Below, piece by piece: positions 1 through 64,000 of a DNA stretch of 64,000 bases. The DNA lies in assembly GCA_016214035.1 (NCBI GenBank), contig JACRPF010000015.1:124001-188000 (forward strand). The letters are read 5' to 3'. Each line of letters opens with the position of its first letter. Positions within the stretch are counted from its first letter, which is position 1. The stretch comes from Spirochaetota bacterium (GTDB taxonomy: Bacteria > Spirochaetota > Brachyspiria > Brachyspirales > JACRPF01). Under the pieces are notes generated by a model. The model had not been told where the DNA came from. It searched no databases and worked only from the letters and a program-made list of their open reading frames with translations. Position numbers and translations under genes: made by a program.

Positions 1-942
1 ACGAGCGCGCGGATCATGCAGGCGATACAGGAAACCGGATACCGTAAAGACGTGTACGCGAGCATCAACTCCAGAAAACGGCGCGATATACACCACCGCA
101 CCATCTGCATCAACTGTCCGTTCGATTATCTGGTCGCTGCCAAGGATTTCCCGTTTTTCAGCATCATCTATTTTTCATTCATGCGCGAGATAATGAATCA
201 CGGCTACCGGACGGTGCTCACCGACATCGACCGCGACACCGCGCAGTTCGTAAACGCGGGGCACTTCGACGCCGTCATGCTCTGCGGTCCGGTGAACGCG
301 GCATCATATGAATTCGTTACCCGTTCGGCCGGCGCAACACCGGTGCTGACCGTCTGCGCGGGACCGGGAGCGTCATGTTCCATTGACCCTGATGATGCCG
401 CCGGCGGAGTAAAAGCGGCTGAGCATTTTGCCGCACACGGGCATACACATGTCGCTGTGCTTACCTCGGAGCGTGAACCCAATCATCGCGACCGCTATGA
501 ACATTTCAAAAATAAATTTCTGTCGCTGGTTCCCGCAGGACGTGTTGACCGAATCGACGGCGAACTGACGCGTGAACAATCCATTACGGACGCGAATATT
601 TTCAGCGCATTGTCGTCATATTTTTCAGACGTCGCTGCCGCAGCACCCACAGGTTTCTTCGTCACCAACAGCTACAGCGCCTATCTTGCGTACCGTTTTC
701 TTCAGGAACGCGGCATCAGGATACCGAAGGACATCTCATTTCTCGGCTACGACAACGTGCCGTTCTATGATACCGCCGCCGTGCCGCTGTCGCGTATCTG
801 GTTCGATCCGGTCAAAGTCGGCACCGCGGCCGCGGACATGGTCGTACACATGCTCGCAAAACCGAAGATCCGGCGGAGGACATTGATACCGGTAAAATTT
901 TCCGATCTCGGATCGGTCATCGATTGTACAATACACAAATGA
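1..942 (+). CDS. LacI-family transcriptional regulator, 5' end cut by window
   Basis: This is the C-terminal part of a LacI/GalR-type repressor. The open frame runs off the left edge: the codons before the first ATG (position 16) read like the end of a LacI DNA-binding region (a TSARIMQAIQETGYRK stretch, cf. the family's VLEAIEELGY motif). The helix-turn-helix itself lies upstream and is not visible. The remainder is a periplasmic-binding-protein-like sensor domain, with the typical late motif ISFLGYDNVPF. It probably senses a sugar. It ends 21 bp before a GH16 glycosidase on the same strand, so it probably controls that gene and the next as an operon. The ligand cannot be inferred. Confidence 0.85.
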   Translation, partial: TSARIMQAIQETGYRKDVYASINSRKRRDIHHRTICINCPFDYLVAAKDFPFFSIIYFSFMREIMNHGYRTVLTDIDRDTAQFVNAGHFDAVMLCGPVNAASYEFVTRSAGATPVLTVCAGPGASCSIDPDDAAGGVKAAEHFAAHGHTHVAVLTSEREPNHRDRYEHFKNKFLSLVPAGRVDRIDGELTREQSITDANIFSALSSYFSDVAAAAPTGFFVTNSYSAYLAYRFLQERGIRIPKDISFLGYDNVPFYDTAAVPLSRIWFDPVKVGTAAADMVVHMLAKPKIRRRTLIPVKFSDLGSVIDCTIHK

Positions 943-963
943 ATCGGGAGGATTTCCGTAAAT

Positions 964-2283
964 ATGAGAATACTCTGCATCATACTGGCGATCGGTAACA
1001 TGTGGGCACAATCGGGTTCCCTGCTTCCGGACGGCGCAATGGAAAGCATCTGGGTGGTGAAAGGTGCGGTTACGCCGGTGGACGTGCCGGGGCAGGCGTT
1101 CGCAAAAGCATTCCACGCATCGGTTGCCCAGAAGCCGGTGAATGCCTGGGATGTTCAGATAGAAGCCCGCATACCGGCTGCATTTACGCCGGGGACTATC
1201 GAGATATCATTCAAACTGCGCGACGCTTCCTCGAACCGTGAAACGTCCGTGTGTTCCGCGGGAATCGTCATCATCACCCGGCCGGGGAACAAATTGCTGG
1301 GATTTAAAACGGTGAATGCCGGACAGGAATGGAAAACCATACGCTATCATTACTCTGTAAGCGCGGACTATGCCTCCAATACCGTGGGCGTTGCCATCAC
1401 CTTCGGCGGCATGGTGCAGGAACTTGAGATCGGCGATATCCGGGTTCGGACGGTCTCTGAAAAAGAGAAAGCGGAGATGCTTGCCGAAGAGCGCATGCTG
1501 CGTGCGGCTGAAGCGGCGCAACGTCCCCGCATCGACGGACTGCCGTCAGTGCCGGCGGGTGAAACGTGGAAGATCGCGTTTCAGGACGAGTTTGACGGAA
1601 CAACTGTTGATGAAACGAAATGGACGATACGCGAAGGAAAACGCCGCGACATGATGCGCAGCCGCAAAGCCGTCTCGCTCGACGGCGACGGCCATCTGGT
1701 AATGAGCATATTCAAAGAGGGCGACAAGTTCTATGACAGCTGGATCGACACCAAGAATAAATGGACGCAGACCTACGGCTTCTGGACGGCGCGCATCAAA
1801 CTGCACCGCTCCGAAGGCCATTGGATAGCGTTCTGGCTCATGCCGCAAAGCGGAAATACCGTCGGCAGTCCCGGGCGCGAGATCGACATCATGGAATGCA
1901 ATCGTCTCAATGACGAGGTCAATCACGCCATTCACTGGAACGGATACGGCAAGGACCATAAATCAGAAGGACACCGGGAGATGACCCCCGGATTGACCGA
2001 GGGATGGCACACGTATTCGCTGCTATGGACACCGGAGGATTTTGTTTTTTACGTCGATGATGCCGAGGTGTACCGTACCAGTGCCGCCGGAGGCTGTCAC
2101 GTCCCCGAATACATCAAAGTCACCGACGAAGCCGAGGCAAAACCCTCGAGCTGGGCCGGCGATGTGAACACCGCTAAACTGCCCGACTCATGGATGGTGG
2201 ATTATGTGCGTGTCTATCAGCGCGTCGATGCGAAAACGGGAAAGCCGGTGTGGACACCGCCGCCTCAAGCGCCGAAGGAATGA
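964..2283 (+). CDS. Secreted GH16 family beta-glucanase-like enzyme
   Basis: A 439-aa exported glycoside hydrolase that probably cleaves beta-1,3/1,4-glucans or galactans outside the cytoplasm. Residues 1-16 form a signal peptide. Residues about 20-175 look like a carbohydrate-binding-type beta-sandwich. A GH16 catalytic domain runs from about 200 to 425. The GH16 active-site motif is clear as GREIDIMEC, with E306 as nucleophile, D308, and E311 as acid/base (ExDxxE form). The ATG at 964 has a GGGAGG-type ribosome site about 10 bp upstream. It is flanked by the LacI-type regulator and another large glycosidase. Exact substrate (laminarin, agar, carrageenan, lichenan) cannot be decided from the motif. 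Confidence 0.88.
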   Translation: MRILCIILAIGNMWAQSGSLLPDGAMESIWVVKGAVTPVDVPGQAFAKAFHASVAQKPVNAWDVQIEARIPAAFTPGTIEISFKLRDASSNRETSVCSAGIVIITRPGNKLLGFKTVNAGQEWKTIRYHYSVSADYASNTVGVAITFGGMVQELEIGDIRVRTVSEKEKAEMLAEERMLRAAEAAQRPRIDGLPSVPAGETWKIAFQDEFDGTTVDETKWTIREGKRRDMMRSRKAVSLDGDGHLVMSIFKEGDKFYDSWIDTKNKWTQTYGFWTARIKLHRSEGHWIAFWLMPQSGNTVGSPGREIDIMECNRLNDEVNHAIHWNGYGKDHKSEGHREMTPGLTEGWHTYSLLWTPEDFVFYVDDAEVYRTSAAGGCHVPEYIKVTDEAEAKPSSWAGDVNTAKLPDSWMVDYVRVYQRVDAKTGKPVWTPPPQAPKE

Positions 2284-2318
2284 CCGATATGATATACGAA
2301 AAAATGCGGAGGATGAAT

Positions 2319-5300
2319 ATGAAACACATCAGCATACAGGTAATATCACTCTTACTCCTGACGGCAGCAATCTCCGCACAGGCGCCGCAGGAAGCGCGCC
2401 TTGAGATACGCGCGAACACGGGCAAAGTGCCGCTGAACGATGCGTCGTCGAAAACCGGTTCGGTGTCGCATCCGTCATGGCTCAAACCGGGCGAGAAGGA
2501 AGCCTCGCTTACCGCCACGTACAAACTGGTGCCGAATAAATGGACGGCGATTGACATAACGTTCACCCCCGCCGGAAACGGCGCCGCGATACTGCAGCTC
2601 ATGGGGCCATATTATAAAAAACAGGGCGAGACCGCGCTCACGCCGGTATACATCCGATGGGATGGCATTACCGCGGAAGGCAGCGTGATAAATAATGGAG
2701 ATTTTGAAGATGAGGACAGCGCGAAACCCGACACACCGAAAGGCTGGTGGAAAGGCGGTGCCGATGCGTACATCGAGACGGCACCCGGGATGGTCAAAAA
2801 TGGGAAACGGAGTATTGCCGCGTGGCATAACGCCTCGTTTCAGACGACACTGCCGCTTACGGAAAACACGGTCACCGTACGCGCCTGGGTGTTTTTTGAA
2901 TCGAAAGAGGAAAAGCCGTCCGTCGGTACCGGCGATACGTTCATCCTTACGCGGAAGAACTTGTTCCCCGTTGATACGAGTTTTGAGACCGGCGCTGGAT
3001 GTTTTCCCGGCGCGGACCATGACACACGCACCGGTGTTCACGGCAGATCGTCCGTTATGCTTACGCCGCCGCTCATGCGGAGCTCCAAATTTTTTGATGT
3101 ATTGTATCCCGATGAAAAATATACGATGACGTTTTCCGCAAAATCAGAAACGCCCACGAAAGCCAGAGTTGTGCTCTGGAATCTTGAATACGGGTGGATA
3201 TCGTCAGCCGATCTCGACCTTTCAGCCGATTGGAAACAATGTTCGGTAAAAGTCCCGCCGCAGAAAACGCGCAGCGGCATGTACATCGAGTTCCGCGATT
3301 TTTCATCGAAGATATGGCTCGATGCGCTGCAGCTTGATAAAGGCGACGCAAAGCCGTACAAACCGGAACCGCTTTCGATGAGCGTAGACCCCGTCGGGCC
3401 GGGAAATGTTGTCCGTACCGGCAACGATGCGCTGGCGATGACGGTGCGCATGTACAATGACAGCATCAATACCGCGAATGTCATCGTCCGTTTCCGCACG
3501 GAGGCTTTCGACGGATCCATTGCAGCACAGGGCGAGACAGCAGTTTCGCTCAGCAAGGGCGGACTCACTGAACCGGTCATCAAAGCACTTCCGGTGAAAA
3601 ACCCCGGCTACTACGTCACGACCATAACAGCGTTTGACGGCGCAAAAGAATTGAAACGCTTTACCGTGCCGTTCTGTGTTATCGCATCACCCCCGCCGCT
3701 TGAGCAGGATTCATTCTTCGGCATACACCCCGGAGCGATGCCGAAACAATGGCTCTCGAACATCGGCATGGTGTGGCAGAGGAATTTTCCGTCGTGGAAA
3801 TGGCAGTACCGTTCATCCGACGCCCCGATCGACCTGTCGTTCATCGACAAGGATACGGCAAGCGGACTTCTGCCGTACTACACGTTCAAGATAGCCGAGA
3901 TGCCGGACTGGATTAAAAAAAAGGGACTGGATTACAAACAGGAATACGTGTCCTATATGAAAAAGGTCGTGGAAGGATACAAGGACAAAGTAAACATCTG
4001 GGAACTGGAGAATGAACCCGACCTTGAGTTCAAAAAGATGCTCGGTAAAGATGCCGTTACCGCGGCGCGCGAATATGCGGAGGTGCTTGCCGCCGCCGCG
4101 AAGGCGATACGCGAGATAGATCCATCGGCAAAAATATCGGGTGCAAGCGTATCCGGCGGCGACCCCGATGATCATTTCATCTTCATGAAAGAGGTGTTCC
4201 GTCTCGCCGGCAATTCCATGGATATCGTCTCCCCGCATATCTATTCAAGCCCCCGCACTATCGGCCCCGAGGCGATGGGCGCAAAATCACCCGAGGACAA
4301 TCGCTTCCGTGAAAAACTCATCGAGGTGAAACAGATTATCGATCAGTACGGCGGGAAACAGGATGTGTGGATGGGCGAAGTGGGCTGGGAACTCGATGTG
4401 CGCACGGCGTATAACGACAGCTATGCGCGTACGTATTCGGAGTATCTGGTGCGCGCACACCTGGCGTCGTTGTCACTGCCGTTCATGAAAAAGTTCTTCT
4501 GGTTCACCGCCGAGGGATGCCATGAGAAAAAGAATTATTCTTACGGCATGTGGCGCGACCCCTACGCGCCGCTTCCCGCGGTGGCCGCGTATGCGAACAT
4601 GACGCGCCTTTTCTACAAAGCGGTGCCGCGCGAACCGATACTCGACACCGAGATAAAGATATTTCCGTTCGTCCGCGAAATTACAAAGCCGCTTGCCGCA
4701 GTCTGGAAATACAAGGGAGAAAGCGGCGATATGTACCTCGATGTTAAACCGTCAGCTGTACTCGTCACGGATATGGTCGGAGCCGCGTACACACCAGAGG
4801 TCCGCAACGGCAAACTGCGCATCCCGCTCACGACAAGCCCGCTGTATATCACCTCAGACATATTGTCGTACGACGCATTTGCCGCCGTACTTCGCGGTGC
4901 CGAGATACGCGTGAAACCGGCGGTGGTATTCCGCAACCGGTTCGCGAACAGCTACGAGTTCACGCTGAAAAACAATACCGCAGCCGAACTGTCGCTGGCT
5001 GCATCAGTGTCAGGTGTCAGCGTTGAAAACCCGTCACGGAATATAGCGGTGCCGGCGAACGGGAACAGCGTGCTCTCGTTCACCGGTGCGTTCACCGCAG
5101 CCGGCACGAACCGGATTACGCTCACACTCGAACAGCCGCCGGATGTGACCAAAAAGACATACACGCTTTCGTATCTGTCATGTTTGCGAAAAGCCGTTGC
5201 CATCAGCAGCGCTGCGGACCGTTCTGAGTTCGACGGACTTCCGGCAATAATCATCACTACGAAAGAAAATATACTGCCGCCGGATCCCACTGTCGGCTGG

Positions 5301-5813
5301 AAAGGACCGGACGATCTTTCCATCGAGGCGAACACCGCGTGGGACGACGCGGCGCTCTACCTCTGCCTGTCGGTCACCGACGACGTGCACGACCAGAAAA
5401 ACGCGCCGGCGAACATGTGGAAGGCGGACAGCGTGCAGCTCGGTATCGATGCCGAGAACGACGCGTCCGACTCCGGCGGTTATGACGGGAACGATTTTGA
5501 ATTCGGATTTGCGCTCACGGAAAGCGGACCGCGCACGTGGTGCTGGACGGCACCCGTTAAGGAACTCCTCGGCAGTCCCGCGGGGGTTGTCTGCAATGTG
5601 AACCGCGACGGTAATAAAACGGTCTATAAAATCGCACTGCCGTGGAAGGTGCTCTCGCCGCTTGAGGGAAAACCCAACCGCACGTTCGGGATGAACTTTA
5701 CCGTGAACGACAGCGACGGTGCCGGACGGAAATACTGGATGGGTCTCACGCCGGGTATTGCCGAGGGAAAAACTCCGGCGTTGTTCAGGAAATTCGTATT
5801 GATAGAAAAGTGA
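2319..5813 (+). CDS. Secreted clan GH-A-like glycosidase with C-terminal CBM9
   Basis: A very large (1164 aa) exported enzyme for a plant or algal polysaccharide. The start at 2319 is preferred over upstream in-frame starts because a GCGGAGG site lies 6 bp before it and a signal peptide follows (residues 1-21). Two N-terminal beta-sandwich regions that look like carbohydrate-binding modules (about 70-360) and an Ig-like linker precede a TIM barrel at about 465-790. The barrel has the clan GH-A pair: acid/base E566 in ENEPD and probable nucleophile E687 in MGEVGW, closest in feel to GH39 or GH5. Residues about 985-1160 resemble CBM9 (DAALYLCLSVTDD). It follows the GH16 gene by 35 bp, so the two are probably co-transcribed. 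Confidence 0.8.
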   Translation: MKHISIQVISLLLLTAAISAQAPQEARLEIRANTGKVPLNDASSKTGSVSHPSWLKPGEKEASLTATYKLVPNKWTAIDITFTPAGNGAAILQLMGPYYKKQGETALTPVYIRWDGITAEGSVINNGDFEDEDSAKPDTPKGWWKGGADAYIETAPGMVKNGKRSIAAWHNASFQTTLPLTENTVTVRAWVFFESKEEKPSVGTGDTFILTRKNLFPVDTSFETGAGCFPGADHDTRTGVHGRSSVMLTPPLMRSSKFFDVLYPDEKYTMTFSAKSETPTKARVVLWNLEYGWISSADLDLSADWKQCSVKVPPQKTRSGMYIEFRDFSSKIWLDALQLDKGDAKPYKPEPLSMSVDPVGPGNVVRTGNDALAMTVRMYNDSINTANVIVRFRTEAFDGSIAAQGETAVSLSKGGLTEPVIKALPVKNPGYYVTTITAFDGAKELKRFTVPFCVIASPPPLEQDSFFGIHPGAMPKQWLSNIGMVWQRNFPSWKWQYRSSDAPIDLSFIDKDTASGLLPYYTFKIAEMPDWIKKKGLDYKQEYVSYMKKVVEGYKDKVNIWELENEPDLEFKKMLGKDAVTAAREYAEVLAAAAKAIREIDPSAKISGASVSGGDPDDHFIFMKEVFRLAGNSMDIVSPHIYSSPRTIGPEAMGAKSPEDNRFREKLIEVKQIIDQYGGKQDVWMGEVGWELDVRTAYNDSYARTYSEYLVRAHLASLSLPFMKKFFWFTAEGCHEKKNYSYGMWRDPYAPLPAVAAYANMTRLFYKAVPREPILDTEIKIFPFVREITKPLAAVWKYKGESGDMYLDVKPSAVLVTDMVGAAYTPEVRNGKLRIPLTTSPLYITSDILSYDAFAAVLRGAEIRVKPAVVFRNRFANSYEFTLKNNTAAELSLAASVSGVSVENPSRNIAVPANGNSVLSFTGAFTAAGTNRITLTLEQPPDVTKKTYTLSYLSCLRKAVAISSAADRSEFDGLPAIIITTKENILPPDPTVGWKGPDDLSIEANTAWDDAALYLCLSVTDDVHDQKNAPANMWKADSVQLGIDAENDASDSGGYDGNDFEFGFALTESGPRTWCWTAPVKELLGSPAGVVCNVNRDGNKTVYKIALPWKVLSPLEGKPNRTFGMNFTVNDSDGAGRKYWMGLTPGIAEGKTPALFRKFVLIEK

Positions 5814-5841
5814 TCGCCGTGTCAGACATCCGTGGCGGCGG

Positions 5842-7020
5842 TCATTTCATGAGCTCTGCAAACTGAAAGAGCGGCGCGAATATGCTCACCATGACGACAC
5901 CGACGATGACGCCTACAACCGCGATGAGCACGGGCTGCAGCAGCGAGGTTATAACCGCAAGCTCATCGTCCACCTCGCGCTCGAACATGCGCCCGAGCGG
6001 GCGATAGGCGTCGGCAAGATGTCCCGTTTCCTCGCCGATACGTGTTATCTCCGCGATGCGCGTATCCAGGAGCGGCAGCGCCTGTATGGCTGAATGTATC
6101 GATGCGCCGCCGTCGATGGCGGTTTTCGCCGTCATGAGCGGTGCGCGCAGGAACGGATCGAGTGCGTCGGCAAGCGCTGCGAACGAATCGGAAACGGTAG
6201 CTCCCGCGGACAGCAGCATGGAAAATGTCTTCACAAACCGTTCGGAAGCGATGCGTGTGCGGTAATTCCGTACCGGTCCGATGCGCATGGCAAGTGCGGT
6301 AAGTGCGTGCGCGCCTCCGGCAGTGCGGGAATACTGCACAAGAACAATAACGAGCACGCAGATGACGGCAAGGAATATGAGTCCGTAGGCACGGAGTAAA
6401 GCGCTGAGACCGAACACCGCCGCGGTGACGACCGGTACTTTCCCGGTACCGAAAACGGAAAGGAGCGTTTCGAAGCGCGGGATGACGAAGACGAGAAGCG
6501 CCGTGACGATGATGCCGCTTAAGCCGAGGAGGAACGCCGGATATGCAGTCGCCTGGGCAATCTTTTTTTTCGTGACGATATTCCGTTCGATATAGAACGA
6601 CAGCTCCTCCAGCACCGCAGCCAGCGTCCCATACGTTTCGCCGGCGCGTACCATGCCGACAAGCATGCCGTTGAATACGCTATGTTTCTCAAGCGCGCGA
6701 TGAAGGGTACTGCCTGAGCGCACATCGGCGGCGATTGCCGTGAGTATTCTGCGGACCTGCTTATCAGACACACTATCCGCCTGGAGCTTAATCCCGTCGG
6801 CAAGCGGCATGGCTGCGGCGGTTATCAGGTGCAGCGACTGTACTATACGAAGGAGTTTCTCGTCGGGAATGCGCCGCTCATGAGAGCTTCGCGCGCGTAT
6901 GCGTACCGCGTATTGCCCGCGCGCAAGAAGTGTTTTTTCCGCTTCGGTCTCGCTGTCAGCAATAAGAACCGTACTGCCGCGTTTCCCGGATGCGTCCCGG
7001 TAATTGACACTATATTCCAT
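5842..7020 (-). CDS. Type II secretion/type IV pilus inner-membrane protein GspF/PilC
   Basis: A 392-aa polytopic platform protein that sits under the pseudopilus or pilus and couples the assembly ATPase to fibre polymerisation. Two GspF repeats are visible (about 60-185 and 260-385), each followed by hydrophobic membrane segments (about 160-190, 205-235, 365-388). The length matches the family. The first 60 residues form the usual small N-terminal domain, beginning MEYSVNYRDASGKRG. The gene overlaps the end of the GspE/PilB gene by 11 bp, so the two are translationally coupled. No pilin, GspG or GspD gene is present in the window. GspF and PilC cannot be told apart here. Confidence 0.9.
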   Translation of the reverse strand: MEYSVNYRDASGKRGSTVLIADSETEAEKTLLARGQYAVRIRARSSHERRIPDEKLLRIVQSLHLITAAAMPLADGIKLQADSVSDKQVRRILTAIAADVRSGSTLHRALEKHSVFNGMLVGMVRAGETYGTLAAVLEELSFYIERNIVTKKKIAQATAYPAFLLGLSGIIVTALLVFVIPRFETLLSVFGTGKVPVVTAAVFGLSALLRAYGLIFLAVICVLVIVLVQYSRTAGGAHALTALAMRIGPVRNYRTRIASERFVKTFSMLLSAGATVSDSFAALADALDPFLRAPLMTAKTAIDGGASIHSAIQALPLLDTRIAEITRIGEETGHLADAYRPLGRMFEREVDDELAVITSLLQPVLIAVVGVIVGVVMVSIFAPLFQFAELMK

Positions 7021-8638
7021 CAGCCGGGCCCGCTACGCGCATAATCTCCGCGCGCGATGTTTTTCCCTCGCGGACAATCGCCATACCGCGTTCATAGAGC
7101 GACGGCAATTTCTTTGCGCGCATATAGTCTCTCAGTTTCCTGTCGGTGTCGCCGCGATTCTGCAGTATGGTGCGGATTTCATCATCGATGGGAAGAAACT
7201 CGGCGATAACCGTACGCCCGCGATATCCGCTGCCGCCGCATGCGTCGCAGGGTTTCTGCGCATGGGTGAACTCCGCTCCGTCCTTCACTTTGCATGACGG
7301 ACAGAGAAGCCGTACGAGACGCTGCGCCGCAAAGAGCGATGACACTTCGCTGATGAGATAATCGTTGACAGCCATTTCACGAAGCCGCGTGACCGTTGCC
7401 GGCGCGCTGTTGGTGTGCAATGTGCCGAAAACCAGATGTCCCGTGAGCGCCGCATTCGCCGCAATCGATGCGGTGGTCTCGTCGCGTATTTCGCCGATAA
7501 GAATCGTGTTCGGGTCGTGTCGGAGCACGCGTTTGAGCGCCGCGGGAAACGTGAGGCCTATCGCCTCGTTCACCTGAATCTGCATGATGCCGTCCAGCGC
7601 GTACTCGACCGGGTCTTCAATGGTGATTATCTTCCTGCCGTTGTCCCTGGTTGCGTCGATGAGCGAGTAGAGCGTTGTCGATTTTCCGCTGCCCGTGGGG
7701 CCGGTGATGAGCACAAGTCCCTGTGTGCGCATGGCTGATGCGGTCAGGAGCGTTATCTCATCCTCAGTATATCCGAGTGCCGAAAGCGCGAACACATCGC
7801 GATGCTGCGACAGTATGCGCAGTACCGCGTTCTCGCCGTAGACGGTGGGGATGATGCTCACGCGTATGTCAGTCGGTTTACCGTTCTGCGTAAACGTATA
7901 TTTTCCGTCCTGCGGGAGACGCTTCTCGGCGATATCAAGACGCGAGAGCACTTTGATGCGGGATATCACATTCGGGTACACCGCCGCGGGAAACGCCTCG
8001 CGCACGGCAAGCACGCCGTCGATGCGGCAGCGCACAAACACGCGGTCGCGGAAGAGTTCAATGTGCACGTCGGATGCCCGGGCCGCAACGGCCTGTGTCA
8101 TCAAAAGCTGAACGATGCGTGACGCGGATGAGTCGTCATCATCCGCAGCGGCTGTCGCGGTGACCGTCTGCGCTGCGGGGATATCAGATGCGGTGCGAAC
8201 GATATTATCCATCGACCCGCCGACACCGAGCAGCGTGTTTACAAGTCCGTCGATGTGATACTCAAGCCCCAGATGTGCGATTACCGTGCGTTCGGTGAGA
8301 AAGCGTATTTCCTCAATACGCTGCTGGTCGCGTATATCGGGCATGAGCACCTGCACGGCAGCGTCGTCATGCGTGAATGGAAGAACGTGATTGCGCCGGA
8401 TGAAATCCTCCGGCATAAGCGCCAGCGATTCGCGGCGCACATCGGACGGCGCGAGGCGTTTTACTTCGGAGTCAAATCTTTTTTCAAGAAATGCCGCCAC
8501 CGCATCTTCGCTGACTTTTTTGTGTGTCATGAGAATATTGCCGAGCCGTTTACCCGACTGACGCTGTTCGGCAAGCGCTTCCGCGATATCGGCCGCAGTG
8601 ACGGTGCCGCGTTGGAGTAAATATTCACCAAGTTTCAT
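7010..8638 (-). CDS. Type II secretion/type IV pilus assembly ATPase GspE/PilB
   Basis: A 542-aa cytoplasmic hexameric ATPase that powers pseudopilus or pilus extension. An N-terminal MshEN-like domain (about 1-130) is followed by the secretion-ATPase core. The Walker A motif GPTGSGKST lies near residue 312. A Walker B/Asp-box region (LIGEIRDETTA) lies near 380. A four-cysteine zinc-binding loop (CPSC ... CDACGG) lies at about 447-470, as is typical of GspE/PilB. The downstream GspF/PilC gene overlaps it. A TTGAAC-17 bp-TATAAT promoter sits so close to the ATG that the message may be leaderless, and no Shine-Dalgarno sequence is visible. Confidence 0.92.
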   Translation of the reverse strand: MKLGEYLLQRGTVTAADIAEALAEQRQSGKRLGNILMTHKKVSEDAVAAFLEKRFDSEVKRLAPSDVRRESLALMPEDFIRRNHVLPFTHDDAAVQVLMPDIRDQQRIEEIRFLTERTVIAHLGLEYHIDGLVNTLLGVGGSMDNIVRTASDIPAAQTVTATAAADDDDSSASRIVQLLMTQAVAARASDVHIELFRDRVFVRCRIDGVLAVREAFPAAVYPNVISRIKVLSRLDIAEKRLPQDGKYTFTQNGKPTDIRVSIIPTVYGENAVLRILSQHRDVFALSALGYTEDEITLLTASAMRTQGLVLITGPTGSGKSTTLYSLIDATRDNGRKIITIEDPVEYALDGIMQIQVNEAIGLTFPAALKRVLRHDPNTILIGEIRDETTASIAANAALTGHLVFGTLHTNSAPATVTRLREMAVNDYLISEVSSLFAAQRLVRLLCPSCKVKDGAEFTHAQKPCDACGGSGYRGRTVIAEFLPIDDEIRTILQNRGDTDRKLRDYMRAKKLPSLYERGMAIVREGKTSRAEIMRVAGPADGI

Positions 8639-8647
8639 GGTGACGGG

Positions 8648-8676
8648 ATTATACTATGTATGGGGGCAATGTTCAA
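8648..8676 (-). promoter_or_regulatory. Promoter of the gspE-gspF operon
   Basis: On the minus strand TTGAAC (8671-8676) and TATAAT (8648-8653) are separated by 17 bp. The predicted transcription start is about 3 nt before the gspE ATG at 8638. Confidence 0.7.
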
Positions 8677-8689
8677 CCGTCACACCATC

Positions 8690-8909
8690 ACGGAGGGAGG
8701 CCGAGTGCCGGAATGCCACGGCTCGGTCACGCAAGTCCTCGCAGGACGCGTATGCCGCGGCGTCGGGGGCGGTAAACCTCATCGTCGGCAGCATCGGAAG
8801 CGGTGTGCAGCTCTCCCGTGAATTGCGCTCGCTTCGGAAAGCGATGACGCGCGGAACGGGTGCCGAAAAGGTCCCCGCAGCCGTGAAAGCCGAACCGGCG
8901 AAAGCGTAA
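8690..8909 (+). pseudogene. 5'-truncated remnant of the small helical protein found intact at 56.7-57.1 kb
   Basis: The plus-strand frame ending at TAA 8907-8909 encodes about 70 residues that align with the C-terminal half of the 129-aa protein at 56698-57087. Shared blocks include AECR, YAAASG, the exact ten residues SRELRSLRKA, and an Ala/Lys-rich tail. The first 60 or so codons of the intact copy have no counterpart. The only in-frame upstream ATG lies at the 5' end of gspE on the other strand, with no credible ribosome site. The frame is still open, so a short peptide might be made, but it reads as a decayed copy. Similarity continues at DNA level through the stop codon into the terminator. 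Confidence 0.75.
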
Positions 8910-8911
8910 CG

Positions 8912-8965
8912 TGAACACCGGCTGAAAGGCCCGGACAGGAAGACGTTCCTGTCCGGGCTTTTTCC
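8912..8965 (+). terminator. Rho-independent terminator after the gene remnant, near-identical to the one at 56.65 kb
   Basis: A long stem (CCCGGACAGGAA paired with TTCCTGTCCGGG) around a 3-4 nt loop is followed by a run of T. The sequence from GAACACCGGCTGAAAGG into the stem is the same, with at most a base or two different, in the other module copy. The two loci are therefore homologous in DNA. Confidence 0.88.
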
Positions 8966-9035
8966 ATTTGTTGGATCGCGGGTACACTATCACCATCAAT
9001 GACGGCATTCTCGATGAGTTGTTTTCTCGGATACA

Positions 9036-9393
9036 CCGGTGTATATGGTTTACAAAGCATAGTATACAGTGTATGCGCCGGTGTTGCCAAGACATTATCA
9101 GACATATGGATACTACCGGTCAGAACACGAGAGCCGAAGACCGGTACACGTGCTGTACGGTCAGGCATATAACGTACCGAAAACGGTGTGTCAGGAAAAA
9201 AATATCGCGTACAGGCGCTATGCGCGTGTTCACGTTCTGTGCGAACCGGCGTATGGACAATATACACCGGCTTTTGTTGAGCGTATACCGGTGCATGTTC
9301 AACAAAAGCCGGTGTACGTTCATCATATTCCAGTGTACAGGCCTTGTACGCGTTTATCGGTAACTCGAGCCTTGTGTACGTTGAGCGTATGCT
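9036..9393 (+). repeat. Array A: about 17 degenerate tandem 21-bp units
   Basis: Units begin with a CCGGTGTAC-like core, often preceded by ACA to give the palindrome ACACCGGTGT. Clear starts fall at 9036, 9078, 9141, 9246, 9267, 9288, 9309 and 9330, all separated by exact multiples of 21 bp. Even highly diverged units keep the register with no net insertion or deletion until about 9350. The array ends in CTGGAATATTATTGTTG (9392-9408), which is also the end of the other array. Short open frames across it are by-products of a stop-free 21-bp period. Confidence 0.85.
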
Positions 9394-9415
9394 GGAATAT
9401 TATTGTTGTTTTTGG
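9392..9415 (+). repeat. Terminal sequence of array A, shared with array B
   Basis: CTGGAATATTATTGTTG followed by a T-rich tail matches the corresponding end of array B (56241-56266, minus strand), where the same sequence forms one arm of a 29-bp terminal inverted repeat. The opposite arm is not recognisable at locus A. Confidence 0.7.
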
Positions 9416-9494
9416 ACTTCATTCCGATTAATTGTGATATGTAGCATTCTGCTTATAACGTCATTGAATAAATAATAACCGCTGCAGATGCGGC

Positions 9495-9523
9495 TTGACT
9501 CGGTGGATTTGCAGAACTATACT
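9495..9523 (+). promoter_or_regulatory. Sigma70-type promoter of the 9572 gene
   Basis: TTGACT (9495-9500) and TATACT (9518-9523) with a 17-bp spacer, about 50 bp before the start codon of the following gene. Confidence 0.7.
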
Positions 9524-9571
9524 ATTGCGTATGTTAAATCGTGAAATGAAAAGTCCTATCCCGTGCTGAAT

Positions 9572-11176
9572 ATGAAACAATACGCCAAACTCATTCTGTA
9601 TGTATTTACTGTGCTTATCGGCAGCGTATACGCATCAGCAGCCGGAACAAAGGAGAATCCTCTCTGGCGCACTACCGATGATGTCGTTGACGGATGGGAC
9701 TGGTCTCTTCCGGCATATGTAGAGCCTGCACCCTACAGCGGAATAAAATTTTCGCCGCCGGCGGGAGCTGCATTTCCGGTGAATCAGATCGCCGTGTTGA
9801 AATCAAGCTGGCGGGAGTGTGAACCGGAGGAAGGAACATACGATTTTTCTCCGCTTCGGAAAAGTCTTGCAGCAGTGCCTGCCGCTGTACACGGCGTTGA
9901 ACTTCACCTGTATGCAAGCGTGAAAGAAGTCCGGTATTCGTCCGGAAAAAAAGATCCCGGAACCGGACCGCTGTGGCTCATTGACCGTTACCGCGTGCCG
10001 GTTATCGAGGAGAAAGTATCTGCGAAAATCGGCAATCCGTTTCAGGTTTTCAATTTCGACATTTACAATCAGGAATATCACCGGCGGTACTGCGCGATTA
10101 TCCGTGCGTTCGGGCAATCCGGAATCGCTTCTGATGCGAAAATTCTTATCGTCTATGTTCACGGAAAATCTTCAAGCCGCGGAGAGGAGGCGGCAAATCC
10201 GAAGAACGCTGATGAAGAAAAAGTGCTCAAAGAACGGCTGTCTGCATGGGCGGATGCATTCGGCACGAACGCGTATAAGCTTGCCTGGGTTGGTGCCGAA
10301 GAACCGATGATCGCATACGCCTATGAACTGGGCATGGGACAACGCAACGGTTTTGTTGAGCAGTATCTTAATCATATTCCCAATCCTTCACTCGGGCAGC
10401 TTCTTGATGATCGCGGATATCTTGTGGTCGATGAACAGTGTCCGCTGATAAAATACAACCGCGCGTCCGGCGATGAAAATGAGGAATACAGTCCGAAGGA
10501 GCATGTCGCCCGTTTCGGACCGATGGAGTCCTGGCCGCACCGCTACCGGGAATCGATGCTGCGCGCACTGCAGATGAGAAGGAATTTCATCTGGAGCGAG
10601 TACACGCCGAGTATTGATATTCCGCTGTTCTGCTTCACCGGACTCGAACTGGGACGCACGGTGAACGATGCACCGGATGCGTGGTGCTATCTCCGTGAAA
10701 GCGTTGTGAAGAGAAGCAATTACACGGTGAAGAATTTCGAACGCTGGCTCTATCAGCGTGACGGAGAAGGATCGAAAGCCGAGGCCGCAGTGAAAATCCC
10801 TGTTCCGGAACTGATGCAGAATCACGCACCGGGGTATTATTTTGACTGCATCGCGCGGAAAACAGATAAAAGTTCGGGAAACAGCAACATCGGGTTTGCG
10901 CTTGATGATCGATTTCTCGGCCGGACACCGGCAAAGGTTGCCGTAAAGATAACCTATCATAATCTGTATGCGGGAAGGTGGAATCTCGTGCTGCATACAA
11001 AATCAGGCACTGCCGTCCGTGCGGTTACCGCCGCCGCCGACAGCACGATACGAACAGCAACTTTTTTCTTTGATGATGCGGTGTTTGCGGCAGACGGATA
11101 CGATTTTGATTTCACCGTTGAAGCGGATACAGCGGATGCTGTCATCAGTTTCGTGCGGGTTATAAAAATACGGTGA
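9572..11176 (+). CDS. Secreted glycosidase-like protein (GH42/DUF4832-like TIM barrel)
   Basis: A 534-aa exported protein of uncertain activity. Residues 1-24 form a signal peptide. The body resembles beta-galactosidase-like (GH42-type) or DUF4832 TIM barrels: a region with KSSWRECEPEEGTYDF, typical of the first beta/alpha unit where the substrate loop sits, then HLYASV and a WSEYTP strand end near residue 350. The C-terminal 110 residues form a beta-rich accessory domain with alternating hydrophobic strands. ATG 9572 is preferred over the in-frame GTG at 9563. Neither has a strong Shine-Dalgarno. The gene has its own promoter and ends facing the convergent trio at 11.3 kb. Catalytic residues cannot be assigned with confidence. 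Confidence 0.6.
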   Translation: MKQYAKLILYVFTVLIGSVYASAAGTKENPLWRTTDDVVDGWDWSLPAYVEPAPYSGIKFSPPAGAAFPVNQIAVLKSSWRECEPEEGTYDFSPLRKSLAAVPAAVHGVELHLYASVKEVRYSSGKKDPGTGPLWLIDRYRVPVIEEKVSAKIGNPFQVFNFDIYNQEYHRRYCAIIRAFGQSGIASDAKILIVYVHGKSSSRGEEAANPKNADEEKVLKERLSAWADAFGTNAYKLAWVGAEEPMIAYAYELGMGQRNGFVEQYLNHIPNPSLGQLLDDRGYLVVDEQCPLIKYNRASGDENEEYSPKEHVARFGPMESWPHRYRESMLRALQMRRNFIWSEYTPSIDIPLFCFTGLELGRTVNDAPDAWCYLRESVVKRSNYTVKNFERWLYQRDGEGSKAEAAVKIPVPELMQNHAPGYYFDCIARKTDKSSGNSNIGFALDDRFLGRTPAKVAVKITYHNLYAGRWNLVLHTKSGTAVRAVTAAADSTIRTATFFFDDAVFAADGYDFDFTVEADTADAVISFVRVIKIR

Positions 11177-11341
11177 GAGCAAAAAGATCACAACGACGAC
11201 TGCAGTGTGGAATACATCCTGCTGTTCTCCTGTAAAGGCAGGGAAATATGCCCGGGCCAGTCGCGCGCTTCGCCATACATCGCGCACGGTGCGAAGAATG
11301 AAATTTCTTCCCGAGCTAAAAGCGCGAGCCTTCGGCCCGCA

Positions 11342-13966
11342 CTACGGCCCAACTACCTCGAACGGCACCGCAGGTAGCGTGTTGAGCAGATTCCTGCTGT
11401 ACGTGATCACGCCGTCCTTGCCCTTGCTCGCGCTGTATGCGTTTATGATCAGATTGCCTTTGGTGCCCGGTTTGACTACCGCCGCATCCACCAGCACCAC
11501 GGCGAACGGCGTATTGGTGGGCGTTGCCGGCGCGATGTTTGTTTTATCGATGACGATTCCCTTCACCGGCGGATCGATCTCGCAGTACATGAGCATGCCG
11601 GTGATTCTGTTGCTGCGGTAGGGTCCGTGAAGCTGTCTGATGGGTACTTTCGTATCCTTGCCGGCGGTGAGCATCAGTGTGCCGTTCGTCGGAAGTTCCA
11701 CGGTGAGCCCGAGCCACCGGCGCGGCTGGAACGTGATGATGAGATCATCGGACGGAACGAGGTGGCGGTACGCGAACGCCTGCATCATATCCTCGGCCGC
11801 GAGCGCCGTATGCCGGACGGTCTTTCCGCCGATTGTCGCCGTGCCGTAGAAGACCGGTATCGCTTCGGTACCGGAAATGTTCGATGTTGCGGACACGGTC
11901 ACCCGCACCGTGTCGTCCTTTGACCGGATGACGCCGCCGGAAAGTGACAGCCCCTCGGGCGCGTTCTCCATGGAAAGCGATATATCGCCGTCGAATCCGT
12001 CGATGCGCTGCACGTAGAGCGTGAGCGGCATGGTGCCCCCGCGCGGCAGATTTATGGCCGACGGTGTTACACGGATCTTGAAATCCGGACGCGGCGGGCC
12101 TAGACGCAGCCGGTATGCGTACACATCGCCGCCGGCATCCTGTGTGTCGCGGATGATGATGTGATACGTGCCGTTGGTGGGAAGCACGTAGCTGATGTAT
12201 GAATCAGCCTGATGCGCAAGGAGCCCGTATGACTTGTCTGCGTAATCGTCGTTCGTCATGAGCACGGCGCCTTTGCTGTCCGTGAGCCTGAGCATGGAAT
12301 CGAGCGGTGAACCGAGCCGCCGCGCATACACGTCGGCGATGATGCGGTCGCCCGCTTTTCCGGTGAAGCGGTAGATATCAACATCGCCCGGCCTGCCGAT
12401 GCGTCCGTTGATGACCGCGGGTATCGTCACGCGCTGTGCGTTGGTAAGTATATTGTTGTTTTCCGTCTCGAAGACTTCGGGAAGATCGTCTGCATAGAAG
12501 AGTATCGGGTTCACGCCGGCAACCGGTGCTATCGTGATGATGCCCGACTCCGTCATGTTCGGTTCGATTGTTGTCTGCGCCATGGGCAGATTGAAGCCGG
12601 ACATCTGCACGCGGGTGGTTCCCGTGCGCGGTCCGCCGAGCGGGAATATGCCGGTGACGTACGGGAGTTCTCCGGCGGTGATGCGGTAGACGAAATCCTC
12701 ACGTCCCCGGTAGATGGAGTCGCGTATCTCGGCGATGTAGTCGCCGTCAGCGGGCACGATGAACGGAAGCACGGGGTCGGGATTGCCGTAGAAGTCGTCG
12801 GCGAACGCGACTTCTTTTCCTTTCGCGTCATAGAGTGTGAGCACGGACTGGCACCAGCCGGGAACGGCGTCGGCCATATACGGCATGAGGTCGCGCGACT
12901 GCACGGCGAACACGAGCGACTGCCCCTTGAGTGCGCTGAAACGGAAGCGGTCCACGTCGCCGGGCAGTATCTGTCCGTTGACCACCGCGGGAAGCGTCCC
13001 GATATAGAACGCGTTCGTCGTGTCGTTGGGCTCGCGTTCCTGGAATTCGGGAAGCTGTCCCACGAAGAACACGAGCGGTTCTGAAACGCCGCGCGGTGTG
13101 GCGAGCCGTATCTCGCGTCTGCCGGGCGGCGCGTCGGGGCTTACGGTGATATCAACGCGGACGATATCGGTGAGCTGCGCGTTGGGCTGCTTTTTGCGTT
13201 TGATGACGCTCATGTAGCGCATCATGTCCGGTTCCTGCGGCAGCGGTTCGAGGTATGAGATAAGTTTTTCCGTTCGCGCCAGCTGATTCAGGACATTCGA
13301 CCGCGCATTGCTGCTCATGATGTTCGTCGCGAAAAGCGCCGTGATGTTCGTTGTGTAGTTAGTGACGTTGTTCGATCCGACCATGGCAACGACATTGGTC
13401 AGTGATATCGCGGTCGTGTTCGTCTTGTAGGTCGTGCGGACCATGACGACACCGTTCGAATCGGTTGTCTCCACGGTATTGGTGGTGATGTTTGTTGCGA
13501 GGATGGGGAAAACGTCCACCGCCACATTGGTTATCATGTTGGTGATGTAGTTTGTTGTGCGCTTTTTGGTCGGTATAATGTCGGTGATAACCGTGGTCGT
13601 GGTGCCGTCATCGTTGACGTTGATGACGGCGTTCGTGAGCATGTTCGTGATGAAATTCGTGATTATGATCCGCACGATATTCAGTCTGCCCTCGAGGATG
13701 TTGCGCTGATTGTACAGCTGTCCGCGCTGAAAGTCGTCGATGTCCATGGAGAAACCGGCGATGCCGCCGGTGATGCCGCTGCCCGTGATGTGGATATTCG
13801 TCACGGTCTCGAGGAACTGACCGCCGATGCGTACGGTAATCTTTTCCCCCTGCCGCGCGCCCGCGGGATACACATAGCCGATATGCGGACGGTTCTGTGC
13901 CGCAAGGCCCGCGGCCATCAGTATTCCGAGGATGACGATGCGCACGATGATGCTGTGGTTCCTCAC
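11342..13966 (-). CDS. Secreted IPT/PPC-domain protein of the planctomycete-type trio
   Basis: An 874-aa exported protein. A signal peptide (residues 1-23) is followed by an IPT/TIG-like fold with an IGYVYPAGARQGEKITVRIGG-type start. Two pre-peptidase C-terminal (PPC) beta-sandwiches follow, each with the family's E-[PN]-N and DVD.[FY]RF signatures (EREPNDT/PGDVDRFRF and FETENNN/PGDVDIYRF). Residues about 95-225 are an unusual Thr-Asn-rich low-complexity insert, described separately. In Planctomycetes and relatives such proteins sit next to DUF1501 and DUF1549/DUF1553 genes, exactly as here, 9 bp downstream of the DUF1501 gene. Their biochemical role is unknown. Extracellular or surface binding is likely. 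Confidence 0.8.
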   Translation of the reverse strand: MRNHSIIVRIVILGILMAAGLAAQNRPHIGYVYPAGARQGEKITVRIGGQFLETVTNIHITGSGITGGIAGFSMDIDDFQRGQLYNQRNILEGRLNIVRIIITNFITNMLTNAVINVNDDGTTTTVITDIIPTKKRTTNYITNMITNVAVDVFPILATNITTNTVETTDSNGVVMVRTTYKTNTTAISLTNVVAMVGSNNVTNYTTNITALFATNIMSSNARSNVLNQLARTEKLISYLEPLPQEPDMMRYMSVIKRKKQPNAQLTDIVRVDITVSPDAPPGRREIRLATPRGVSEPLVFFVGQLPEFQEREPNDTTNAFYIGTLPAVVNGQILPGDVDRFRFSALKGQSLVFAVQSRDLMPYMADAVPGWCQSVLTLYDAKGKEVAFADDFYGNPDPVLPFIVPADGDYIAEIRDSIYRGREDFVYRITAGELPYVTGIFPLGGPRTGTTRVQMSGFNLPMAQTTIEPNMTESGIITIAPVAGVNPILFYADDLPEVFETENNNILTNAQRVTIPAVINGRIGRPGDVDIYRFTGKAGDRIIADVYARRLGSPLDSMLRLTDSKGAVLMTNDDYADKSYGLLAHQADSYISYVLPTNGTYHIIIRDTQDAGGDVYAYRLRLGPPRPDFKIRVTPSAINLPRGGTMPLTLYVQRIDGFDGDISLSMENAPEGLSLSGGVIRSKDDTVRVTVSATSNISGTEAIPVFYGTATIGGKTVRHTALAAEDMMQAFAYRHLVPSDDLIITFQPRRWLGLTVELPTNGTLMLTAGKDTKVPIRQLHGPYRSNRITGMLMYCEIDPPVKGIVIDKTNIAPATPTNTPFAVVLVDAAVVKPGTKGNLIINAYSASKGKDGVITYSRNLLNTLPAVPFEVVGP

Positions 13967-13975
13967 GAAATCTCC

Positions 13976-15313
13976 TTACATTATCTCGTACAATCTGCCG
14001 CCGCTCATGAGCTTTTCCTCGGTGATCGATGGCAGTATGCGGACGTCATATCCCGACGGATGCATGATGGTGCCGTCAGGGTCGATGCCGAGCAGGTCGA
14101 GCATGCTCGCGAGGAGATCCCATGGATAGATGGGCCGTTCGATGACATCTTCACCGGTGGGGCTGGTCTTTCCTATCGCATACCCGCCTTTGAATCCGCC
14201 GCCCGCCACCAATCCCGCGAATGCCTTGCCGTAGTGGTTGCGTCCGCCGTTCCAGGGCGCTTCCCACTGCACCCGCGGTGTGCGTCCGAATTCGCCCTCG
14301 CACCACACGATGGTGCTGTCAAGGAGTCCCCGCTCCGAAAGATCGTCGAGAAGCGCCGCGATGCCGCGATCGAGCTGCGGCAGTTTGGTGCGCATGATGC
14401 CGAAATGCTGCTTGTGCGTGTCCCAGCCGTCGAAATTTATCGTGATGTACGGCACGCCCTGTTCGACGAGACGCCGCGCGGCGAGACAGGACTGGCCGAA
14501 GGTGTTCATGCCGTACCGGTCGCGCACGTCCTGTTTTTCCTGACCGAGGTCGAACACTTTGCCCGCCGAGCCGAGAATGAGATCCCACGCCTCGCCCTGC
14601 ACTTTCTTGGAAGCATCAACCTCGGGCACGCCGCTCATGGCGCTGCCGAAAGTGTTCATTTTTGTCAGAAGTTCGCGGCGGTTTTCCTGACGATCAGGCT
14701 GTATGTCGCGCGAGATGATGCCCTCCACGGTGAAGCGCCGGTCGGCGGGGTTGCCGCCGGTGGCGAACGGTTTATAGCGTTGTTCGAGAAATCCCGCTTC
14801 GGAGAAACGGCCCTGCAGCCGTGTCATGACGATATACGGCGGGATAAGATTCGTATAACCGGCCGAATACCCTTTCTTGAGCGACACGATGGCGCCGAGC
14901 GACGGATGTACGAGTGTGCCGCCGGGCATCCAGCCGCTCTGCACCATGTAGGCCGCGGTCTCATGCCCGTTATTGTTATGCGTCAGCCCCCGGAGAAGCG
15001 TATACTTGTCGGCACGCGCGGCGAGCAGCGGTAAGAGTTCGCCGATCTGTATGCCGTCCACGTTGGTCTGCAGCGTTTTGTTGAGCGGTCCGCAGTAATC
15101 GTAACCGGCGTCCGGCTTCGGGTCGAACGTGTCAATGTTGGTGGGTCCGCCCCAGAGCCAGATCTGTATCACCGACTTTGCCGTGTTCTTGAGCTTGCGC
15201 GGTTCGGTGCCGAACAGTCCGCTCCCGAAGAGCGCCGCACCCGCGGCACCCGTGGCCATAAGACGCAGCATCTCGCGCCGTGAAAGACGTTTGTTGTGAT
15301 CCGACGCGTTCAT
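13976..15313 (-). CDS. DUF1501 family protein, Tat-type signal
   Basis: A 445-aa member of the DUF1501 family, which adopts a sulfatase/alkaline-phosphatase-like fold and is exported. The N-terminus carries a twin-arginine-type signal (SRREMLRLM at about residues 10-18, then an Ala/Gly-rich hydrophobic stretch). Family motifs include IWLWGGPTNIDTFDPKP, GWDTHKQHF and EGEFGRTP. It lies between the DUF1549/DUF1553 gene (28 bp upstream) and the PPC-domain gene (9 bp downstream) in one transcription unit. Function is not established in the family; the conserved Asp/His residues suggest metal binding. Confidence 0.9.
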   Translation of the reverse strand: MNASDHNKRLSRREMLRLMATGAAGAALFGSGLFGTEPRKLKNTAKSVIQIWLWGGPTNIDTFDPKPDAGYDYCGPLNKTLQTNVDGIQIGELLPLLAARADKYTLLRGLTHNNNGHETAAYMVQSGWMPGGTLVHPSLGAIVSLKKGYSAGYTNLIPPYIVMTRLQGRFSEAGFLEQRYKPFATGGNPADRRFTVEGIISRDIQPDRQENRRELLTKMNTFGSAMSGVPEVDASKKVQGEAWDLILGSAGKVFDLGQEKQDVRDRYGMNTFGQSCLAARRLVEQGVPYITINFDGWDTHKQHFGIMRTKLPQLDRGIAALLDDLSERGLLDSTIVWCEGEFGRTPRVQWEAPWNGGRNHYGKAFAGLVAGGGFKGGYAIGKTSPTGEDVIERPIYPWDLLASMLDLLGIDPDGTIMHPSGYDVRILPSITEEKLMSGGRLYEIM

Positions 15314-15341
15314 AGCAATGCCTCCTTCGGCAATACGCCCG

Positions 15342-17192
15342 TCAGTGCTTCATGATGAACTCATCACTGTTGATGAGCATCCATGCCAGATCGATCATCG
15401 CATCGTTCTGATTGCGGTTCTTCACTCTGATATAGTCGAGTGCGATCTTCAGTTCATCCGCGGTGGGTTTACGTGAAAATATCGTCAGATACAGTTCCTC
15501 CACCTGCCGGTCCGCCGTACGCGCGATGGCGAGTGCGCGCCGCAGCACGCCGCTGTTGCGCACCTTATCCTGTATCTGGCTTGAGTTCAGAAGATGCAGT
15601 TTCTGCGCCGCGGTGAGTGTGTTGTTGCGTTCAAGCTCATAGCCCGTATCGCGCGCGGGACGTCCGAACATCTCAAGGAACGTGCTCGTGATGCTTCCGT
15701 CGGCTATTTCCACTGAACGTTTGTTCTCCGGTATGTAGGTGAAGGGCTCCGGTATGGGGCTTGAATATGATTCCGTGGTTCCGGTTATTCTGCATATCGC
15801 GTCGATGACCACTTCGGCCTCAAGACGCCGGGTGAAATACCGCGAAAAACTTATGTCATTGGTGCGCGACGGATCCGACGGGATTGACGAAAGCTGATAC
15901 GTGCTTGAACTGAGGATGAGCCGCCAGAGTTTCTTTATATCATAATTATTGGAAATCATCTCGCGCTCGAGGTATGCGAGGAGGAGCGGATTCTGCGGCG
16001 GATTGTCGGGGCGTATGTCGTCGGGAACATGAATGATGCCGCGCCCGATGAGCCAGAACCAGACGCGATTGACGATGGCCTTCGTGAAATAGGGGTTCTG
16101 CGGCGTAATGAGCCAATCGGCAAAAACGATGCGCGGATCAACCGAGGGGTCTATCACCGGTTTTTTTCCGTCGGGAAACACAGGGACGATGGGCTGTCCG
16201 TTGGTGCCCTTCGGCGGCACACGGTCGGGGTCGAAATAGACGATTTCTTCCTTCCACTCGCCGGTCGCCTTATATGCCACTTTACCGAAAAACGCCGCAA
16301 AGCCCTCACGCTTATCCGTCGGCCATGCGTCGAAGCGTGTCCCCATGAAGGTGAGCGCCGCTGCCTGGGCAATCGAGTACGGTTCTTTTTTCTGAAGCGC
16401 GCGGTAGAAGTTCACCGGAGGATTGCGGAAATTGGGTCCGCTTGCGGTCAGGAGCGTACGCGCGAACCGGTCATACGGCATATTGCTTTTAATGGAAGAA
16501 TATATCCACCGGTGATACGCCTGCACGGCGTTGGGCCAGAGATTCACCGGAAATTCCGATTTGATGCGGAGAATGTCGCCCCATTTCATCGCCTGCAGGT
16601 CCACATACTCGTCGCTGTCAAGCAGCCGGTCGATGAGTTCAAGGCGGCGTGCCATGACGGTACGGATATCGGGCACTGCATTCGTGTTGTTCGTACCTGC
16701 CGCCATGGCCGCGTTCGTGCCTTTATTCGTTGCGGTGTTGGTGCCGGCCGCCGCTACCGAATTCGAATTCATGTTCGAAAGAAATGCGCGTACATCGGCG
16801 CTTGACGGTATTGTCCCGGTGATATCAAAATAGACGCGTCGTATGAACACTTCATCCGAGCACAGATATGACGGGCGTATCGATTGTTTTGCGAGCTGAC
16901 TGAATACATATTCGTCGATGCGGTTGGCTGCCGGTGCGGGGCCTGGCCTCTCGTAGGGAATAACCGGGTCACGCTGCGGGGTTACCGGTATGACGATGAT
17001 GGGTTCTTCTTTGGGTACCACCGGAGTGCGATTGGTGACAGCATTCGTTGCCGGAGATTTTACGGATGCGGCAACGGCCGGCGTTTTTTTAATGGTGCGG
17101 GATGTTTTTTGCGCGAATACGGTGTGACAAACGATTGACAGGCAGACGATGACAAGTGCTGTGCGCATAATGCGGTGTTGTTTTTCAGTCAT
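15342..17192 (-). CDS. DUF1549/DUF1553 (PSD1-type) secreted protein
   Basis: A 616-aa exported protein. The start at 17192 is chosen because GGAG lies about 13 bp upstream and a signal peptide follows. Earlier in-frame starts cross the promoter. The DUF1549 part begins near residue 95 (DEYVFSQL..SDEVFIRRVYFDITGTIPSS) and the DUF1553 part covers about 355-610 (RIVFADWLITPQNPYFTKAIVNRVW is its hallmark start region). A short Thr-Asn-rich insert at about 160-190 breaks the DUF1549 domain. The haem-binding CxxCH domain common at the N-terminus of planctomycete relatives is absent. First gene of the trio operon. Exact role unknown. Confidence 0.88.
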   Translation of the reverse strand: MTEKQHRIMRTALVIVCLSIVCHTVFAQKTSRTIKKTPAVAASVKSPATNAVTNRTPVVPKEEPIIVIPVTPQRDPVIPYERPGPAPAANRIDEYVFSQLAKQSIRPSYLCSDEVFIRRVYFDITGTIPSSADVRAFLSNMNSNSVAAAGTNTATNKGTNAAMAAGTNNTNAVPDIRTVMARRLELIDRLLDSDEYVDLQAMKWGDILRIKSEFPVNLWPNAVQAYHRWIYSSIKSNMPYDRFARTLLTASGPNFRNPPVNFYRALQKKEPYSIAQAAALTFMGTRFDAWPTDKREGFAAFFGKVAYKATGEWKEEIVYFDPDRVPPKGTNGQPIVPVFPDGKKPVIDPSVDPRIVFADWLITPQNPYFTKAIVNRVWFWLIGRGIIHVPDDIRPDNPPQNPLLLAYLEREMISNNYDIKKLWRLILSSSTYQLSSIPSDPSRTNDISFSRYFTRRLEAEVVIDAICRITGTTESYSSPIPEPFTYIPENKRSVEIADGSITSTFLEMFGRPARDTGYELERNNTLTAAQKLHLLNSSQIQDKVRNSGVLRRALAIARTADRQVEELYLTIFSRKPTADELKIALDYIRVKNRNQNDAMIDLAWMLINSDEFIMKH

Positions 17193-17235
17193 ATCTGTCT
17201 CGTATCTCCGGAATGAGACGATCGCCTTCCATATA

Positions 17236-17263
17236 ATTGTAGTATTAAATGGTGAATAGTCAA
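17236..17263 (-). promoter_or_regulatory. Promoter of the DUF1549-DUF1501-PPC operon
   Basis: On the minus strand TTGACT (17258-17263) and TACAAT (17236-17241) are spaced 16 bp apart, about 45 bp before the DUF1549/DUF1553 start codon. Confidence 0.7.
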
Positions 17264-17300
17264 GCGGCCCGCTCTGGGTGAGGCCGGAATTCGCGTCCAA

Positions 17301-20078
17301 TCACCGGTCGACGACGGTATTTCCCTCGACAACGATGCCGCTGGTCGTCTCGACATCGGCGTAGACGCCCATATTCGGCGCATAGGGTGAACGTACCCAC
17401 GTATTGCCGATCACCTTTACGTCGGACGCATACGATGCACCCACCGCGCCGCGATGCGGCAGATTCTCTTTGCCGGTCTCGGGGTTGCGTATCGTGTTGT
17501 TGCGAATGGTAACGTTGCTCGCCGAGCAGACATACGTAATGACGCCCGGTGTTGTGATGAACATATTGTTGTCGATGAGAATGTCTTTGAGAATAGGGTA
17601 CGTTGTCTTTTCCACCGACGGATCGGATTTCAGATACACGCTGATGTAAATGATGGGATGTTTCTCCGCGGGGAAACACCGGTACGGATTGGCGTTCTCA
17701 AACAGATTGCTGCGGATGATCACGTTTGAAACGCCGTAACCCTCGCTCCAGACGTTGAATGTATAGCCGGTCTCGATCTTGATGGCGCCCATCTGCGTGT
17801 GGAAGAAGCGGTTGCTCTCCACGGTGATGTTCCTGCCGAGGAGGAGAAGTCCCCGCGCCCGGTTGTCGTGGAAATAACAGTTGCGCACGATGATGTTCTC
17901 GGAATTGTATCGTTTATTGAAAAGAATGAAGCCGCTCGTGCGCTGTTCGGGAATTGGCGATTCGAAAATGAGCTCGTTGGGATGTTCTTTGTCACCGGGG
18001 CCCTTCTTCTCTTTCAACGTAAGTACAGTCCCTGTGGGTGAGTAGTCGTCATTACGCAGCTCGAGATGATCGCCTGGGCGCAGCCCAGCCACGCTCATGT
18101 TTTTTGTCGTGAGCGTATCCGCTCCGGTCTTGAACGCGAAGCCCGTGGTGTCGTGGACGTTGAGGCAGTCGTCGCCGCCGAAACTGAACTCGCAGCCGTC
18201 CATCTTGTAATAACCGAGCGACTGCGCGATGTGATGATGGTCCGCGGTGCAGGTGATAGGATGCGTGGACCCCGGACGTTTTCTGATGTGCGTGTTCAGG
18301 AACTGCCAGTGATGCTGCTCTCCCGACGTGACGAACGCGTGGCTCGGTACGCCGTAGATGGTGACATTCGAGAGCGTGAGATTGGTGTTGGCATACATGG
18401 TTATGCCCGGCATATCGTATACGTAATGGCGTATGCGGAAAAGGTCGCCGGGTTTCACGCGCTTGGCGTAGGTGGATTTTGCGCCGTCGGAGTATGCATT
18501 CAGGCGCATGCGGTTCCCCGACAGCCATTCGTACGATGCGCGCTTCGAGTCCGCGCGGCGGAAGAACTCATGACCGATATCGAACGAGCCTTCGAATCCA
18601 ACCGACATCGTTGTCGGGTCGAGTCCCTCGAGTATGCCGATGCGTACGTCCTTGCGCGGGAAGTCAGTGTAGTGGATGAATTTCAGGTCAACGTACGCGC
18701 CCTCGGGACCGATCGCTTCAACCGAGACCACGCTCCCGAGCGGGTCCTTTGACCAGTCCCAGTCGACGAAGAAATTGCGGAGCATGATGCGCTCGCTCGT
18801 CACGATGTCGATGCACTGGTTGCGCGTCTTGAGCCAGATGAACTCGGAACCCTGCGCGTCGAATTCGAAATCGGAAAGCCGTTCAAAACGCATCGGGCTG
18901 TTGTTGGTGAAGCGGTACACGCCTTTCGGAACGATAAGCTTCGATATGCCGTTGCTCCTGCAGTGATTGATGGCGTTATTGAACGCCTGCAGATTGTCCT
19001 CGCTCGCGATGCTCGCGCCGAAGTCCGCAACCGATGCGGTTGTCCCTTTTGAGCGCGGCAGATCGATGGTGAACTCGGGTGATCCGTTCGGAAGCGACAA
19101 TGTGCCGGTATACGCCGACGGTTTTTCCGTCACCGGGATGAAGCGCTCGCCCGTTCCCTCGATGACGACGATATCGTCGATGAGCGCGCGAACCTTATTG
19201 TGCGTGTGTATCTGCAGCGCCTGCGTCGTCTTGTCTGCCTGTATCCTGCATTTGAGGCGTATGCGTTTCACGGCTCCGACATCCTTCACATCCATACGCG
19301 CGATGTCGAGCTTCGGTCCGGGTTCGTCGAGCGGCCGCATGAGTATGTGCACGTAGCAGTTGCTCGCCGCTTCGATGAGCTTGACGTTCAATGAGATGAG
19401 ATAATCGGTGCCGGGTTTGAATGTACCCTGCGGCGTCATCACGCACGGATTCCATTCCGCGGACGACGACATCGTATCGATGAGCACGGAGCGAGCACCC
19501 GATATCGCGCCCTTGTCCGTCACCGTTGCGCGGCCCTCGACGAGTGTAACGCCGGGCTCCTGTTCGAAGTCGAACGACGCCGCCACCGTGGAGGGCTTCA
19601 CCGTATCGATGACGATATCGTCAACGAGTGCACGGACTTTTTTGCGTGTGTGTATCTGGAGCGCATAACCGTCTTTGCCGGCGGGAATCTTGAACTTCAT
19701 CGAGACTTTCGTTTCCTTGCCGACGTCTTTCACATTGAATACGCCGAGGTCAGCTTCGTGTCCGGAGACGTCGAGCTGGCGGATGAGGCAGTGTACGAAT
19801 GAATCATCGTCGGCCGAAAGTATTTTTACGGTGAAACTGATGCGGTATTCGCCTCCCGCGGCAAGTGCCCCGCGTGCGGTCTTGAAACAGGAATTCCATT
19901 CGCCGCCCGTTGCCGTGGTGTCGATAAGGAGCGACTTCGTGCCGGCTACCGCTCCGGAGGATGTGACCGATGCGAGCCCGTCGCTGAGCGTGTATGCGTC
20001 TTTGTCGTCGCGTTCAAAATCGATGACGGCGGCTGTAAGCGAACCGACTGCAAGCATAAGCGCGATGAATTGTTTCAT
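17301..20078 (-). CDS. Secreted right-handed beta-helix protein with two N-terminal binding modules
   Basis: A 925-aa exported protein of the pectate-lyase-like superfamily. The start at 20078 has an AGAGGA site 8 bp upstream and a signal peptide (MKQFIALMLAVGSLTAA). Two tandem, mutually similar beta-sandwich modules follow (about 18-150 and 155-290). Both contain ...DFE..., a SLLIDT/SVLIDT strand, EWN.C, and HTRKKVRALVDDI/HTHNKVRALIDDI endings. They look like carbohydrate-binding modules. The rest (about 320-920) is a parallel beta-helix of the glycosyl-hydrolase 28/polysaccharide-lyase fold, starting with VADFGAS. Activity could be lyase, epimerase or hydrolase. It is divergent from the CE7 esterase gene and probably co-regulated with it. 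Confidence 0.8.
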   Translation of the reverse strand: MKQFIALMLAVGSLTAAVIDFERDDKDAYTLSDGLASVTSSGAVAGTKSLLIDTTATGGEWNSCFKTARGALAAGGEYRISFTVKILSADDDSFVHCLIRQLDVSGHEADLGVFNVKDVGKETKVSMKFKIPAGKDGYALQIHTRKKVRALVDDIVIDTVKPSTVAASFDFEQEPGVTLVEGRATVTDKGAISGARSVLIDTMSSSAEWNPCVMTPQGTFKPGTDYLISLNVKLIEAASNCYVHILMRPLDEPGPKLDIARMDVKDVGAVKRIRLKCRIQADKTTQALQIHTHNKVRALIDDIVVIEGTGERFIPVTEKPSAYTGTLSLPNGSPEFTIDLPRSKGTTASVADFGASIASEDNLQAFNNAINHCRSNGISKLIVPKGVYRFTNNSPMRFERLSDFEFDAQGSEFIWLKTRNQCIDIVTSERIMLRNFFVDWDWSKDPLGSVVSVEAIGPEGAYVDLKFIHYTDFPRKDVRIGILEGLDPTTMSVGFEGSFDIGHEFFRRADSKRASYEWLSGNRMRLNAYSDGAKSTYAKRVKPGDLFRIRHYVYDMPGITMYANTNLTLSNVTIYGVPSHAFVTSGEQHHWQFLNTHIRKRPGSTHPITCTADHHHIAQSLGYYKMDGCEFSFGGDDCLNVHDTTGFAFKTGADTLTTKNMSVAGLRPGDHLELRNDDYSPTGTVLTLKEKKGPGDKEHPNELIFESPIPEQRTSGFILFNKRYNSENIIVRNCYFHDNRARGLLLLGRNITVESNRFFHTQMGAIKIETGYTFNVWSEGYGVSNVIIRSNLFENANPYRCFPAEKHPIIYISVYLKSDPSVEKTTYPILKDILIDNNMFITTPGVITYVCSASNVTIRNNTIRNPETGKENLPHRGAVGASYASDVKVIGNTWVRSPYAPNMGVYADVETTSGIVVEGNTVVDR

Positions 20079-20146
20079 AGTGTCCTCTTGGGTTGCGGGA
20101 TGATTCCCGCGCTTATAGTATACGTCATCGGCGCATTTATTGTAAA

Positions 20147-20180
20147 TGGATAAAACCGCATGCGGATGGACAAAACCGCA
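20147..20180 (+). promoter_or_regulatory. Direct-repeat operator candidate upstream of the CE7 esterase
   Basis: TGGATAAAACCGCA (20147-20160) and TGGACAAAACCGCA (20167-20180) differ at one base and are 20 bp apart. They end 6 bp before a TTGCAT hexamer (20187-20192) that lies 16 bp from TACAAT (20209-20214). This arrangement suits an AraC-type activator. Confidence 0.55.
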
Positions 20181-20231
20181 CGAGCATTGCATTTTCATGG
20201 TGCGGAAATACAATGCGCTGAGGAGTTGCCA

Positions 20232-21527
20232 ATGAATAAACACCTGCCCGCCATGTTCTGCATCGCCGTCGTATTCGCGTATTCCGCATGTGCCGCCGAG
20301 CTTGCCGTAAAGCCGGACAAAGCGGACGGTATTTACAGCGTGGGCGAGACCATACGCTGGGATATTTCGCTGAAGGATGCCCCCGGCGTGACGGGCGTGT
20401 CCTATACCGTGAAAAAAGGGGGATTGAGCAACATCAGTGAGGGAACGCTTGATATCGTCGACGGAGCGGCATCGGTTACCGCTGCCGCCGAAGAACCCGG
20501 GACATTGCTTGTCGCAGTGAAGGCATCGGGCGGAACCGTAAAACTTCAAACGCTGGGCGGTGCTGTCATCGCTCCTGAAATGATAAAACCGTCCATGGAA
20601 CGTCCGGCGGATTTCGATGCGTTCTGGGAAAAAAAGATCGCCGAGCTTATTGCCGTACCGGCAAATCCGGTGCTTGATCAGTCCGACAGCGGAAAGGCGA
20701 ATGTCGGCTACTGGAAGATAACGATGGACAATATACGCGGCACGAAGATACGCGGCAATCTCGCGCGACCGAAGGCCGGTGATACATTTCCGGCGCTTCT
20801 GCTCGTGCAGTATGCCGGCGTATATCCGCTCCCGAAGAACGGCGCCGTCGATAAAGCCGCTCAGGGATGGCTTACACTCAACATCATCGCGCATGATCTG
20901 CCTGTCGACGAGAAACCGGAGTTCTATAAACAGCAGGATGCAGGTCCGCTCAAGAATTATGTGGCAATCGGCAATGAGGACCGCGAGACAAGTTACTTTC
21001 TGCGCATGTATCTCTCATGCTACCGTGCAGTCGATTATCTCGCCTCGCGGCCGGACTGGAACGGGAAGGTGCTGGCCGTCATGGGTACCAGCCAGGGCGG
21101 GCTTCAGACCATCGTCACCGCGGGCTTTCATCCGAAGGTCACCGCGGCGCTCGCGCTCGTGCCGGCAGGCTGCGACACCACCGCGGCGAACGCTCAGCGT
21201 GCTCCCGGCTGGCCGTATTGGCACAACCACATAAACATGGGTATGGGAAAAGATATGGCAAAGATAATGGAAACGAGCCGCTATTATGATGCGGTGAATT
21301 TCGCCTCGAAGATAACCTGCCCGCTTCTCATCGGCGTGGGGTCAATCGATACCACATCGCCCGCGGCCGGTGTCACCGCCGCATATAATCTTTCTGCCGG
21401 TAAAAAAGAACTGGTGATACTCCCGCTCGCCGACCACAAGGGCGCGAACAATTCACATAAAGAATATTATAACCGCGCGACGTTCTGGCTGGGAGAGCTG
21501 CTCAAGGGGAATTCACCGGTGCAATAG
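20232..21527 (+). CDS. CE7 acetyl xylan esterase-like secreted hydrolase
   Basis: A 431-aa exported alpha/beta hydrolase that probably removes acetyl groups from xylan or oligosaccharides. ATG 20232 follows an AGGAG site by 6 bp and starts a signal peptide (about 1-22). Residues 23-115 form an Ig-like domain not present in short CE7 enzymes. The catalytic domain begins with the family signature RPADFDAFWEKKIAEL. The triad is visible: S287 in MGTSQGG, D373 in GSIDTTSP, H402 in ADHKGAN. The gene is divergent from the beta-helix protein gene and converges with the gene at 21.5 kb. Confidence 0.88.
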   Translation: MNKHLPAMFCIAVVFAYSACAAELAVKPDKADGIYSVGETIRWDISLKDAPGVTGVSYTVKKGGLSNISEGTLDIVDGAASVTAAAEEPGTLLVAVKASGGTVKLQTLGGAVIAPEMIKPSMERPADFDAFWEKKIAELIAVPANPVLDQSDSGKANVGYWKITMDNIRGTKIRGNLARPKAGDTFPALLLVQYAGVYPLPKNGAVDKAAQGWLTLNIIAHDLPVDEKPEFYKQQDAGPLKNYVAIGNEDRETSYFLRMYLSCYRAVDYLASRPDWNGKVLAVMGTSQGGLQTIVTAGFHPKVTAALALVPAGCDTTAANAQRAPGWPYWHNHINMGMGKDMAKIMETSRYYDAVNFASKITCPLLIGVGSIDTTSPAAGVTAAYNLSAGKKELVILPLADHKGANNSHKEYYNRATFWLGELLKGNSPVQ

Positions 21528-21544
21528 TCAGATGCGGCTGTCGG

Positions 21545-23368
21545 TTACAACGCGGCCATATCGCGAATTTCGTCATACTGCAGCGGCGTCGCAAGGCGTT
21601 CCACCTGACTCTCAAGCCGTTTCAGTTCATCTTTGACTTTCTGTTCGCCCGCGAGCGCTGCGATGTAACGCTGATTAAGCAGGAACACCGCGGCCAGATG
21701 TATAAGCACCGTTGCTGTCATAAGCGCATGCTCAACGGAAGTCCCGGCGAAGAGCGCCGGCGCGGTGACGGTGCGTGACGCCGCCGGTATGGAGGCGATT
21801 CCCTTTTTCACGTCAACCGCGGTGATGGGTGCCGCCGTTTCCGATTTTTTGACGAGCGCGCGGTGCACATCGCCGAGCTCCTCGGCAAGATCGCCGACAC
21901 TATCTGCAAGACGGCTGATGGCCTGCATGGTCTCAATGTCTCCGGTGGAATATCCTGAGGATACGAAGGATGTAGCGAGCATGCCGGCAAGCCTGTCACG
22001 CGTGATATGCACGTGCTCGTTCACCCGCGCAAGACGTTCAAGCTTTTCCGCCTGATGGGCTATGTCCGCGCAGCGTGCCGACAGATATTCGGGTGCAAAT
22101 ATGCGTATACGGCTGCCGGTGTCGATGGTTATTTCTCCGGCGAGAAGCGGTTCAAGCTGTGCTGATGCGGCCGCTGCGATATGCGCGGCGGCAGGCAGCA
22201 TGTTCTCGGCCGCGGCGGCCATCGTCTCGCGAAAACCCGCGGCGGCAAGGAGGCCGGAAAGCTTTTTGAAATCGCAGACGCCGTTTTGGAATTCAAGAAA
22301 CGTCCTGATGCGGTCGACGGCGCGCCGCTGTGCCGCGAGCGCGGCGATGTCGCCGATCATCGTCTCGATATGCGCATCGATATGATTGAGCACGGACACC
22401 GGGCAGTCATAGCTGAAATTGTTCACCATGCCGCGCGTGTCGTTGTCGATGAGCGCGTCGACGGTGAGCATGCGCCGCCGTTCGATGATGTTCAGTCCCA
22501 CGATCATCGCGGAGAGTGTCGGCGCGTTCGTTCTCAGGGAGAGGAGGCGCTTTATGTTGTCGGCCGCGGCTGCGGGAGCGAACGATGATTTCCCGCTGCG
22601 AAGCACGCTTTCCACGGCGGCGGCTATCTTTTCGGGATACGATGTGTTATGTATGCAGATGAGGAGCGAGTTCTCCAGCCGGCTGAGCTTCACGAAAAAA
22701 CCCGATTCGCCGGAACGGTTCGGCTCCGAGCCGATGGCGGCGATGCGTTCGACGAGACGTTTGAACTCCGCAATAAGGTTGTATTCCAGTTTGGTGAGCG
22801 TCATCCAGCCGTGTTCCTCGACGAACGCAAGCGGCGCGACAAGATCGAACGCCGGTTTCTGGACGTGATCGATGAACAGCGATTCTATCGTCCGGACGGG
22901 GCGTATTGATGGAAGAAAAAAGGAATAATCGAGCACGCCGCTTTCCTGTGCGAAACCGATGACGGCGGCAAAGTCGCGGAAGATGAAATCGAGATAGCTT
23001 TTGCGCTCCGGCGCGTTCTTGATGCGTTTGCGGCGCTCCTTGACGGTATGCGGCGTGTAGATGCCGCGCTCGGCGAGGAGGCGGTGCGTCTCGATGTCGA
23101 ACGCCGTTTCCTCGGCCGTTGCATCCTTGTCGTTCGCCGTGCGGCGGAGCAGATGGAGACTGCTGCGGAAACGGTATTTCAGATCGATCTCTTTTACTTT
23201 TTCGATCTTTTCTTCTATCGGGATAGCCGAATCAATGACACCGGCCACATGCTTCTCGGCTGCGGTGCTGCGTTTTTTGCGCAGGAGCGCGCCGAGTTCG
23301 ACATAGAGATCGCTTTTCGATTTCAGATTCGATTCGAGCGCTGTGTTGTTTTCCATGGAGACCGCCAT
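21545..23368 (-). CDS. Uncharacterised 607-aa largely helical protein
   Basis: I do not recognise a family. The start at 23368 is chosen over the longer frame because AGGGCG lies 5-6 bp upstream. A second ATG follows four codons later. The protein is rich in Ala, Lys, Glu and Arg and predicted mostly helical. A hydrophobic stretch near residues 555-575 (ALMTATVLIHLAAVFLL) could be one membrane segment, followed by a charged coiled-coil-like tail. There is no signal peptide. It has no obvious partner: it is divergent from the GH20-like gene and converges with the esterase. A cytoplasmic scaffold or membrane-associated structural protein is possible but unproven. Confidence 0.7.
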   Translation of the reverse strand: MAVSMENNTALESNLKSKSDLYVELGALLRKKRSTAAEKHVAGVIDSAIPIEEKIEKVKEIDLKYRFRSSLHLLRRTANDKDATAEETAFDIETHRLLAERGIYTPHTVKERRKRIKNAPERKSYLDFIFRDFAAVIGFAQESGVLDYSFFLPSIRPVRTIESLFIDHVQKPAFDLVAPLAFVEEHGWMTLTKLEYNLIAEFKRLVERIAAIGSEPNRSGESGFFVKLSRLENSLLICIHNTSYPEKIAAAVESVLRSGKSSFAPAAAADNIKRLLSLRTNAPTLSAMIVGLNIIERRRMLTVDALIDNDTRGMVNNFSYDCPVSVLNHIDAHIETMIGDIAALAAQRRAVDRIRTFLEFQNGVCDFKKLSGLLAAAGFRETMAAAAENMLPAAAHIAAAASAQLEPLLAGEITIDTGSRIRIFAPEYLSARCADIAHQAEKLERLARVNEHVHITRDRLAGMLATSFVSSGYSTGDIETMQAISRLADSVGDLAEELGDVHRALVKKSETAAPITAVDVKKGIASIPAASRTVTAPALFAGTSVEHALMTATVLIHLAAVFLLNQRYIAALAGEQKVKDELKRLESQVERLATPLQYDEIRDMAAL

Positions 23369-23452
23369 TCGCCCTGATCGCGGCTGTGTGCGCCGGTGCT
23401 TGAACTGTTCGATGGATACAATACCATCGACGAACATCCTTGTCAAGCATAT

Positions 23453-23481
23453 ATCTCCATCTAATTTGCAGAAATCTCCAT
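23453..23481 (+). promoter_or_regulatory. Direct-repeat operator candidate upstream of the GH20-like gene
   Basis: ATCTCCAT occurs at 23453-23460 and 23474-23481, 21 bp apart, and similarity extends into ATTT downstream of both. A TATACT -10 candidate lies at 23509-23514, so the second repeat sits next to the -35 position. Confidence 0.5.
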
Positions 23482-23547
23482 TCCATTTTTTCCGGCATGC
23501 GATTTACTTATACTGCAGCTTATTTTCAAGATAAATGGAGAAAACCC

Positions 23548-25434
23548 ATGAAAAAGATCATTATAGCCGATGCTTCGCCGGAATTGAAAGAAGGTCTTTC
23601 ACTGCTCACCTCGGCAGTACCGATGACCTTCGCGAAACAAGGCGATGGTCATATCGTTTCATTCAAGAAGGACTCAGGACTGTCAGTTGCCGTTGACGGG
23701 AACCGGATAACGGTGAGCTATGCTGAAAAGAATCAGGCGTTCCGCGCGCTTGGTCTTATCAACGGCATGCTCCGTGCCGGAAGATCGGTGAAGCCGTTCT
23801 CTGAGACACAGCGGTTCTCGCTTATCAACGTCATGGTGGACGTTTCGCGCAACGCCGCGCTTACCGTGGAAACGACGAAGGACATGCTCAGGCGTTTTGC
23901 GCTTATGGGCATCAACAGTTTCATGCTCTACACCGAAGCGAACTACGAAGTTCCCGGTGAACCGTTCTGGGGATACAATACCGGCGGTTATTCCATAAAG
24001 GAACTTCAGGAACTCGATGCTTACGCGTCGAAACTGGGGATCGAGATGTTTCCCTGCATACAGATGCTCGCGCATCTCCGGCGTGCGCTGCAGTGGCCGG
24101 CATACGGCGGCGTGAAGGATACGGAAACGGTGCTCATGGTGGGCGAGGAAAAGACGTATGCGCTTCTCGACAAGATACTCGGCGCGGCGATGCTTCCGTA
24201 TAAAAGCAAACGCGTACACATCGGCATGGATGAAGCGTGGGACCTCGGTCAGGGGAATTTTCTGAGAAAGAACGGCTACAAGACGCACTTCGAGCTTATG
24301 CGTACGCACCTGACACGCGTGATGGACATAGCCCGCAAACACGGCGTGAAGCCCATGATGTGGGCAGACATGTTTTTCCGCGCCGGTTCGAAGACGGGCG
24401 CCTATTACGACCTCGATGTTATTGTCCCCGACGATGTCAAAGCGGTGATACCGCCGGAGATGCAGCTCGTATACTGGGACTATTATCACGACGATGAGGA
24501 TTTCTATAAAAAATTCATCGATCGCCATCTTGAACTTTCGCCGAACCCTCCGGTCGTGGCAACCGGTGCGCAGACATGGACGCGTTTCTGGACGCATTAC
24601 GAATATGCGCTGTCAACGATAGACCCGTTCATGAAAGCGGCCAAGGCGAAAGGCGTCAAAGAGGCTATCATGACCGTGTGGGGCGACGACGGCAACGAGT
24701 GCGATTACTATTCGTTCATGCCGGTGATGCAGTACTACGCCGATCATGCGTTCAATGATACGGTTGATATGAAAACGAGTGCGGTGAATCTGCTGGGTTC
24801 ATGCGATATCACGTACGATGATTGGAAAACAGCGGGTACCATTGACCGGCCGAAGAACATGCTGTCGGGACATCTGCAGACGAATGTCTCGAAATTTCTC
24901 CTCTGGGAAGACCCGCTCTTCGGTATGCTGCAGCCGATAATCAGTCCGTCGATAGTGAACCATTTTACCAGGATCGCCGATGAACTGGAATCCGCCGCGA
25001 AAAAGAAAGGCGCATATGACAGCCGGCTTGCATTTCCGGCGGCGCTTGCCCGCGTGCTCTCGGTTAAAAGCGATTTTCCACGGCGTCTGCAGAAAGCATA
25101 TAAGGCAAAGGATAACGCGGCGCTCCGTGTCATGCTGAAAAAAGATATACCGTTTCTCAGACAATCCATTACCAAGCTATGGAAGATTCATCGCGCGATG
25201 TGGATGGCAACCTATAAACCGCAGGGTTGGGAAACGATCGAGTCCCGCTATGGCGGTCTCCTGCTGCGGTTTACCACGCTCGCAGAACGCGTGAGCGCGT
25301 ATACCGCAGGGCGCATCGGCCGCATCGAGGAACTTGAGGGCAAACGGCTGAAGATATGGGAACTCCCGGAAGGACGGCTCCCCACACTGCAGCATAATCA
25401 ATCATATACCGCAACGATGACGCCGGTGAATTAA
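23548..25434 (+). CDS. GH20-like beta-N-acetylhexosaminidase, cytoplasmic
   Basis: A 628-aa enzyme without a signal peptide. ATG 23548 follows TGGAG by 7-8 bp. Residues 1-85 resemble the small GH20b domain preceding GH20 barrels. The TIM barrel (about 90-430) carries the GH20 hallmark HIGMDEAW with D228 and E229, the Asp-Glu pair used for substrate-assisted cleavage of N-acetylhexosamines. The C-terminal 180 residues are helical. It probably acts on imported oligosaccharides. It is preceded by a candidate AraC-type operator. It is divergent from the 607-aa gene and converges with the oxidoreductase gene. Confidence 0.8.
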   Translation: MKKIIIADASPELKEGLSLLTSAVPMTFAKQGDGHIVSFKKDSGLSVAVDGNRITVSYAEKNQAFRALGLINGMLRAGRSVKPFSETQRFSLINVMVDVSRNAALTVETTKDMLRRFALMGINSFMLYTEANYEVPGEPFWGYNTGGYSIKELQELDAYASKLGIEMFPCIQMLAHLRRALQWPAYGGVKDTETVLMVGEEKTYALLDKILGAAMLPYKSKRVHIGMDEAWDLGQGNFLRKNGYKTHFELMRTHLTRVMDIARKHGVKPMMWADMFFRAGSKTGAYYDLDVIVPDDVKAVIPPEMQLVYWDYYHDDEDFYKKFIDRHLELSPNPPVVATGAQTWTRFWTHYEYALSTIDPFMKAAKAKGVKEAIMTVWGDDGNECDYYSFMPVMQYYADHAFNDTVDMKTSAVNLLGSCDITYDDWKTAGTIDRPKNMLSGHLQTNVSKFLLWEDPLFGMLQPIISPSIVNHFTRIADELESAAKKKGAYDSRLAFPAALARVLSVKSDFPRRLQKAYKAKDNAALRVMLKKDIPFLRQSITKLWKIHRAMWMATYKPQGWETIESRYGGLLLRFTTLAERVSAYTAGRIGRIEELEGKRLKIWELPEGRLPTLQHNQSYTATMTPVN

Positions 25435-25472
25435 GGGCGTCGCGAGAGTATCGGCGTCGATGAGGTGAAAGA

Positions 25473-26699
25473 CTAGGTGAGCGCTGTCGTCACGCCCGGT
25501 TCACCCCACGGCACGCCGGTTTCCGAAAAACTTTTCTTTTCGCGGAACATCCGCTCGATCAGCGGGTCGATTTCGTTGATGACGATGTTGAACGCGCCGG
25601 TCACATCCGCATCGGCGTCATAGAACTCGCGTGTCACCGGAAGCCGCTCGGTATATCGGGATGCGATACCTGTGATCGGCGAACGGAAGAGCGCGTCGAT
25701 ACATTGCGTATGCTGCATGGCGTTGTGTATGGTGCAAAGCGGTTCGCGTTTTTCCGCGACGGCGGCGGCAGTATCCTCGATGACACGCACCGCGAGCGAA
25801 TCGCTTCCGTTGCTGAATTCATCGATGAGCTTTCCATCCCGGGTGTCGTTCGCAAACACACGCGTATGTCCTTCGCCCTCGAACGTCCATTCGACACGTC
25901 CGCTTTCAAAATGAAAATGCGCCACGGGGCCTTTCATCGACGGTGTCGCGTGGGTGACGATGAACGTGAGCGGTACGCCGGTGTTGGTGATGACGCGGAC
26001 AAACTGCGTGTCGGCGCTTTCGATGTCCTTGGCGCGATAGTTCTCGCCGTAGAGCGAACGCATGCCCGCGCTCCCGTGATGCGTACGCCCGGCGACGTAG
26101 AGCATATTCTGAAGATAATGAGCGAGTGCGTTCTGCGCCGGAGAATCGTTTATGGTCTTTCCATTGGCGGTCAGCTTTCCCGCCCATGCGTTGCGCCGGT
26201 AATACGCGCTCGATCGCGCCCAGAGCGCATAGGTTTCCGCTGCGGTAAGGGCGCCGAGTTTCCGTGATACGGCTATTTCCTTGATGCGCTGTATTGAATG
26301 GGAAAATATATTCTGAAACCCTATAGCGAGGAATTTTCCGCTCGCATCGCACGCGGTTTTCATAGCCAGCGCTTCCGCGTATATTCCCGCCACGGGCTTT
26401 TCGCAGAGCACGTGAAATCCGGCTTCAAGCGCCGCTATGGACTGCTCAGCGTGCTGGTCCACGCCGCCCGGCACGATGATGACGTCGATGGAATCCGTTT
26501 CGTGTGCAAATAATTCCTGATAGCTCCGGTACACGCGCACACCGCGCGATGACAACGAGCGCTCTTCCATCTCGTATTTATCCGGATTGCGTATGACCGC
26601 GGCTTTGAGCGCCGCTATGCCGCGCCGTTCGCAGTCCGCGAGGGCCGACAGATGCGTCCGCGCGAAACCGCCGACGCCGATGATGGCAAAACGTATCAT
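25473..26699 (-). CDS. Gfo/Idh/MocA family NAD(P)-dependent oxidoreductase
   Basis: A 408-aa cytoplasmic sugar or inositol dehydrogenase-type enzyme. A Rossmann fold starts at residue 1 (IIGVGGFARTH), and the conserved catalytic-lysine motif CEKP lies near residue 105. The C-terminal half is the usual beta-sheet substrate domain. The start overlaps the upstream AraC-family stop by 4 bp (ATGA at 26696-26699), so the pair is translationally coupled and the regulator probably controls this sugar step. Substrate unknown. Confidence 0.9.
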   Translation of the reverse strand: MIRFAIIGVGGFARTHLSALADCERRGIAALKAAVIRNPDKYEMEERSLSSRGVRVYRSYQELFAHETDSIDVIIVPGGVDQHAEQSIAALEAGFHVLCEKPVAGIYAEALAMKTACDASGKFLAIGFQNIFSHSIQRIKEIAVSRKLGALTAAETYALWARSSAYYRRNAWAGKLTANGKTINDSPAQNALAHYLQNMLYVAGRTHHGSAGMRSLYGENYRAKDIESADTQFVRVITNTGVPLTFIVTHATPSMKGPVAHFHFESGRVEWTFEGEGHTRVFANDTRDGKLIDEFSNGSDSLAVRVIEDTAAAVAEKREPLCTIHNAMQHTQCIDALFRSPITGIASRYTERLPVTREFYDADADVTGAFNIVINEIDPLIERMFREKKSFSETGVPWGEPGVTTALT

Positions 26700-27559
26700 A
26701 ATGATGCCGCCATTTTCCGGCAATAGTCCCTGGGGCTTTCGCCGGTAATTTTTTTAAAATATCTGCTGTAATGCGCGGTGTCGAAAAATCCCATCTCGTG
26801 CGCGGCATCGGTAACATTGCCGCGTCTGATAAGCGCCGGTATCGAACGAAGGATCTTGCGGCGCAGTATGTACATGCTGATAGGCTCACCGGCCGTTTTG
26901 CTGAACAGATGCGACAGATAGTTCCGCGTATATCCCGTGCGATTCATTATCTCGCTGAGTATGGTTTTTGTTCCCGACGTGATGCGTTCTTCGATGCACG
27001 AGACGATCTCCCTGAAGCGTTTACCGCCCGCGGGATTACGTATCTGCGCCGATCCGCATAACAGCAAAAGCAGGTTGACGAATGTATTCAGCCGGTACGC
27101 GTCTGCGGCGGCGGGACCTTGTACGGGCGTCCGTTCCATGTCGCCGATGAACGCGGTTATCCGGCGCAGCATCGGCCGGGAAAGTTTTGATGAGAATCCG
27201 TCCGGAAGCGTGTCCGGCGTTGCGCGGATGAAGAGCGCGGTGAATCCCGGTATCGCAAGAAGATCCCGCATTCTATCGCCGAGAAATGCCGGTATGAAAT
27301 AGATATGATATGCCGACCAGTCCCTGGCGTGAGCAAGCGCATGCTGTTCACCCGGCGTAAAGATGTATACGCTGCCCGCGGATAAGCGCTCCTGTTTTCC
27401 GACGTACCTGTGTTCGACGCTGCCGGAAAGCGTGATGCCGATTTCCGTGAACTCATGGGTGTGCGGAAGTGTCCGTTGTCCCGATCGCATATGTTTGCGT
27501 TCGATCTTCAGCGGGAAGATCCGGTTTAACTGAACGTCACGGGTACGATACATATTCAT
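26696..27559 (-). CDS. AraC-family transcriptional regulator
   Basis: A 287-aa regulator with an N-terminal cupin-type sensor (HTHEFTEIGITLSGSVEH, about 30-120) and two C-terminal helix-turn-helix motifs (about 190-285), ending in the AraC signature GFFDTAHYSRYFKKITGESPRDYCRK. The start at 27559 is used because the longer frame crosses the divergent promoter region. It heads an operon with a Gfo/Idh/MocA oxidoreductase and is divergent from the TIM-barrel gene at 27674, which it may also control. Confidence 0.9.
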   Translation of the reverse strand: MNMYRTRDVQLNRIFPLKIERKHMRSGQRTLPHTHEFTEIGITLSGSVEHRYVGKQERLSAGSVYIFTPGEQHALAHARDWSAYHIYFIPAFLGDRMRDLLAIPGFTALFIRATPDTLPDGFSSKLSRPMLRRITAFIGDMERTPVQGPAAADAYRLNTFVNLLLLLCGSAQIRNPAGGKRFREIVSCIEERITSGTKTILSEIMNRTGYTRNYLSHLFSKTAGEPISMYILRRKILRSIPALIRRGNVTDAAHEMGFFDTAHYSRYFKKITGESPRDYCRKMAASL

Positions 27560-27583
27560 GGTCCGCCTATAGTAGCATATAGA

Positions 27584-27617
27584 CATGATAATACAAATAT
27601 ATCGCATCGTCATACAA
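27584..27617 (+). promoter_or_regulatory. Direct-repeat operator candidate in the AraC/TIM-barrel divergent region
   Basis: CATGATAATACAA (27584-27596) and CATCGTCATACAA (27605-27617) match at 10 of 13 positions and are 21 bp apart. A TATATT -10 candidate follows at 27639-27644. Confidence 0.5.
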
Positions 27618-27673
27618 GAAAATATGCCGGTGCCGCGGTATATTAGTGCTATCGCATAATCATGGAGGCAGTC

Positions 27674-29347
27674 ATGGCAGCGCTGCGTTACAAAGTAGGT
27701 TTTCTCGGTATTCCCGGCGGTCAGCCGATAGCCGACAAATGGACAGCAGAAAATATCGAACGGCTGAAAGCCCTCGGGTTCAACACGATACAGCTCAATG
27801 TGGCCTGGGGCAGCCGTCCCGGGGATGAGCCGCTTAATATAGAAGACATCGTTGAGCTTACGCCGGAACAGATGCGTGATTATCCGCAAACCGTGCCGCT
27901 TCGCTCGGCGCCGTCGCCTGAAAAACGCGAACAGCGTCGCGATAATCTCCGAAAACGAATTGCCCTCTGCCGTGCGGCGGGCATGCGGACCATATTCCAC
28001 TTCGGAGCGCCGTATAATGCGCATCAGCGGTACGGTGACGGACCTCCGAACTGCATTTCCGACGATGCTGTTGCGAAGCGGTATGCGCTTCTCATAGAGA
28101 ATTTCACCCGGGAATTCCCCGGCGTCGATGATATGCTGCTCTATACCTACGACCAGGACGCGTGGCTCTGCAGCGAGTTCGGTCCCTGTCCGCGCTGTCT
28201 CGGTATTCCGCTGCATGAACGCATCGTCCCGTTCATCGAGCGGCTTGCGGATGCGTGGCGGAAGGTTTCACCCGAAGGCCGGCTGTGGTGGGAGCCGTGG
28301 GAATTGTCGGCGGGGCAGGTGCTTGCGTGCACCGAGCGCATCGATCCCGCGAAAATAGGTCTATCGCTTCACAGCAATATCGCCGAGGTGCAGGCGACGT
28401 TCGTCGCGGACCGCTGGCTGAAGAACACCTGTCAGATCGCACAGGAACGCGGCATTCCCGTGATCGTTGAACACTGGCTCGGCGCGGCCAGCGAAGAACT
28501 TGAACCGCTTTCCCATTTCACGCATCCGCTCGTTACGCTCCGCGCGCTCAAGGAGATAGCGGCTATACCGGGCGTCTCCGGCATCAAGGAATATTACGGG
28601 CTCATCCCCGATCGCGACGACCCGAATCTGCGTATGACAAGCCTCTGCTTTGCCGATTCCGCTGTCACCGAGGATGAAGCGCTCCGGAAAGCCGCCGCGA
28701 TATACGGCGATGCTGCGGATATGATGATCGACTTCTGGAAACTGACCAGCGCCGGCATGGAACTCTTTCCGTGGGACACATCGTGGTATATCCGCGAGAT
28801 CGGTAAATGCAATCCTGCGCACAGCACGTCGATGGCGATGCTTCGCGGGCAGCAGGCGCACACACCGAGCTGGGAATCGACCCGGCGCGCGATATTCATG
28901 AAGACCGACAATGCGCAGCCCGACCCGTGGATGCTTGAGGATGTGGAGCTTCGCTGCCGTTGTGCGGCGGAACGCTGGACGAAAGCGCTTGAACTCGGCA
29001 AAAAGATACGGCTGAATGACAGGTATGCGGCCCATCTGCAGGAGACGCTGGACGATCTCGCAAAGATAATCCGGCGCACGCTGTCGTATGTGTATCATTT
29101 GCGTGAAACGAACCTTGCCGCCATACTCCGCAGGTCACCCGGCGGGCCGTATTCCGCTCATGTCGTCGAAGAGATGAAGCGGACGCTTGCTGACGACATC
29201 GAAAGCTGCCGCGCGGAGAAAGAATGCCCCGAACTTGAGGCGGCGTTGAAGCTGCTGCAGGAAGACACCGCTGCATTCGAAAAGACATATTTCCGCGAAG
29301 CGCCGGATAAATGCTCGAAAGGCGGGTTCAGCGTGACGTCACGGTAA
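27674..29347 (+). CDS. Uncharacterised TIM-barrel glycosidase-like protein, cytoplasmic
   Basis: A 557-aa protein. ATG 27674 follows GGAGG by 4-5 bp. No signal peptide. The first 330 residues show barrel-like alternation (LKALGFNTIQLNVAWG, MRTIFHFGAPYN, DDMLLYTYDQDAW, GLSLHSN, IPVIVEHWLG), and DDMLLYTYDQD lies where GH20/GH84-type enzymes carry catalytic acids. A CPRC pair near residue 180 could bind metal. The last 200 residues are helical, as in several hexosaminidase-like families. I cannot assign a CAZy family. It is divergent from the AraC/oxidoreductase operon, which suggests a shared substrate. Confidence 0.55.
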   Translation: MAALRYKVGFLGIPGGQPIADKWTAENIERLKALGFNTIQLNVAWGSRPGDEPLNIEDIVELTPEQMRDYPQTVPLRSAPSPEKREQRRDNLRKRIALCRAAGMRTIFHFGAPYNAHQRYGDGPPNCISDDAVAKRYALLIENFTREFPGVDDMLLYTYDQDAWLCSEFGPCPRCLGIPLHERIVPFIERLADAWRKVSPEGRLWWEPWELSAGQVLACTERIDPAKIGLSLHSNIAEVQATFVADRWLKNTCQIAQERGIPVIVEHWLGAASEELEPLSHFTHPLVTLRALKEIAAIPGVSGIKEYYGLIPDRDDPNLRMTSLCFADSAVTEDEALRKAAAIYGDAADMMIDFWKLTSAGMELFPWDTSWYIREIGKCNPAHSTSMAMLRGQQAHTPSWESTRRAIFMKTDNAQPDPWMLEDVELRCRCAAERWTKALELGKKIRLNDRYAAHLQETLDDLAKIIRRTLSYVYHLRETNLAAILRRSPGGPYSAHVVEEMKRTLADDIESCRAEKECPELEAALKLLQEDTAAFEKTYFREAPDKCSKGGFSVTSR

Positions 29348-29361
29348 TACGCTTTTTTTGC

Positions 29362-29389
29362 TTGCACTATTTTCCAATTGCGATAGTAT
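29362..29389 (+). promoter_or_regulatory. Possible promoter of the ABC exporter gene
   Basis: TTGCAC (29362-29367), a 16-bp spacer and TAGTAT (29384-29389), about 50 bp before the ABC transporter start. Confidence 0.45.
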
Positions 29390-29439
29390 GACGTTCACGT
29401 TTCCCGCGCCGTATTGTGCGGCAGCATACACGGAATGTC

Positions 29440-31230
29440 ATGGGCACACAGCAAAAAAAAGAAACCATCGATGTCGCATACAACATGCGCGTCTATCTCG
29501 GATTTTTAAAACCATACCGGGTCATGGCTGTCGTCATACTGCTGGTGAGTTCTGCCATAGAGGCGAGTCTCACACTCGACCGGTATTTCTTCAAACGCGT
29601 TATTGATGAAGGCACGCGGTTCGCCGAAAAAACGATGGCGGTCTCGGATTTCAGCCGCTTCCTCGTGTTCATTCTCATCGCATTCGGTTCGGTGGTTATC
29701 ATCCGCGCACTGCTCAAGTGGCTTCACCTGCATCTTATCATCCGTCTTGAATCGCAGGCGATACGCGACCTGAAAAACCATTTTTTTTCGCATATCGTCA
29801 CGCGATCGCATGAATTTCACACCACACACAAATCCGGTTCGCTCATCGCGCGGCTTTCCCGCGGCGGACGCGCCATAGAGATGATGACCGATATTTTCGT
29901 GTTCGAGTTCGCGCCGCTCATCTTTCAACTCGTCACCGTATGCACCGCGTTCGCGTTTCTCGACGCGCGGCTGGCGGTGGCGGTGGTTTTGACCGCGGTG
30001 GCGTTCGTGATTTTCAGCATCAGCGTGCAGCGTGTCCAGCGCATCTACAATATTCTCGAGAACAACGCGGATGACGCCGAGAAGGCGCTCGTGGGCGATG
30101 TGTTCACCAATATCGACTCCATTACGTACTACGGCAAGGAATCGTCCATCGTCGGGACGTATGCGGCGTTCACCGACCGCACGCGCACGGCGCAGTCGAA
30201 ACACTGGAACTTCGACCGCATCACGCAGTTCGGGCACACGGTCATACTCGGCGCGGGGACCATCGTCGTCGTGGCATTGCCGATGCAGTCGTTCCTCGCG
30301 CATACCATGACGCTCGGCAATCTCGTATTCGTCTACACGATATTCGGCAACCTTGCGGCGCCGCTCATGGGTTTCGTACGTGGTTTCAGGAACTACTACC
30401 GCGCCATGGCGGATTTCGAATCGCTGTTCCGCTACGGCAAGATAGAACAGACGGTGAAGGACGCACCGGGCGCGCCGAAACTTGTCATCAATGATGGACG
30501 GATTGCATTTTCAGGGGTAACGTTCGCCTATCACCACAAGCGCACTATCTTCAGCGATTTTTCGTTGGCAATACGTCCGGGTGAAAAGGTCGCGCTGGTC
30601 GGCGCGTCGGGCAGCGGTAAAACGACGCTCATCAAGCTGCTCTACCGCATGTACGATGTCGGTGCGGGCAGCATCACGGTGGACGGCGTTGATATCAGAA
30701 CCGTCGCACAGCGTTCGCTTCGCAGTGAGATGGCGATAGTCCCGCAGGAGTGCGTGCTCTTTGACGATACGATATTCAACAATATAAAGTTCTCAAAACC
30801 CGAGGCAACGTGCGATGAAGTGATGAAGGCGATAGGGTTCGCGCAACTTGATCACATCATCGAACAGTTCCCGCAGAAGGAAGAGACCATCGTGGGTGAG
30901 CGCGGTGTGCGGCTTTCCGGCGGCGAGAAGCAGCGTGTGTCCATCGCCCGTGCGGTGCTTGCCGACCGGCGCATCGTGGTGCTCGACGAGGCGACGAGTT
31001 CGCTCGATTCGCAGACCGAGCATGAGATTCAGCGCGACCTGAAGCGCCTCCTCGAAGGGCGCACGTCTATTATCATCGCGCACCGGCTCTCGACGATAAT
31101 GAATGCGGATCGCGTTGTCGTCCTCAGGCACGGCGCCATCGTGCAGACGGGCAGACACGCCGATCTCATCGCCGAGGAAGGCGTCTATAAAACGCTCTGG
31201 AATCTCCAGAAAAACGGCTATATTTCCTGA
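29440..31230 (+). CDS. ABC exporter, fused membrane and ATPase domains
   Basis: A 596-aa half-transporter of the MsbA/multidrug/lipid exporter type that works as a dimer in the inner membrane. The N-terminal 310 residues carry six predicted membrane helices (beginning YRVMAVVILLVSSAIEAS). The nucleotide-binding domain follows, with Walker A GASGSGKTT, signature RLSGGEKQR and Walker B with the catalytic Glu (VVLDEATSSLD), then the switch His in IIAHRLST. The start is uncertain: an in-frame ATG at 29416 also exists and neither has a strong ribosome site. The gene stands alone between carbohydrate genes. The cargo cannot be inferred. Confidence 0.9.
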   Translation: MGTQQKKETIDVAYNMRVYLGFLKPYRVMAVVILLVSSAIEASLTLDRYFFKRVIDEGTRFAEKTMAVSDFSRFLVFILIAFGSVVIIRALLKWLHLHLIIRLESQAIRDLKNHFFSHIVTRSHEFHTTHKSGSLIARLSRGGRAIEMMTDIFVFEFAPLIFQLVTVCTAFAFLDARLAVAVVLTAVAFVIFSISVQRVQRIYNILENNADDAEKALVGDVFTNIDSITYYGKESSIVGTYAAFTDRTRTAQSKHWNFDRITQFGHTVILGAGTIVVVALPMQSFLAHTMTLGNLVFVYTIFGNLAAPLMGFVRGFRNYYRAMADFESLFRYGKIEQTVKDAPGAPKLVINDGRIAFSGVTFAYHHKRTIFSDFSLAIRPGEKVALVGASGSGKTTLIKLLYRMYDVGAGSITVDGVDIRTVAQRSLRSEMAIVPQECVLFDDTIFNNIKFSKPEATCDEVMKAIGFAQLDHIIEQFPQKEETIVGERGVRLSGGEKQRVSIARAVLADRRIVVLDEATSSLDSQTEHEIQRDLKRLLEGRTSIIIAHRLSTIMNADRVVVLRHGAIVQTGRHADLIAEEGVYKTLWNLQKNGYIS

Positions 31231-31354
31231 CGGTACCTGCGCGACGATACCGCCGCGGTGCATTACAACTGACATAAAAAGCGTTATATCGGACATTGAC
31301 CGGTTTACGAAAATGGATTACCCTGTCAGTACATAGTAGTTCAGGGGACCATAT

Positions 31355-34300
31355 ATGAACAAACGCTGCCTGTCCGTCAGTACGGCAATGTGTTTCGTGC
31401 TCGTTATGCTGGCCGTTACAGCAATGACCATTGCAGAGGAAACTGCCATCAGCGGCACGGCTCGTTTTGACTTCGGGACATTTTCCATTTCCGTGAACCA
31501 GGGCGGAAGTGTGTACGGTCCTTCAGTTCCCGACGGCATACAGTTCCGCTGGATTGAACCGGGCGATAATGCCACGCTTGACGGTTCCGGCAAAAAACAG
31601 ATGCTCGTAAAAGCGGCAGGGCCGAAAAAAGCATCATACGCTGTTGTCGACCGCAACGTGATGGTATCGTACGACGGAATGCTCGCAACACCCGGCGGAG
31701 AGAACATCGTATCGTACCGTCAGCGCATCACCGTGAAGCCGTCGGGCGTTATCCATTGCGCATATGAGTTCACCATGCTCGCCGATGCTGTATATAACGG
31801 TATTTCCATGCCCTATGTCAGCTGCATCATTCCGCTGACTGCGGTGTATGACAAAGAGTTCACGATAACCGGCTCTGATGATAAGCGATCTCTGATGACA
31901 CTGAAAAACGACGGAGCGCCGGTAGCGCGGTTTCCGATTGGAAAAGAGATCGCGGTCTCCGCGGCTCCGGAAAAGGCATTGCGGTTCACGTCGACGCCGG
32001 CGATAACGGTGACCGATACGCGTCAATGGAACGGCAAGGATATACAGATCCTGCTGTACGGTGAGATGTCCGAGTATAAGAAGCAGACGATAGTGAAAGG
32101 CACGGTGAAAAAAGTGTCGTTCGATGTGTCGCTCCCGGTTGCTGCGGAAGCATCATCGCTCACGATAGACGGTAAAAAAATATCAGGCGCCGCCCGCGAG
32201 AGTGCTGCCGGGATGTCCGGGCTGCCCGATTATTGTCTTTCGCTCAGTGAAAGCGCGAACATGGGCTTTGCCGATGAGCAGGATGGTGACGGCAAAGGCG
32301 GGTGGTCAGATCAGGGCGCGGAGAATGACTTCTCGGGTTTCGATACCGCCCGGACGAATTATCTCGGCATACGTTTTTCGATAATCGATCCGGCGAAGAA
32401 CAGCGGCAGGTCAGTCATCACATTCAAGAGCGGGAAAATAAGTCCGGTAATTACTACTGAGCGCGTGAAGCTTTCAGCAGACGGCGCCAAAGGCAGTTAT
32501 TTGTATCTGCTGCACACCGCCAGCAGGACATCGAAGGGGACGGCGGGGAGCATTTCCATACAAATGAAAGACGGCAGGGAGATCTCGTATCCGGTGGAAG
32601 CAGGCCGGGACGTGGCCGACTGGTGGGGCGCGGGACATCTTTCCAACGCGCTGGTGGTGGTGCGTAAGCCCAGCGGACAGACGACGGTAGGCGTATATCT
32701 GTCGTGTTTTCCGATCGCCGAAACACCGGATGAGATTGAATCGGTAACGCTTGCCACAACGGGGAAATCAATCTGGATAGTCGTCGGTGCGACCATATCG
32801 TCAAAAAAAATAGACTTTACACCGCTCAAGATGAAGATCACAGAGAGTGAACGGTGGAAGCCTGTCGATATGTCGAATGTCGTGGTGGTCCCGGGAAGCG
32901 CCCTCGATTTCAGCGATCTTGTGGAAACGGGGCCGGCCGGTAAACACGGGCGCGTCATCGTGGGGCCGCATGGGAAGCTCGCGTTCGCCGACAGCCCCGA
33001 AAAACCGGTGCACTTTTTCTCGATGATGCCGGGCGTGCCGGTCTACGCATTTCTCGGCATCATGAAGTCCGGCCAGGAGAATCCGGTGAAAGGCGCCGAT
33101 ATGCAGGAGGAACACCGCAATATCGAGGCATATGTCAGCGCGGTGCGCCGTCAGGGCTACAACATGGTGCGCCTGCAGAACGTGGATGTGTTCGTGATGG
33201 CCGACGCGCCGGAAGATTATACGTTCAATGAAAAGAATCTTGAACGGCTGGACTACATGATCTACTGCCTGAAGCGCGAGGGCATCTATATTTCCGACGA
33301 TCTGGTATTTCACCGGGGCTGGCTCAAAAAAGGCAGCAAGGGACTCGCGGCGCGCCTCATTGTCGATCAGGCTGAGCGCGACGCATTTGAAAAGGGATGC
33401 CGGGCATTTCTGCTGCACCGGAATCCGTATACGGGCATGACGCTTGCGGAGGATCCGGTACTCGCCACGCTGACCTTTGCGAATGAGCAGGATATTCCCA
33501 TCGAGCAGGTTGAACCGCTCCTGAAAAGCGATACGCGCCCCTTGACCGACGCGAAGTGGCGGGAGTTCCTGAAGCGCAGATATGCCGGTGATGCGCAGAA
33601 GATGTCAGGCGCATGGAATCTGAAAGAGAACGCCGATTTTGAACATCAAATGTTTCAGAGTGCGTACATGAATGAGCGTACGGAGCGGGGGAACGACGCG
33701 GCTGTTTTCCTTTATGAACTCGAGCGGAACATGCTGCTCTGGTTTCAGGAGACGATACGGAAGATCGGCTACACCGGGCTGACGCATCAGTACGATGTCG
33801 TCGCCTATTTCCGCAACGATCTTGCCAGGAATCTGAATCCCGTCATTTCCATGCACGGGTATCACAATCATCCGACGGCGCTCGATCAGAAGCCCGGCGC
33901 GCGCATGGTGCAGAACGGAGCGATACAGACCGCAGCGAACTACTGGCGGAAGAATGTCAATGCACGGTATCTCAACCGGCCTGTCATGAACACGGAATAT
34001 AATTTCGCCTGCTGGGGGAAATACCGGCATGAAGAGGGTTTGCTCTTTCCGGCATATTCATCATTCCAGCAGTTTTCAGCTATCACGGTGCATTGCGACC
34101 CCGTCATCATGAGAATGGCGCTGCCGCTTGCGAACATGCATGCCGGACGCGACCCGATACAGCGTGCGGGTCAGGTTCTTGCCGCATTGCTCTATGCCCG
34201 CGGTGATGTGTCTCCGTCACCGCATACGGCTGCGGTCACGTTCACCGACGCATATCTTTTTTCAAACGCGAATCTGACAAAATACATGAGCGGCGATCAG

Positions 34301-35041
34301 AGCAAACTGTCGCTGCTCTGCGGGTTCGGACTGCAGTATGACGGAGAAAAGATCGCCGGTCTTCCGGAGTACCGGAGAGCGGATCTTGCAATGCAGCCGC
34401 TGGCAACCGGCGCGGGACTTGAGATCACCGCGGCGTTCGCCAACGTGAAAGAAACGGCGGCCGGCGGTTCCATGACTGCGCTTGTCGCCGGCATGAAGGA
34501 GCGCGGCATACTCACGGCTGATAATATATCAGCCCCGGAACGGGGAATATTTCAGAGTGACACGCGGGAATTGACCATGAACACGAAAGAGGAATCGCTT
34601 TCGGTCATCACTCCGCGCACCGAAGGGGCCGCCGTGAAAGCCGGACGATCAGCGGTGCTTGAGAACGTCAGCATCAGTGCAACAACAGCGGCGGCGGTAT
34701 GCGCCGTATCCTCACTTGACGGCAAACCGGTTTCCGAAAGCCGGCGGTTATTAATCGTCTATTCCACCGATGCGCTGAACAGCGGCTTCGAAGCGTCGGA
34801 TGACAGGGTGACGCTGTACAACAATGGAACGCTGCCGGTACTGATGGAAACCGGAACGGTGACATTCACGATAAAAAACAGGGAATGCGCATCGATGAAA
34901 CTCTGGGCGCTCGGCATCGACGGTTCGCGCAAAGAACAGCTGCAGGCCGCCGGCGTGTCGAACGGCGCGGTGACGATTACGATAGATACCGCTGCGCTCA
35001 AGGACGGGCCCACGCCGTACTTTGAATTAGCGCTTCAGTGA
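31355..35041 (+). CDS. Large secreted glycosidase-like protein with clan GH-A-type barrel
   Basis: A 1228-aa exported protein. An AGGGGA site lies 7 bp before ATG 31355, and a signal peptide covers about residues 1-28. Residues 30-510 form several beta-sandwich domains. A TIM barrel runs from about 540 to 920 and contains a candidate acid/base in TFANEQD (E711) and a candidate nucleophile in MNTEYN (E881), spaced as in clan GH-A (agarase or GH5/GH42-like). The C-terminal 250 residues are beta-rich. The polysaccharide is unknown. It is followed by a convergent AraC-family gene 6 bp away. Confidence 0.7.
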   Translation: MNKRCLSVSTAMCFVLVMLAVTAMTIAEETAISGTARFDFGTFSISVNQGGSVYGPSVPDGIQFRWIEPGDNATLDGSGKKQMLVKAAGPKKASYAVVDRNVMVSYDGMLATPGGENIVSYRQRITVKPSGVIHCAYEFTMLADAVYNGISMPYVSCIIPLTAVYDKEFTITGSDDKRSLMTLKNDGAPVARFPIGKEIAVSAAPEKALRFTSTPAITVTDTRQWNGKDIQILLYGEMSEYKKQTIVKGTVKKVSFDVSLPVAAEASSLTIDGKKISGAARESAAGMSGLPDYCLSLSESANMGFADEQDGDGKGGWSDQGAENDFSGFDTARTNYLGIRFSIIDPAKNSGRSVITFKSGKISPVITTERVKLSADGAKGSYLYLLHTASRTSKGTAGSISIQMKDGREISYPVEAGRDVADWWGAGHLSNALVVVRKPSGQTTVGVYLSCFPIAETPDEIESVTLATTGKSIWIVVGATISSKKIDFTPLKMKITESERWKPVDMSNVVVVPGSALDFSDLVETGPAGKHGRVIVGPHGKLAFADSPEKPVHFFSMMPGVPVYAFLGIMKSGQENPVKGADMQEEHRNIEAYVSAVRRQGYNMVRLQNVDVFVMADAPEDYTFNEKNLERLDYMIYCLKREGIYISDDLVFHRGWLKKGSKGLAARLIVDQAERDAFEKGCRAFLLHRNPYTGMTLAEDPVLATLTFANEQDIPIEQVEPLLKSDTRPLTDAKWREFLKRRYAGDAQKMSGAWNLKENADFEHQMFQSAYMNERTERGNDAAVFLYELERNMLLWFQETIRKIGYTGLTHQYDVVAYFRNDLARNLNPVISMHGYHNHPTALDQKPGARMVQNGAIQTAANYWRKNVNARYLNRPVMNTEYNFACWGKYRHEEGLLFPAYSSFQQFSAITVHCDPVIMRMALPLANMHAGRDPIQRAGQVLAALLYARGDVSPSPHTAAVTFTDAYLFSNANLTKYMSGDQSKLSLLCGFGLQYDGEKIAGLPEYRRADLAMQPLATGAGLEITAAFANVKETAAGGSMTALVAGMKERGILTADNISAPERGIFQSDTRELTMNTKEESLSVITPRTEGAAVKAGRSAVLENVSISATTAAAVCAVSSLDGKPVSESRRLLIVYSTDALNSGFEASDDRVTLYNNGTLPVLMETGTVTFTIKNRECASMKLWALGIDGSRKEQLQAAGVSNGAVTITIDTAALKDGPTPYFELALQ

Positions 35042-35047
35042 AAAGGA

Positions 35048-35869
35048 TTACCGGCGCGCTTTGTAATGTACCGGGGCGACGCCGGTCACCTGCTTGAATG
35101 TTCTGCTGAAATGGAATTCATCGAAGAAGCCGAACATGCCGGCGACAACGCGTACCGGTGTGTCGGGCGCATTATCGAACACCGACGCCGCCATGCGCAC
35201 TTTAAGCTCGATCTGAAACTGCCGGATGGATCGCTTCGTCCGCTTGCGGAAATGGGCGGTAAGCGTCCGCCGGTTGACTCCGGCCATAGTGGCGAGCGTA
35301 TCGATTGCATATACCTTCGACGGATTTTTTTCGATGAGGTTTATCACGTAATCGACGGCATTCTCGGCGGGAATGGCGGATGCGCCTGCGCATGAAGCGA
35401 GTTCGATAAAAAGTTCGGTCACCAGTGCGCGTGCCCTGATGCGGTTGATCTCTGCGGATGACCAGAAGTTATGGATGATTCCCTCAAAAAGCGAATGGAT
35501 ACGCAAATTTTTTCCGGTACGTATTACCGGCGGGATGAGGAGCGAATCACCCGCAACGTTACCCCCCGGCTTTCTGTCGAAATAGCGATCGTCCTTTTCG
35601 GGATACACATGAAGCCACATAGTGCGCGTTCCCGGCAGGCATCCGCCTGTTCCGAAGTGATGACGCCCGGCGGTGAGGAATACCGCATCCCCCGGCGTGA
35701 GCAGAAATGTTTCCGACTCCTCGCAAATCTCCCAGCCGCCGGCAACGATATAGACGATGTCATGCGCATCCATGACGCGGTCGGGGTGCGGATACGGTTC
35801 AGGGAAGTACGAGTAGTTTGCCGTTTGAATGCGCCGGAGGTTTGCGGCGGAGACACGAATGACGCTCAT
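35048..35869 (-). CDS. AraC-family transcriptional regulator
   Basis: A 273-aa regulator with a cupin sensor (about 25-110, HDIVYIVAGGWEICEES) and a C-terminal AraC helix-turn-helix pair (about 175-270) ending FGFFDEFHFSRTFKQVTGVAPVHYK. The start at 35869 is chosen because the longer frame adds an atypical Cys-rich stretch. An alternative ATG lies at 35911 behind GGGGA. It is divergent from the beta-helix gene at 36002 and converges with the large glycosidase gene, so it could control either. Confidence 0.88.
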   Translation of the reverse strand: MSVIRVSAANLRRIQTANYSYFPEPYPHPDRVMDAHDIVYIVAGGWEICEESETFLLTPGDAVFLTAGRHHFGTGGCLPGTRTMWLHVYPEKDDRYFDRKPGGNVAGDSLLIPPVIRTGKNLRIHSLFEGIIHNFWSSAEINRIRARALVTELFIELASCAGASAIPAENAVDYVINLIEKNPSKVYAIDTLATMAGVNRRTLTAHFRKRTKRSIRQFQIELKVRMAASVFDNAPDTPVRVVAGMFGFFDEFHFSRTFKQVTGVAPVHYKARR

Positions 35870-35952
35870 GGTTCCGATAATACATGAGCATGGCTGTTTG
35901 TCAATTTTCATATCCCCGGTGATTGCCCCGGATATCACGGGCGTCGGCTCAT

Positions 35953-35981
35953 TTGACGTTCTATGAACATGCGTTTATAAT
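35953..35981 (+). promoter_or_regulatory. Sigma70-type promoter of the beta-helix gene at 36002
   Basis: TTGACG (35953-35958), 17-bp spacer, TATAAT (35976-35981). The predicted start leaves a leader of only about 14 nt, which includes a GGGAG ribosome site. Confidence 0.75.
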
Positions 35982-36001
35982 CACGTGCGGGAGAATGAAC
36001 A

Positions 36002-38149
36002 ATGACGACAATCGATTCCGGTGTATCGATAATAAGAAAGATGATCAACGTTGCAGCGGCGGCAGGCATCGCGCTGTCGCTCAACGCTGCTGCATACTAT
36101 GTCGATCATATGCGCGGCGATGACGCGAACGACGGTTTATCGGACGCGCGCGCGTTTCGGACATTCACCAAAGCGATGAAACAGTGTGCGGCAGAGGCGC
36201 AGGATACCGTCATGATAGTTCCGTCGGCGCTGCCGTATCGCGAGATGTTTGTCATCAACGGCAAGCGATACTCAAAAGACGCGCCGTTGGTCATCAACGG
36301 CGGCGGCAACTGGCTTGTCGGTACGGAACAGATACCCGTGGATGAGTGGCGTCTCGTCGAAGGCGATGTCTATTGCGCACCGGATCATTTCAAACGGCAG
36401 GCGAGAGATAATTTTTTCCTCGTGATCAATGGGAAAGTGCAGCGCATGGGCCGCGGCAGACTGCACCAGAACAATCCGCTGCCCGGAGTGACTGAGCTTA
36501 AGCCGGATGAATGGACCGTACGCGGCGACGATCTCTTAGTGCGTCTGCGCCCGGGCTTTTCGATATTCGAATACCGCATCGAACGCTCGACACGCGATAA
36601 TGCCGTCGCATTCGCGGGGTCACCGAGCACGCATGTCATCGTCTCGAACATCAACATGAAGTTCGTCTACAATGACGGCATCAACATCCACTGCACCCGC
36701 ACCGGGTTTTCACCGGGCAACGGCACGCACGATATCGTTCTGTCCGACATACGTTCCGACTACAACTTCGACGAGGGCATCAGCGCGCACGACTACTGCG
36801 ACTTCGAGATGAGCAACGCCGTGATGATAGGCAACAATTGCGGCGTGGTGCATATCGACTGGGCGCAGTGCACGCACCGGAGCGTTCTCATCGCCGACTC
36901 CTTCGATATCGACATCATGTGCTACGGGTCCGGCGCCGACGTGTTCGAGGATACCTACGTCCATTCCACGAGGGCTGTAAAAAACCTGCAATGGGACGCG
37001 GGTACGAATACACGCTTCGTGTTCAGCAACAGCGTGTTCTATTTCGATCCGGTGAATCCGAACACCTGTAACATCGCTGCAAACGCATCATCGCGGCTTG
37101 CATTGATGAATGCCACCGTCATCGACGGCTCGAAGAATCCGCGCACGATCGCCGCCGTCACCGCGAAAGGCACGGTGAGCGCCGAGAACACGGTAATCAT
37201 TCCGGCTTCGCAGGCTGGCGTACAGGTGCGGCGCGGTGAACCGCTGGAAAACGGCGCGAAGCTTTCAGCGCATATGCGGAATGTTATCGCGGGCTATTAT
37301 TCGGGAGAACTTACCGGTAAGGGATTTGCATGCGTCCGGCACAGCACGAAGCCGAATGCGCTCCGGCTTGCATTCAATTATCCGGTCGATGTTCTCTCGC
37401 TTGCCGGAATACGTTTTTTCAAAGACGGAAAACCGTACGCTCAGGCGTCACTTCGGCTTTCCGATGACGGCACTTCGGTTATTGCGGATAACTTCGCGAT
37501 TGGAACATACCGGATTGTAATCAGCGATATGCTTCTGTCGGTGCGCGGGATGTCCGGGTGCGAGCCGAAAACGATAGACGGCATCGTGATGAGCGGTGAA
37601 GGGTACACGCCGAAAGCGGACATACCGGAAAAGTATTCACGCAGCGAATCGTCGGCTGTCTCGCCGCCAGCCATATCGCTTCGCACATCGAAACCGGGCG
37701 TTATACTCATGGAAGCGGAATCGGGTGAGCTGGCTCCGCCGATGCTCGTGGAAAACAATAATGCCGCGAGCGGCGGGAAATATATCGTCGTGCCGCAGGG
37801 TACGGGGCTGGAAAAAGGTTCCGTTTCATACCGGTTCGAGGTTGCCGATTCCGGCGATTATATTATCTGGCTGCGTATCATAGCTGTCTCCAGCGATGAC
37901 GACTCGATCTTTGTACGCATGGACGGAGGCACAAGGAAATTATCCGATCTTCGGGCGGCGAAAACATTCTCCTGGGACCGTGTTCGCGACCGCATCGACG
38001 GGAATGTGGATATTGCATCGGCAAGCACGTTCACGCTTGAGAAAGGAGCACATACGCTCACGCTCAACAGCCGCGAGGACGGACTTAAGATAGACGCGGT
38101 AGCTCTGGCAAAAAGCGGTTCCGGCTTCGATCCGGCTAAGGATTTTTAA
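36002..38149 (+). CDS. Secreted right-handed beta-helix protein with C-terminal carbohydrate-binding module
   Basis: A 715-aa exported protein. A hydrophobic signal segment spans about residues 14-31. The mature start YYVDHMRGDDANDGLSDARA is typical of secreted parallel beta-helix polysaccharide lyases and related surface enzymes. A beta-helix occupies about 170-400 (repeated short strands such as HVIVSNINMKF, HDIVLSDIRSDYNF). The last 145 residues, with MEAESGEL and YIIWLRI, look like a CBM35/CBM6-type module. It has its own strong promoter and lies next to a divergent AraC regulator. Substrate unresolved; pectin-like uronates are plausible. Confidence 0.78.
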   Translation: MTTIDSGVSIIRKMINVAAAAGIALSLNAAAYYVDHMRGDDANDGLSDARAFRTFTKAMKQCAAEAQDTVMIVPSALPYREMFVINGKRYSKDAPLVINGGGNWLVGTEQIPVDEWRLVEGDVYCAPDHFKRQARDNFFLVINGKVQRMGRGRLHQNNPLPGVTELKPDEWTVRGDDLLVRLRPGFSIFEYRIERSTRDNAVAFAGSPSTHVIVSNINMKFVYNDGINIHCTRTGFSPGNGTHDIVLSDIRSDYNFDEGISAHDYCDFEMSNAVMIGNNCGVVHIDWAQCTHRSVLIADSFDIDIMCYGSGADVFEDTYVHSTRAVKNLQWDAGTNTRFVFSNSVFYFDPVNPNTCNIAANASSRLALMNATVIDGSKNPRTIAAVTAKGTVSAENTVIIPASQAGVQVRRGEPLENGAKLSAHMRNVIAGYYSGELTGKGFACVRHSTKPNALRLAFNYPVDVLSLAGIRFFKDGKPYAQASLRLSDDGTSVIADNFAIGTYRIVISDMLLSVRGMSGCEPKTIDGIVMSGEGYTPKADIPEKYSRSESSAVSPPAISLRTSKPGVILMEAESGELAPPMLVENNNAASGGKYIVVPQGTGLEKGSVSYRFEVADSGDYIIWLRIIAVSSDDDSIFVRMDGGTRKLSDLRAAKTFSWDRVRDRIDGNVDIASASTFTLEKGAHTLTLNSREDGLKIDAVALAKSGSGFDPAKDF

Positions 38150-38180
38150 CGAACGGCCATGCAGTGCCCAACGCGCAACG

Positions 38181-38208
38181 TTGACAAAAAAACACCTGCG
38201 CGTATAAT
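38181..38208 (+). promoter_or_regulatory. Consensus sigma70 promoter of nuoDEF
   Basis: TTGACA (38181-38186), 16-bp spacer, TATAAT (38203-38208), about 33 bp before the nuoD start. Confidence 0.8.
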
Positions 38209-38240
38209 CTGTTTTCACTGACCAATCAAGGATTTGCGCT

Positions 38241-39425
38241 ATGGCAACCACCGGCCCCGGCGAGGGCCACGTCCGCATCAATCTCGGGCCGTCACACCCC
38301 GCAACGCACGGCGTCATGCACAACATCATCGACCTTAACGGCGAGCGTGTGGTGAAAAGCGAACAGATCATCGGCTATGTGCACCGGTGTTTTGAAAAAC
38401 TGGCCGAACAGTACACCTATAATCAGTTCCTCACCTGCACCGACCGGATGAACTATGTATCGGCGCCGCTCAATAATACCGCGTGGCTGTGCGCGGTGGA
38501 GAAGGCGCTTGGTATAATCATACCCGAACGGGCGCAGCACCTGCGCGTCATCATCAACGAACTGTCCCGCGTGTGCGATCACTTCGTCTTCCTCGGCGTC
38601 ATGGGTGTTGATGTGGGTGCACTCACCTCGTTCACCTGGCTCTATCGGGAACGTGAAAAGTTCATGCAGATGCTAGAAAAGTTCGTGGGGGCACGTCTCA
38701 CCACGTCGTTCGGACGCGTGGGCGGGCTTCAGTACGACGCCTATGACGGATTTGAAACCGAGGTCAAGGCGCTGATTAAATCATTCCGGAAATCGCAGAA
38801 GGAATTCGAAGGCCTGCTGCTCAAGAATAAGATATTCATGGACCGCACTATCGGCGTGGGGCAGATCAGCAGTGAACGCGCGCTGTCGTACGGCTACACC
38901 GGACCGAATCTCCGCGCCTGCGGAGTGGAATACGACATCCGTAAAAAAAGCCCCTATCTCGGCTACGAGAACTTCCGTTTCGACATCCCCGTGGGTGAGA
39001 ACGGCGACGCGTACGACCGATTCCTCATCCGCTGTGCCGAGATAACCGAATCGCTTCGTATCGTCGAACAGGCGATCAACAATCTGCCGAAGGGCCCGGT
39101 AATGACGAGCGACGATAAAGTGGCACTGCCCAAAAAAGAGGATGTCTACACCGACATGGGTTCGCTCATCGATCATTTCAAGATCATGACCGAAGGCATA
39201 CGGCTCCCCGCCGGCGAATATTATTCATCGTATGAGATTGCAAACGGCGAAATGGGTTTTTACATCGTCTCCACCGGCGACAAAGTACCGTACCGTGTCG
39301 CGGTCCGGCGTCCCTGTTTCTGGTTTTATCAGTCGTTCAGCGAACTCATCCAGGGAAAACTTCTGTCCGACGTTGTCGTGACAATGTCAAGCCTGAACGT
39401 CATTGTGGGAGAACTCGATGGCTGA
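38241..39425 (+). CDS. nuoD: NADH-quinone oxidoreductase subunit D
   Basis: A 394-aa 49-kDa-type subunit that forms part of the quinone-binding cavity of complex I. The hallmark N-terminus RINLGPSHPATHGV, the YVHRCFEKLAE region and the C-terminal SSLNVIVGELD are all present, and length is normal for NuoD without a NuoC fusion. AAGGA lies about 9 bp before the ATG. The stop overlaps the nuoE start by 8 bp. Having a promoter directly in front and no nuoA, nuoB or nuoC upstream is unusual. Confidence 0.93.
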   Translation: MATTGPGEGHVRINLGPSHPATHGVMHNIIDLNGERVVKSEQIIGYVHRCFEKLAEQYTYNQFLTCTDRMNYVSAPLNNTAWLCAVEKALGIIIPERAQHLRVIINELSRVCDHFVFLGVMGVDVGALTSFTWLYREREKFMQMLEKFVGARLTTSFGRVGGLQYDAYDGFETEVKALIKSFRKSQKEFEGLLLKNKIFMDRTIGVGQISSERALSYGYTGPNLRACGVEYDIRKKSPYLGYENFRFDIPVGENGDAYDRFLIRCAEITESLRIVEQAINNLPKGPVMTSDDKVALPKKEDVYTDMGSLIDHFKIMTEGIRLPAGEYYSSYEIANGEMGFYIVSTGDKVPYRVAVRRPCFWFYQSFSELIQGKLLSDVVVTMSSLNVIVGELDG

Positions 39426-39885
39426 CCGGACAAAACTCACACAATTCATCGCCGAACGCACCGGCCGTTTCCCCGACAGCCAGTCGGTGGTGCTCGAGGC
39501 GCTTCATTTTGCGAACAGCGCCGACGGCATTATCACGAAAGAATCCGTGGAGATCATCGCCGCGGCACTCAACATGACGCCGATACGCGTGTGGGGCGTT
39601 GCCACATTCTACACCATGTACAACAAAAAACCGGTGGGCAAATATCTCGTGCAGGTATGCACCAATATCGCCTGTTCGCTCCGCGGCGGATACTCGGTAC
39701 TCACGAACCTTGAAGAGACGCTCGGCATACGTGTGGGCGAGACCACCAAGGACGGGCGGTTCACGCTCATCGAAGTGGAATGTCTCGGCGCTTGCGGCAA
39801 TGCGCCGGTGATGCAGATCAATGACAACTATTATGAGAACTGCACGAAAGAAAAAGTCGATGCTGTCATCAAAGCACTGGCGTAG
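39418..39885 (+). CDS. nuoE: NADH-quinone oxidoreductase subunit E
   Basis: A 155-aa 24-kDa subunit that carries a [2Fe-2S] cluster in a thioredoxin-like fold. The four cluster cysteines are visible in VCTNIACSL and ECLGACGNAP. The start at 39418 lies inside the end of nuoD, with GGGAG upstream, indicating translational coupling. Helical N-terminal half normal for the family. Confidence 0.93.
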   Translation: MADRTKLTQFIAERTGRFPDSQSVVLEALHFANSADGIITKESVEIIAAALNMTPIRVWGVATFYTMYNKKPVGKYLVQVCTNIACSLRGGYSVLTNLEETLGIRVGETTKDGRFTLIEVECLGACGNAPVMQINDNYYENCTKEKVDAVIKALA

Positions 39886-39899
39886 CGCGGGGAAATAAC

Positions 39900-41204
39900 A
39901 TGGCCGAACAGCGCATATTGAAATTCATGAACGATGCGGGAAGCGAAAAGCTCTCGTTCTACCGCAACCGCATGAACGGCTACGCCGGCCTCGCCAAAGC
40001 GCTTGCCATGGAAAGCAAAGACATCATCACAATGGTGAAGGAATCGGGTCTCCGCGGACGCGGCGGCGCCGGTTTTCCCACCGGCGACAAATGGGGCTTC
40101 ATCCCGAACGACGGCCAGGAGCATTTCGTGCTCTGCAATGCCGACGAGGGCGAACCCGGCACATTCAAGGACCGGGAGATTCTGTCGCATAATCCGCATG
40201 CGGTTATTGAAGGCATGATAATTGCCGCGCGTGCGGTGGGCGCAAAACGCGGCTACATCTACATACGCGGCGAGTTCGAAAAAGAACGCGCGGTGCTCGA
40301 AGGCGCCGTTGCGGAAGCATACGACGCAAAACTGCTCGGTAAAAATATATCCGGCAGCGGCTTTGATTTCGATCTCTTCGTCTATCGCGGCGCGGGCGCG
40401 TACGTGTGCGGTGAGGAAACATCACTCATCTCGTCGCTCGCGGGACTCCGCGGCCATCCATTGCTCCGTCCGCCGTTCCCCGCGGTGAAAGGCTTTTACG
40501 GCAAACCCACCGTGGTTAACAATGTCGAGACCTACGCAAACGTCGGGAGCATTCTCAACTACGGCACCAAATGGTTCCGCTCCTCGGGGACCGACAAAGC
40601 CCCGGGCACCAAGATATTCTGCGTGTCCGGCCATGTAAACAAACCCGGCGTCTATGAACTGCCGCTCGGTACGCCGTTCACGGATCTGCTCGCCGAATGC
40701 GGCGGCGTACTTGACGGACGCGAACTGAAATGTGTCATACCCGGCGGTTCATCAACGCCGATGCTTCTCCCGAACGAAGTGGAGGATATGACACTCGATT
40801 ATGAATCGATAGCATCCAAAGGCAGCATGCTCGGCAGCGGGGCTGTCATCGTCATCGCGCATGAGACCTGCATGGTGCGCACCATCTGGCGGCTCGCGAA
40901 ATTCTACGAACACGAGTCGTGCGGATTCTGTACGCCGTGCCGCGAGGGTCTGCCGTGGCTGTCGAAGATCATGGAAAGCATCATCCTCGGCAAAGCGAAC
41001 GGCAATGAGATGGAACTGATGGCAAGCATCATCAAAGGCATCGAGGGCAATACCGTGTGCGCGCTTGCGGACGCCGGTGTAACCCCCATCAAGAGCGGTC
41101 TTAAGAAATTCGCCGATGAATTCACCTACGCCATCGAGAACAAGCGTTTGAAATATCAGTTCTGGACCGAGCAGACGGCCGGAGCGCAGACGGTCCGATC
41201 GTAA
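39900..41204 (+). CDS. nuoF: NADH-quinone oxidoreductase subunit F
   Basis: A 434-aa 51-kDa subunit that binds NADH and FMN and one [4Fe-4S] cluster. Evidence includes the nucleotide-binding loop GLRGRGGAGFPTGDKW, the FMN region CNADEGEPGTFKDR and GAGAYVCGEET, and the cluster motif ESCGFCTPCREG (about 338-350) with a fourth Cys in NTVCALAD. GGGGA precedes the ATG by 7 bp. It follows nuoE by 14 bp. No nuoG or membrane-arm genes follow; cheD comes next. Confidence 0.94.
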   Translation: MAEQRILKFMNDAGSEKLSFYRNRMNGYAGLAKALAMESKDIITMVKESGLRGRGGAGFPTGDKWGFIPNDGQEHFVLCNADEGEPGTFKDREILSHNPHAVIEGMIIAARAVGAKRGYIYIRGEFEKERAVLEGAVAEAYDAKLLGKNISGSGFDFDLFVYRGAGAYVCGEETSLISSLAGLRGHPLLRPPFPAVKGFYGKPTVVNNVETYANVGSILNYGTKWFRSSGTDKAPGTKIFCVSGHVNKPGVYELPLGTPFTDLLAECGGVLDGRELKCVIPGGSSTPMLLPNEVEDMTLDYESIASKGSMLGSGAVIVIAHETCMVRTIWRLAKFYEHESCGFCTPCREGLPWLSKIMESIILGKANGNEMELMASIIKGIEGNTVCALADAGVTPIKSGLKKFADEFTYAIENKRLKYQFWTEQTAGAQTVRS

Positions 41205-41241
41205 ATTGCACTGCTGACACGCCATATCGATAGAGAGGGCC

Positions 41242-41838
41242 ATGCACGAGCATACGATAATAGACGCCGACGGTGTGCCGCGGAAACGCGTCAACGTTTA
41301 TTCTGGCGAACACTATGTGACCGCGGAAGACCGCATCATCTCAACGCTGCTCGGGTCATGCGTCGCCGTCTGTCTCTACGATCCGGTGACGCATGTCGCC
41401 GGGATGAACCATTTCCTGCTCGCCAACCGGCGTTACGCGAAAGACGTCCCCATGGTGCTTTCCGAGGCGGGGCGATACGGCGTAAACGCGATGGAACTCC
41501 TTATCAACGCGATGATGAACCGCGGAGCGGACCGGCGCAGGCTCAAGGCCAAGGCCTTCGGCGGCGGCGCGGTGTTCGATTCGGCAAACCGCAACGACGC
41601 ATTCATGTGCGTGGGCGAAGTGAACAGCCGCTTCATCCTTGAATTCCTCAAAAACGAGAACATTGAACTTCTCGCCGCTGACCTCGGGGGCAGCGAGGGG
41701 CGCGTCATCCATATGCATGCGCGGGATTTCAGCGTGTATATGAGAAAAATCAAGCGTATGGCGGCGGAACGCGTCCTCAAGGCAGAACACCAGTACTGGC
41801 GCGAGGCGATTGAGGAACGGGAGCGGGGAATGAAATGA
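41242..41838 (+). CDS. cheD: Chemoreceptor glutamine deamidase CheD
   Basis: A 198-aa enzyme that deamidates glutamines in methyl-accepting chemotaxis proteins. The catalytic Cys40 lies in TLLGSCVAVCLYD and His57 in GMNHFLLA. A conserved KAFGGG segment follows near residue 104. The start is supported by AGAGGG 3-4 bp upstream. It is an orphan: no CheC, CheA or receptor gene is nearby. It lies 37 bp after nuoF. The stop is immediately followed by a long inverted-repeat element. Confidence 0.92.
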   Translation: MHEHTIIDADGVPRKRVNVYSGEHYVTAEDRIISTLLGSCVAVCLYDPVTHVAGMNHFLLANRRYAKDVPMVLSEAGRYGVNAMELLINAMMNRGADRRRLKAKAFGGGAVFDSANRNDAFMCVGEVNSRFILEFLKNENIELLAADLGGSEGRVIHMHARDFSVYMRKIKRMAAERVLKAEHQYWREAIEERERGMK

Positions 41839-41856
41839 GCGCCGCTTATATCACTC

Positions 41857-42006
41857 GGAGAGGATTGCCTTTTTTAATATCGGCAAATAACTCGCGTATC
41901 AATTATTTGAACAATATTGCAGCACCGTCTAATAAATGTTATTTCTCCGATATCAGATTACTTTGCTCAAACAGATTTGCCGATATTAAAAAAGGCAATC
42001 CTCTCC
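41857..42006. repeat. MITE-like element: perfect 32-bp inverted repeats around an 86-bp core
   Basis: The arms at 41857-41888 and 41975-42006 are exact reverse complements over 32 bp (starting GGAGAGGATTGCC). The core is visibly A+T-rich and has no credible gene. It sits between the cheD stop and the body of an AraC-family gene. No target duplication is evident by eye. Confidence 0.85.
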
Positions 42007-42054
42007 TTCGCTGCACACGCGGCTGATGAAGTGTACAGGGAATCGGGAGAGTTT

Positions 42055-43014
42055 GTGGTATTGAATACTGACGCCTACCGTATACTTGACGCGCAATCAT
42101 GCAATGACATGCTCACCGAGGTGTTCGACGGACATCTGTCGGGTACTGTGTCGTTCAGTGATGCCGGGCGGCGGTTCAAATTCATTCCGTTCCTGAGATT
42201 TGAAGAGCAGCATCTGCCCGCGCACCGGCATGATTATCTCGAGCTTGTGTTCATCATCGAGGGCAGTGCCGTGCACACCGTGGGAAAACGGTCGTACCGC
42301 GTGAAGGCTGGCGACATTTTCTTTCTCGACAACACAGTGCCGCACTCGTTTAAAAGAAACGCACGCGAACATCTGACGTATGTGAACTTTTCATTCCTGC
42401 CGGAATTCCTAGAATGCACGGTGACGCTCTCGAAACTCGCCGGCGGACTTCACTTTTTTCTCATCGAGCCTTTCTTCCGTGAGGACGACGCATTCGCCAG
42501 AAAACTCACGCTCGACGGCAGCGCGCTTGAACGGCTCACACACCTTGCATTCCTCATCATCGACACGTTCAACAGGAGTTACCCGAAACCCGACAGCGCC
42601 ATAGCGCCGCTGTTCCGGTCGTTCATCATGCTCGTGCATAATGAATACGGGCGCGCCATCGCCGCATCACCGGGATATTTCCGCCGAAGGGAAGCGCTTT
42701 ACCGCGAGATACTCGCGCATATCGACAAGCGCCTCTTCGCCGGTTTCAGCATCGGCGAACTCGCGGGCGCCACCGGTGCGGGACGCACGAAACTGTCGAA
42801 ACTGTTCCGTGAAAAGCAGGGTGAGACTATCGTGGAATATGCGAACCGGAGGCGCGTGGAGGCTGCGGCAGAACTCCTCGCGCAGAGCGACATGAGCGTC
42901 ATCGACATCGCCGCGGAAACGGGCTTCAACGACCTTTCCAATTTCAACAGGATATTCAAGCGCATCATGCGTGTGACGCCGCAGCACTATCGGAAGCGAA
43001 CGCAGAAAAGTTGA
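42055..43014 (+). CDS. AraC-family transcriptional regulator, start uncertain
   Basis: A regulator of about 319 aa with a cupin sensor (HRHDYLELVFIIEGSAVHTVG) and a C-terminal AraC helix-turn-helix pair ending ETGFNDLSNFNRIFKRIMRVTPQHYRK. The open frame extends back to an ATG at 41917, but that part lies inside the inverted-repeat element. GTG 42055, with GGGAGA four bases upstream, is used here; ATG 42109 is an alternative. The insertion may have replaced the original 5' region. Target genes unknown. Confidence 0.8.
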   Translation: MVLNTDAYRILDAQSCNDMLTEVFDGHLSGTVSFSDAGRRFKFIPFLRFEEQHLPAHRHDYLELVFIIEGSAVHTVGKRSYRVKAGDIFFLDNTVPHSFKRNAREHLTYVNFSFLPEFLECTVTLSKLAGGLHFFLIEPFFREDDAFARKLTLDGSALERLTHLAFLIIDTFNRSYPKPDSAIAPLFRSFIMLVHNEYGRAIAASPGYFRRREALYREILAHIDKRLFAGFSIGELAGATGAGRTKLSKLFREKQGETIVEYANRRRVEAAAELLAQSDMSVIDIAAETGFNDLSNFNRIFKRIMRVTPQHYRKRTQKS

Positions 43015-43255
43015 TGTACCCGCCGCGCGTATTTACAATAGAAAACTTCATATTATAATTATAAGAGTATCAATACTTACGGAGATGTTTCATGCCAGAG
43101 TGTTATATGACTTCCGGTTATCGTCGCTTTCGTGACTCATCCAGAGTCACTTGCGCTCGGCTAACGCGGGCAGGACTCTTTCCTCGTTGTTGTCGCGCAT
43201 CGTGCGCGGTCTGGATACTATATCTTCTTTTGTATTGCGGGATATAGCCCGCGGT

Positions 43256-44083
43256 ATGCATTCCTTCCACCACGTCTTCAACCCCGAGACCGATGACGCA
43301 AGCGCGCTGACGTTCTGTTCAACCGGTCATGTCTCGCATAAAAGCGTCTACCGGAGTCTCCCCGCCGGACGTTCCATCTACATTTTCATTCTGTTCCATT
43401 CTCCCGCGAGCATCGTCATCCGCGGCATACGCACCCGCGTTCCCGCCATGACGTTCATCGCGTTCCCGCCGAAGACGTATCTCTGCTACGGTGATGAGAA
43501 CGGCTATCAGCATGCGTGGATGACGGTACGCGGAAGCATGGTGACCGCCATGATACGCTCGTGCCGTGTCCCGCTTGAAACACCGGTGCGCGTTCCCGAT
43601 CAGCTCTTCTTCGACACATTCCAGCGCGGCATCGATACCGAACTCACCACGCGCGTCAAACCGCATGACGGCATACTGAAGAATATCCTTGAGAATTTCT
43701 TTTTTGAGATAGCCCGGCATGCAGAAACGCATGACGAGCACGACACGGTGGAACGGCGTTTTCTTGCGGTGAAGCGGCACATAGAGATACATTACATGGA
43801 ACGGCTCAGACTCATCGATCTTGCGCGCATCGCCGGCCTATCCGCGTCGCGTTTCTCAACGGAGTTCAAACGGACGTTCTCCGTTTCGCCCATCGACTAT
43901 CTCATCAGCATGCGTCTGTCCGAGGCGAAGCATCTGCTCGCGACGACGGCATCCACGGTGGAGTCAATCGCCTATGATGTGGGATTCACCGATATACCGC
44001 ACTTCTCGAAGATGTTCCGCTCGCGTTTCGGCGTAAGTCCGCGCGATTTCAGGCGCGGTAAGAAAACACAAGAAACGGTATAA
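43256..44083 (+). CDS. AraC-family transcriptional regulator
   Basis: A 275-aa regulator. The N-terminal half is a divergent cupin-like sensor. The C-terminal 100 residues carry the two AraC helix-turn-helix motifs (RLIDLARIAGLSASRFSTEFKR and YDVGFTDIPHFSKMFRSRFGVSPRDFRR). ATG 43256 is chosen because the longer frame crosses a hairpin (GTGACTC/GAGTCAC around 43125-43145) and looks non-coding; no good ribosome site is visible. The Gfo/Idh/MocA gene follows 72 bp downstream and is its likely target. Confidence 0.82.
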   Translation: MHSFHHVFNPETDDASALTFCSTGHVSHKSVYRSLPAGRSIYIFILFHSPASIVIRGIRTRVPAMTFIAFPPKTYLCYGDENGYQHAWMTVRGSMVTAMIRSCRVPLETPVRVPDQLFFDTFQRGIDTELTTRVKPHDGILKNILENFFFEIARHAETHDEHDTVERRFLAVKRHIEIHYMERLRLIDLARIAGLSASRFSTEFKRTFSVSPIDYLISMRLSEAKHLLATTASTVESIAYDVGFTDIPHFSKMFRSRFGVSPRDFRRGKKTQETV

Positions 44084-44101
44084 AACGCCCTTTCCCGACA
44101 G

Positions 44102-44130
44102 CCCGTAAATGACTACTCTATCTCCCGTAA
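44102..44130 (+). promoter_or_regulatory. Direct-repeat operator candidate before the oxidoreductase gene
   Basis: CCCGTAA occurs at 44102-44108 and 44124-44130, 22 bp apart, between the AraC gene and the oxidoreductase start. Confidence 0.35.
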
Positions 44131-44155
44131 CGAATATTCTGACACGGAGACATCA

Positions 44156-45205
44156 ATGAGAATAGGATTTATCGGCGCCGGAAAACACGCGCAATGCATT
44201 CATATCCCGAACTATCAGCTCATGCCGGGCGTGGAACTCGCCTGCCTGGTGGACATCGACGCGGGACTCGCGGCGCAGGTGGCAAAACAATTCAATATAC
44301 CGAAGACCTATACGACGCATACCGACATGATAAAGAACGAAAAGCTCGACGCCGTCGTCATGGTGATGGGCGCCATACCCACCGCCGAGAAGATGCTCAT
44401 CGACCTTATGGACGCAAAGATCCCGGTCATCACGGAAAAACCCATCGCCGGTTCGGTGCCGTCGGCCGAACGCATCGTCGCGCACTGGAAGAAGACCGGG
44501 AGCACATTGTTCGTCGGCTATCATAAACGCTGCGACCCGGCGAGCATGTGGGCGAAAAGCGAGATAGAGCGCTTCACCGGCAGCGGTGAACTCGGTCCGA
44601 TGAAATACGCGCGTGTGCACATTTCGCTTGCGGGGGACTGGATAGCCAACGGCTACAGCCATGCGATGAAAGGCACTATCGTCCCGCCGCCCGATCCGCG
44701 CCCCGAATCCGATTTCACCGGCATGAGCAAAGAGGCGCGGCAGAAGTTCGGTCCGTTCGCGGGCGCTCACAGCCATCAGCTCGATCTCATGCGCTATCTT
44801 CTCGGCGCGCCGTATCATGTGAAATATGTGGACCCCACCGGCGTGCTTCTCGCCGTTGAAAGCGAGAAGGGTGTACCCGGTGTATTCGAGTTCTCTCCAT
44901 ATAACTCCACGAAGGATTGGCGCGAGCAGGGACTCGTCTGTTTCGAGAAAGGTTATGTGAAAGTCGATCTTCCTGCACCGCTCGCCATGAATCTCGCCGG
45001 TAAAGCAGAATTATTCCGTGACAACGGCGGCACTTCGATACCCGCGAGCACCATGCCGGTATTCCCGTCCAAGAGCGCCATGTTCTCGGTTGCCGAATGT
45101 TTCCTGGCGGCGCTCCGCGGTGAAAAGACGCCGCTCTGTACGCCGCAGGAAGCGCTCGAAGCGCTCATCGTCGCGCGCGACTGGGCGACAAAGCTGCATC
45201 CATAA
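44156..45205 (+). CDS. Gfo/Idh/MocA family oxidoreductase
   Basis: A 349-aa NAD(P)-dependent sugar dehydrogenase-type protein. The Rossmann motif FIGAGKHAQ begins at residue 5. The EKP motif (ITEKPIAG) lies near residue 102, with the expected substrate domain after about 130 (FVGYHKRCDP). ACGGAGAC gives a ribosome site 6-7 bp before the ATG. It lies downstream of an AraC regulator and upstream of an oligogalacturonate lyase-like gene, which suggests uronate or other sugar metabolism. Confidence 0.9.
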   Translation: MRIGFIGAGKHAQCIHIPNYQLMPGVELACLVDIDAGLAAQVAKQFNIPKTYTTHTDMIKNEKLDAVVMVMGAIPTAEKMLIDLMDAKIPVITEKPIAGSVPSAERIVAHWKKTGSTLFVGYHKRCDPASMWAKSEIERFTGSGELGPMKYARVHISLAGDWIANGYSHAMKGTIVPPPDPRPESDFTGMSKEARQKFGPFAGAHSHQLDLMRYLLGAPYHVKYVDPTGVLLAVESEKGVPGVFEFSPYNSTKDWREQGLVCFEKGYVKVDLPAPLAMNLAGKAELFRDNGGTSIPASTMPVFPSKSAMFSVAECFLAALRGEKTPLCTPQEALEALIVARDWATKLHP

Positions 45206-45253
45206 GCCGCACATCTGCCGGCCAGACTGTACCGGCGATATAACCGACGCAAC

Positions 45254-45282
45254 TTGACTATCTGCGGTATCGTTTGTACAAT
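45254..45282 (+). promoter_or_regulatory. Sigma70 promoter of the PL22-like gene
   Basis: TTGACT (45254-45259), 17-bp spacer, TACAAT (45277-45282), about 57 bp before the start codon. Confidence 0.75.
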
Positions 45283-45338
45283 TGCGTTCAGCGATACTGA
45301 ATTGGTTACGTCACGTGTATATCGCGGGAGCATCTGAA

Positions 45339-46502
45339 ATGCCGGCCGGAACAATATATCCATCCGAATGCGTAAAAGAGATCGACCGCGACACCGGTGT
45401 AACTGTATGGAGACTTACCTCGTACCGCGGCAACAGTAATCACCTGTATTTTACCAATAATTGTTTTTACGACAGGAATACCAAAATCGTCTTTGCCGGT
45501 GACCGCGACGACCGTTCAAACTATTTTTCGCTCGATCTGAAAACATTCGTGATAACACAGCTTACCGATCTGCCGCGGATGCCGTATCCATACGATTATA
45601 AACTGCTTGAGGCGTATGTCGACAGCGTACGCAACTGCTGCTATTATTTTGCGGGACAGGATCTGTTCAGACTTGACCTGATGACACTGCAGACGCAGGT
45701 AATATATACAATGCCCGCCGGTTTTATTCATCACATCGTGAGCTGTGCTGAAAACGGAACGTATGTGTATACCTCGATCTATGAGGACATGTCATCCCGT
45801 TTTGCGGTCGACACGCAGCACGGGTATGTCGGATTCGCCGATATTGCAAAGGCGAAACCGGTAAGCCGCATCATGAAGATCAATGCCGACGGTTCCGGTG
45901 CGGCATGTATTCACGAAGAAACGTGCTGGATCGCGCATGTGAACGTCAATCCGAAAAATGAGAACGAGCTCACGTTCTGCCATGAAGGTCCGTGGAACCT
46001 TATCGACCACCGCGTGTGGGGGATGGACACGGTATCGGGGAGAATCTGGAAGATACGCGAATGCGGCAAAGGCGATGTGATAGGCCATGAATACTGGTAC
46101 AGCGACGGTGTTCACCTGGGATATCACGGCCACGGCAGCGGCGGACGGGTGATGGGGCGGGTGCGGTTCGATAACACATCCGATGAACCGGTGTCATTTC
46201 CATTCAATACGGGTCACATCTTTTCACTGAACCGGGATCTTATTGTCGGCGACGGCGACAGGGACGGAACATATCTCCGTCTCTGGAAGTGGAACGGCGC
46301 AGCATATGAGGAGCCGCGGGCTTTATGTATCCATGCGTCGTCATGGAAATCACAGAATTCTCATGCGCATCCGCGCTTTTCACCGGATGGAAAGAACGTT
46401 CTGTTCACCAGCGACCGCACCGGGTATGACCAGGTATATCTTGCGGAGGTACCGGAGGACATTTCCGTACTTCCGCTGCTCAAGACGCTTTCCAAACTAT
46501 GA
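45339..46502 (+). CDS. Oligogalacturonate lyase-like (PL22) beta-propeller protein
   Basis: A 387-aa cytoplasmic protein resembling the family that cleaves unsaturated digalacturonate at the end of pectin breakdown. A seven-bladed propeller is suggested by repeated blade starts (DRDTGVTVWRLTS, NYFSLDLKTFVITQLTD, SRIMKINADGSG). Likely Mn-binding and catalytic histidines occur in WIAHVNVNPKNENELTFCHEGPW, GHEYW and the late SHAHPRFSPDG. ATG 45339 follows GGGAG by about 9 bp; the longer frame crosses the promoter. No signal peptide. Monocistronic. Confidence 0.82.
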   Translation: MPAGTIYPSECVKEIDRDTGVTVWRLTSYRGNSNHLYFTNNCFYDRNTKIVFAGDRDDRSNYFSLDLKTFVITQLTDLPRMPYPYDYKLLEAYVDSVRNCCYYFAGQDLFRLDLMTLQTQVIYTMPAGFIHHIVSCAENGTYVYTSIYEDMSSRFAVDTQHGYVGFADIAKAKPVSRIMKINADGSGAACIHEETCWIAHVNVNPKNENELTFCHEGPWNLIDHRVWGMDTVSGRIWKIRECGKGDVIGHEYWYSDGVHLGYHGHGSGGRVMGRVRFDNTSDEPVSFPFNTGHIFSLNRDLIVGDGDRDGTYLRLWKWNGAAYEEPRALCIHASSWKSQNSHAHPRFSPDGKNVLFTSDRTGYDQVYLAEVPEDISVLPLLKTLSKL

Positions 46503-46525
46503 CCTCATGAAGACCCTGCGCGCAT

Positions 46526-46554
46526 AATAATCCGGATTGACGGCACAATAATCC
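46526..46554 (+). promoter_or_regulatory. Direct-repeat operator candidate before the mannose operon
   Basis: AATAATCC occurs exactly at 46526-46533 and 46547-46554, 21 bp apart, about 100 bp before the alpha-mannosidase start. The AraC regulator at the end of the operon is the likely binder. Confidence 0.5.
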
Positions 46555-46655
46555 AAGACCGCAGGCCCGGTATGCAATACCTTGTTTTTACAACACAGTA
46601 ACATATCATGGGTATTCAGGCCCATGAGTCATCCTGTTCACAAGGAGCGCACGGC

Positions 46656-49361
46656 ATGCAGGTCAGCTATTTTTCATCAACACACTGGGACCGCGAGTGG
46701 TACCAGACATTCCAGGGTTTCCGTAAACGTCTCGTCGATATGGCGGACGGCATGGTGCGTCATCTCGAGGCGCATCCCGAGTTCGAGGTGTTTCACTTCG
46801 ACGGGCAGACCATCGTGCTTGAGGACGTCGTAGAGATACGCCCCGATCTCGCGCCGCGTCTGAAAAAACTCATCGCCGATGAACGCCTCATCGTGGGCCC
46901 CTGGTACGATATGCCCGACGAGTTCCTCGTCTCCGGTGAGGCGCTGGTGCAGAACCTCATCATGGGACACCGCATCGCGAAGGAGTACGGCGGTAACGCA
47001 TGGAAGTTCGGCTATCTCTGCGACACCTTCGGACACATCGCGCAGATGCCGCAGATACTTTCCGGTTTCGGCATACGTCATGCGCTTGTGGGACGCGGGA
47101 CCAACGACCATACCACGGACCGTTTCTATAACTGGACATCGCCCGACGGAACGGCAGTCATCGCCTATAAACTTCCCGACGTGCACGGCTACGGCGATTT
47201 CATGCAGCTCATCGGTTTCGGCAACACGCCGGTGGAAGAAAGTGTGTTCAAGGCGAAGGCGAAGGAATATTTCGATGCGAAGTTTGCAGCATCAAAGCAT
47301 CCGTTCCTCGTGCTCATGGACGGCATCGACCACGCACCGCTGCACGAGCACACGGCGACGTATCTCACGTGGCTCCGCGAACTCTATCCCGACATGAAAC
47401 TGTCGCACGGCGGCATGATAGAACTCGGCGACGCCGTGGCGGAGGCGGGCGGACTTACGGCGAAACAGGGCGAACTCATAGAGCCCGCGAAACAGAAAGG
47501 CGGCTATGTGCATCTCATCACCAATACGCTGTCGTCGTATTATCCCCTGAAGCAGCAGAACGACGCCTGTGAAGCGATGCTCGAACGTATCGCGGCACCC
47601 TGCATGGCTATGGCGCATCAGCGCGGCGGCGGTGTGTGCCGCTCATACTACGAACTCGCCTGGAAATATCTCATCCGCAATCATCCGCACGATTCCATCT
47701 GCGGCTGCTCCATCGACCGCGTTCATGAAGACATGCGCTACCGCTTCGCGCAGACGTCGGATCTCGCGAACATCATCGTCGAGGATTTCATACATCACGA
47801 TCTCTCGGCATCGCACGGCAAACCGATGAACGACGAATCGCACTTCCGCGCGAAACAGGATGAAATGGATCACCGGCTGACGCTCCGTGTGTTCAATCCG
47901 CTTCCGCACGAACAGCAGGGTGTGTTCACGTTCACGGTGGATTTCCCGACGAATTACCCCAATCGTTTCAGTGAACCGTTCGGCTATCAGCAGAAGAACT
48001 CGTTCACCATCCGCGACACCGCGGGGAATCTCCTGCCGTACCGCATCACCGGCATGCGGAGAAACCAGATCGTCCGCGTGTACAATCAGTTCACCAAGCG
48101 CGTTGACCGCTACGAAATAACGCTTGCGGCGAAAATTTTTCCGTCAACCGTCACGCCGTTCATCATCGAACCGTCGGTTGAACCGCAGCGCAACATGACC
48201 ACACTCCTTACCGGAACGCACAGCGCCGAAAATGAATTCCTCTCGCTCTCCGTGAAGACCGACGGCACCGTGACCGTGCGCGACAAACGGAGCGGCGATG
48301 AGTATACGCGGCTTAACACATTCGCGTCCGACGGCGAGATTGGCGACGGATGGTATCACGCAAGCGAGGTGGGAAATCGCACCGTGTATTCAGGAGCGAA
48401 CGCGGCGGTGGAAGTCATCAAGAACTCGCCGGTGCGCGCTGCATTCCGCATCACACAGACGATGCGTCTCCCGGCCGAGATGCGCTACGAAGGGACGATA
48501 CATTCCGAGTTCGCCGGCATACGTCCGTCGGCGGAGACCGCAGACATGACGATAGTCACCGAGGTGTCGCTTGATGCGGGCTCAGCACTCCTCGGCATGC
48601 GCGTCACCGTAGACCACAACGTGAAAGACCATCGCCTGCGCATGATGATACCGACGGGAATACAGGGACCGTGGTTCGCGTATCAGACATTCTGTTTCAT
48701 CGAACGCCCGGCGGGAAGGATGTTCGGCGACACATCGACGTGGAAAGAGATGGAGCCGGTGGAGAAGAACATCAACAACATCGCGGGGAAGCGCGGCAAA
48801 AATGGCGGCATCGTGTTCTTCGCAAAAGCAGGAATACACGAAGCGGGAACGTTTGACGACGCCGACGGCACGCTTGCGGTGACGATGCTCCGCGCGTTCC
48901 GGCGCACCGTTATGCAGAACGGTGAGAGCGGCGGACAGCTCCCCGGAAAACTCAGTTATGACTGCGGACTCTATTTTACGGCGAAGGATGAGACATACGC
49001 CGACATCTTCCGCCGGTATCTCTCGTTCGCCACACCGCTCTACAGTCATACAGTGAGTCTCCATGCACCGGTCTGCGATGACAGTTTTCTCACGCTGTCG
49101 GGAAAACACATCGCGTACAGCACGATGAAACAGCCGGACGATGAAACACCGCATACCGTCGTCGTTCGTGTGATGAATCTTTCCGATGAGAGATCAGAGG
49201 CGGTGCTCACCTTCGCGTCAGATGTTCGCGAAGCATACGCGGTGAATCTCCTCGAAGAGCGTATCGATGCGTCAATTTCCGTTAAAGGCACTACCGTGAA
49301 AATGCCGTTGTCCGGATGGAAAGTGGCATCCGTCAAAGTGACATTCGCGGAAGGGAAGTAA
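46656..49361 (+). CDS. GH38 alpha-mannosidase, cytoplasmic
   Basis: A 901-aa retaining alpha-mannosidase acting on imported mannosides. ATG 46656 follows AAGGAG by 7 bp; the longer frame has no ribosome site. Zinc-binding H10 and D12 lie in STHWDREW, the predicted nucleophile D123 in YLCDTFGH, and a further zinc/active-site His in NHPHDSICGCSIDRVHED (about 344). The middle helical domain and the C-terminal beta-sandwich have normal family proportions. No signal peptide. It is the first gene of a compact operon: the isomerase ATG begins 2 bp after its stop. Confidence 0.93.
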   Translation: MQVSYFSSTHWDREWYQTFQGFRKRLVDMADGMVRHLEAHPEFEVFHFDGQTIVLEDVVEIRPDLAPRLKKLIADERLIVGPWYDMPDEFLVSGEALVQNLIMGHRIAKEYGGNAWKFGYLCDTFGHIAQMPQILSGFGIRHALVGRGTNDHTTDRFYNWTSPDGTAVIAYKLPDVHGYGDFMQLIGFGNTPVEESVFKAKAKEYFDAKFAASKHPFLVLMDGIDHAPLHEHTATYLTWLRELYPDMKLSHGGMIELGDAVAEAGGLTAKQGELIEPAKQKGGYVHLITNTLSSYYPLKQQNDACEAMLERIAAPCMAMAHQRGGGVCRSYYELAWKYLIRNHPHDSICGCSIDRVHEDMRYRFAQTSDLANIIVEDFIHHDLSASHGKPMNDESHFRAKQDEMDHRLTLRVFNPLPHEQQGVFTFTVDFPTNYPNRFSEPFGYQQKNSFTIRDTAGNLLPYRITGMRRNQIVRVYNQFTKRVDRYEITLAAKIFPSTVTPFIIEPSVEPQRNMTTLLTGTHSAENEFLSLSVKTDGTVTVRDKRSGDEYTRLNTFASDGEIGDGWYHASEVGNRTVYSGANAAVEVIKNSPVRAAFRITQTMRLPAEMRYEGTIHSEFAGIRPSAETADMTIVTEVSLDAGSALLGMRVTVDHNVKDHRLRMMIPTGIQGPWFAYQTFCFIERPAGRMFGDTSTWKEMEPVEKNINNIAGKRGKNGGIVFFAKAGIHEAGTFDDADGTLAVTMLRAFRRTVMQNGESGGQLPGKLSYDCGLYFTAKDETYADIFRRYLSFATPLYSHTVSLHAPVCDDSFLTLSGKHIAYSTMKQPDDETPHTVVVRVMNLSDERSEAVLTFASDVREAYAVNLLEERIDASISVKGTTVKMPLSGWKVASVKVTFAEGK

Positions 49362-49362
49362 T

Positions 49363-50037
49363 ATGAAGCGTTCAGTAATAAACCGGTATCTGAGATCTGC
49401 CGCCGAGTTTTTCGACTCCATGGATTTCAAACTGCCGCCTTTTGCGTTCTTCTCCATCGCCGACTGGAAAAAGCATAAAGCTGATGTCACCGAAGTGTTC
49501 GATCTTTCACTCGGCTGGGACATCACCGATTTCGGCACCGGCGATTTTGAAAAGACGGGACTACTCCTCTTCACCATACGCAACGGTCGTCTCGGCGACG
49601 CGTCGTATCCGAAACCATACGCCGAAAAAATAATGATGGTGCGCGAACAACAGGTGACGCCGATGCATTTTCATACGCACAAGATGGAAGACATCATCAA
49701 CCGCGGCGGCGGCGACCTTGTCATCACGATGCACCATAGCGACGCGAACGGCGGTACGACAGACGCTCCGGTGACCGTCTCTGTGGACGGGATGCGCCGC
49801 ACCGTTAAGGCCGGCGGAACGCTGCGACTGAAACCCGGAGAGAGCATCACCCTGCCGCAGAAACTGTATCACACATTCCACGCCGAGAACGGCAACGCCA
49901 TGGTGGGCGAAGTATCGATGGTGAATGACGACTCCGGCGACAACCGTTTTCTGAAACCCATGGGCCGCTTCCCGGCACTTGACGAGGACGAGGCGCCGGT
50001 GTATCTTCTCTGCAACGACTACAATAAATTCGTGTGA
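49363..50037 (+). CDS. D-lyxose ketol-isomerase-like sugar isomerase
   Basis: A 224-aa cupin-fold metal-dependent isomerase of the D-lyxose isomerase family, which also interconverts D-mannose and D-fructose. The metal site is visible as MHFHTHKMED (H102, H104, E109) and a later YHTFHAE (H170/H173). GGGAAGT lies before the ATG. Between an alpha-mannosidase and a PfkB kinase, its likely job is mannose to fructose. The family also includes mannonate-type cupins, but the fit to D-lyxose isomerase is good in length and motifs. Confidence 0.85.
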   Translation: MKRSVINRYLRSAAEFFDSMDFKLPPFAFFSIADWKKHKADVTEVFDLSLGWDITDFGTGDFEKTGLLLFTIRNGRLGDASYPKPYAEKIMMVREQQVTPMHFHTHKMEDIINRGGGDLVITMHHSDANGGTTDAPVTVSVDGMRRTVKAGGTLRLKPGESITLPQKLYHTFHAENGNAMVGEVSMVNDDSGDNRFLKPMGRFPALDEDEAPVYLLCNDYNKFV

Positions 50038-50047
50038 GAGTGATGCA

Positions 50048-51067
50048 ATGCGCAACGGAATCATCGCTTCGGGCAACTGGATCATCGACCATGTGAAGAT
50101 AATCGACACGTGGCCGAAGGAAGGCATGCTTGCGAACATTCAGAGCGAGCACCTCGGCACCGGCGGCGCGCCGTACAATGTACTCGTCGACATCGCCAAA
50201 CTCAAGTCCGACCTCCCGCTCTATGCACACGGCATCATCGGCAGCGACCATGACGGGCAGTATATACTCGACGATCTCAAGGCGAACAGCATCGATGTGA
50301 AGCATATGCGCCGGACATCAGACGCCGCCACATCGTATACCGACGTCATGACCGTCGCCGACACGCGCGCGCGCACGTTCTTTCACTGCCGCGGGGCGAA
50401 TGCGCTCCTCGGGCACGACGACTTCATGAATATCGAGACCGACGCGAGAATATTCCATCTCGGCTATCTTCTCCTCCTCGACAAGCTCGACATGCATGAC
50501 GACGAGTTCGGTGTTGTTGCCGCGCGCACACTGGACCTCCTCACCAAGAAAGGATACAAAACATCTGTCGACGTCGTCTCCGAATCGAGCGACCGTTTCC
50601 GGCGCATCGTCACGCCGTGCCTGCGTCACACCGATTACCTCATCCTCAACGAAATAGAAGCGGGCGAGACGACCGGCTTCACCATCCGTGACGGAAAAAA
50701 CATCGATCAGAAGAATCTCATCAAGGCCGCGGAAGCGCTCATAACCGGCGGCGTACGCGAACTCGTGGTGATACATTTTCCCGAAGGCGGATTTGCGATA
50801 ACCAAAAACGAACGCGCGTTCGTGCCGTCATTCGAAGTGCCGCGTGACGACATCAAAGGAACCGCAGGCGCCGGTGATGCGTTCTGCGCAGGGATGCTTT
50901 TCGCCATTCACGACGAACTGCCGCTTGAAGACGCGCTCACATTCGCCAACGCATGCGCGCGTTTCAATCTTCTGTCTCCCACCTGCACCGGCGGCGCCGA
51001 ACCGCTCAGCAGTGTATGCGCATACATCAAACAGGCGAAGCAGAATCCGCCGGTCGTGAGGCTATGA
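50048..51067 (+). CDS. PfkB-family carbohydrate kinase
   Basis: A 339-aa ribokinase-type sugar kinase. Evidence includes the N-terminal sugar-binding region (GTGGAPYNVLVDIAKL) and the C-terminal ATP/anion-hole motif GTAGAGDAFCAGML (about 270-285) with the catalytic Asp. By context it probably phosphorylates fructose produced by the upstream isomerase. The start at 50048 is 10 bp after the isomerase stop. Its stop overlaps the next start as ATGA (51064-51067). Confidence 0.88.
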   Translation: MRNGIIASGNWIIDHVKIIDTWPKEGMLANIQSEHLGTGGAPYNVLVDIAKLKSDLPLYAHGIIGSDHDGQYILDDLKANSIDVKHMRRTSDAATSYTDVMTVADTRARTFFHCRGANALLGHDDFMNIETDARIFHLGYLLLLDKLDMHDDEFGVVAARTLDLLTKKGYKTSVDVVSESSDRFRRIVTPCLRHTDYLILNEIEAGETTGFTIRDGKNIDQKNLIKAAEALITGGVRELVVIHFPEGGFAITKNERAFVPSFEVPRDDIKGTAGAGDAFCAGMLFAIHDELPLEDALTFANACARFNLLSPTCTGGAEPLSSVCAYIKQAKQNPPVVRL

Positions 51068-51948
51068 GCGAGGCCGCATCACCGCAACCGAAACGAAACT
51101 CCGTAGCGGAACATTACAACCGCATCGACACCGATACCGACATGAACGTGCTCTACGCGGGCATGCAGACATGTCCGCCGCTCCACGCGTCCGAAGGCGT
51201 CCGCGACCACTATCTTATGCACTACATACTCAGCGGCAGCGGCAGCGTGCGCCTCAAGGGAAAGACATATCCGCTCACCAAAGGCAATGCGTTCGTCATC
51301 TTTCCGCGCGAGCGGCATTGGTATCAGGCGTCGAAAGACGATCCGTGGGTGTACGCATGGGTGGGTTTCACCGGCGTGCGGCCGCACCGCATTCTCGCGG
51401 GTGCCGGCGTCTCCGAGGACATGCCGGTGTTCCAGAAGCCGTACCAGAAAGAAATAGCGTCGTATCTGCATGAACTCATCGCGAACTTGAAAGAGCGTAA
51501 AGCCGGATTTGAACTCCGCGCCGAAGGACTTCTGTATCTCCTCTTCGCATCGATGACGGCACTTCACACGCCCGCGCGAAAGACGCGGCCCGACGGCAAA
51601 GAACACTACATAGATCAGGCCGCGCGGTTCATCGACACGAATTTTCAGCGCGACATAACCGTGACGCATATCGCCGAACATCTCGGGCTCGAGCGCTCGT
51701 ACTTCTCGGCGCTGTTCTCGCGGCATATGCATATGAGCGTGAAGGAATACATCATCCGACGCCGGGTGGAAAAGGCGAAACAATATCTGGCGACGATGGA
51801 ATTATCCATAGGCGAGATCGCCTCGTCCGTGGGTTACAGCGATTATTTCACGTTCGCGAAACTGTTCAAGCGCAGGACCGGAGTCACGCCGACGGATTAT
51901 AAGGCGGCGATGAAGGACCGGCAGAATGCGTATTGGAATTATACGTGA
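51064..51948 (+). CDS. AraC-family regulator of the mannose operon
   Basis: A 294-aa regulator with a cupin sensor (HYILSGSGSVRLKGKTYPL, RERHWYQA) and a C-terminal AraC helix-turn-helix pair (HIAEHLGLERSYFSALFSRH; SVGYSDYFTFAKLFKRRTGVTPTDYK). It overlaps the kinase stop by 4 bp, so it is translated with the operon and probably autoregulates it through the direct repeats at 46526-46554. Confidence 0.9.
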   Translation: MSEAASPQPKRNSVAEHYNRIDTDTDMNVLYAGMQTCPPLHASEGVRDHYLMHYILSGSGSVRLKGKTYPLTKGNAFVIFPRERHWYQASKDDPWVYAWVGFTGVRPHRILAGAGVSEDMPVFQKPYQKEIASYLHELIANLKERKAGFELRAEGLLYLLFASMTALHTPARKTRPDGKEHYIDQAARFIDTNFQRDITVTHIAEHLGLERSYFSALFSRHMHMSVKEYIIRRRVEKAKQYLATMELSIGEIASSVGYSDYFTFAKLFKRRTGVTPTDYKAAMKDRQNAYWNYT

Positions 51949-51977
51949 CGGAGACGCCGAAGGCGGCGGAGGGTAGA

Positions 51978-52176
51978 CGCGCGTTACAGCTCGGGGAAAA
52001 ATGTGTTTCCTCGCGCCGCGCGCGACTCAGCTGCCCGTCCTTGGACAGATTCGTCGCATACGCGCCCTCGTGGCGCTTGCTAATATTTCTATTTTTTCTC
52101 GATGTTATTTTATTATAAATTACTGCATATGAAGCGCGGCGCGAAAAAACACATTTTCCCCTTCACCAATCGCGCG
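51978..52176. repeat. Fold-back palindrome with about 43-bp imperfect arms
   Basis: The arms 51978-52022 and 52134-52176 are imperfect reverse complements (shared blocks CGCGCG, GGGGAAAA, TCGCGCCGCGC). The enclosed loop is about 110 bp and A+T-rich at its right side. It fills most of the 349-bp gap between the mannose operon and the A+T-rich island. The rest of the gap (52177-52297) is A+T-rich and I see no gene in it. Confidence 0.75.
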
Positions 52177-52297
52177 GTGTGGTTGGGTTATGGTCAGGGG
52201 TATTTACAAATATATTTGGTACTGTTCCCTTTGAATCTGCTGTTACGAAAACCATGCATATTTTCATCATTTAGGGGTTGAACGCATGCATGTTTAA

Positions 52298-54364
52298 TCA
52301 TTGATTAGTAACCATATTATTCGTTGCAACAGATGCGTCATGACGGGTGTCATTCGGCATATTTAAATAGGCGACATTATTTATTGATATAGGTGACTGA
52401 ATATAATCAGAATAAAGATAGAGCATATTATTAGTCATGAATATGTTATTTATCAATGTATGTCCGGCAAGATCGTTCCCATCTTCTTTTATCGCTGAAC
52501 AAGAAAGCCCACCACCAGCAAAACGACAGTTTGAAATTATTATACTCATTGAAACAAAATACAACATATTCAATTGAGAATTATACGCGCCGCCAGTAGT
52601 ATTGTTTGTGATGATGCAATCGGATATTATATTCTCGCTTCCATCGACAATCTGAATACCGGATCCATAGCCTGATGTCACTGTCCGATCGATATTATTC
52701 ATTACATACCCTGATACTGTTGTGTTTGTACAATAGGGCATGTTGATACCACTACCGAATTCTCCTGAAGAATTGCTGAAAATCGAGGCAGTAACTGTAT
52801 TGCTTATGACTCGGTCCAGACTCAAACCACCGCCTCTCGAACCTATGGCCGTAGCGCAATTGCTGAATATTGAACCGGTTAATGTGCTATTCGCTTCATA
52901 CCTCAATAGAACACCGCCAACAGACGATGCAGTATTATTATAAATATCACCTTTGATTCGATTGCTCATACCACTCACGAGCATTGCCCCCCCACATTCA
53001 CCAGTGGTAACGTTATTGTAACATTCAATATCCAGAGATATATATTTTCCTGAGTCTACATATATACCACCGCCTGAACGCGAACCACTATCGTTATTAA
53101 ATATTTTTCCAACAATAGTTACGTATTCGCTTTTGGCTATGAATATTCCGCCGCCGTTATGATAATACTGAGCGGTCCATGAGGATTCTCCATGAAAGGC
53201 GATGTCCTTTGAATTAGAAATCGTGATACCGCCCCCATGATTCAGACCTGTTGACCATCGATTGCTGATGCTTGCAAAATTGGTCACTATTATATTTGTC
53301 GCTGATTCAATACAAAGTCCATATCCTTTGACATCATTATATCCGGCCATCGCGTTGATTCCTTCAATAAAGACATTCGTTGCTCCGCGCACAAGGATAA
53401 TTCCGCCATTTGTACAAAGGAATATGCTCCTATTAGTTCCATCTGTACGCAAAACAAAATTCGAATCCCATCCGCCGACAATAGAAACATTATTGAATGA
53501 TGCTCCGTTTAAATATATTTGATACTGTTCAGAAGGAATGGACCAACTGAATACCTGTAACTCATTTGTATATGAATATATTCCTTTCATGAGGTATAAC
53601 CTTTTTGCACCGTAATTGTTCAGCAGATACATCGCCTGTGCGATGGTACCAACAGGGGCATTGGGTTTGATGCCTGAATTCGCATTATTCCCGCCGGATG
53701 CTTGTGGGGCAACATATATTGTATAGTCGACATTGTACGTTACCGAATTTGTTAAGCTTGAATTCAAGCCGTCATGCCCGTAATAATACAGAGTCCTGTT
53801 TCTGTCAATAAGAATATTTGTACCATTTGTAGAAAAAGAGGAAAAAGATACGCCGTTGAAAGAACAGTACCCATATGATTCATCTACCGAGAGCGTTACA
53901 TAAAACGGTTCGTTTGTCGTCATGCTATTGGAATGTCCTGATGTGACTGTTACGACTGGTGCATGCAGGTCGATCATGAAGGATACCGCGGCACATGCAT
54001 TTTCACCATATTTGTTTCTTGTTTTCGCTATAATTGAATGACTGCCAGACGTCATCCCAGACGCCGAAAATATCCATGTCTGAACACCGGATGCGTTGAC
54101 CCATGCTCCAGAATCAATTTGCAGCAACACTGCATCTGCATTTGTCGGTGCGGTGCCGTTGATAGTCATATTTGTACTCTTGGTACGAAGACCCGGTGTC
54201 GGGTATAGCACTTTCGGCGCATCTAGTTGATCGGCAAGTATTTTATTTTCGATTCCGGATTCTTTCAAAATAGTCAATCTTTTTGCTCTGAACACATCGT
54301 AACTCTCACATATTGTTCCGAGACCAGCAATCAATACTATGCATATAGTCAACGTACGCTTCAT
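52298..54364 (-). CDS. Secreted right-handed beta-helix protein, A+T-rich gene
   Basis: A 688-aa exported protein. The start at 54364 has GGAG 8 bp upstream and a signal peptide (MKRTLTICIVLIAGLGTICES). Residues about 60-150 look like an Ig/FN3-type domain, followed by a second strand-rich region. From about 215 a DUF1565-like start (YVAPQASGGNNANSGIKPNAPVGTIAQAM) leads into a long parallel beta-helix with Asn- and Gly-rich rungs to the C-terminus. It is in an A+T-rich island with codon use unlike its neighbours, which suggests horizontal transfer. It lies just downstream of the 54.4 kb gene. Surface adhesion or polysaccharide binding is likely; no catalytic residues are assignable. Confidence 0.78.
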   Translation of the reverse strand: MKRTLTICIVLIAGLGTICESYDVFRAKRLTILKESGIENKILADQLDAPKVLYPTPGLRTKSTNMTINGTAPTNADAVLLQIDSGAWVNASGVQTWIFSASGMTSGSHSIIAKTRNKYGENACAAVSFMIDLHAPVVTVTSGHSNSMTTNEPFYVTLSVDESYGYCSFNGVSFSSFSTNGTNILIDRNRTLYYYGHDGLNSSLTNSVTYNVDYTIYVAPQASGGNNANSGIKPNAPVGTIAQAMYLLNNYGAKRLYLMKGIYSYTNELQVFSWSIPSEQYQIYLNGASFNNVSIVGGWDSNFVLRTDGTNRSIFLCTNGGIILVRGATNVFIEGINAMAGYNDVKGYGLCIESATNIIVTNFASISNRWSTGLNHGGGITISNSKDIAFHGESSWTAQYYHNGGGIFIAKSEYVTIVGKIFNNDSGSRSGGGIYVDSGKYISLDIECYNNVTTGECGGAMLVSGMSNRIKGDIYNNTASSVGGVLLRYEANSTLTGSIFSNCATAIGSRGGGLSLDRVISNTVTASIFSNSSGEFGSGINMPYCTNTTVSGYVMNNIDRTVTSGYGSGIQIVDGSENIISDCIITNNTTGGAYNSQLNMLYFVSMSIIISNCRFAGGGLSCSAIKEDGNDLAGHTLINNIFMTNNMLYLYSDYIQSPISINNVAYLNMPNDTRHDASVATNNMVTNQ

Positions 54365-54375
54365 GTGGTTCTCCA

Positions 54376-55308
54376 TTAGAACTTTACTCGATATCCAACA
54401 CCAATCGACGGCACCGGAACTAACGAAGCGTTCTCTCCGACTAAAAAGCAGAAGGAACCTATCACATATACCCCCAAATAGCCGATTAATATTTGTGGCG
54501 TTATCTCGAGCATCATCGTCGAATAACGATCCGCAAAAAGGTAGTTAATCCCGAAAACAGCTCTAGCCTGAAGGATGATATCTGTTTGCTCAAACACGCT
54601 TGCCGAAAGGTATGGGCCTATCATGAATAGCGCCGTTGAATATTTCCGATCCCCGATAACGTCATCACCTGAATAATCAAATCCGCTCAGCAGGCCGATA
54701 CCAAAAAACTGGACGGGGGAAAAAGAAATTCCTACAGATATTATGCTCCCTCCGCCGATTTCAAAATAGGCATTCCATTTTTTTATTGTGACGCTATCAT
54801 GATTATTGGATGTTACGGCATTTGAAGTAATCTTTTCAGAAGCCTGATATTCCAACCGATCAAATTCAGCCCTTATTGTCATTAGGATTCCTGAAAATTG
54901 AGCACTGTTGGTAATCGTTATTATCTCCCGAAATATATCCTTTTTTGTGTCAGAACTATAAATGACATATTTATATTGAGCCGGATCACTGCCGCTGTAA
55001 TAATGCGAGAAAATATATCCTGCATGATACTGCTCCTTGATTTCCTGAAGCGTCTTATCAGAAAGCGATTCAGAGTTTCCATCCCGTGAGACAAGATCAA
55101 CCTTGCTGAGAATGTAATTATCTCCGTTTAAATACGAATATATTTTTCCATTTAATTTAGCAATGCGCGCATCTAGCATTTCGCTAGCGACCAGCGGACA
55201 ATAGGCGATTACTTTTGCATAAATCCCTGTACCGACAAACAGTAATATTATCGATCCGTAAACGATTCTACGAAACATTGTTGTTATGTGTTTTATATTT
55301 CTATTCAT
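54376..55308 (-). CDS. Putative outer-membrane protein, A+T-rich gene
   Basis: A 310-aa protein I cannot place in a family. A signal-type segment lies at about residues 12-31. Residues 35-165 form an alpha/beta region (QYHAGYIFSHYYSG, KYVIYSSDTKK), reminiscent of small periplasmic domains that assemble ring or lipoprotein partners. From about 175 alternating aromatic/hydrophobic strands continue to a C-terminal Phe (GYRVKF), the usual signature of an outer-membrane beta-barrel. Its stop overlaps the first possible start of the beta-helix gene, so the two are co-transcribed. It may anchor or export that protein. Confidence 0.65.
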   Translation of the reverse strand: MNRNIKHITTMFRRIVYGSIILLFVGTGIYAKVIAYCPLVASEMLDARIAKLNGKIYSYLNGDNYILSKVDLVSRDGNSESLSDKTLQEIKEQYHAGYIFSHYYSGSDPAQYKYVIYSSDTKKDIFREIITITNSAQFSGILMTIRAEFDRLEYQASEKITSNAVTSNNHDSVTIKKWNAYFEIGGGSIISVGISFSPVQFFGIGLLSGFDYSGDDVIGDRKYSTALFMIGPYLSASVFEQTDIILQARAVFGINYLFADRYSTMMLEITPQILIGYLGVYVIGSFCFLVGENASLVPVPSIGVGYRVKF

Positions 55309-55389
55309 AATTCCACACTCTTCCTACAATATTCAAAACGGCCACTAACATTATGGAAGGGCATTGCTTTCTTGCTGCATTATAATTAT

Positions 55390-55417
55390 AGTATATGCTC
55401 TCATAAATAAAAATCAA
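55390..55417 (-). promoter_or_regulatory. Promoter of the A+T-rich two-gene operon
   Basis: On the minus strand TTGATT (55412-55417) and TATACT (55390-55395), 16-bp spacer, about 80 bp before the 55308 start. The surrounding 55309-55583 gap holds no gene that I can see. Confidence 0.6.
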
Positions 55418-55583
55418 ATTTTGTAGATAAAATATTGACTATCATACATTGAGCATGAACCTGAACTTGAAATAAATCGGGATGTGCCCTTGTTCTTTCG
55501 TATACTGCAGGCCACGATGACTTATGTACGCGCGGGTACTTGTGCATTCAGTTTCCCGACAGTATTGGACTACCTGTCAGCAC

Positions 55584-56105
55584 CTACAACCGCACCCGTA
55601 CAAATACATACCCCACCACATCCATATCCCTCAACGGCACTATCCCGTTGACAATCACCCCGCAGCCGAACCACGAATACTCAGCCATCAGCCCCATCCC
55701 CGCCGACGTCAGCACACCTTCCGCCGCCACCCGGATTCGTCCGGATACCACCGGCGCCAGATACAACGCCGGGACTTCATTCAGCTTGTACCCGAGCGCA
55801 TACTCATTCGACCGTATGGCAAACCGTATCTCCGCCGGAGTCACCGACAGAAGCCGAGGCGGCGTGCTGAGAAAGTCCGTATAGTCGGCAAGTATGGCGT
55901 TTCTTTCCCCCCACCCGTCACCGGTATTCGTCGCCCGCTTCCATGCCGGGCTTTCCTGTTTCACGATCTTGCCCTTCGGCGCTACGACAAGCTTCGATGC
56001 GGGAAATGGCAGTCTGCCGAGGATATATCCTCCCGCGAAGACGCAGACAAGAATCATGAGTGCCGCTGATGCGGGCAGTGTCAGGTTTATTACTATCTTT
56101 TTCAT
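55584..56105 (-). CDS. Small membrane-anchored protein of unknown function
   Basis: A 173-aa protein. CGGAGGAAT gives a strong ribosome site 3-4 bp before the ATG. One hydrophobic segment (about 8-30, ending AGGYILG) could be a signal anchor. The remainder is beta-rich and probably periplasmic (EIRFAIRSNEYALGYKLNEVPALYLAPVVSG). No family recognised. It lies next to the 21-bp-repeat module and carries, 40 bp upstream, the same 33-bp sequence that precedes the 129-aa gene. It may therefore share a promoter type with that gene. Confidence 0.7.
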   Translation of the reverse strand: MKKIVINLTLPASAALMILVCVFAGGYILGRLPFPASKLVVAPKGKIVKQESPAWKRATNTGDGWGERNAILADYTDFLSTPPRLLSVTPAEIRFAIRSNEYALGYKLNEVPALYLAPVVSGRIRVAAEGVLTSAGMGLMAEYSWFGCGVIVNGIVPLRDMDVVGYVFVRVRL

Positions 56106-56144
56106 ATATTCCTCCGTAAACCGATGTATATGACCGTGATTTAT

Positions 56145-56177
56145 CTTACGACTATATATACGATAACGTGTTGCACG
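56145..56177 (-). promoter_or_regulatory. 33-bp element, copy 1 (shared promoter or operator candidate)
   Basis: This sequence matches 57159-57191 at 30 of 33 positions. Read on the minus strand it holds TGCAAC, then 18 bp containing TATATATA, then TCGTAAG, which resembles an ECF-type -35/-10 layout. It lies 40 bp before the 56105 gene start. Confidence 0.5.
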
Positions 56178-56240
56178 TGACGGTTAGCTGCCGTTCATGC
56201 ATTCCCGATCCACCGGCATTTCTGTCAGGGCCGAAGGGAT

Positions 56241-56555
56241 CAAAAAACAACAATAATATTCCAGTGTACGTGCTGCGTAATCCGGCTCGCAGGCGGCTAA
56301 CACATCTCACGCACTGCTCACACCGCTGTACGCGGTGCGTAAGCCGTCTCGTGTACCAGGAACACCGGTGTGCGCGATGCATGAGCCGGTATATGCGGAA
56401 GTTACACCGGCTTACGTACCGCATATACCGCTTCGCGCAGGGCGTACCGCTGTTCGCGAACCTGCATCCCGGTATACGTTGTGCGTACACCGGTGTACAC
56501 CGGCCACAGGCTGTCTCGCCCGGCATATACACTGGAATATTTTTGTTGTTTTTTG
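56241..56555 (-). repeat. Array B: 13 degenerate 21-bp units enclosed by 29-bp inverted repeats
   Basis: Units with a CCGG.GTAC-like core start at 56261, 56282, 56323, 56344, 56365, 56386, 56407, 56428, 56447, 56469 and 56490, nearly all 21 bp apart with two small slips. The array is closed by inverted repeats at 56241-56269 and 56527-56555 that match in all but about two positions (CAAAAAACAACA ... ATATTCCAGTGTA). The minus-strand right end is the same sequence that ends array A. Open frames across it have no ribosome site. Confidence 0.85.
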
Positions 56556-56641
56556 AAGGCATCGAACCGCTTATCGGCGGTGATGTGCTGTGCCGTGTGA
56601 TATACACGCACCGGCAGGGTAATATTGCAGGCCGGATAATA

Positions 56642-56695
56642 CAAAAAGGCCCGGGCAGGAACGTCTTCCTGTCCGGGCCTTTCAGCCGGTGTTCA
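56642..56695 (-). terminator. Rho-independent terminator of the 129-aa gene
   Basis: A G+C-rich stem (CCCGGACAGGAA with TTCCTGCCCGGG) followed on the minus strand by a T run, immediately after the stop codon at 56698. The segment matches the terminator at 8912-8965 almost base for base. Confidence 0.88.
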
Positions 56696-56697
56696 TG

Positions 56698-57087
56698 CTA
56701 CGCGGTCTTTTTTTCGGCTTTTGCCGCAACCGCATCGGCAGTACCGGTCCCCGTTGCATGCGACATCGCTTTCCGGAGCGACCGCAGTTCGCGTGAGAAC
56801 GGTTCCTTCGCACCGACGGTCCCGACGATCATGTCCACGACACCCGATGCCGCAGCATACGCCGCATACGTGCTCGCACGCGATTTTGCCGTTGCCGTCC
56901 GGCACTCCGCAGCGATCCTGATCTGTGCATCCTCGTCGGCGAACGATGCATCCACCAGGTCCTTGAGCATACCCACCTTTATCGTGGGGTCCACTCCGGC
57001 GGTTTTCACCGATTCCAGATTGGTCGTGAGGACATTGAGAATCCGCAGCGCGAATTCCCGTTTCGAAACTTCGTTGAGTGATTTCAT
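56698..57087 (-). CDS. Small helical protein of the 21-bp-repeat module
   Basis: A 129-aa protein with no recognised family. An ideal AGGAGGTGAT site precedes the ATG by 3-5 bp. The sequence looks all-helical: three to four amphipathic helices (residues about 5-28, 35-52, 55-95, 98-112), then a low-complexity Ala/Lys tail. There is no signal peptide or Cys. It is followed by its own terminator and by array B. A 5'-truncated relative occupies the same position beside array A (8690-8909). Conservation is highest in YAAASG and SRELRSLRKA. It could bind the array DNA, be a structural or phasin-like helical protein, or be a selfish-element cargo. None of these is shown. Confidence 0.75.
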   Translation of the reverse strand: MKSLNEVSKREFALRILNVLTTNLESVKTAGVDPTIKVGMLKDLVDASFADEDAQIRIAAECRTATAKSRASTYAAYAAASGVVDMIVGTVGAKEPFSRELRSLRKAMSHATGTGTADAVAAKAEKKTA

Positions 57088-57140
57088 AAATCACCTCCTG
57101 TTTAATTTTGTAAGATTTCGTAAAAAATCATCACGCGCGC

Positions 57141-57169
57141 TTGACTTTCTTTCACGAGCTTACGATTAT
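57141..57169 (+). promoter_or_regulatory. Possible promoter of the ECF sigma gene
   Basis: TTGACT (57141-57146), 17-bp spacer, GATTAT (57164-57169), about 190 bp before the sigma gene start. It overlaps the second 33-bp element. Confidence 0.4.
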
Positions 57170-57191
57170 ATATACGAAAAGGTGTTGCACG
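57159..57191 (-). promoter_or_regulatory. 33-bp element, copy 2 (shared promoter or operator candidate)
   Basis: Near-identical to 56145-56177 and lying 72 bp before the 129-aa gene on the same strand. A related core (CGTATATATAATC ... CGTA) also lies at 63956-63974, upstream of the last AraC gene. The two 33-bp copies also flank the whole intact module as direct repeats 1014 bp apart. Confidence 0.5.
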
Positions 57192-57219
57192 CGGCGCGAA
57201 AGTGTCGCGCGCTGCACTC

Positions 57220-57334
57220 GGCGGAAACTATTTTTCCTCACAACGCACCGCTCAGCGTTCATCTTCCTGATGAATCGTTCGCTCTCGCCGCCATCCGGGC
57301 GGCTCGTGCGTTGCTCGGAAAAACAGTTTCCGCC
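57220..57334 (+). repeat. 29-bp inverted repeat in the sigma-gene leader
   Basis: GGCGGAAACT.TTTTTCC at 57220-57237 and its inverse at 57317-57334 continue inward to CAACGCAC/GTGCGTTG. In RNA this would form a long stem around a loop of about 57 nt, ending 24 nt before the start codon. Confidence 0.65.
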
Positions 57335-57358
57335 TCGCTCCGCAGAATGGGGTTTGAT

Positions 57359-58252
57359 ATGAATACTACAAACACACCTACGGCACCGCTTGATGACCTC
57401 ACCCTCATCAACGGCATCCTTCACAACAACATGAAGTGCTATCGCCTCTTCCAGAGCCGCTATTTCACCTACATCAAACATCTTTTCTCCCGCTGGATCA
57501 ACGACGCATCCGACGCCGAAGAACTTTCCTGCGACGTTATGATGAAAGTCATCACCACCATCGACCGCTTCGACGCGGCGAAAGGCAATATGCGCCTGTG
57601 GATTTACGTCATCGCCATCAATACCAGGAACGACTATCTCCGCAAAATCGCCGCCCGTGAGAAAGAAGCGAAAGTTGTATCGCTTGATGAACCCGTCACC
57701 ACCGGCAGCGACATGCTCCGCATCGATTTTCTTGTGGACACGAGTATGGACATATCCGAATCGTCATCATCTTCTGCGTATACGACCGATCCGGCACTTG
57801 CGGCAGCACAGGAAGTCATTAAAGGACTCTCCGCCGACACACGCTATATACTTCAGATGCATTCAGACGGCTATACATCTTCCGAAATAGCTGAAACCGT
57901 GCACAAACCGGAAGGGACGATCCGGAGCATCTGCTCACGCATCAAAAAAGCCATCCGTGCGGCGTATGATAAGGTCATGAAGCGTACTATTCCGTCTGCA
58001 GATGCCGCAGTTACCACGAATACCGAATTGGCGGATACATGTTACGTACACACCGCGCCGGTAAGAAAAATGATGCGGTTGGTCAGCCTGCAGAACTTCG
58101 AGCCGATTTTGGTTGTGATGCGGATCAGATCCGCAGTCACCATCATCCGCACACTGCTGTTATATTTCGGAGCGGTGTATAAGCGCGCATATCACCACCG
58201 CTGCATTATCCGCATTGCAGGCAAGCAAAATAAGGGGGGCTCTTTTCTCTAG
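57359..58252 (+). CDS. ECF-type RNA polymerase sigma factor with C-terminal extension
   Basis: A 297-aa sigma factor. Region 2 lies at about 38-100 (YIKHLFSRWINDASDAEELSCDVMMKVI; the LWIYVIAINTRNDYLRK core-binding/-10 helix) and region 4 at about 150-205 (SADTRYILQMHSDGYTSSEIAETVHKPEGTIRS). Between them is a Ser-rich linker. After region 4 there are about 80 extra residues with a hydrophobic stretch (ILVVMRIRSAVTIIRTLLLYFGAV) that could be a membrane or regulatory tail. ATG 57359 is chosen; the same frame stays open upstream through the array but is non-coding there. It is divergent from the 129-aa gene, and the 33-bp elements in front of that gene and the 56105 gene are candidate targets. 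Confidence 0.82.
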   Translation: MNTTNTPTAPLDDLTLINGILHNNMKCYRLFQSRYFTYIKHLFSRWINDASDAEELSCDVMMKVITTIDRFDAAKGNMRLWIYVIAINTRNDYLRKIAAREKEAKVVSLDEPVTTGSDMLRIDFLVDTSMDISESSSSSAYTTDPALAAAQEVIKGLSADTRYILQMHSDGYTSSEIAETVHKPEGTIRSICSRIKKAIRAAYDKVMKRTIPSADAAVTTNTELADTCYVHTAPVRKMMRLVSLQNFEPILVVMRIRSAVTIIRTLLLYFGAVYKRAYHHRCIIRIAGKQNKGGSFL

Positions 58253-58262
58253 GGGTGGGTAT

Positions 58263-58492
58263 GGCGCAGCGAACGAGCCAATGCGTATATGCGCCGGGCG
58301 CAGCGGGGGTGTTTTCTGAGCGCGTCTGCGTTGTGCGAGCATAGCCTACGTGGTAACGTGCAATGAACGTTTGATGCCGGTAAGGTAATAACGGGGAAAA
58401 ATATGGAAGCGAGTTACGCTGACGCGTGAAGAAAATACCCCCGCAAGCCCGTGAGCGCAGAATACGCACCGCGAGTGAGCGTAGCGTGGGGC
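58263..58492. repeat. Large fold-back palindrome between convergent genes
   Basis: The arms 58263-58330 and 58417-58492 are imperfect reverse complements. The best block pairs GCGGGGGTGTTTTCT with AGAAAATACCCCCGC, and outer blocks share TGCGTAT. The loop is about 86 bp. The element fills the gap between the sigma gene stop and the lipoprotein stop and could also end both transcripts. Confidence 0.7.
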
Positions 58493-58496
58493 GGGG

Positions 58497-59426
58497 TCAG
58501 TCGATATACCTCACCACCACCGCGCCCACCGAATTCCTCACCTGTATCGTATATCCGCCGGTACCCATCTTCGCGGTGAGCTTTCTGCCCACGACGTTCA
58601 CCATGGATTCGTTCTTATCGGTGAGCAGGATATCATGCGTGTCGATGCCGCCGATCTCGGTCTGAATATCGAGGAGCGCGTTAAGGTCGCGTGATACCCG
58701 GAGCAGCACTTCACCGGTGGTCGACTTCACCGATGCGTTCGTCACAAGCGCTGATATGGTGCAGTCAACACTGCCGGTCTGCGAGGTAATCGCTATGATG
58801 CCGCGCCCTTTGGTCTGAATGCTTCCCGCCGTGGATGTTGCGGTCACGAAGGTATTCGTGCCGGCGACATAGATGGAGCCGGATACCGTCTGCACATCCG
58901 CGTTGCCGTTGTGTCCGGTCACGTAGATGGCGCCGCTTTCAAGGCGTACGGTGATATTGCCGGTATGGTTTTTCACGGAGACATGGCCGGATATGCCGCG
59001 CATGGTTGTATCGCCCGAGACGTTCTGTACATCTATCATGCCGCTTTTCGTGGAGACATTGGTGAGCACGAACGTTTTCGGAAAATTCACTTTCAAATCC
59101 GCCATCGCCCAGGTATCCTGTGCCAGGACCGAACTTACCGCAATGCCCGCGTTCGTCGCCACGGTTATGGTAACATCCTCAAGATCGCCCGGCGCGAATA
59201 CACCGGCTGCGTTCATCGTTATGAGCGCTTTAACGCCCACCGCATCGTTCGTCCACGCGTTGATGTCGATGGAACCCGACGTGCTGTTCACCACCGACAC
59301 CGAAGTGTTCGACGCCGCGGGGTAATATCCTTCGCTCGTCTTGGCGCCGGTCATGCCCATGCATCCGGTGAGGAGCAGTGCCGCGCAGCCGCTTATTATC
59401 GTTATCGCTGTTTTCATCGTGTTCAT
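58497..59426 (-). CDS. Lipoprotein with DUF4097-type beta-helix
   Basis: A 309-aa lipoprotein. AAGGAG lies 6 bp before ATG 59426. The lipobox LLTGC places the lipid-modified Cys near residue 22. The mature part is a repetitive beta structure of the DUF4097/putative auto-transporter adhesin type, with short rungs such as STKSGMIDVQNVSGDTTMRG, SGAIYVTGHNGNADVQTVSG and TGEVLLRV. It is the last gene of the sigma/caspase operon, 13 bp after the caspase gene. The family's function is unknown; in this context it may be a surface sensor or adhesin. Confidence 0.8.
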   Translation of the reverse strand: MNTMKTAITIISGCAALLLTGCMGMTGAKTSEGYYPAASNTSVSVVNSTSGSIDINAWTNDAVGVKALITMNAAGVFAPGDLEDVTITVATNAGIAVSSVLAQDTWAMADLKVNFPKTFVLTNVSTKSGMIDVQNVSGDTTMRGISGHVSVKNHTGNITVRLESGAIYVTGHNGNADVQTVSGSIYVAGTNTFVTATSTAGSIQTKGRGIIAITSQTGSVDCTISALVTNASVKSTTGEVLLRVSRDLNALLDIQTEIGGIDTHDILLTDKNESMVNVVGRKLTAKMGTGGYTIQVRNSVGAVVVRYID

Positions 59427-59439
59427 CCTGTGCTCCTTA

Positions 59440-61722
59440 TCAGAACTGTATGCCGGCGAAGATGCCGGGGTAGTGGATAGTGCGGTCGTCGCTCCACGGG
59501 AACGCGGCGAGCCTGTTCTCCGGCGCAACACCGGCGCTCGAGAAACGGCGGCAGTAGTTGTAGCTCACACCGGCGAAGATGCCGATGTTGTCGTTGAAGC
59601 GCCATCCCGCGGTCAGGCGGAGCTGTGCGAGAATCGCTCCGCCGTATATCATCCGCTCGGTCATCGCGTTCGTCGATGATGACGGTGTGAGCAGGTTGTC
59701 GTCATGCATCTCCCAGCCGGCCTTGAAAAGATCGATCATGCCCCGCACGGAATGCATGCTCCCCGCGGTGAGGTCGAGGTCGAAGTACACGGGGCCTACC
59801 GGGAGTTCACCGCCGAAGCCGCCGCGCCAGCACACCGTGTCGAGGTCCGTCCTCGTACCGATGATGCCTATCGTGTAAAAGTTTTTTGAGCCGCTGCGGA
59901 GACCAGCGGAGATGAAGCCCGTATCCTCGTACATGATGAACGGATCGAAGATGCCGTTCTTGATGATGTTCACGAGCCCGATGGGAAGCGTCACCTCATC
60001 GGCGACATTGACGATGCCCATCTGTACACCGTCCACTTTGCCGTTCGCCACGTTGAATATACCGGCCATCTGCATGCCGGTGACATTCGACGCGATATTG
60101 AAGATACCGGCCATCTGAAGGCCCTTGACCGACGCGGCGATATCGAATATGCCCGCCATCTGCACGCCCTTGACGTCGCCGTTCGCGATATTGAACACGC
60201 CCGCGAAGTCAACGCCGTACGAATCGGCGCCCGCGATGTTGAAGACACCCGCCCAGTTCGCGCCGTGCATATCCTTCTTCGACTGGTTGAACACGCCAGC
60301 CCAGTTGAGACCGTATAACTCGCCGCCTATATTAAACACACCGGCCCAATTCAATCCGAGCGCGGGTCCGTCGACAACATTGCCGACACCCGCCCAGACA
60401 ACCCCGGTGGAACGCTCATAGAATATGTTCATCACCGATGACCATGCGACACCGTTAAGCACATCGGCGTCAACACCCACGAGCCCGAGCGCCAGATTAT
60501 TGAGCGTCTTATATGGTGACGGTGACGACATCCACCGCGAAGGGATGAGCGAGAGATTGATCGGCTGTATCACATATTGCGAATTGCTCGTCGTCTGCAG
60601 TCCGTTGAGCGGAATGGTGACCACAAGCGCATTGCTGGTTGCAACGATACCGGCCGTAGTCTCAGTGCCGCCGCCGCGTTTCACCGTGGCCTCGGTGCTC
60701 GCTATCTTCATCTGCGACAGCGCGAGCGTCATCCTGCCGTTGGCGCTCACCGTCACCGGCGCCTCGCGCACTTCACGTTCACGGGTAACCGTCACGCGGT
60801 AGGAACCCGGTTCAAGGCCGAGCTCGAATTCCTGGCCCTGTGATTTGGAAAGCTCCACCACAAGACGTCCGTTTGCGTCGCGCACCGCCACGCGTCCGTA
60901 GAGCGATTCGTCAAGCGTGAGCGTCGCCGTGGTGTTGCGTATGTCGGTCATGACCACGTCGCCCGCGCCGGATATCCGCATGGCGTACGCCGGATGCTGC
61001 GCGCCGCCTTCGGTGCGTTCCGTGTGCGCAAGCGTTTCATTGTAGGCGAACTGATACGCCTCGTTGAGCGTCACTTTTTTATCCTGCGTCACGTCAGCCG
61101 CGCCGCGGAGTCCCGAGACAAGCGCATGCGTGAAGAACGATCCTTCTATGGCGTCCGATTCCTGCGACGCTTCATCAACCGAACTCGAGGTGAGGAACGC
61201 ATAGCCTTTCGCGCTCGCGTCCGTATCGAACACGAAGGCCGGACGTTTTGCGCCGCCTTTAAGTCGTGTGAGCGCACCGGACGAGCATGAGTCGAGTATG
61301 ACGATGTGCATATCAGCGGAAAGTTTTTCGATGGCTTCCTTGAGCTCGGCGTAACGATATGTTTCGCCGTTAAACTTGAGTCCTTCCTCGTCGGAATGTC
61401 CCGAATAATAGAAGATCACTTCCGTCCGGCTTTTCGCGCTTTTCGCCTGCACCACCTTCTGGCGCACGCTTTCAACCGCCGCGGTGAGTTTACCGCGCGT
61501 CGTGTTGGTGACGATGACCGCATCAACCGCCTCCATGCCGCCCACTTCGGTGAACACCTTCGACACCGTGCGCGCGTCGCGCTCCGCGTATCTGAGCAAC
61601 ACACGGTCGCGTCCGCCGTTGTTGGCCGCCGCGAAAATGCCGATGCGCTTGAAGTTCGCCGCGGGCAACAGAAACGATGCTGCAGCCGCTAAAGCTGCAA
61701 TTGTGATGATGATGCGTTTCAT
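59440..61722 (-). CDS. Exported caspase-family protein fused to surface-type repeats and a barrel-like C-terminus
   Basis: A 760-aa exported protein. AAGGAG lies 7 bp before the ATG and a signal peptide covers about 1-22. Residues 25-245 are a caspase/C14 peptidase domain with H109 in YYSGHSDEEG and C146 in LDSCSSGAL as the catalytic dyad. A PEGA-like beta domain covers about 263-335 (LDESLYGRVAVRDANG, EPGSYRVTVTRE). From about 425 to 580 there are roughly ten 15-16-aa repeats with consensus G-x-x-x-A-G-[IV]-F-N-[IV]-A. The final 180 residues look like amphipathic outer-membrane strands and end in Phe. It is the third gene of a four-gene operon led by an ECF sigma factor. Confidence 0.88.
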   Translation of the reverse strand: MKRIIITIAALAAAASFLLPAANFKRIGIFAAANNGGRDRVLLRYAERDARTVSKVFTEVGGMEAVDAVIVTNTTRGKLTAAVESVRQKVVQAKSAKSRTEVIFYYSGHSDEEGLKFNGETYRYAELKEAIEKLSADMHIVILDSCSSGALTRLKGGAKRPAFVFDTDASAKGYAFLTSSSVDEASQESDAIEGSFFTHALVSGLRGAADVTQDKKVTLNEAYQFAYNETLAHTERTEGGAQHPAYAMRISGAGDVVMTDIRNTTATLTLDESLYGRVAVRDANGRLVVELSKSQGQEFELGLEPGSYRVTVTREREVREAPVTVSANGRMTLALSQMKIASTEATVKRGGGTETTAGIVATSNALVVTIPLNGLQTTSNSQYVIQPINLSLIPSRWMSSPSPYKTLNNLALGLVGVDADVLNGVAWSSVMNIFYERSTGVVWAGVGNVVDGPALGLNWAGVFNIGGELYGLNWAGVFNQSKKDMHGANWAGVFNIAGADSYGVDFAGVFNIANGDVKGVQMAGIFDIAASVKGLQMAGIFNIASNVTGMQMAGIFNVANGKVDGVQMGIVNVADEVTLPIGLVNIIKNGIFDPFIMYEDTGFISAGLRSGSKNFYTIGIIGTRTDLDTVCWRGGFGGELPVGPVYFDLDLTAGSMHSVRGMIDLFKAGWEMHDDNLLTPSSSTNAMTERMIYGGAILAQLRLTAGWRFNDNIGIFAGVSYNYCRRFSSAGVAPENRLAAFPWSDDRTIHYPGIFAGIQF

Positions 61723-61725
61723 ACA

Positions 61726-62493
61726 TTACTCCTTGATAAGCGTAAATGACTGGACGTGCATGCCGGGAAAGCTCTCCGCCGCCTGCGCTGTCAGTTTTCC
61801 GGGCCCGAGCGTACGCGCGGTCTTCAGCACCGCCGCTACATCTATGGCATCGGAATGCGTTACAAAAATGAATGTCTCGTGGCGCGGTGCGCTGTCAAGC
61901 TCATACGATTCTCTGAGCGACACCGCCTTGCCCTGGGTGAGTTCCGTCGACTCGCGCCGTGTGTAGGGATAGTGCAGCGTCACCGAGCCCGCACCGTCTA
62001 TGGAAAAGATGACGCCGTACTTCGCGCCGCCCGCCATGTAGCGGAGCTGCACCAGATCGCCCGGTTTCACACGCGCATTGTTGGCAAGCTCAACACCGTT
62101 TTCGCCGCGCTTCTGTATGATGAATATCTTCGGTTCGCCTTTCACGCGTAATCCGTCCACGGTCATCGACGACGGGTTTCGGTGAGACAGCATTACCGTA
62201 CCCACCGGAATAAGTGCTATCACGAGCACCGCGGCGGCCGCGATTGCCGGAACGAAACGCGGGAGCGTAAAGCGCCGCTTCGTCTCTGTCTTTTCAGCCC
62301 GCGCATGCATAGCGGCGAGTTCGGTGTTTTCGGGATACTGTGTGAGTATCGCTTTGTTCGACGCCTGCACGGCTTTTACGGCCGATGCATACGCCCGTTC
62401 ACCGAGCGCGCGCTTCACACGTGCCGTTGTCTTCGCATCGGCCTCGCCGAGTGCGGTCATCTCGATGGTGAAATCGGTTTCTTTTTTGTTCAT
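61726..62493 (-). CDS. Membrane-anchored DUF4384-like protein, candidate anti-sigma factor
   Basis: A 255-aa protein. The start at 62493 has GAGGTAAT about 5 bp upstream. An alternative ATG at 62520 overlaps the sigma stop and would allow coupling. The cytoplasmic N-terminal 80 residues are helical and charged, followed by one membrane helix (about 85-105, AIAAAAVLVIALIPVGTVML). The C-terminal part (about 120-255) is a periplasmic beta domain of the DUF4384 type often found beside caspase or sigma genes (KPGDLVQLRYMAGGAKYGVIFSIDGAGSVTLHYP). No canonical zinc anti-sigma motif is present. Directly downstream of the ECF sigma gene and 3 bp before the caspase gene, it is the natural candidate to restrain the sigma factor. 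Confidence 0.75.
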   Translation of the reverse strand: MNKKETDFTIEMTALGEADAKTTARVKRALGERAYASAVKAVQASNKAILTQYPENTELAAMHARAEKTETKRRFTLPRFVPAIAAAAVLVIALIPVGTVMLSHRNPSSMTVDGLRVKGEPKIFIIQKRGENGVELANNARVKPGDLVQLRYMAGGAKYGVIFSIDGAGSVTLHYPYTRRESTELTQGKAVSLRESYELDSAPRHETFIFVTHSDAIDVAAVLKTARTLGPGKLTAQAAESFPGMHVQSFTLIKE

Positions 62494-62519
62494 GATATTA
62501 CCTCGTTTCGGGCTGTTCA

Positions 62520-63005
62520 TTACCGTGCGTGTTCCTTTAGTTTCCGCGCACGTTTTGCGAGCATACGCAGCCGTTTGCGTACGCCGGAGACCGATAACCC
62601 TGCCGCTTTCGCCGTAGCCTCGAGCGTGAAGCCGTCGCTGTAGTGAAGCGTCGCTATCACCCGCGTGCTCGCGTCCTCATGCTCGAAGATGCGGTTGAGC
62701 ATGTCGTTCGCGTCCACCGCATCGGGCCCCGCGTCAGTATCGGCGATAAGCTCGATGCGTTCGGCGTCGGGGCTTTCGGGCTTCCGCCGCCGCGTCCGTA
62801 TGACGTTCAGACATACGTTCGTGGCCATACAGTACATAAGCCCGCCCAGATGCGTCTCCGTGAGCATGTCCGCGCGTCTGATGAGACGGACGAACACCTC
62901 CTGCATGGCGTCATGCGCGCTTTCTTCATCATACAGCATGGCGCGGCAGCGGCGGAGTACCATCGGCGCATAACGCCGGTAACACGATGCGACATCTACT
63001 CCCAT
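62520..63005 (-). CDS. ECF-type RNA polymerase sigma factor
   Basis: A 161-aa sigma factor of normal ECF length. Region 2 lies at about 8-75 (CYRRYAPMVLRRCRAMLYDEESAHDAMQEVFVRL) and region 4 at about 105-155 (RVIATLHYSDGFTLEATAKAAGLSVSGVRKRLRML). It heads an operon with the DUF4384-like membrane protein, the caspase fusion and the lipoprotein, so it probably drives their expression in response to an envelope signal. Confidence 0.92.
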   Translation of the reverse strand: MGVDVASCYRRYAPMVLRRCRAMLYDEESAHDAMQEVFVRLIRRADMLTETHLGGLMYCMATNVCLNVIRTRRRKPESPDAERIELIADTDAGPDAVDANDMLNRIFEHEDASTRVIATLHYSDGFTLEATAKAAGLSVSGVRKRLRMLAKRARKLKEHAR

Positions 63006-63077
63006 AGGCTGGTCATCTTCTCCTATACTGTAATAAACACCGGCGGATGAAAAAGTGTCACCCGCGTTTCACCTTTT

Positions 63078-63902
63078 TTATAACGCCCCGCCGTCACGGC
63101 TCCGGAACACACTGGGTGAAATTCCCTCTTTCCGTATGAATAACCGTGAAAAATATGACGGGTTCATGATACCCACGTTCTCGGCGATGGTCTCCACGGT
63201 CAACGTGCTCTCAAGAAGCATTTTCTTTGCCGCTGACAGCTTTGCCTGAAGCCAGAAATCGTGCGGCGACATACCCGATATCTTTCTGAATTTCTTGCGG
63301 AACGATTCGTACGACATCTTCCGTTTTTCGATGAACGACTCTATCGGCAGCGTTTCGCTGTTCCGGTGGCGCTCCGCGAATTCCATGAAATCATGCACGT
63401 CATCACGGGCCGGCGTTCCCGCAGCGAGGCGTTTCTTACGGAGCGTCTCGATGATAAGTTCGATGAGTACCGCATGCGCTTTGAGCATATTGTCCGGCGT
63501 GCCGGATTTCAACGCGGCGTTTATCCGGGTAAAATAGCTTCGATATCCCGCATCGCCTCCGTCGGAAAAGAGATGCGGTGTAGCGCTGTTATAGCGGGCA
63601 AAAAGCGCCTCCGCCGTCGGCCCGCGGAAGGCCACGCTGCTCGCATCGATAGGATGTCCCGGCAGTGTACGACGCTCCACCTTCATCCCCGGCTCGCTCA
63701 CCGTGATGCTGCCCGGACCGAACGACGCTATCTTCACGCCGTTGCGACAATGACTTCCGCGCCCGCGCGTATAATAGACGATATTGTAATAAGGCGTCAC
63801 TACCGACAGCGGTTCGGTGCGTCCGGTGAACGATCCGGCACTGCATATCTGTATGCCGAGCGGCGTGTCGATGGGCGGCGGTGTGTAATAGATGCTGGTC
63901 AT
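63078..63902 (-). CDS. AraC-family transcriptional regulator
   Basis: A 274-aa regulator. The N-terminal 150 residues form a divergent cupin-like sensor. The C-terminal part carries the AraC helix-turn-helix pair (SYESFRKKFRKISGMSPHDFWLQAKLSAAK region; ENVGIMNPSYFSRLFIRKEGISPSVFR). Start codon context is weak. It lies 72 bp upstream of the sigma/caspase operon on the same strand. AAAAAGTGTCA occurs in front of both (63050-63060 and 63911-63921), so it might regulate itself and that operon. Confidence 0.85.
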   Translation of the reverse strand: MTSIYYTPPPIDTPLGIQICSAGSFTGRTEPLSVVTPYYNIVYYTRGRGSHCRNGVKIASFGPGSITVSEPGMKVERRTLPGHPIDASSVAFRGPTAEALFARYNSATPHLFSDGGDAGYRSYFTRINAALKSGTPDNMLKAHAVLIELIIETLRKKRLAAGTPARDDVHDFMEFAERHRNSETLPIESFIEKRKMSYESFRKKFRKISGMSPHDFWLQAKLSAAKKMLLESTLTVETIAENVGIMNPSYFSRLFIRKEGISPSVFRSRDGGAL

Positions 63903-63955
63903 GGTTTACCAAAAAGTGTCAGCGTGCCGGGACGTGCATTCACTTCCGGTCCCGG

Positions 63956-64000
63956 TACGATGATTATATATACGCACCGGAAAACAACAAGGAGTTCGTT
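63956..64000 (+). promoter_or_regulatory. Upstream region of a gene that starts beyond the window
   Basis: A TATATATACG-containing core (63956-63974), related to the 33-bp elements, is followed by AAGGAG near 63990, placed as a Shine-Dalgarno site for a plus-strand start just after 64000. Confidence 0.45.

Follow-up and report, generated by a model that had tools for sequence, protein, structure and literature searches.

Families of helical proteins beside 21-bp tandem arrays in Spirochaetota look like undescribed protein-plus-DNA-array modules

In the partition systems ParR-parC, omega-parS of pSM19035, and ParB-parS, a small protein gene lies beside tandem short DNA sites. Iteron origins combine a Rep protein with iterons of 17-22 bp, that is, tandem sites about two helical turns long, adjacent to the gene of their binder. 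In type III toxin-antitoxin systems (ToxIN), a small protein gene, a terminator, and a tandem repeat array are adjacent to each other, while CsrA/CsrB is known for the many repeated recognition units that are available to one protein. The DNA studied here (hereafter the window, 64,000 nucleotides in full) is located on contig C12 of a Spirochaetota genome of 5.21 Mb (G000). A preliminary description of the window, made from its letters, had reported two copies of one unit, consisting of a gene that encodes a small helical protein, followed by a terminator, a degenerate 21-bp repeat array, and a conserved end sequence. Both copies were confirmed with respect to gene, terminator, and 21-bp array. 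Their features, given as positions in the window, are as follows.

56698..57087 (-): intact F1 gene encoding a 129-aa helical protein (ORF list and AlphaFold model)
57092..57099 (-): ribosome-binding site AGGAGGTG ahead of the F1 ATG (sequence)
57159..57189 (-): ECF-type promoter-like element TGCAACAC...TCGTAAG before the F1 gene (genome pattern matches)
57359..58252 (+): ECF sigma-factor gene, 297 aa, divergent to F1 (Sigma70_r2 E=6e-10, Sigma70_r4_2 E=6e-6)
56638..56682 (-): intrinsic terminator in the interval between F1 gene and array, hairpin 56645-56682 (inverted repeat I6 and T-run)
56240..56556 (-): degenerate 21-bp array of ~15 units (autocorrelation peaks at 21 and 42)
56240-56273 and 56523-56556: 34-nt inverted repeats, 91%, bounding the 57-kb array (repeat analysis)
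56145..56175 (-): second ECF-type promoter-like element with one mismatch, repeat D1, preceding a 173-aa ORF at 55584-56105 (-)
8691..8909 (+): 3' remnant of an F1 gene, codons ~57-129 (sequence match to F1)
8925..8962 (+): terminator of the 8.7-kb copy, near-identical to the 57-kb one (inverted repeat I2)
~9030..9391 (+): degenerate 21-bp array of ~18 units, of the 57-kb array type (periodicity)
9392..9408 (+): array end CTGGAATATTATTGTTG of the 8.7-kb copy (sequence search)
9494..9526 (+): sigma70-like promoter of a family enriched near arrays (family search, 1.23 Mb)

As described previously, the 57-kb gene is intact and has a good ribosome site, whereas its 8.7-kb counterpart lacks the first half. 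The DNA from stop codon to terminator is near-identical in the two copies, in agreement with the reported match of their terminators. At the 57-kb array, the end sequence is present at both ends and is carried by the 34-nt inverted repeats. Elsewhere in the window, a caspase-domain protein of 760 aa (Peptidase_C14, E=3e-11) is encoded at 59440-61722 (-), and a 45-bp tandem repeat (60053-60174) is found inside this gene.

A search with the 129-aa protein, followed by a profile search, revealed about 19 F1 relatives in G000 (about 18 matches in addition to the intact 57-kb gene), which fall into two subfamilies. An array with a 21-bp period adjoined the F1 gene in 16 of the 17 loci with readable flanks, which bears out the claim that the array is part of the unit and not a chance neighbour. 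Most of these arrays were located downstream of the gene, after a terminator; at L008, the array directly followed the stop codon, and at four loci (L003, L012, L036, and L038) it lay upstream of the gene's promoter. The terminator, which had been proposed as a part of the module, occurs often, though not at every locus. Near-perfect arrays were found at L003 and L006 (lag-21 identity of 0.97 and 0.89, respectively). With the exception of recent duplicates, the unit sequence of the F1 arrays was specific to each locus.

A gene-independent repeat scan, which took in 1.23 of the 5.21 Mb of G000, returned 21 bp as the commonest tandem period. Specifically, of the 24 strongest periodic stretches, 19 had this period, and two of these 19 were coding repeats in a chemotaxis receptor. 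Some of the 21-bp arrays had no F1 gene nearby and are referred to as orphan arrays. The end of contig C7 (L005) and the start of contig C12 carry the same array type, so that these contigs probably join there; arrays break the assembly. Additionally, a long imperfect hairpin of ~150 bp is dispersed in several places close to helical genes (L004, ~2060-2200; L016, ~2570-2720; G000:C1:363110-363280). Its copies share a core near CTGTTTGAGCA, and it is possibly a miniature element.

Among 393 genomes sampled across the phylum, four contained F1. Relatives accompanied by an array were found in the distant genome G142 (near-perfect at L051, short at L048), but two copies in G174 had no array.

The arrays without an F1 gene led to two further families of helical proteins beside arrays, F2 (267 aa) and F3 (155 aa). 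F2 genes were located beside 21-bp arrays at all four loci (L119, L121, L122, and L120 in G174). F3 was first seen at L123 and, in G001, at L124, and its profile matched 17 of the 393 genomes. For this discovery set, the period was left free and only loci with enough flank were considered (n=25); an array with a period of 21 bp or a multiple thereof lay just downstream in 22 of them, and the units were mostly unrelated from locus to locus. As a validation set, the F3 profile was applied to the family of G310, where 46 of 200 genomes were positive. At 37 of 53 additional F3 loci, a lag of 21 was the best of 25 candidates downstream of the stop codon. Clear period-21 arrays were present ≤200 bp from the stop codon at 29 of the 53, and only two loci showed a period of 20 or 22. 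In G310 itself, five of the six F3 genes had a period-21 array and the sixth had one of period 22; no period-21 array was present in 400 kb of G310 control DNA, sampled as twenty 20-kb pieces at even spacing. The locus counts take in closely related copies and are thus not all independent. Homologues without a visible array occur as well (L004, L049, L050, L138, L145, L153, along with some loci of the validation set). Overall, the link between 21-bp arrays and helical genes extends over more than 20 genera, and at least three families that are undetectably related by sequence pair with them, which supersedes the notion of one protein family per module. Directly after the F3 array of L150, a gene at 2218-3384 reads, by eye, like a Dcm-type cytosine-5 DNA methyltransferase.

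The end sequence proved to be much more restricted than the array. CTGGAATATT(A/T)TTGTTG is confined to one array type, represented by seven arrays in G000, and G001 contained a single exact match. Three of the seven arrays have no gene nearby and two are accompanied by 5'-truncated gene remnants. The end is therefore not a general part of the module, as had been assumed, and CTGGAATATT was rejected as a general module end. The same arrays bear on the earlier suggestion of a non-autonomous mobile element, which would have the CTGGAATATT sequences as its ends. To a limited extent this suggestion holds for the one array type, which is dispersed with truncated remnants or without a gene and has inverted ends at 57 kb. 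The terminal inverted repeats were seen as a pair at the 57-kb array and not at the other six places of its type. The end is absent from the other array types, homology runs past the end in several copies, and the neighbours of F3 loci look, by eye, like ordinary chromosomal genes. We consider a mobile element very improbable.

Arrays comprise ~10-20 tandem 21-bp units, with a period that is held and a unit sequence that is free. A length of 21 bp corresponds to two turns of the B-DNA helix, and the units stand in helical phase (multiples of ~10.5 bp), as expected for an array of operator-like sites. Coding arrays with 7-residue repeats were rejected, as no three-base periodicity was detected in the arrays (column entropy, Fisher p=0.91). 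A dyad-symmetric unit consensus (p<0.05, column-permuted nulls) was found in 15 of 19 F3 discovery arrays. In the validation set, 18 of 29 arrays reached p<0.05, with a combined Fisher value of 6e-25 that overstates independence because several arrays of one type were counted separately. Dyad symmetry is a tendency, with about two thirds of the arrays at p<0.05, and the extents of the arrays used for testing dyads and pairs were set once the tandem-repeat output had been viewed.

Symmetric units could act at the level of DNA or of RNA. In the latter case, the array would be transcribed, and the repeat RNA would be the partner of the protein, similar to a CsrB-like sponge or a ToxI-like antitoxin. 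Single unit consensuses can be drawn as hairpins, and in one Treponema-like family the arrays begin 9-35 bp after the stop codon without a terminator and may be transcribed. G:T pairs also outnumbered A:C pairs in the raw validation tally (178 vs. 94), but the excess was not significant at the level of arrays (37 vs. 23, permutation 0.11). Pair covariation was absent from all three tallies, with observed/expected Watson-Crick pairs of 887/892, 1137/1135, and 1542/1524. Dyads without compensatory changes favour symmetric double-stranded DNA sites over RNA hairpins, and dyad-symmetric units lacking pair covariation are the pattern of a tandem, operator-like array of DNA sites. Furthermore, a terminator often precedes the array (roughly half of the F3 loci, like those of the window, have a terminator-like hairpin there), four F1 arrays are located upstream of the promoter of their gene, and the window contained no Rfam match. 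An RNA partner thus seems rather unlikely to us. The sequence evidence favours units that are symmetric DNA sites, not RNA hairpins. Of the earlier proposals, the best match to the data is that the protein has a DNA or RNA partner of its own; the DNA version is preferred, and the RNA version is less favoured owing to the lack of covariation.

Functionless satellite DNA, kept by slippage or recombination only, would account for arrays that are locally homogenised, contain higher-order 42/63-bp repeats, and vary in length. It would not account for a period fixed at 21 while the sequence is free, for the dyad symmetry and the conservation of motifs between genera, or for the position beside particular gene families with none in the 400 kb of control DNA. 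This explanation appears quite improbable.

The ECF-type promoter-like element of the window had 12 matches in G000, compared to none for a reversed control. Most of them were placed before F1 genes, and another precedes a truncated F1 gene where contig C1 ends. At several F1 loci, among them that of the window, an ECF sigma gene is encoded divergently. The F1-type ECF promoter was also found before an unrelated gene at G000:C1:519313 (L236, MAKADLSIVLTDLRRKLGNVVFSKWKQTNYIRP...), which looks like the uncharacterised DUF6266 kind. The sigma70-like promoter family had 13 matches in 1.23 Mb, seven of them within about 500 bp of an array (G000:C1:41039, C1:133319, C12:598, C12:133494, C19:11667, C2:36028, and C3:86621). 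These array-side promoters point away from the arrays and have the conserved tail AAAGTCTTATCC. Their placement would suit an array that regulates the next promoter, or that is bound by another host nucleoid or regulatory protein, with the helical gene as a passenger. The common 21-bp design of three unrelated families and the existence of orphan arrays are in line with such a third factor. However, a single host factor would not explain why the units differ at almost all loci within a genome, or why the association with helical genes spans more than 20 genera, and we regard this alternative as unlikely.

The profiles of F1, F2, and F3 did not match one another (hhalign), which leaves either a fold shared beyond detection or a third factor common to all. 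The AlphaFold model of F1 is all-helical (pLDDT 86). The models of F1 and F3 are confident and have one layout, namely short helices, a helix of 55-57 residues, a short helix, and a low-confidence tail. A Foldseek search of both models against the PDB yielded no solved structure at E≤0.001, and no known DNA-binding fold was found in this way. Similarly, searches of Pfam, PHROGs, NCBIfam, PADLOC, and PDB sequences gave no credible match, and tblastn with F3 gave none in phages and plasmids. Scans with peptide patterns found nothing in other genome contigs (F1 and F3) or viral contigs (F3), which, given the few patterns, is weak evidence for absence. One homologue on a Thiodictyon plasmid, without an array, was obtained with the consensus of an F3-like family as the query. 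F3 resembles a family that is common outside the phylum. The literature searched, in which subscription journals were little covered, contained no published description of the module. The label of apparently undescribed can be retained for what is a real recurring unit, described in none of the databases searched.

Within F3, protein identity and array similarity were correlated (Mantel r=0.43, p=0.0005). Some array motifs were kept across genomes with 52-67% identical 4-fold sites (L147/L152 and L150/L157). For L147/L152, where 52% of these sites were identical, the array match was 0.51 between the loci vs. 0.54-0.57 within them. The proteins of L157 and L158, on the other hand, are 84% identical, yet their arrays are unrelated. 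Judged from these comparisons, array type appears to change in steps and not by drift, since motifs are kept at depth while closely similar proteins have unrelated arrays. Specificity would accordingly rest on few residues. The proteins of L150 and L157 differed from those of L151 and L158, to which they are ~80% identical and which have the other of two array types, consistently at few positions in this small sample (AERQGM/AERHGL, SDTEM/DDTEM, FYKS/FYHS, and FPGGKRK/FPQ..GRR). These positions are a lead toward candidate specificity residues.

The helical proteins and their 21-bp arrays look like an undescribed family of protein-plus-DNA-array modules. We give an even chance to cooperative binding of the array by the protein encoded beside it. 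Weighing against this explanation are the array design common to three unrelated families, the unrelated arrays of closely similar proteins, the homologues without a visible array, the arrays of the Treponema-like family that may be transcribed, and the negative search for a DNA-binding fold. If it holds, each unit would consist of two inverted half-sites, spaced by about 10.5 bp and lying on one face of the DNA. The adjacent protein probably oligomerises through its 55-57-residue helix, and its basic C-terminal part may contact the DNA, so that cooperative binding of its own array would make a local nucleoprotein patch. The F1 protein would be produced under the ECF sigma factor, which is often divergently encoded. 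The patch might serve in autoregulation, in insulating the promoter next to it, or as a DNA anchor or point of segregation.

A broader and more doubtful proposal is that of widespread 'addressed' modules, in which non-homologous helical proteins each have a private 21-bp dyad array, with discretely switching specificity. If true, a single chromosome would carry many DNA patches, each bound by protein independently of the others. Should the proteins read their own arrays, they would make up a natural collection of protein-DNA pairs that are independent of one another and include many switches of specificity. Such pairs would be useful for working out the recognition code and as tools, and helical families matching no database model tried would be assigned a role. 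Irrespective of the mechanism, a two-turn array has been kept beside non-homologous families across more than 20 genera, a pattern that is unexplained and testable.

Compared to known systems, the modules share with CRISPR a repeat array beside an associated gene, but their repeats are purely tandem, without spacers, and no Cas-like gene was seen beside the window copies. In contrast to CsrA/CsrB, the units differ at every locus and show no sign of RNA pairing; furthermore, the models of F1 and F3 are all-helical, whereas CsrA is a beta protein. With respect to ToxIN, the order is reversed, with the gene first, and the units, mostly located downstream, measure 21 instead of ~36 nt. The arrays lack the covariation of a structured RNA, and no match to the ToxN/CptN/TenpN fold was found (Pfam, NCBIfam, and PADLOC) for proteins with all-helical models. 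Regarding iterons, no winged-helix Rep-like domain was detected by Pfam and the PDB fold search was without a significant match; the present arrays have more units, are usually located downstream, and occur in many copies per chromosome. Plasmid partition systems, finally, differ in that no ParA, ParM, or TubZ NTPase was seen here (Pfam for the window neighbours; ten F3 loci by eye) and no similarity in sequence or fold was found, and the present loci are chromosomal and numerous, each with a repeat of its own.
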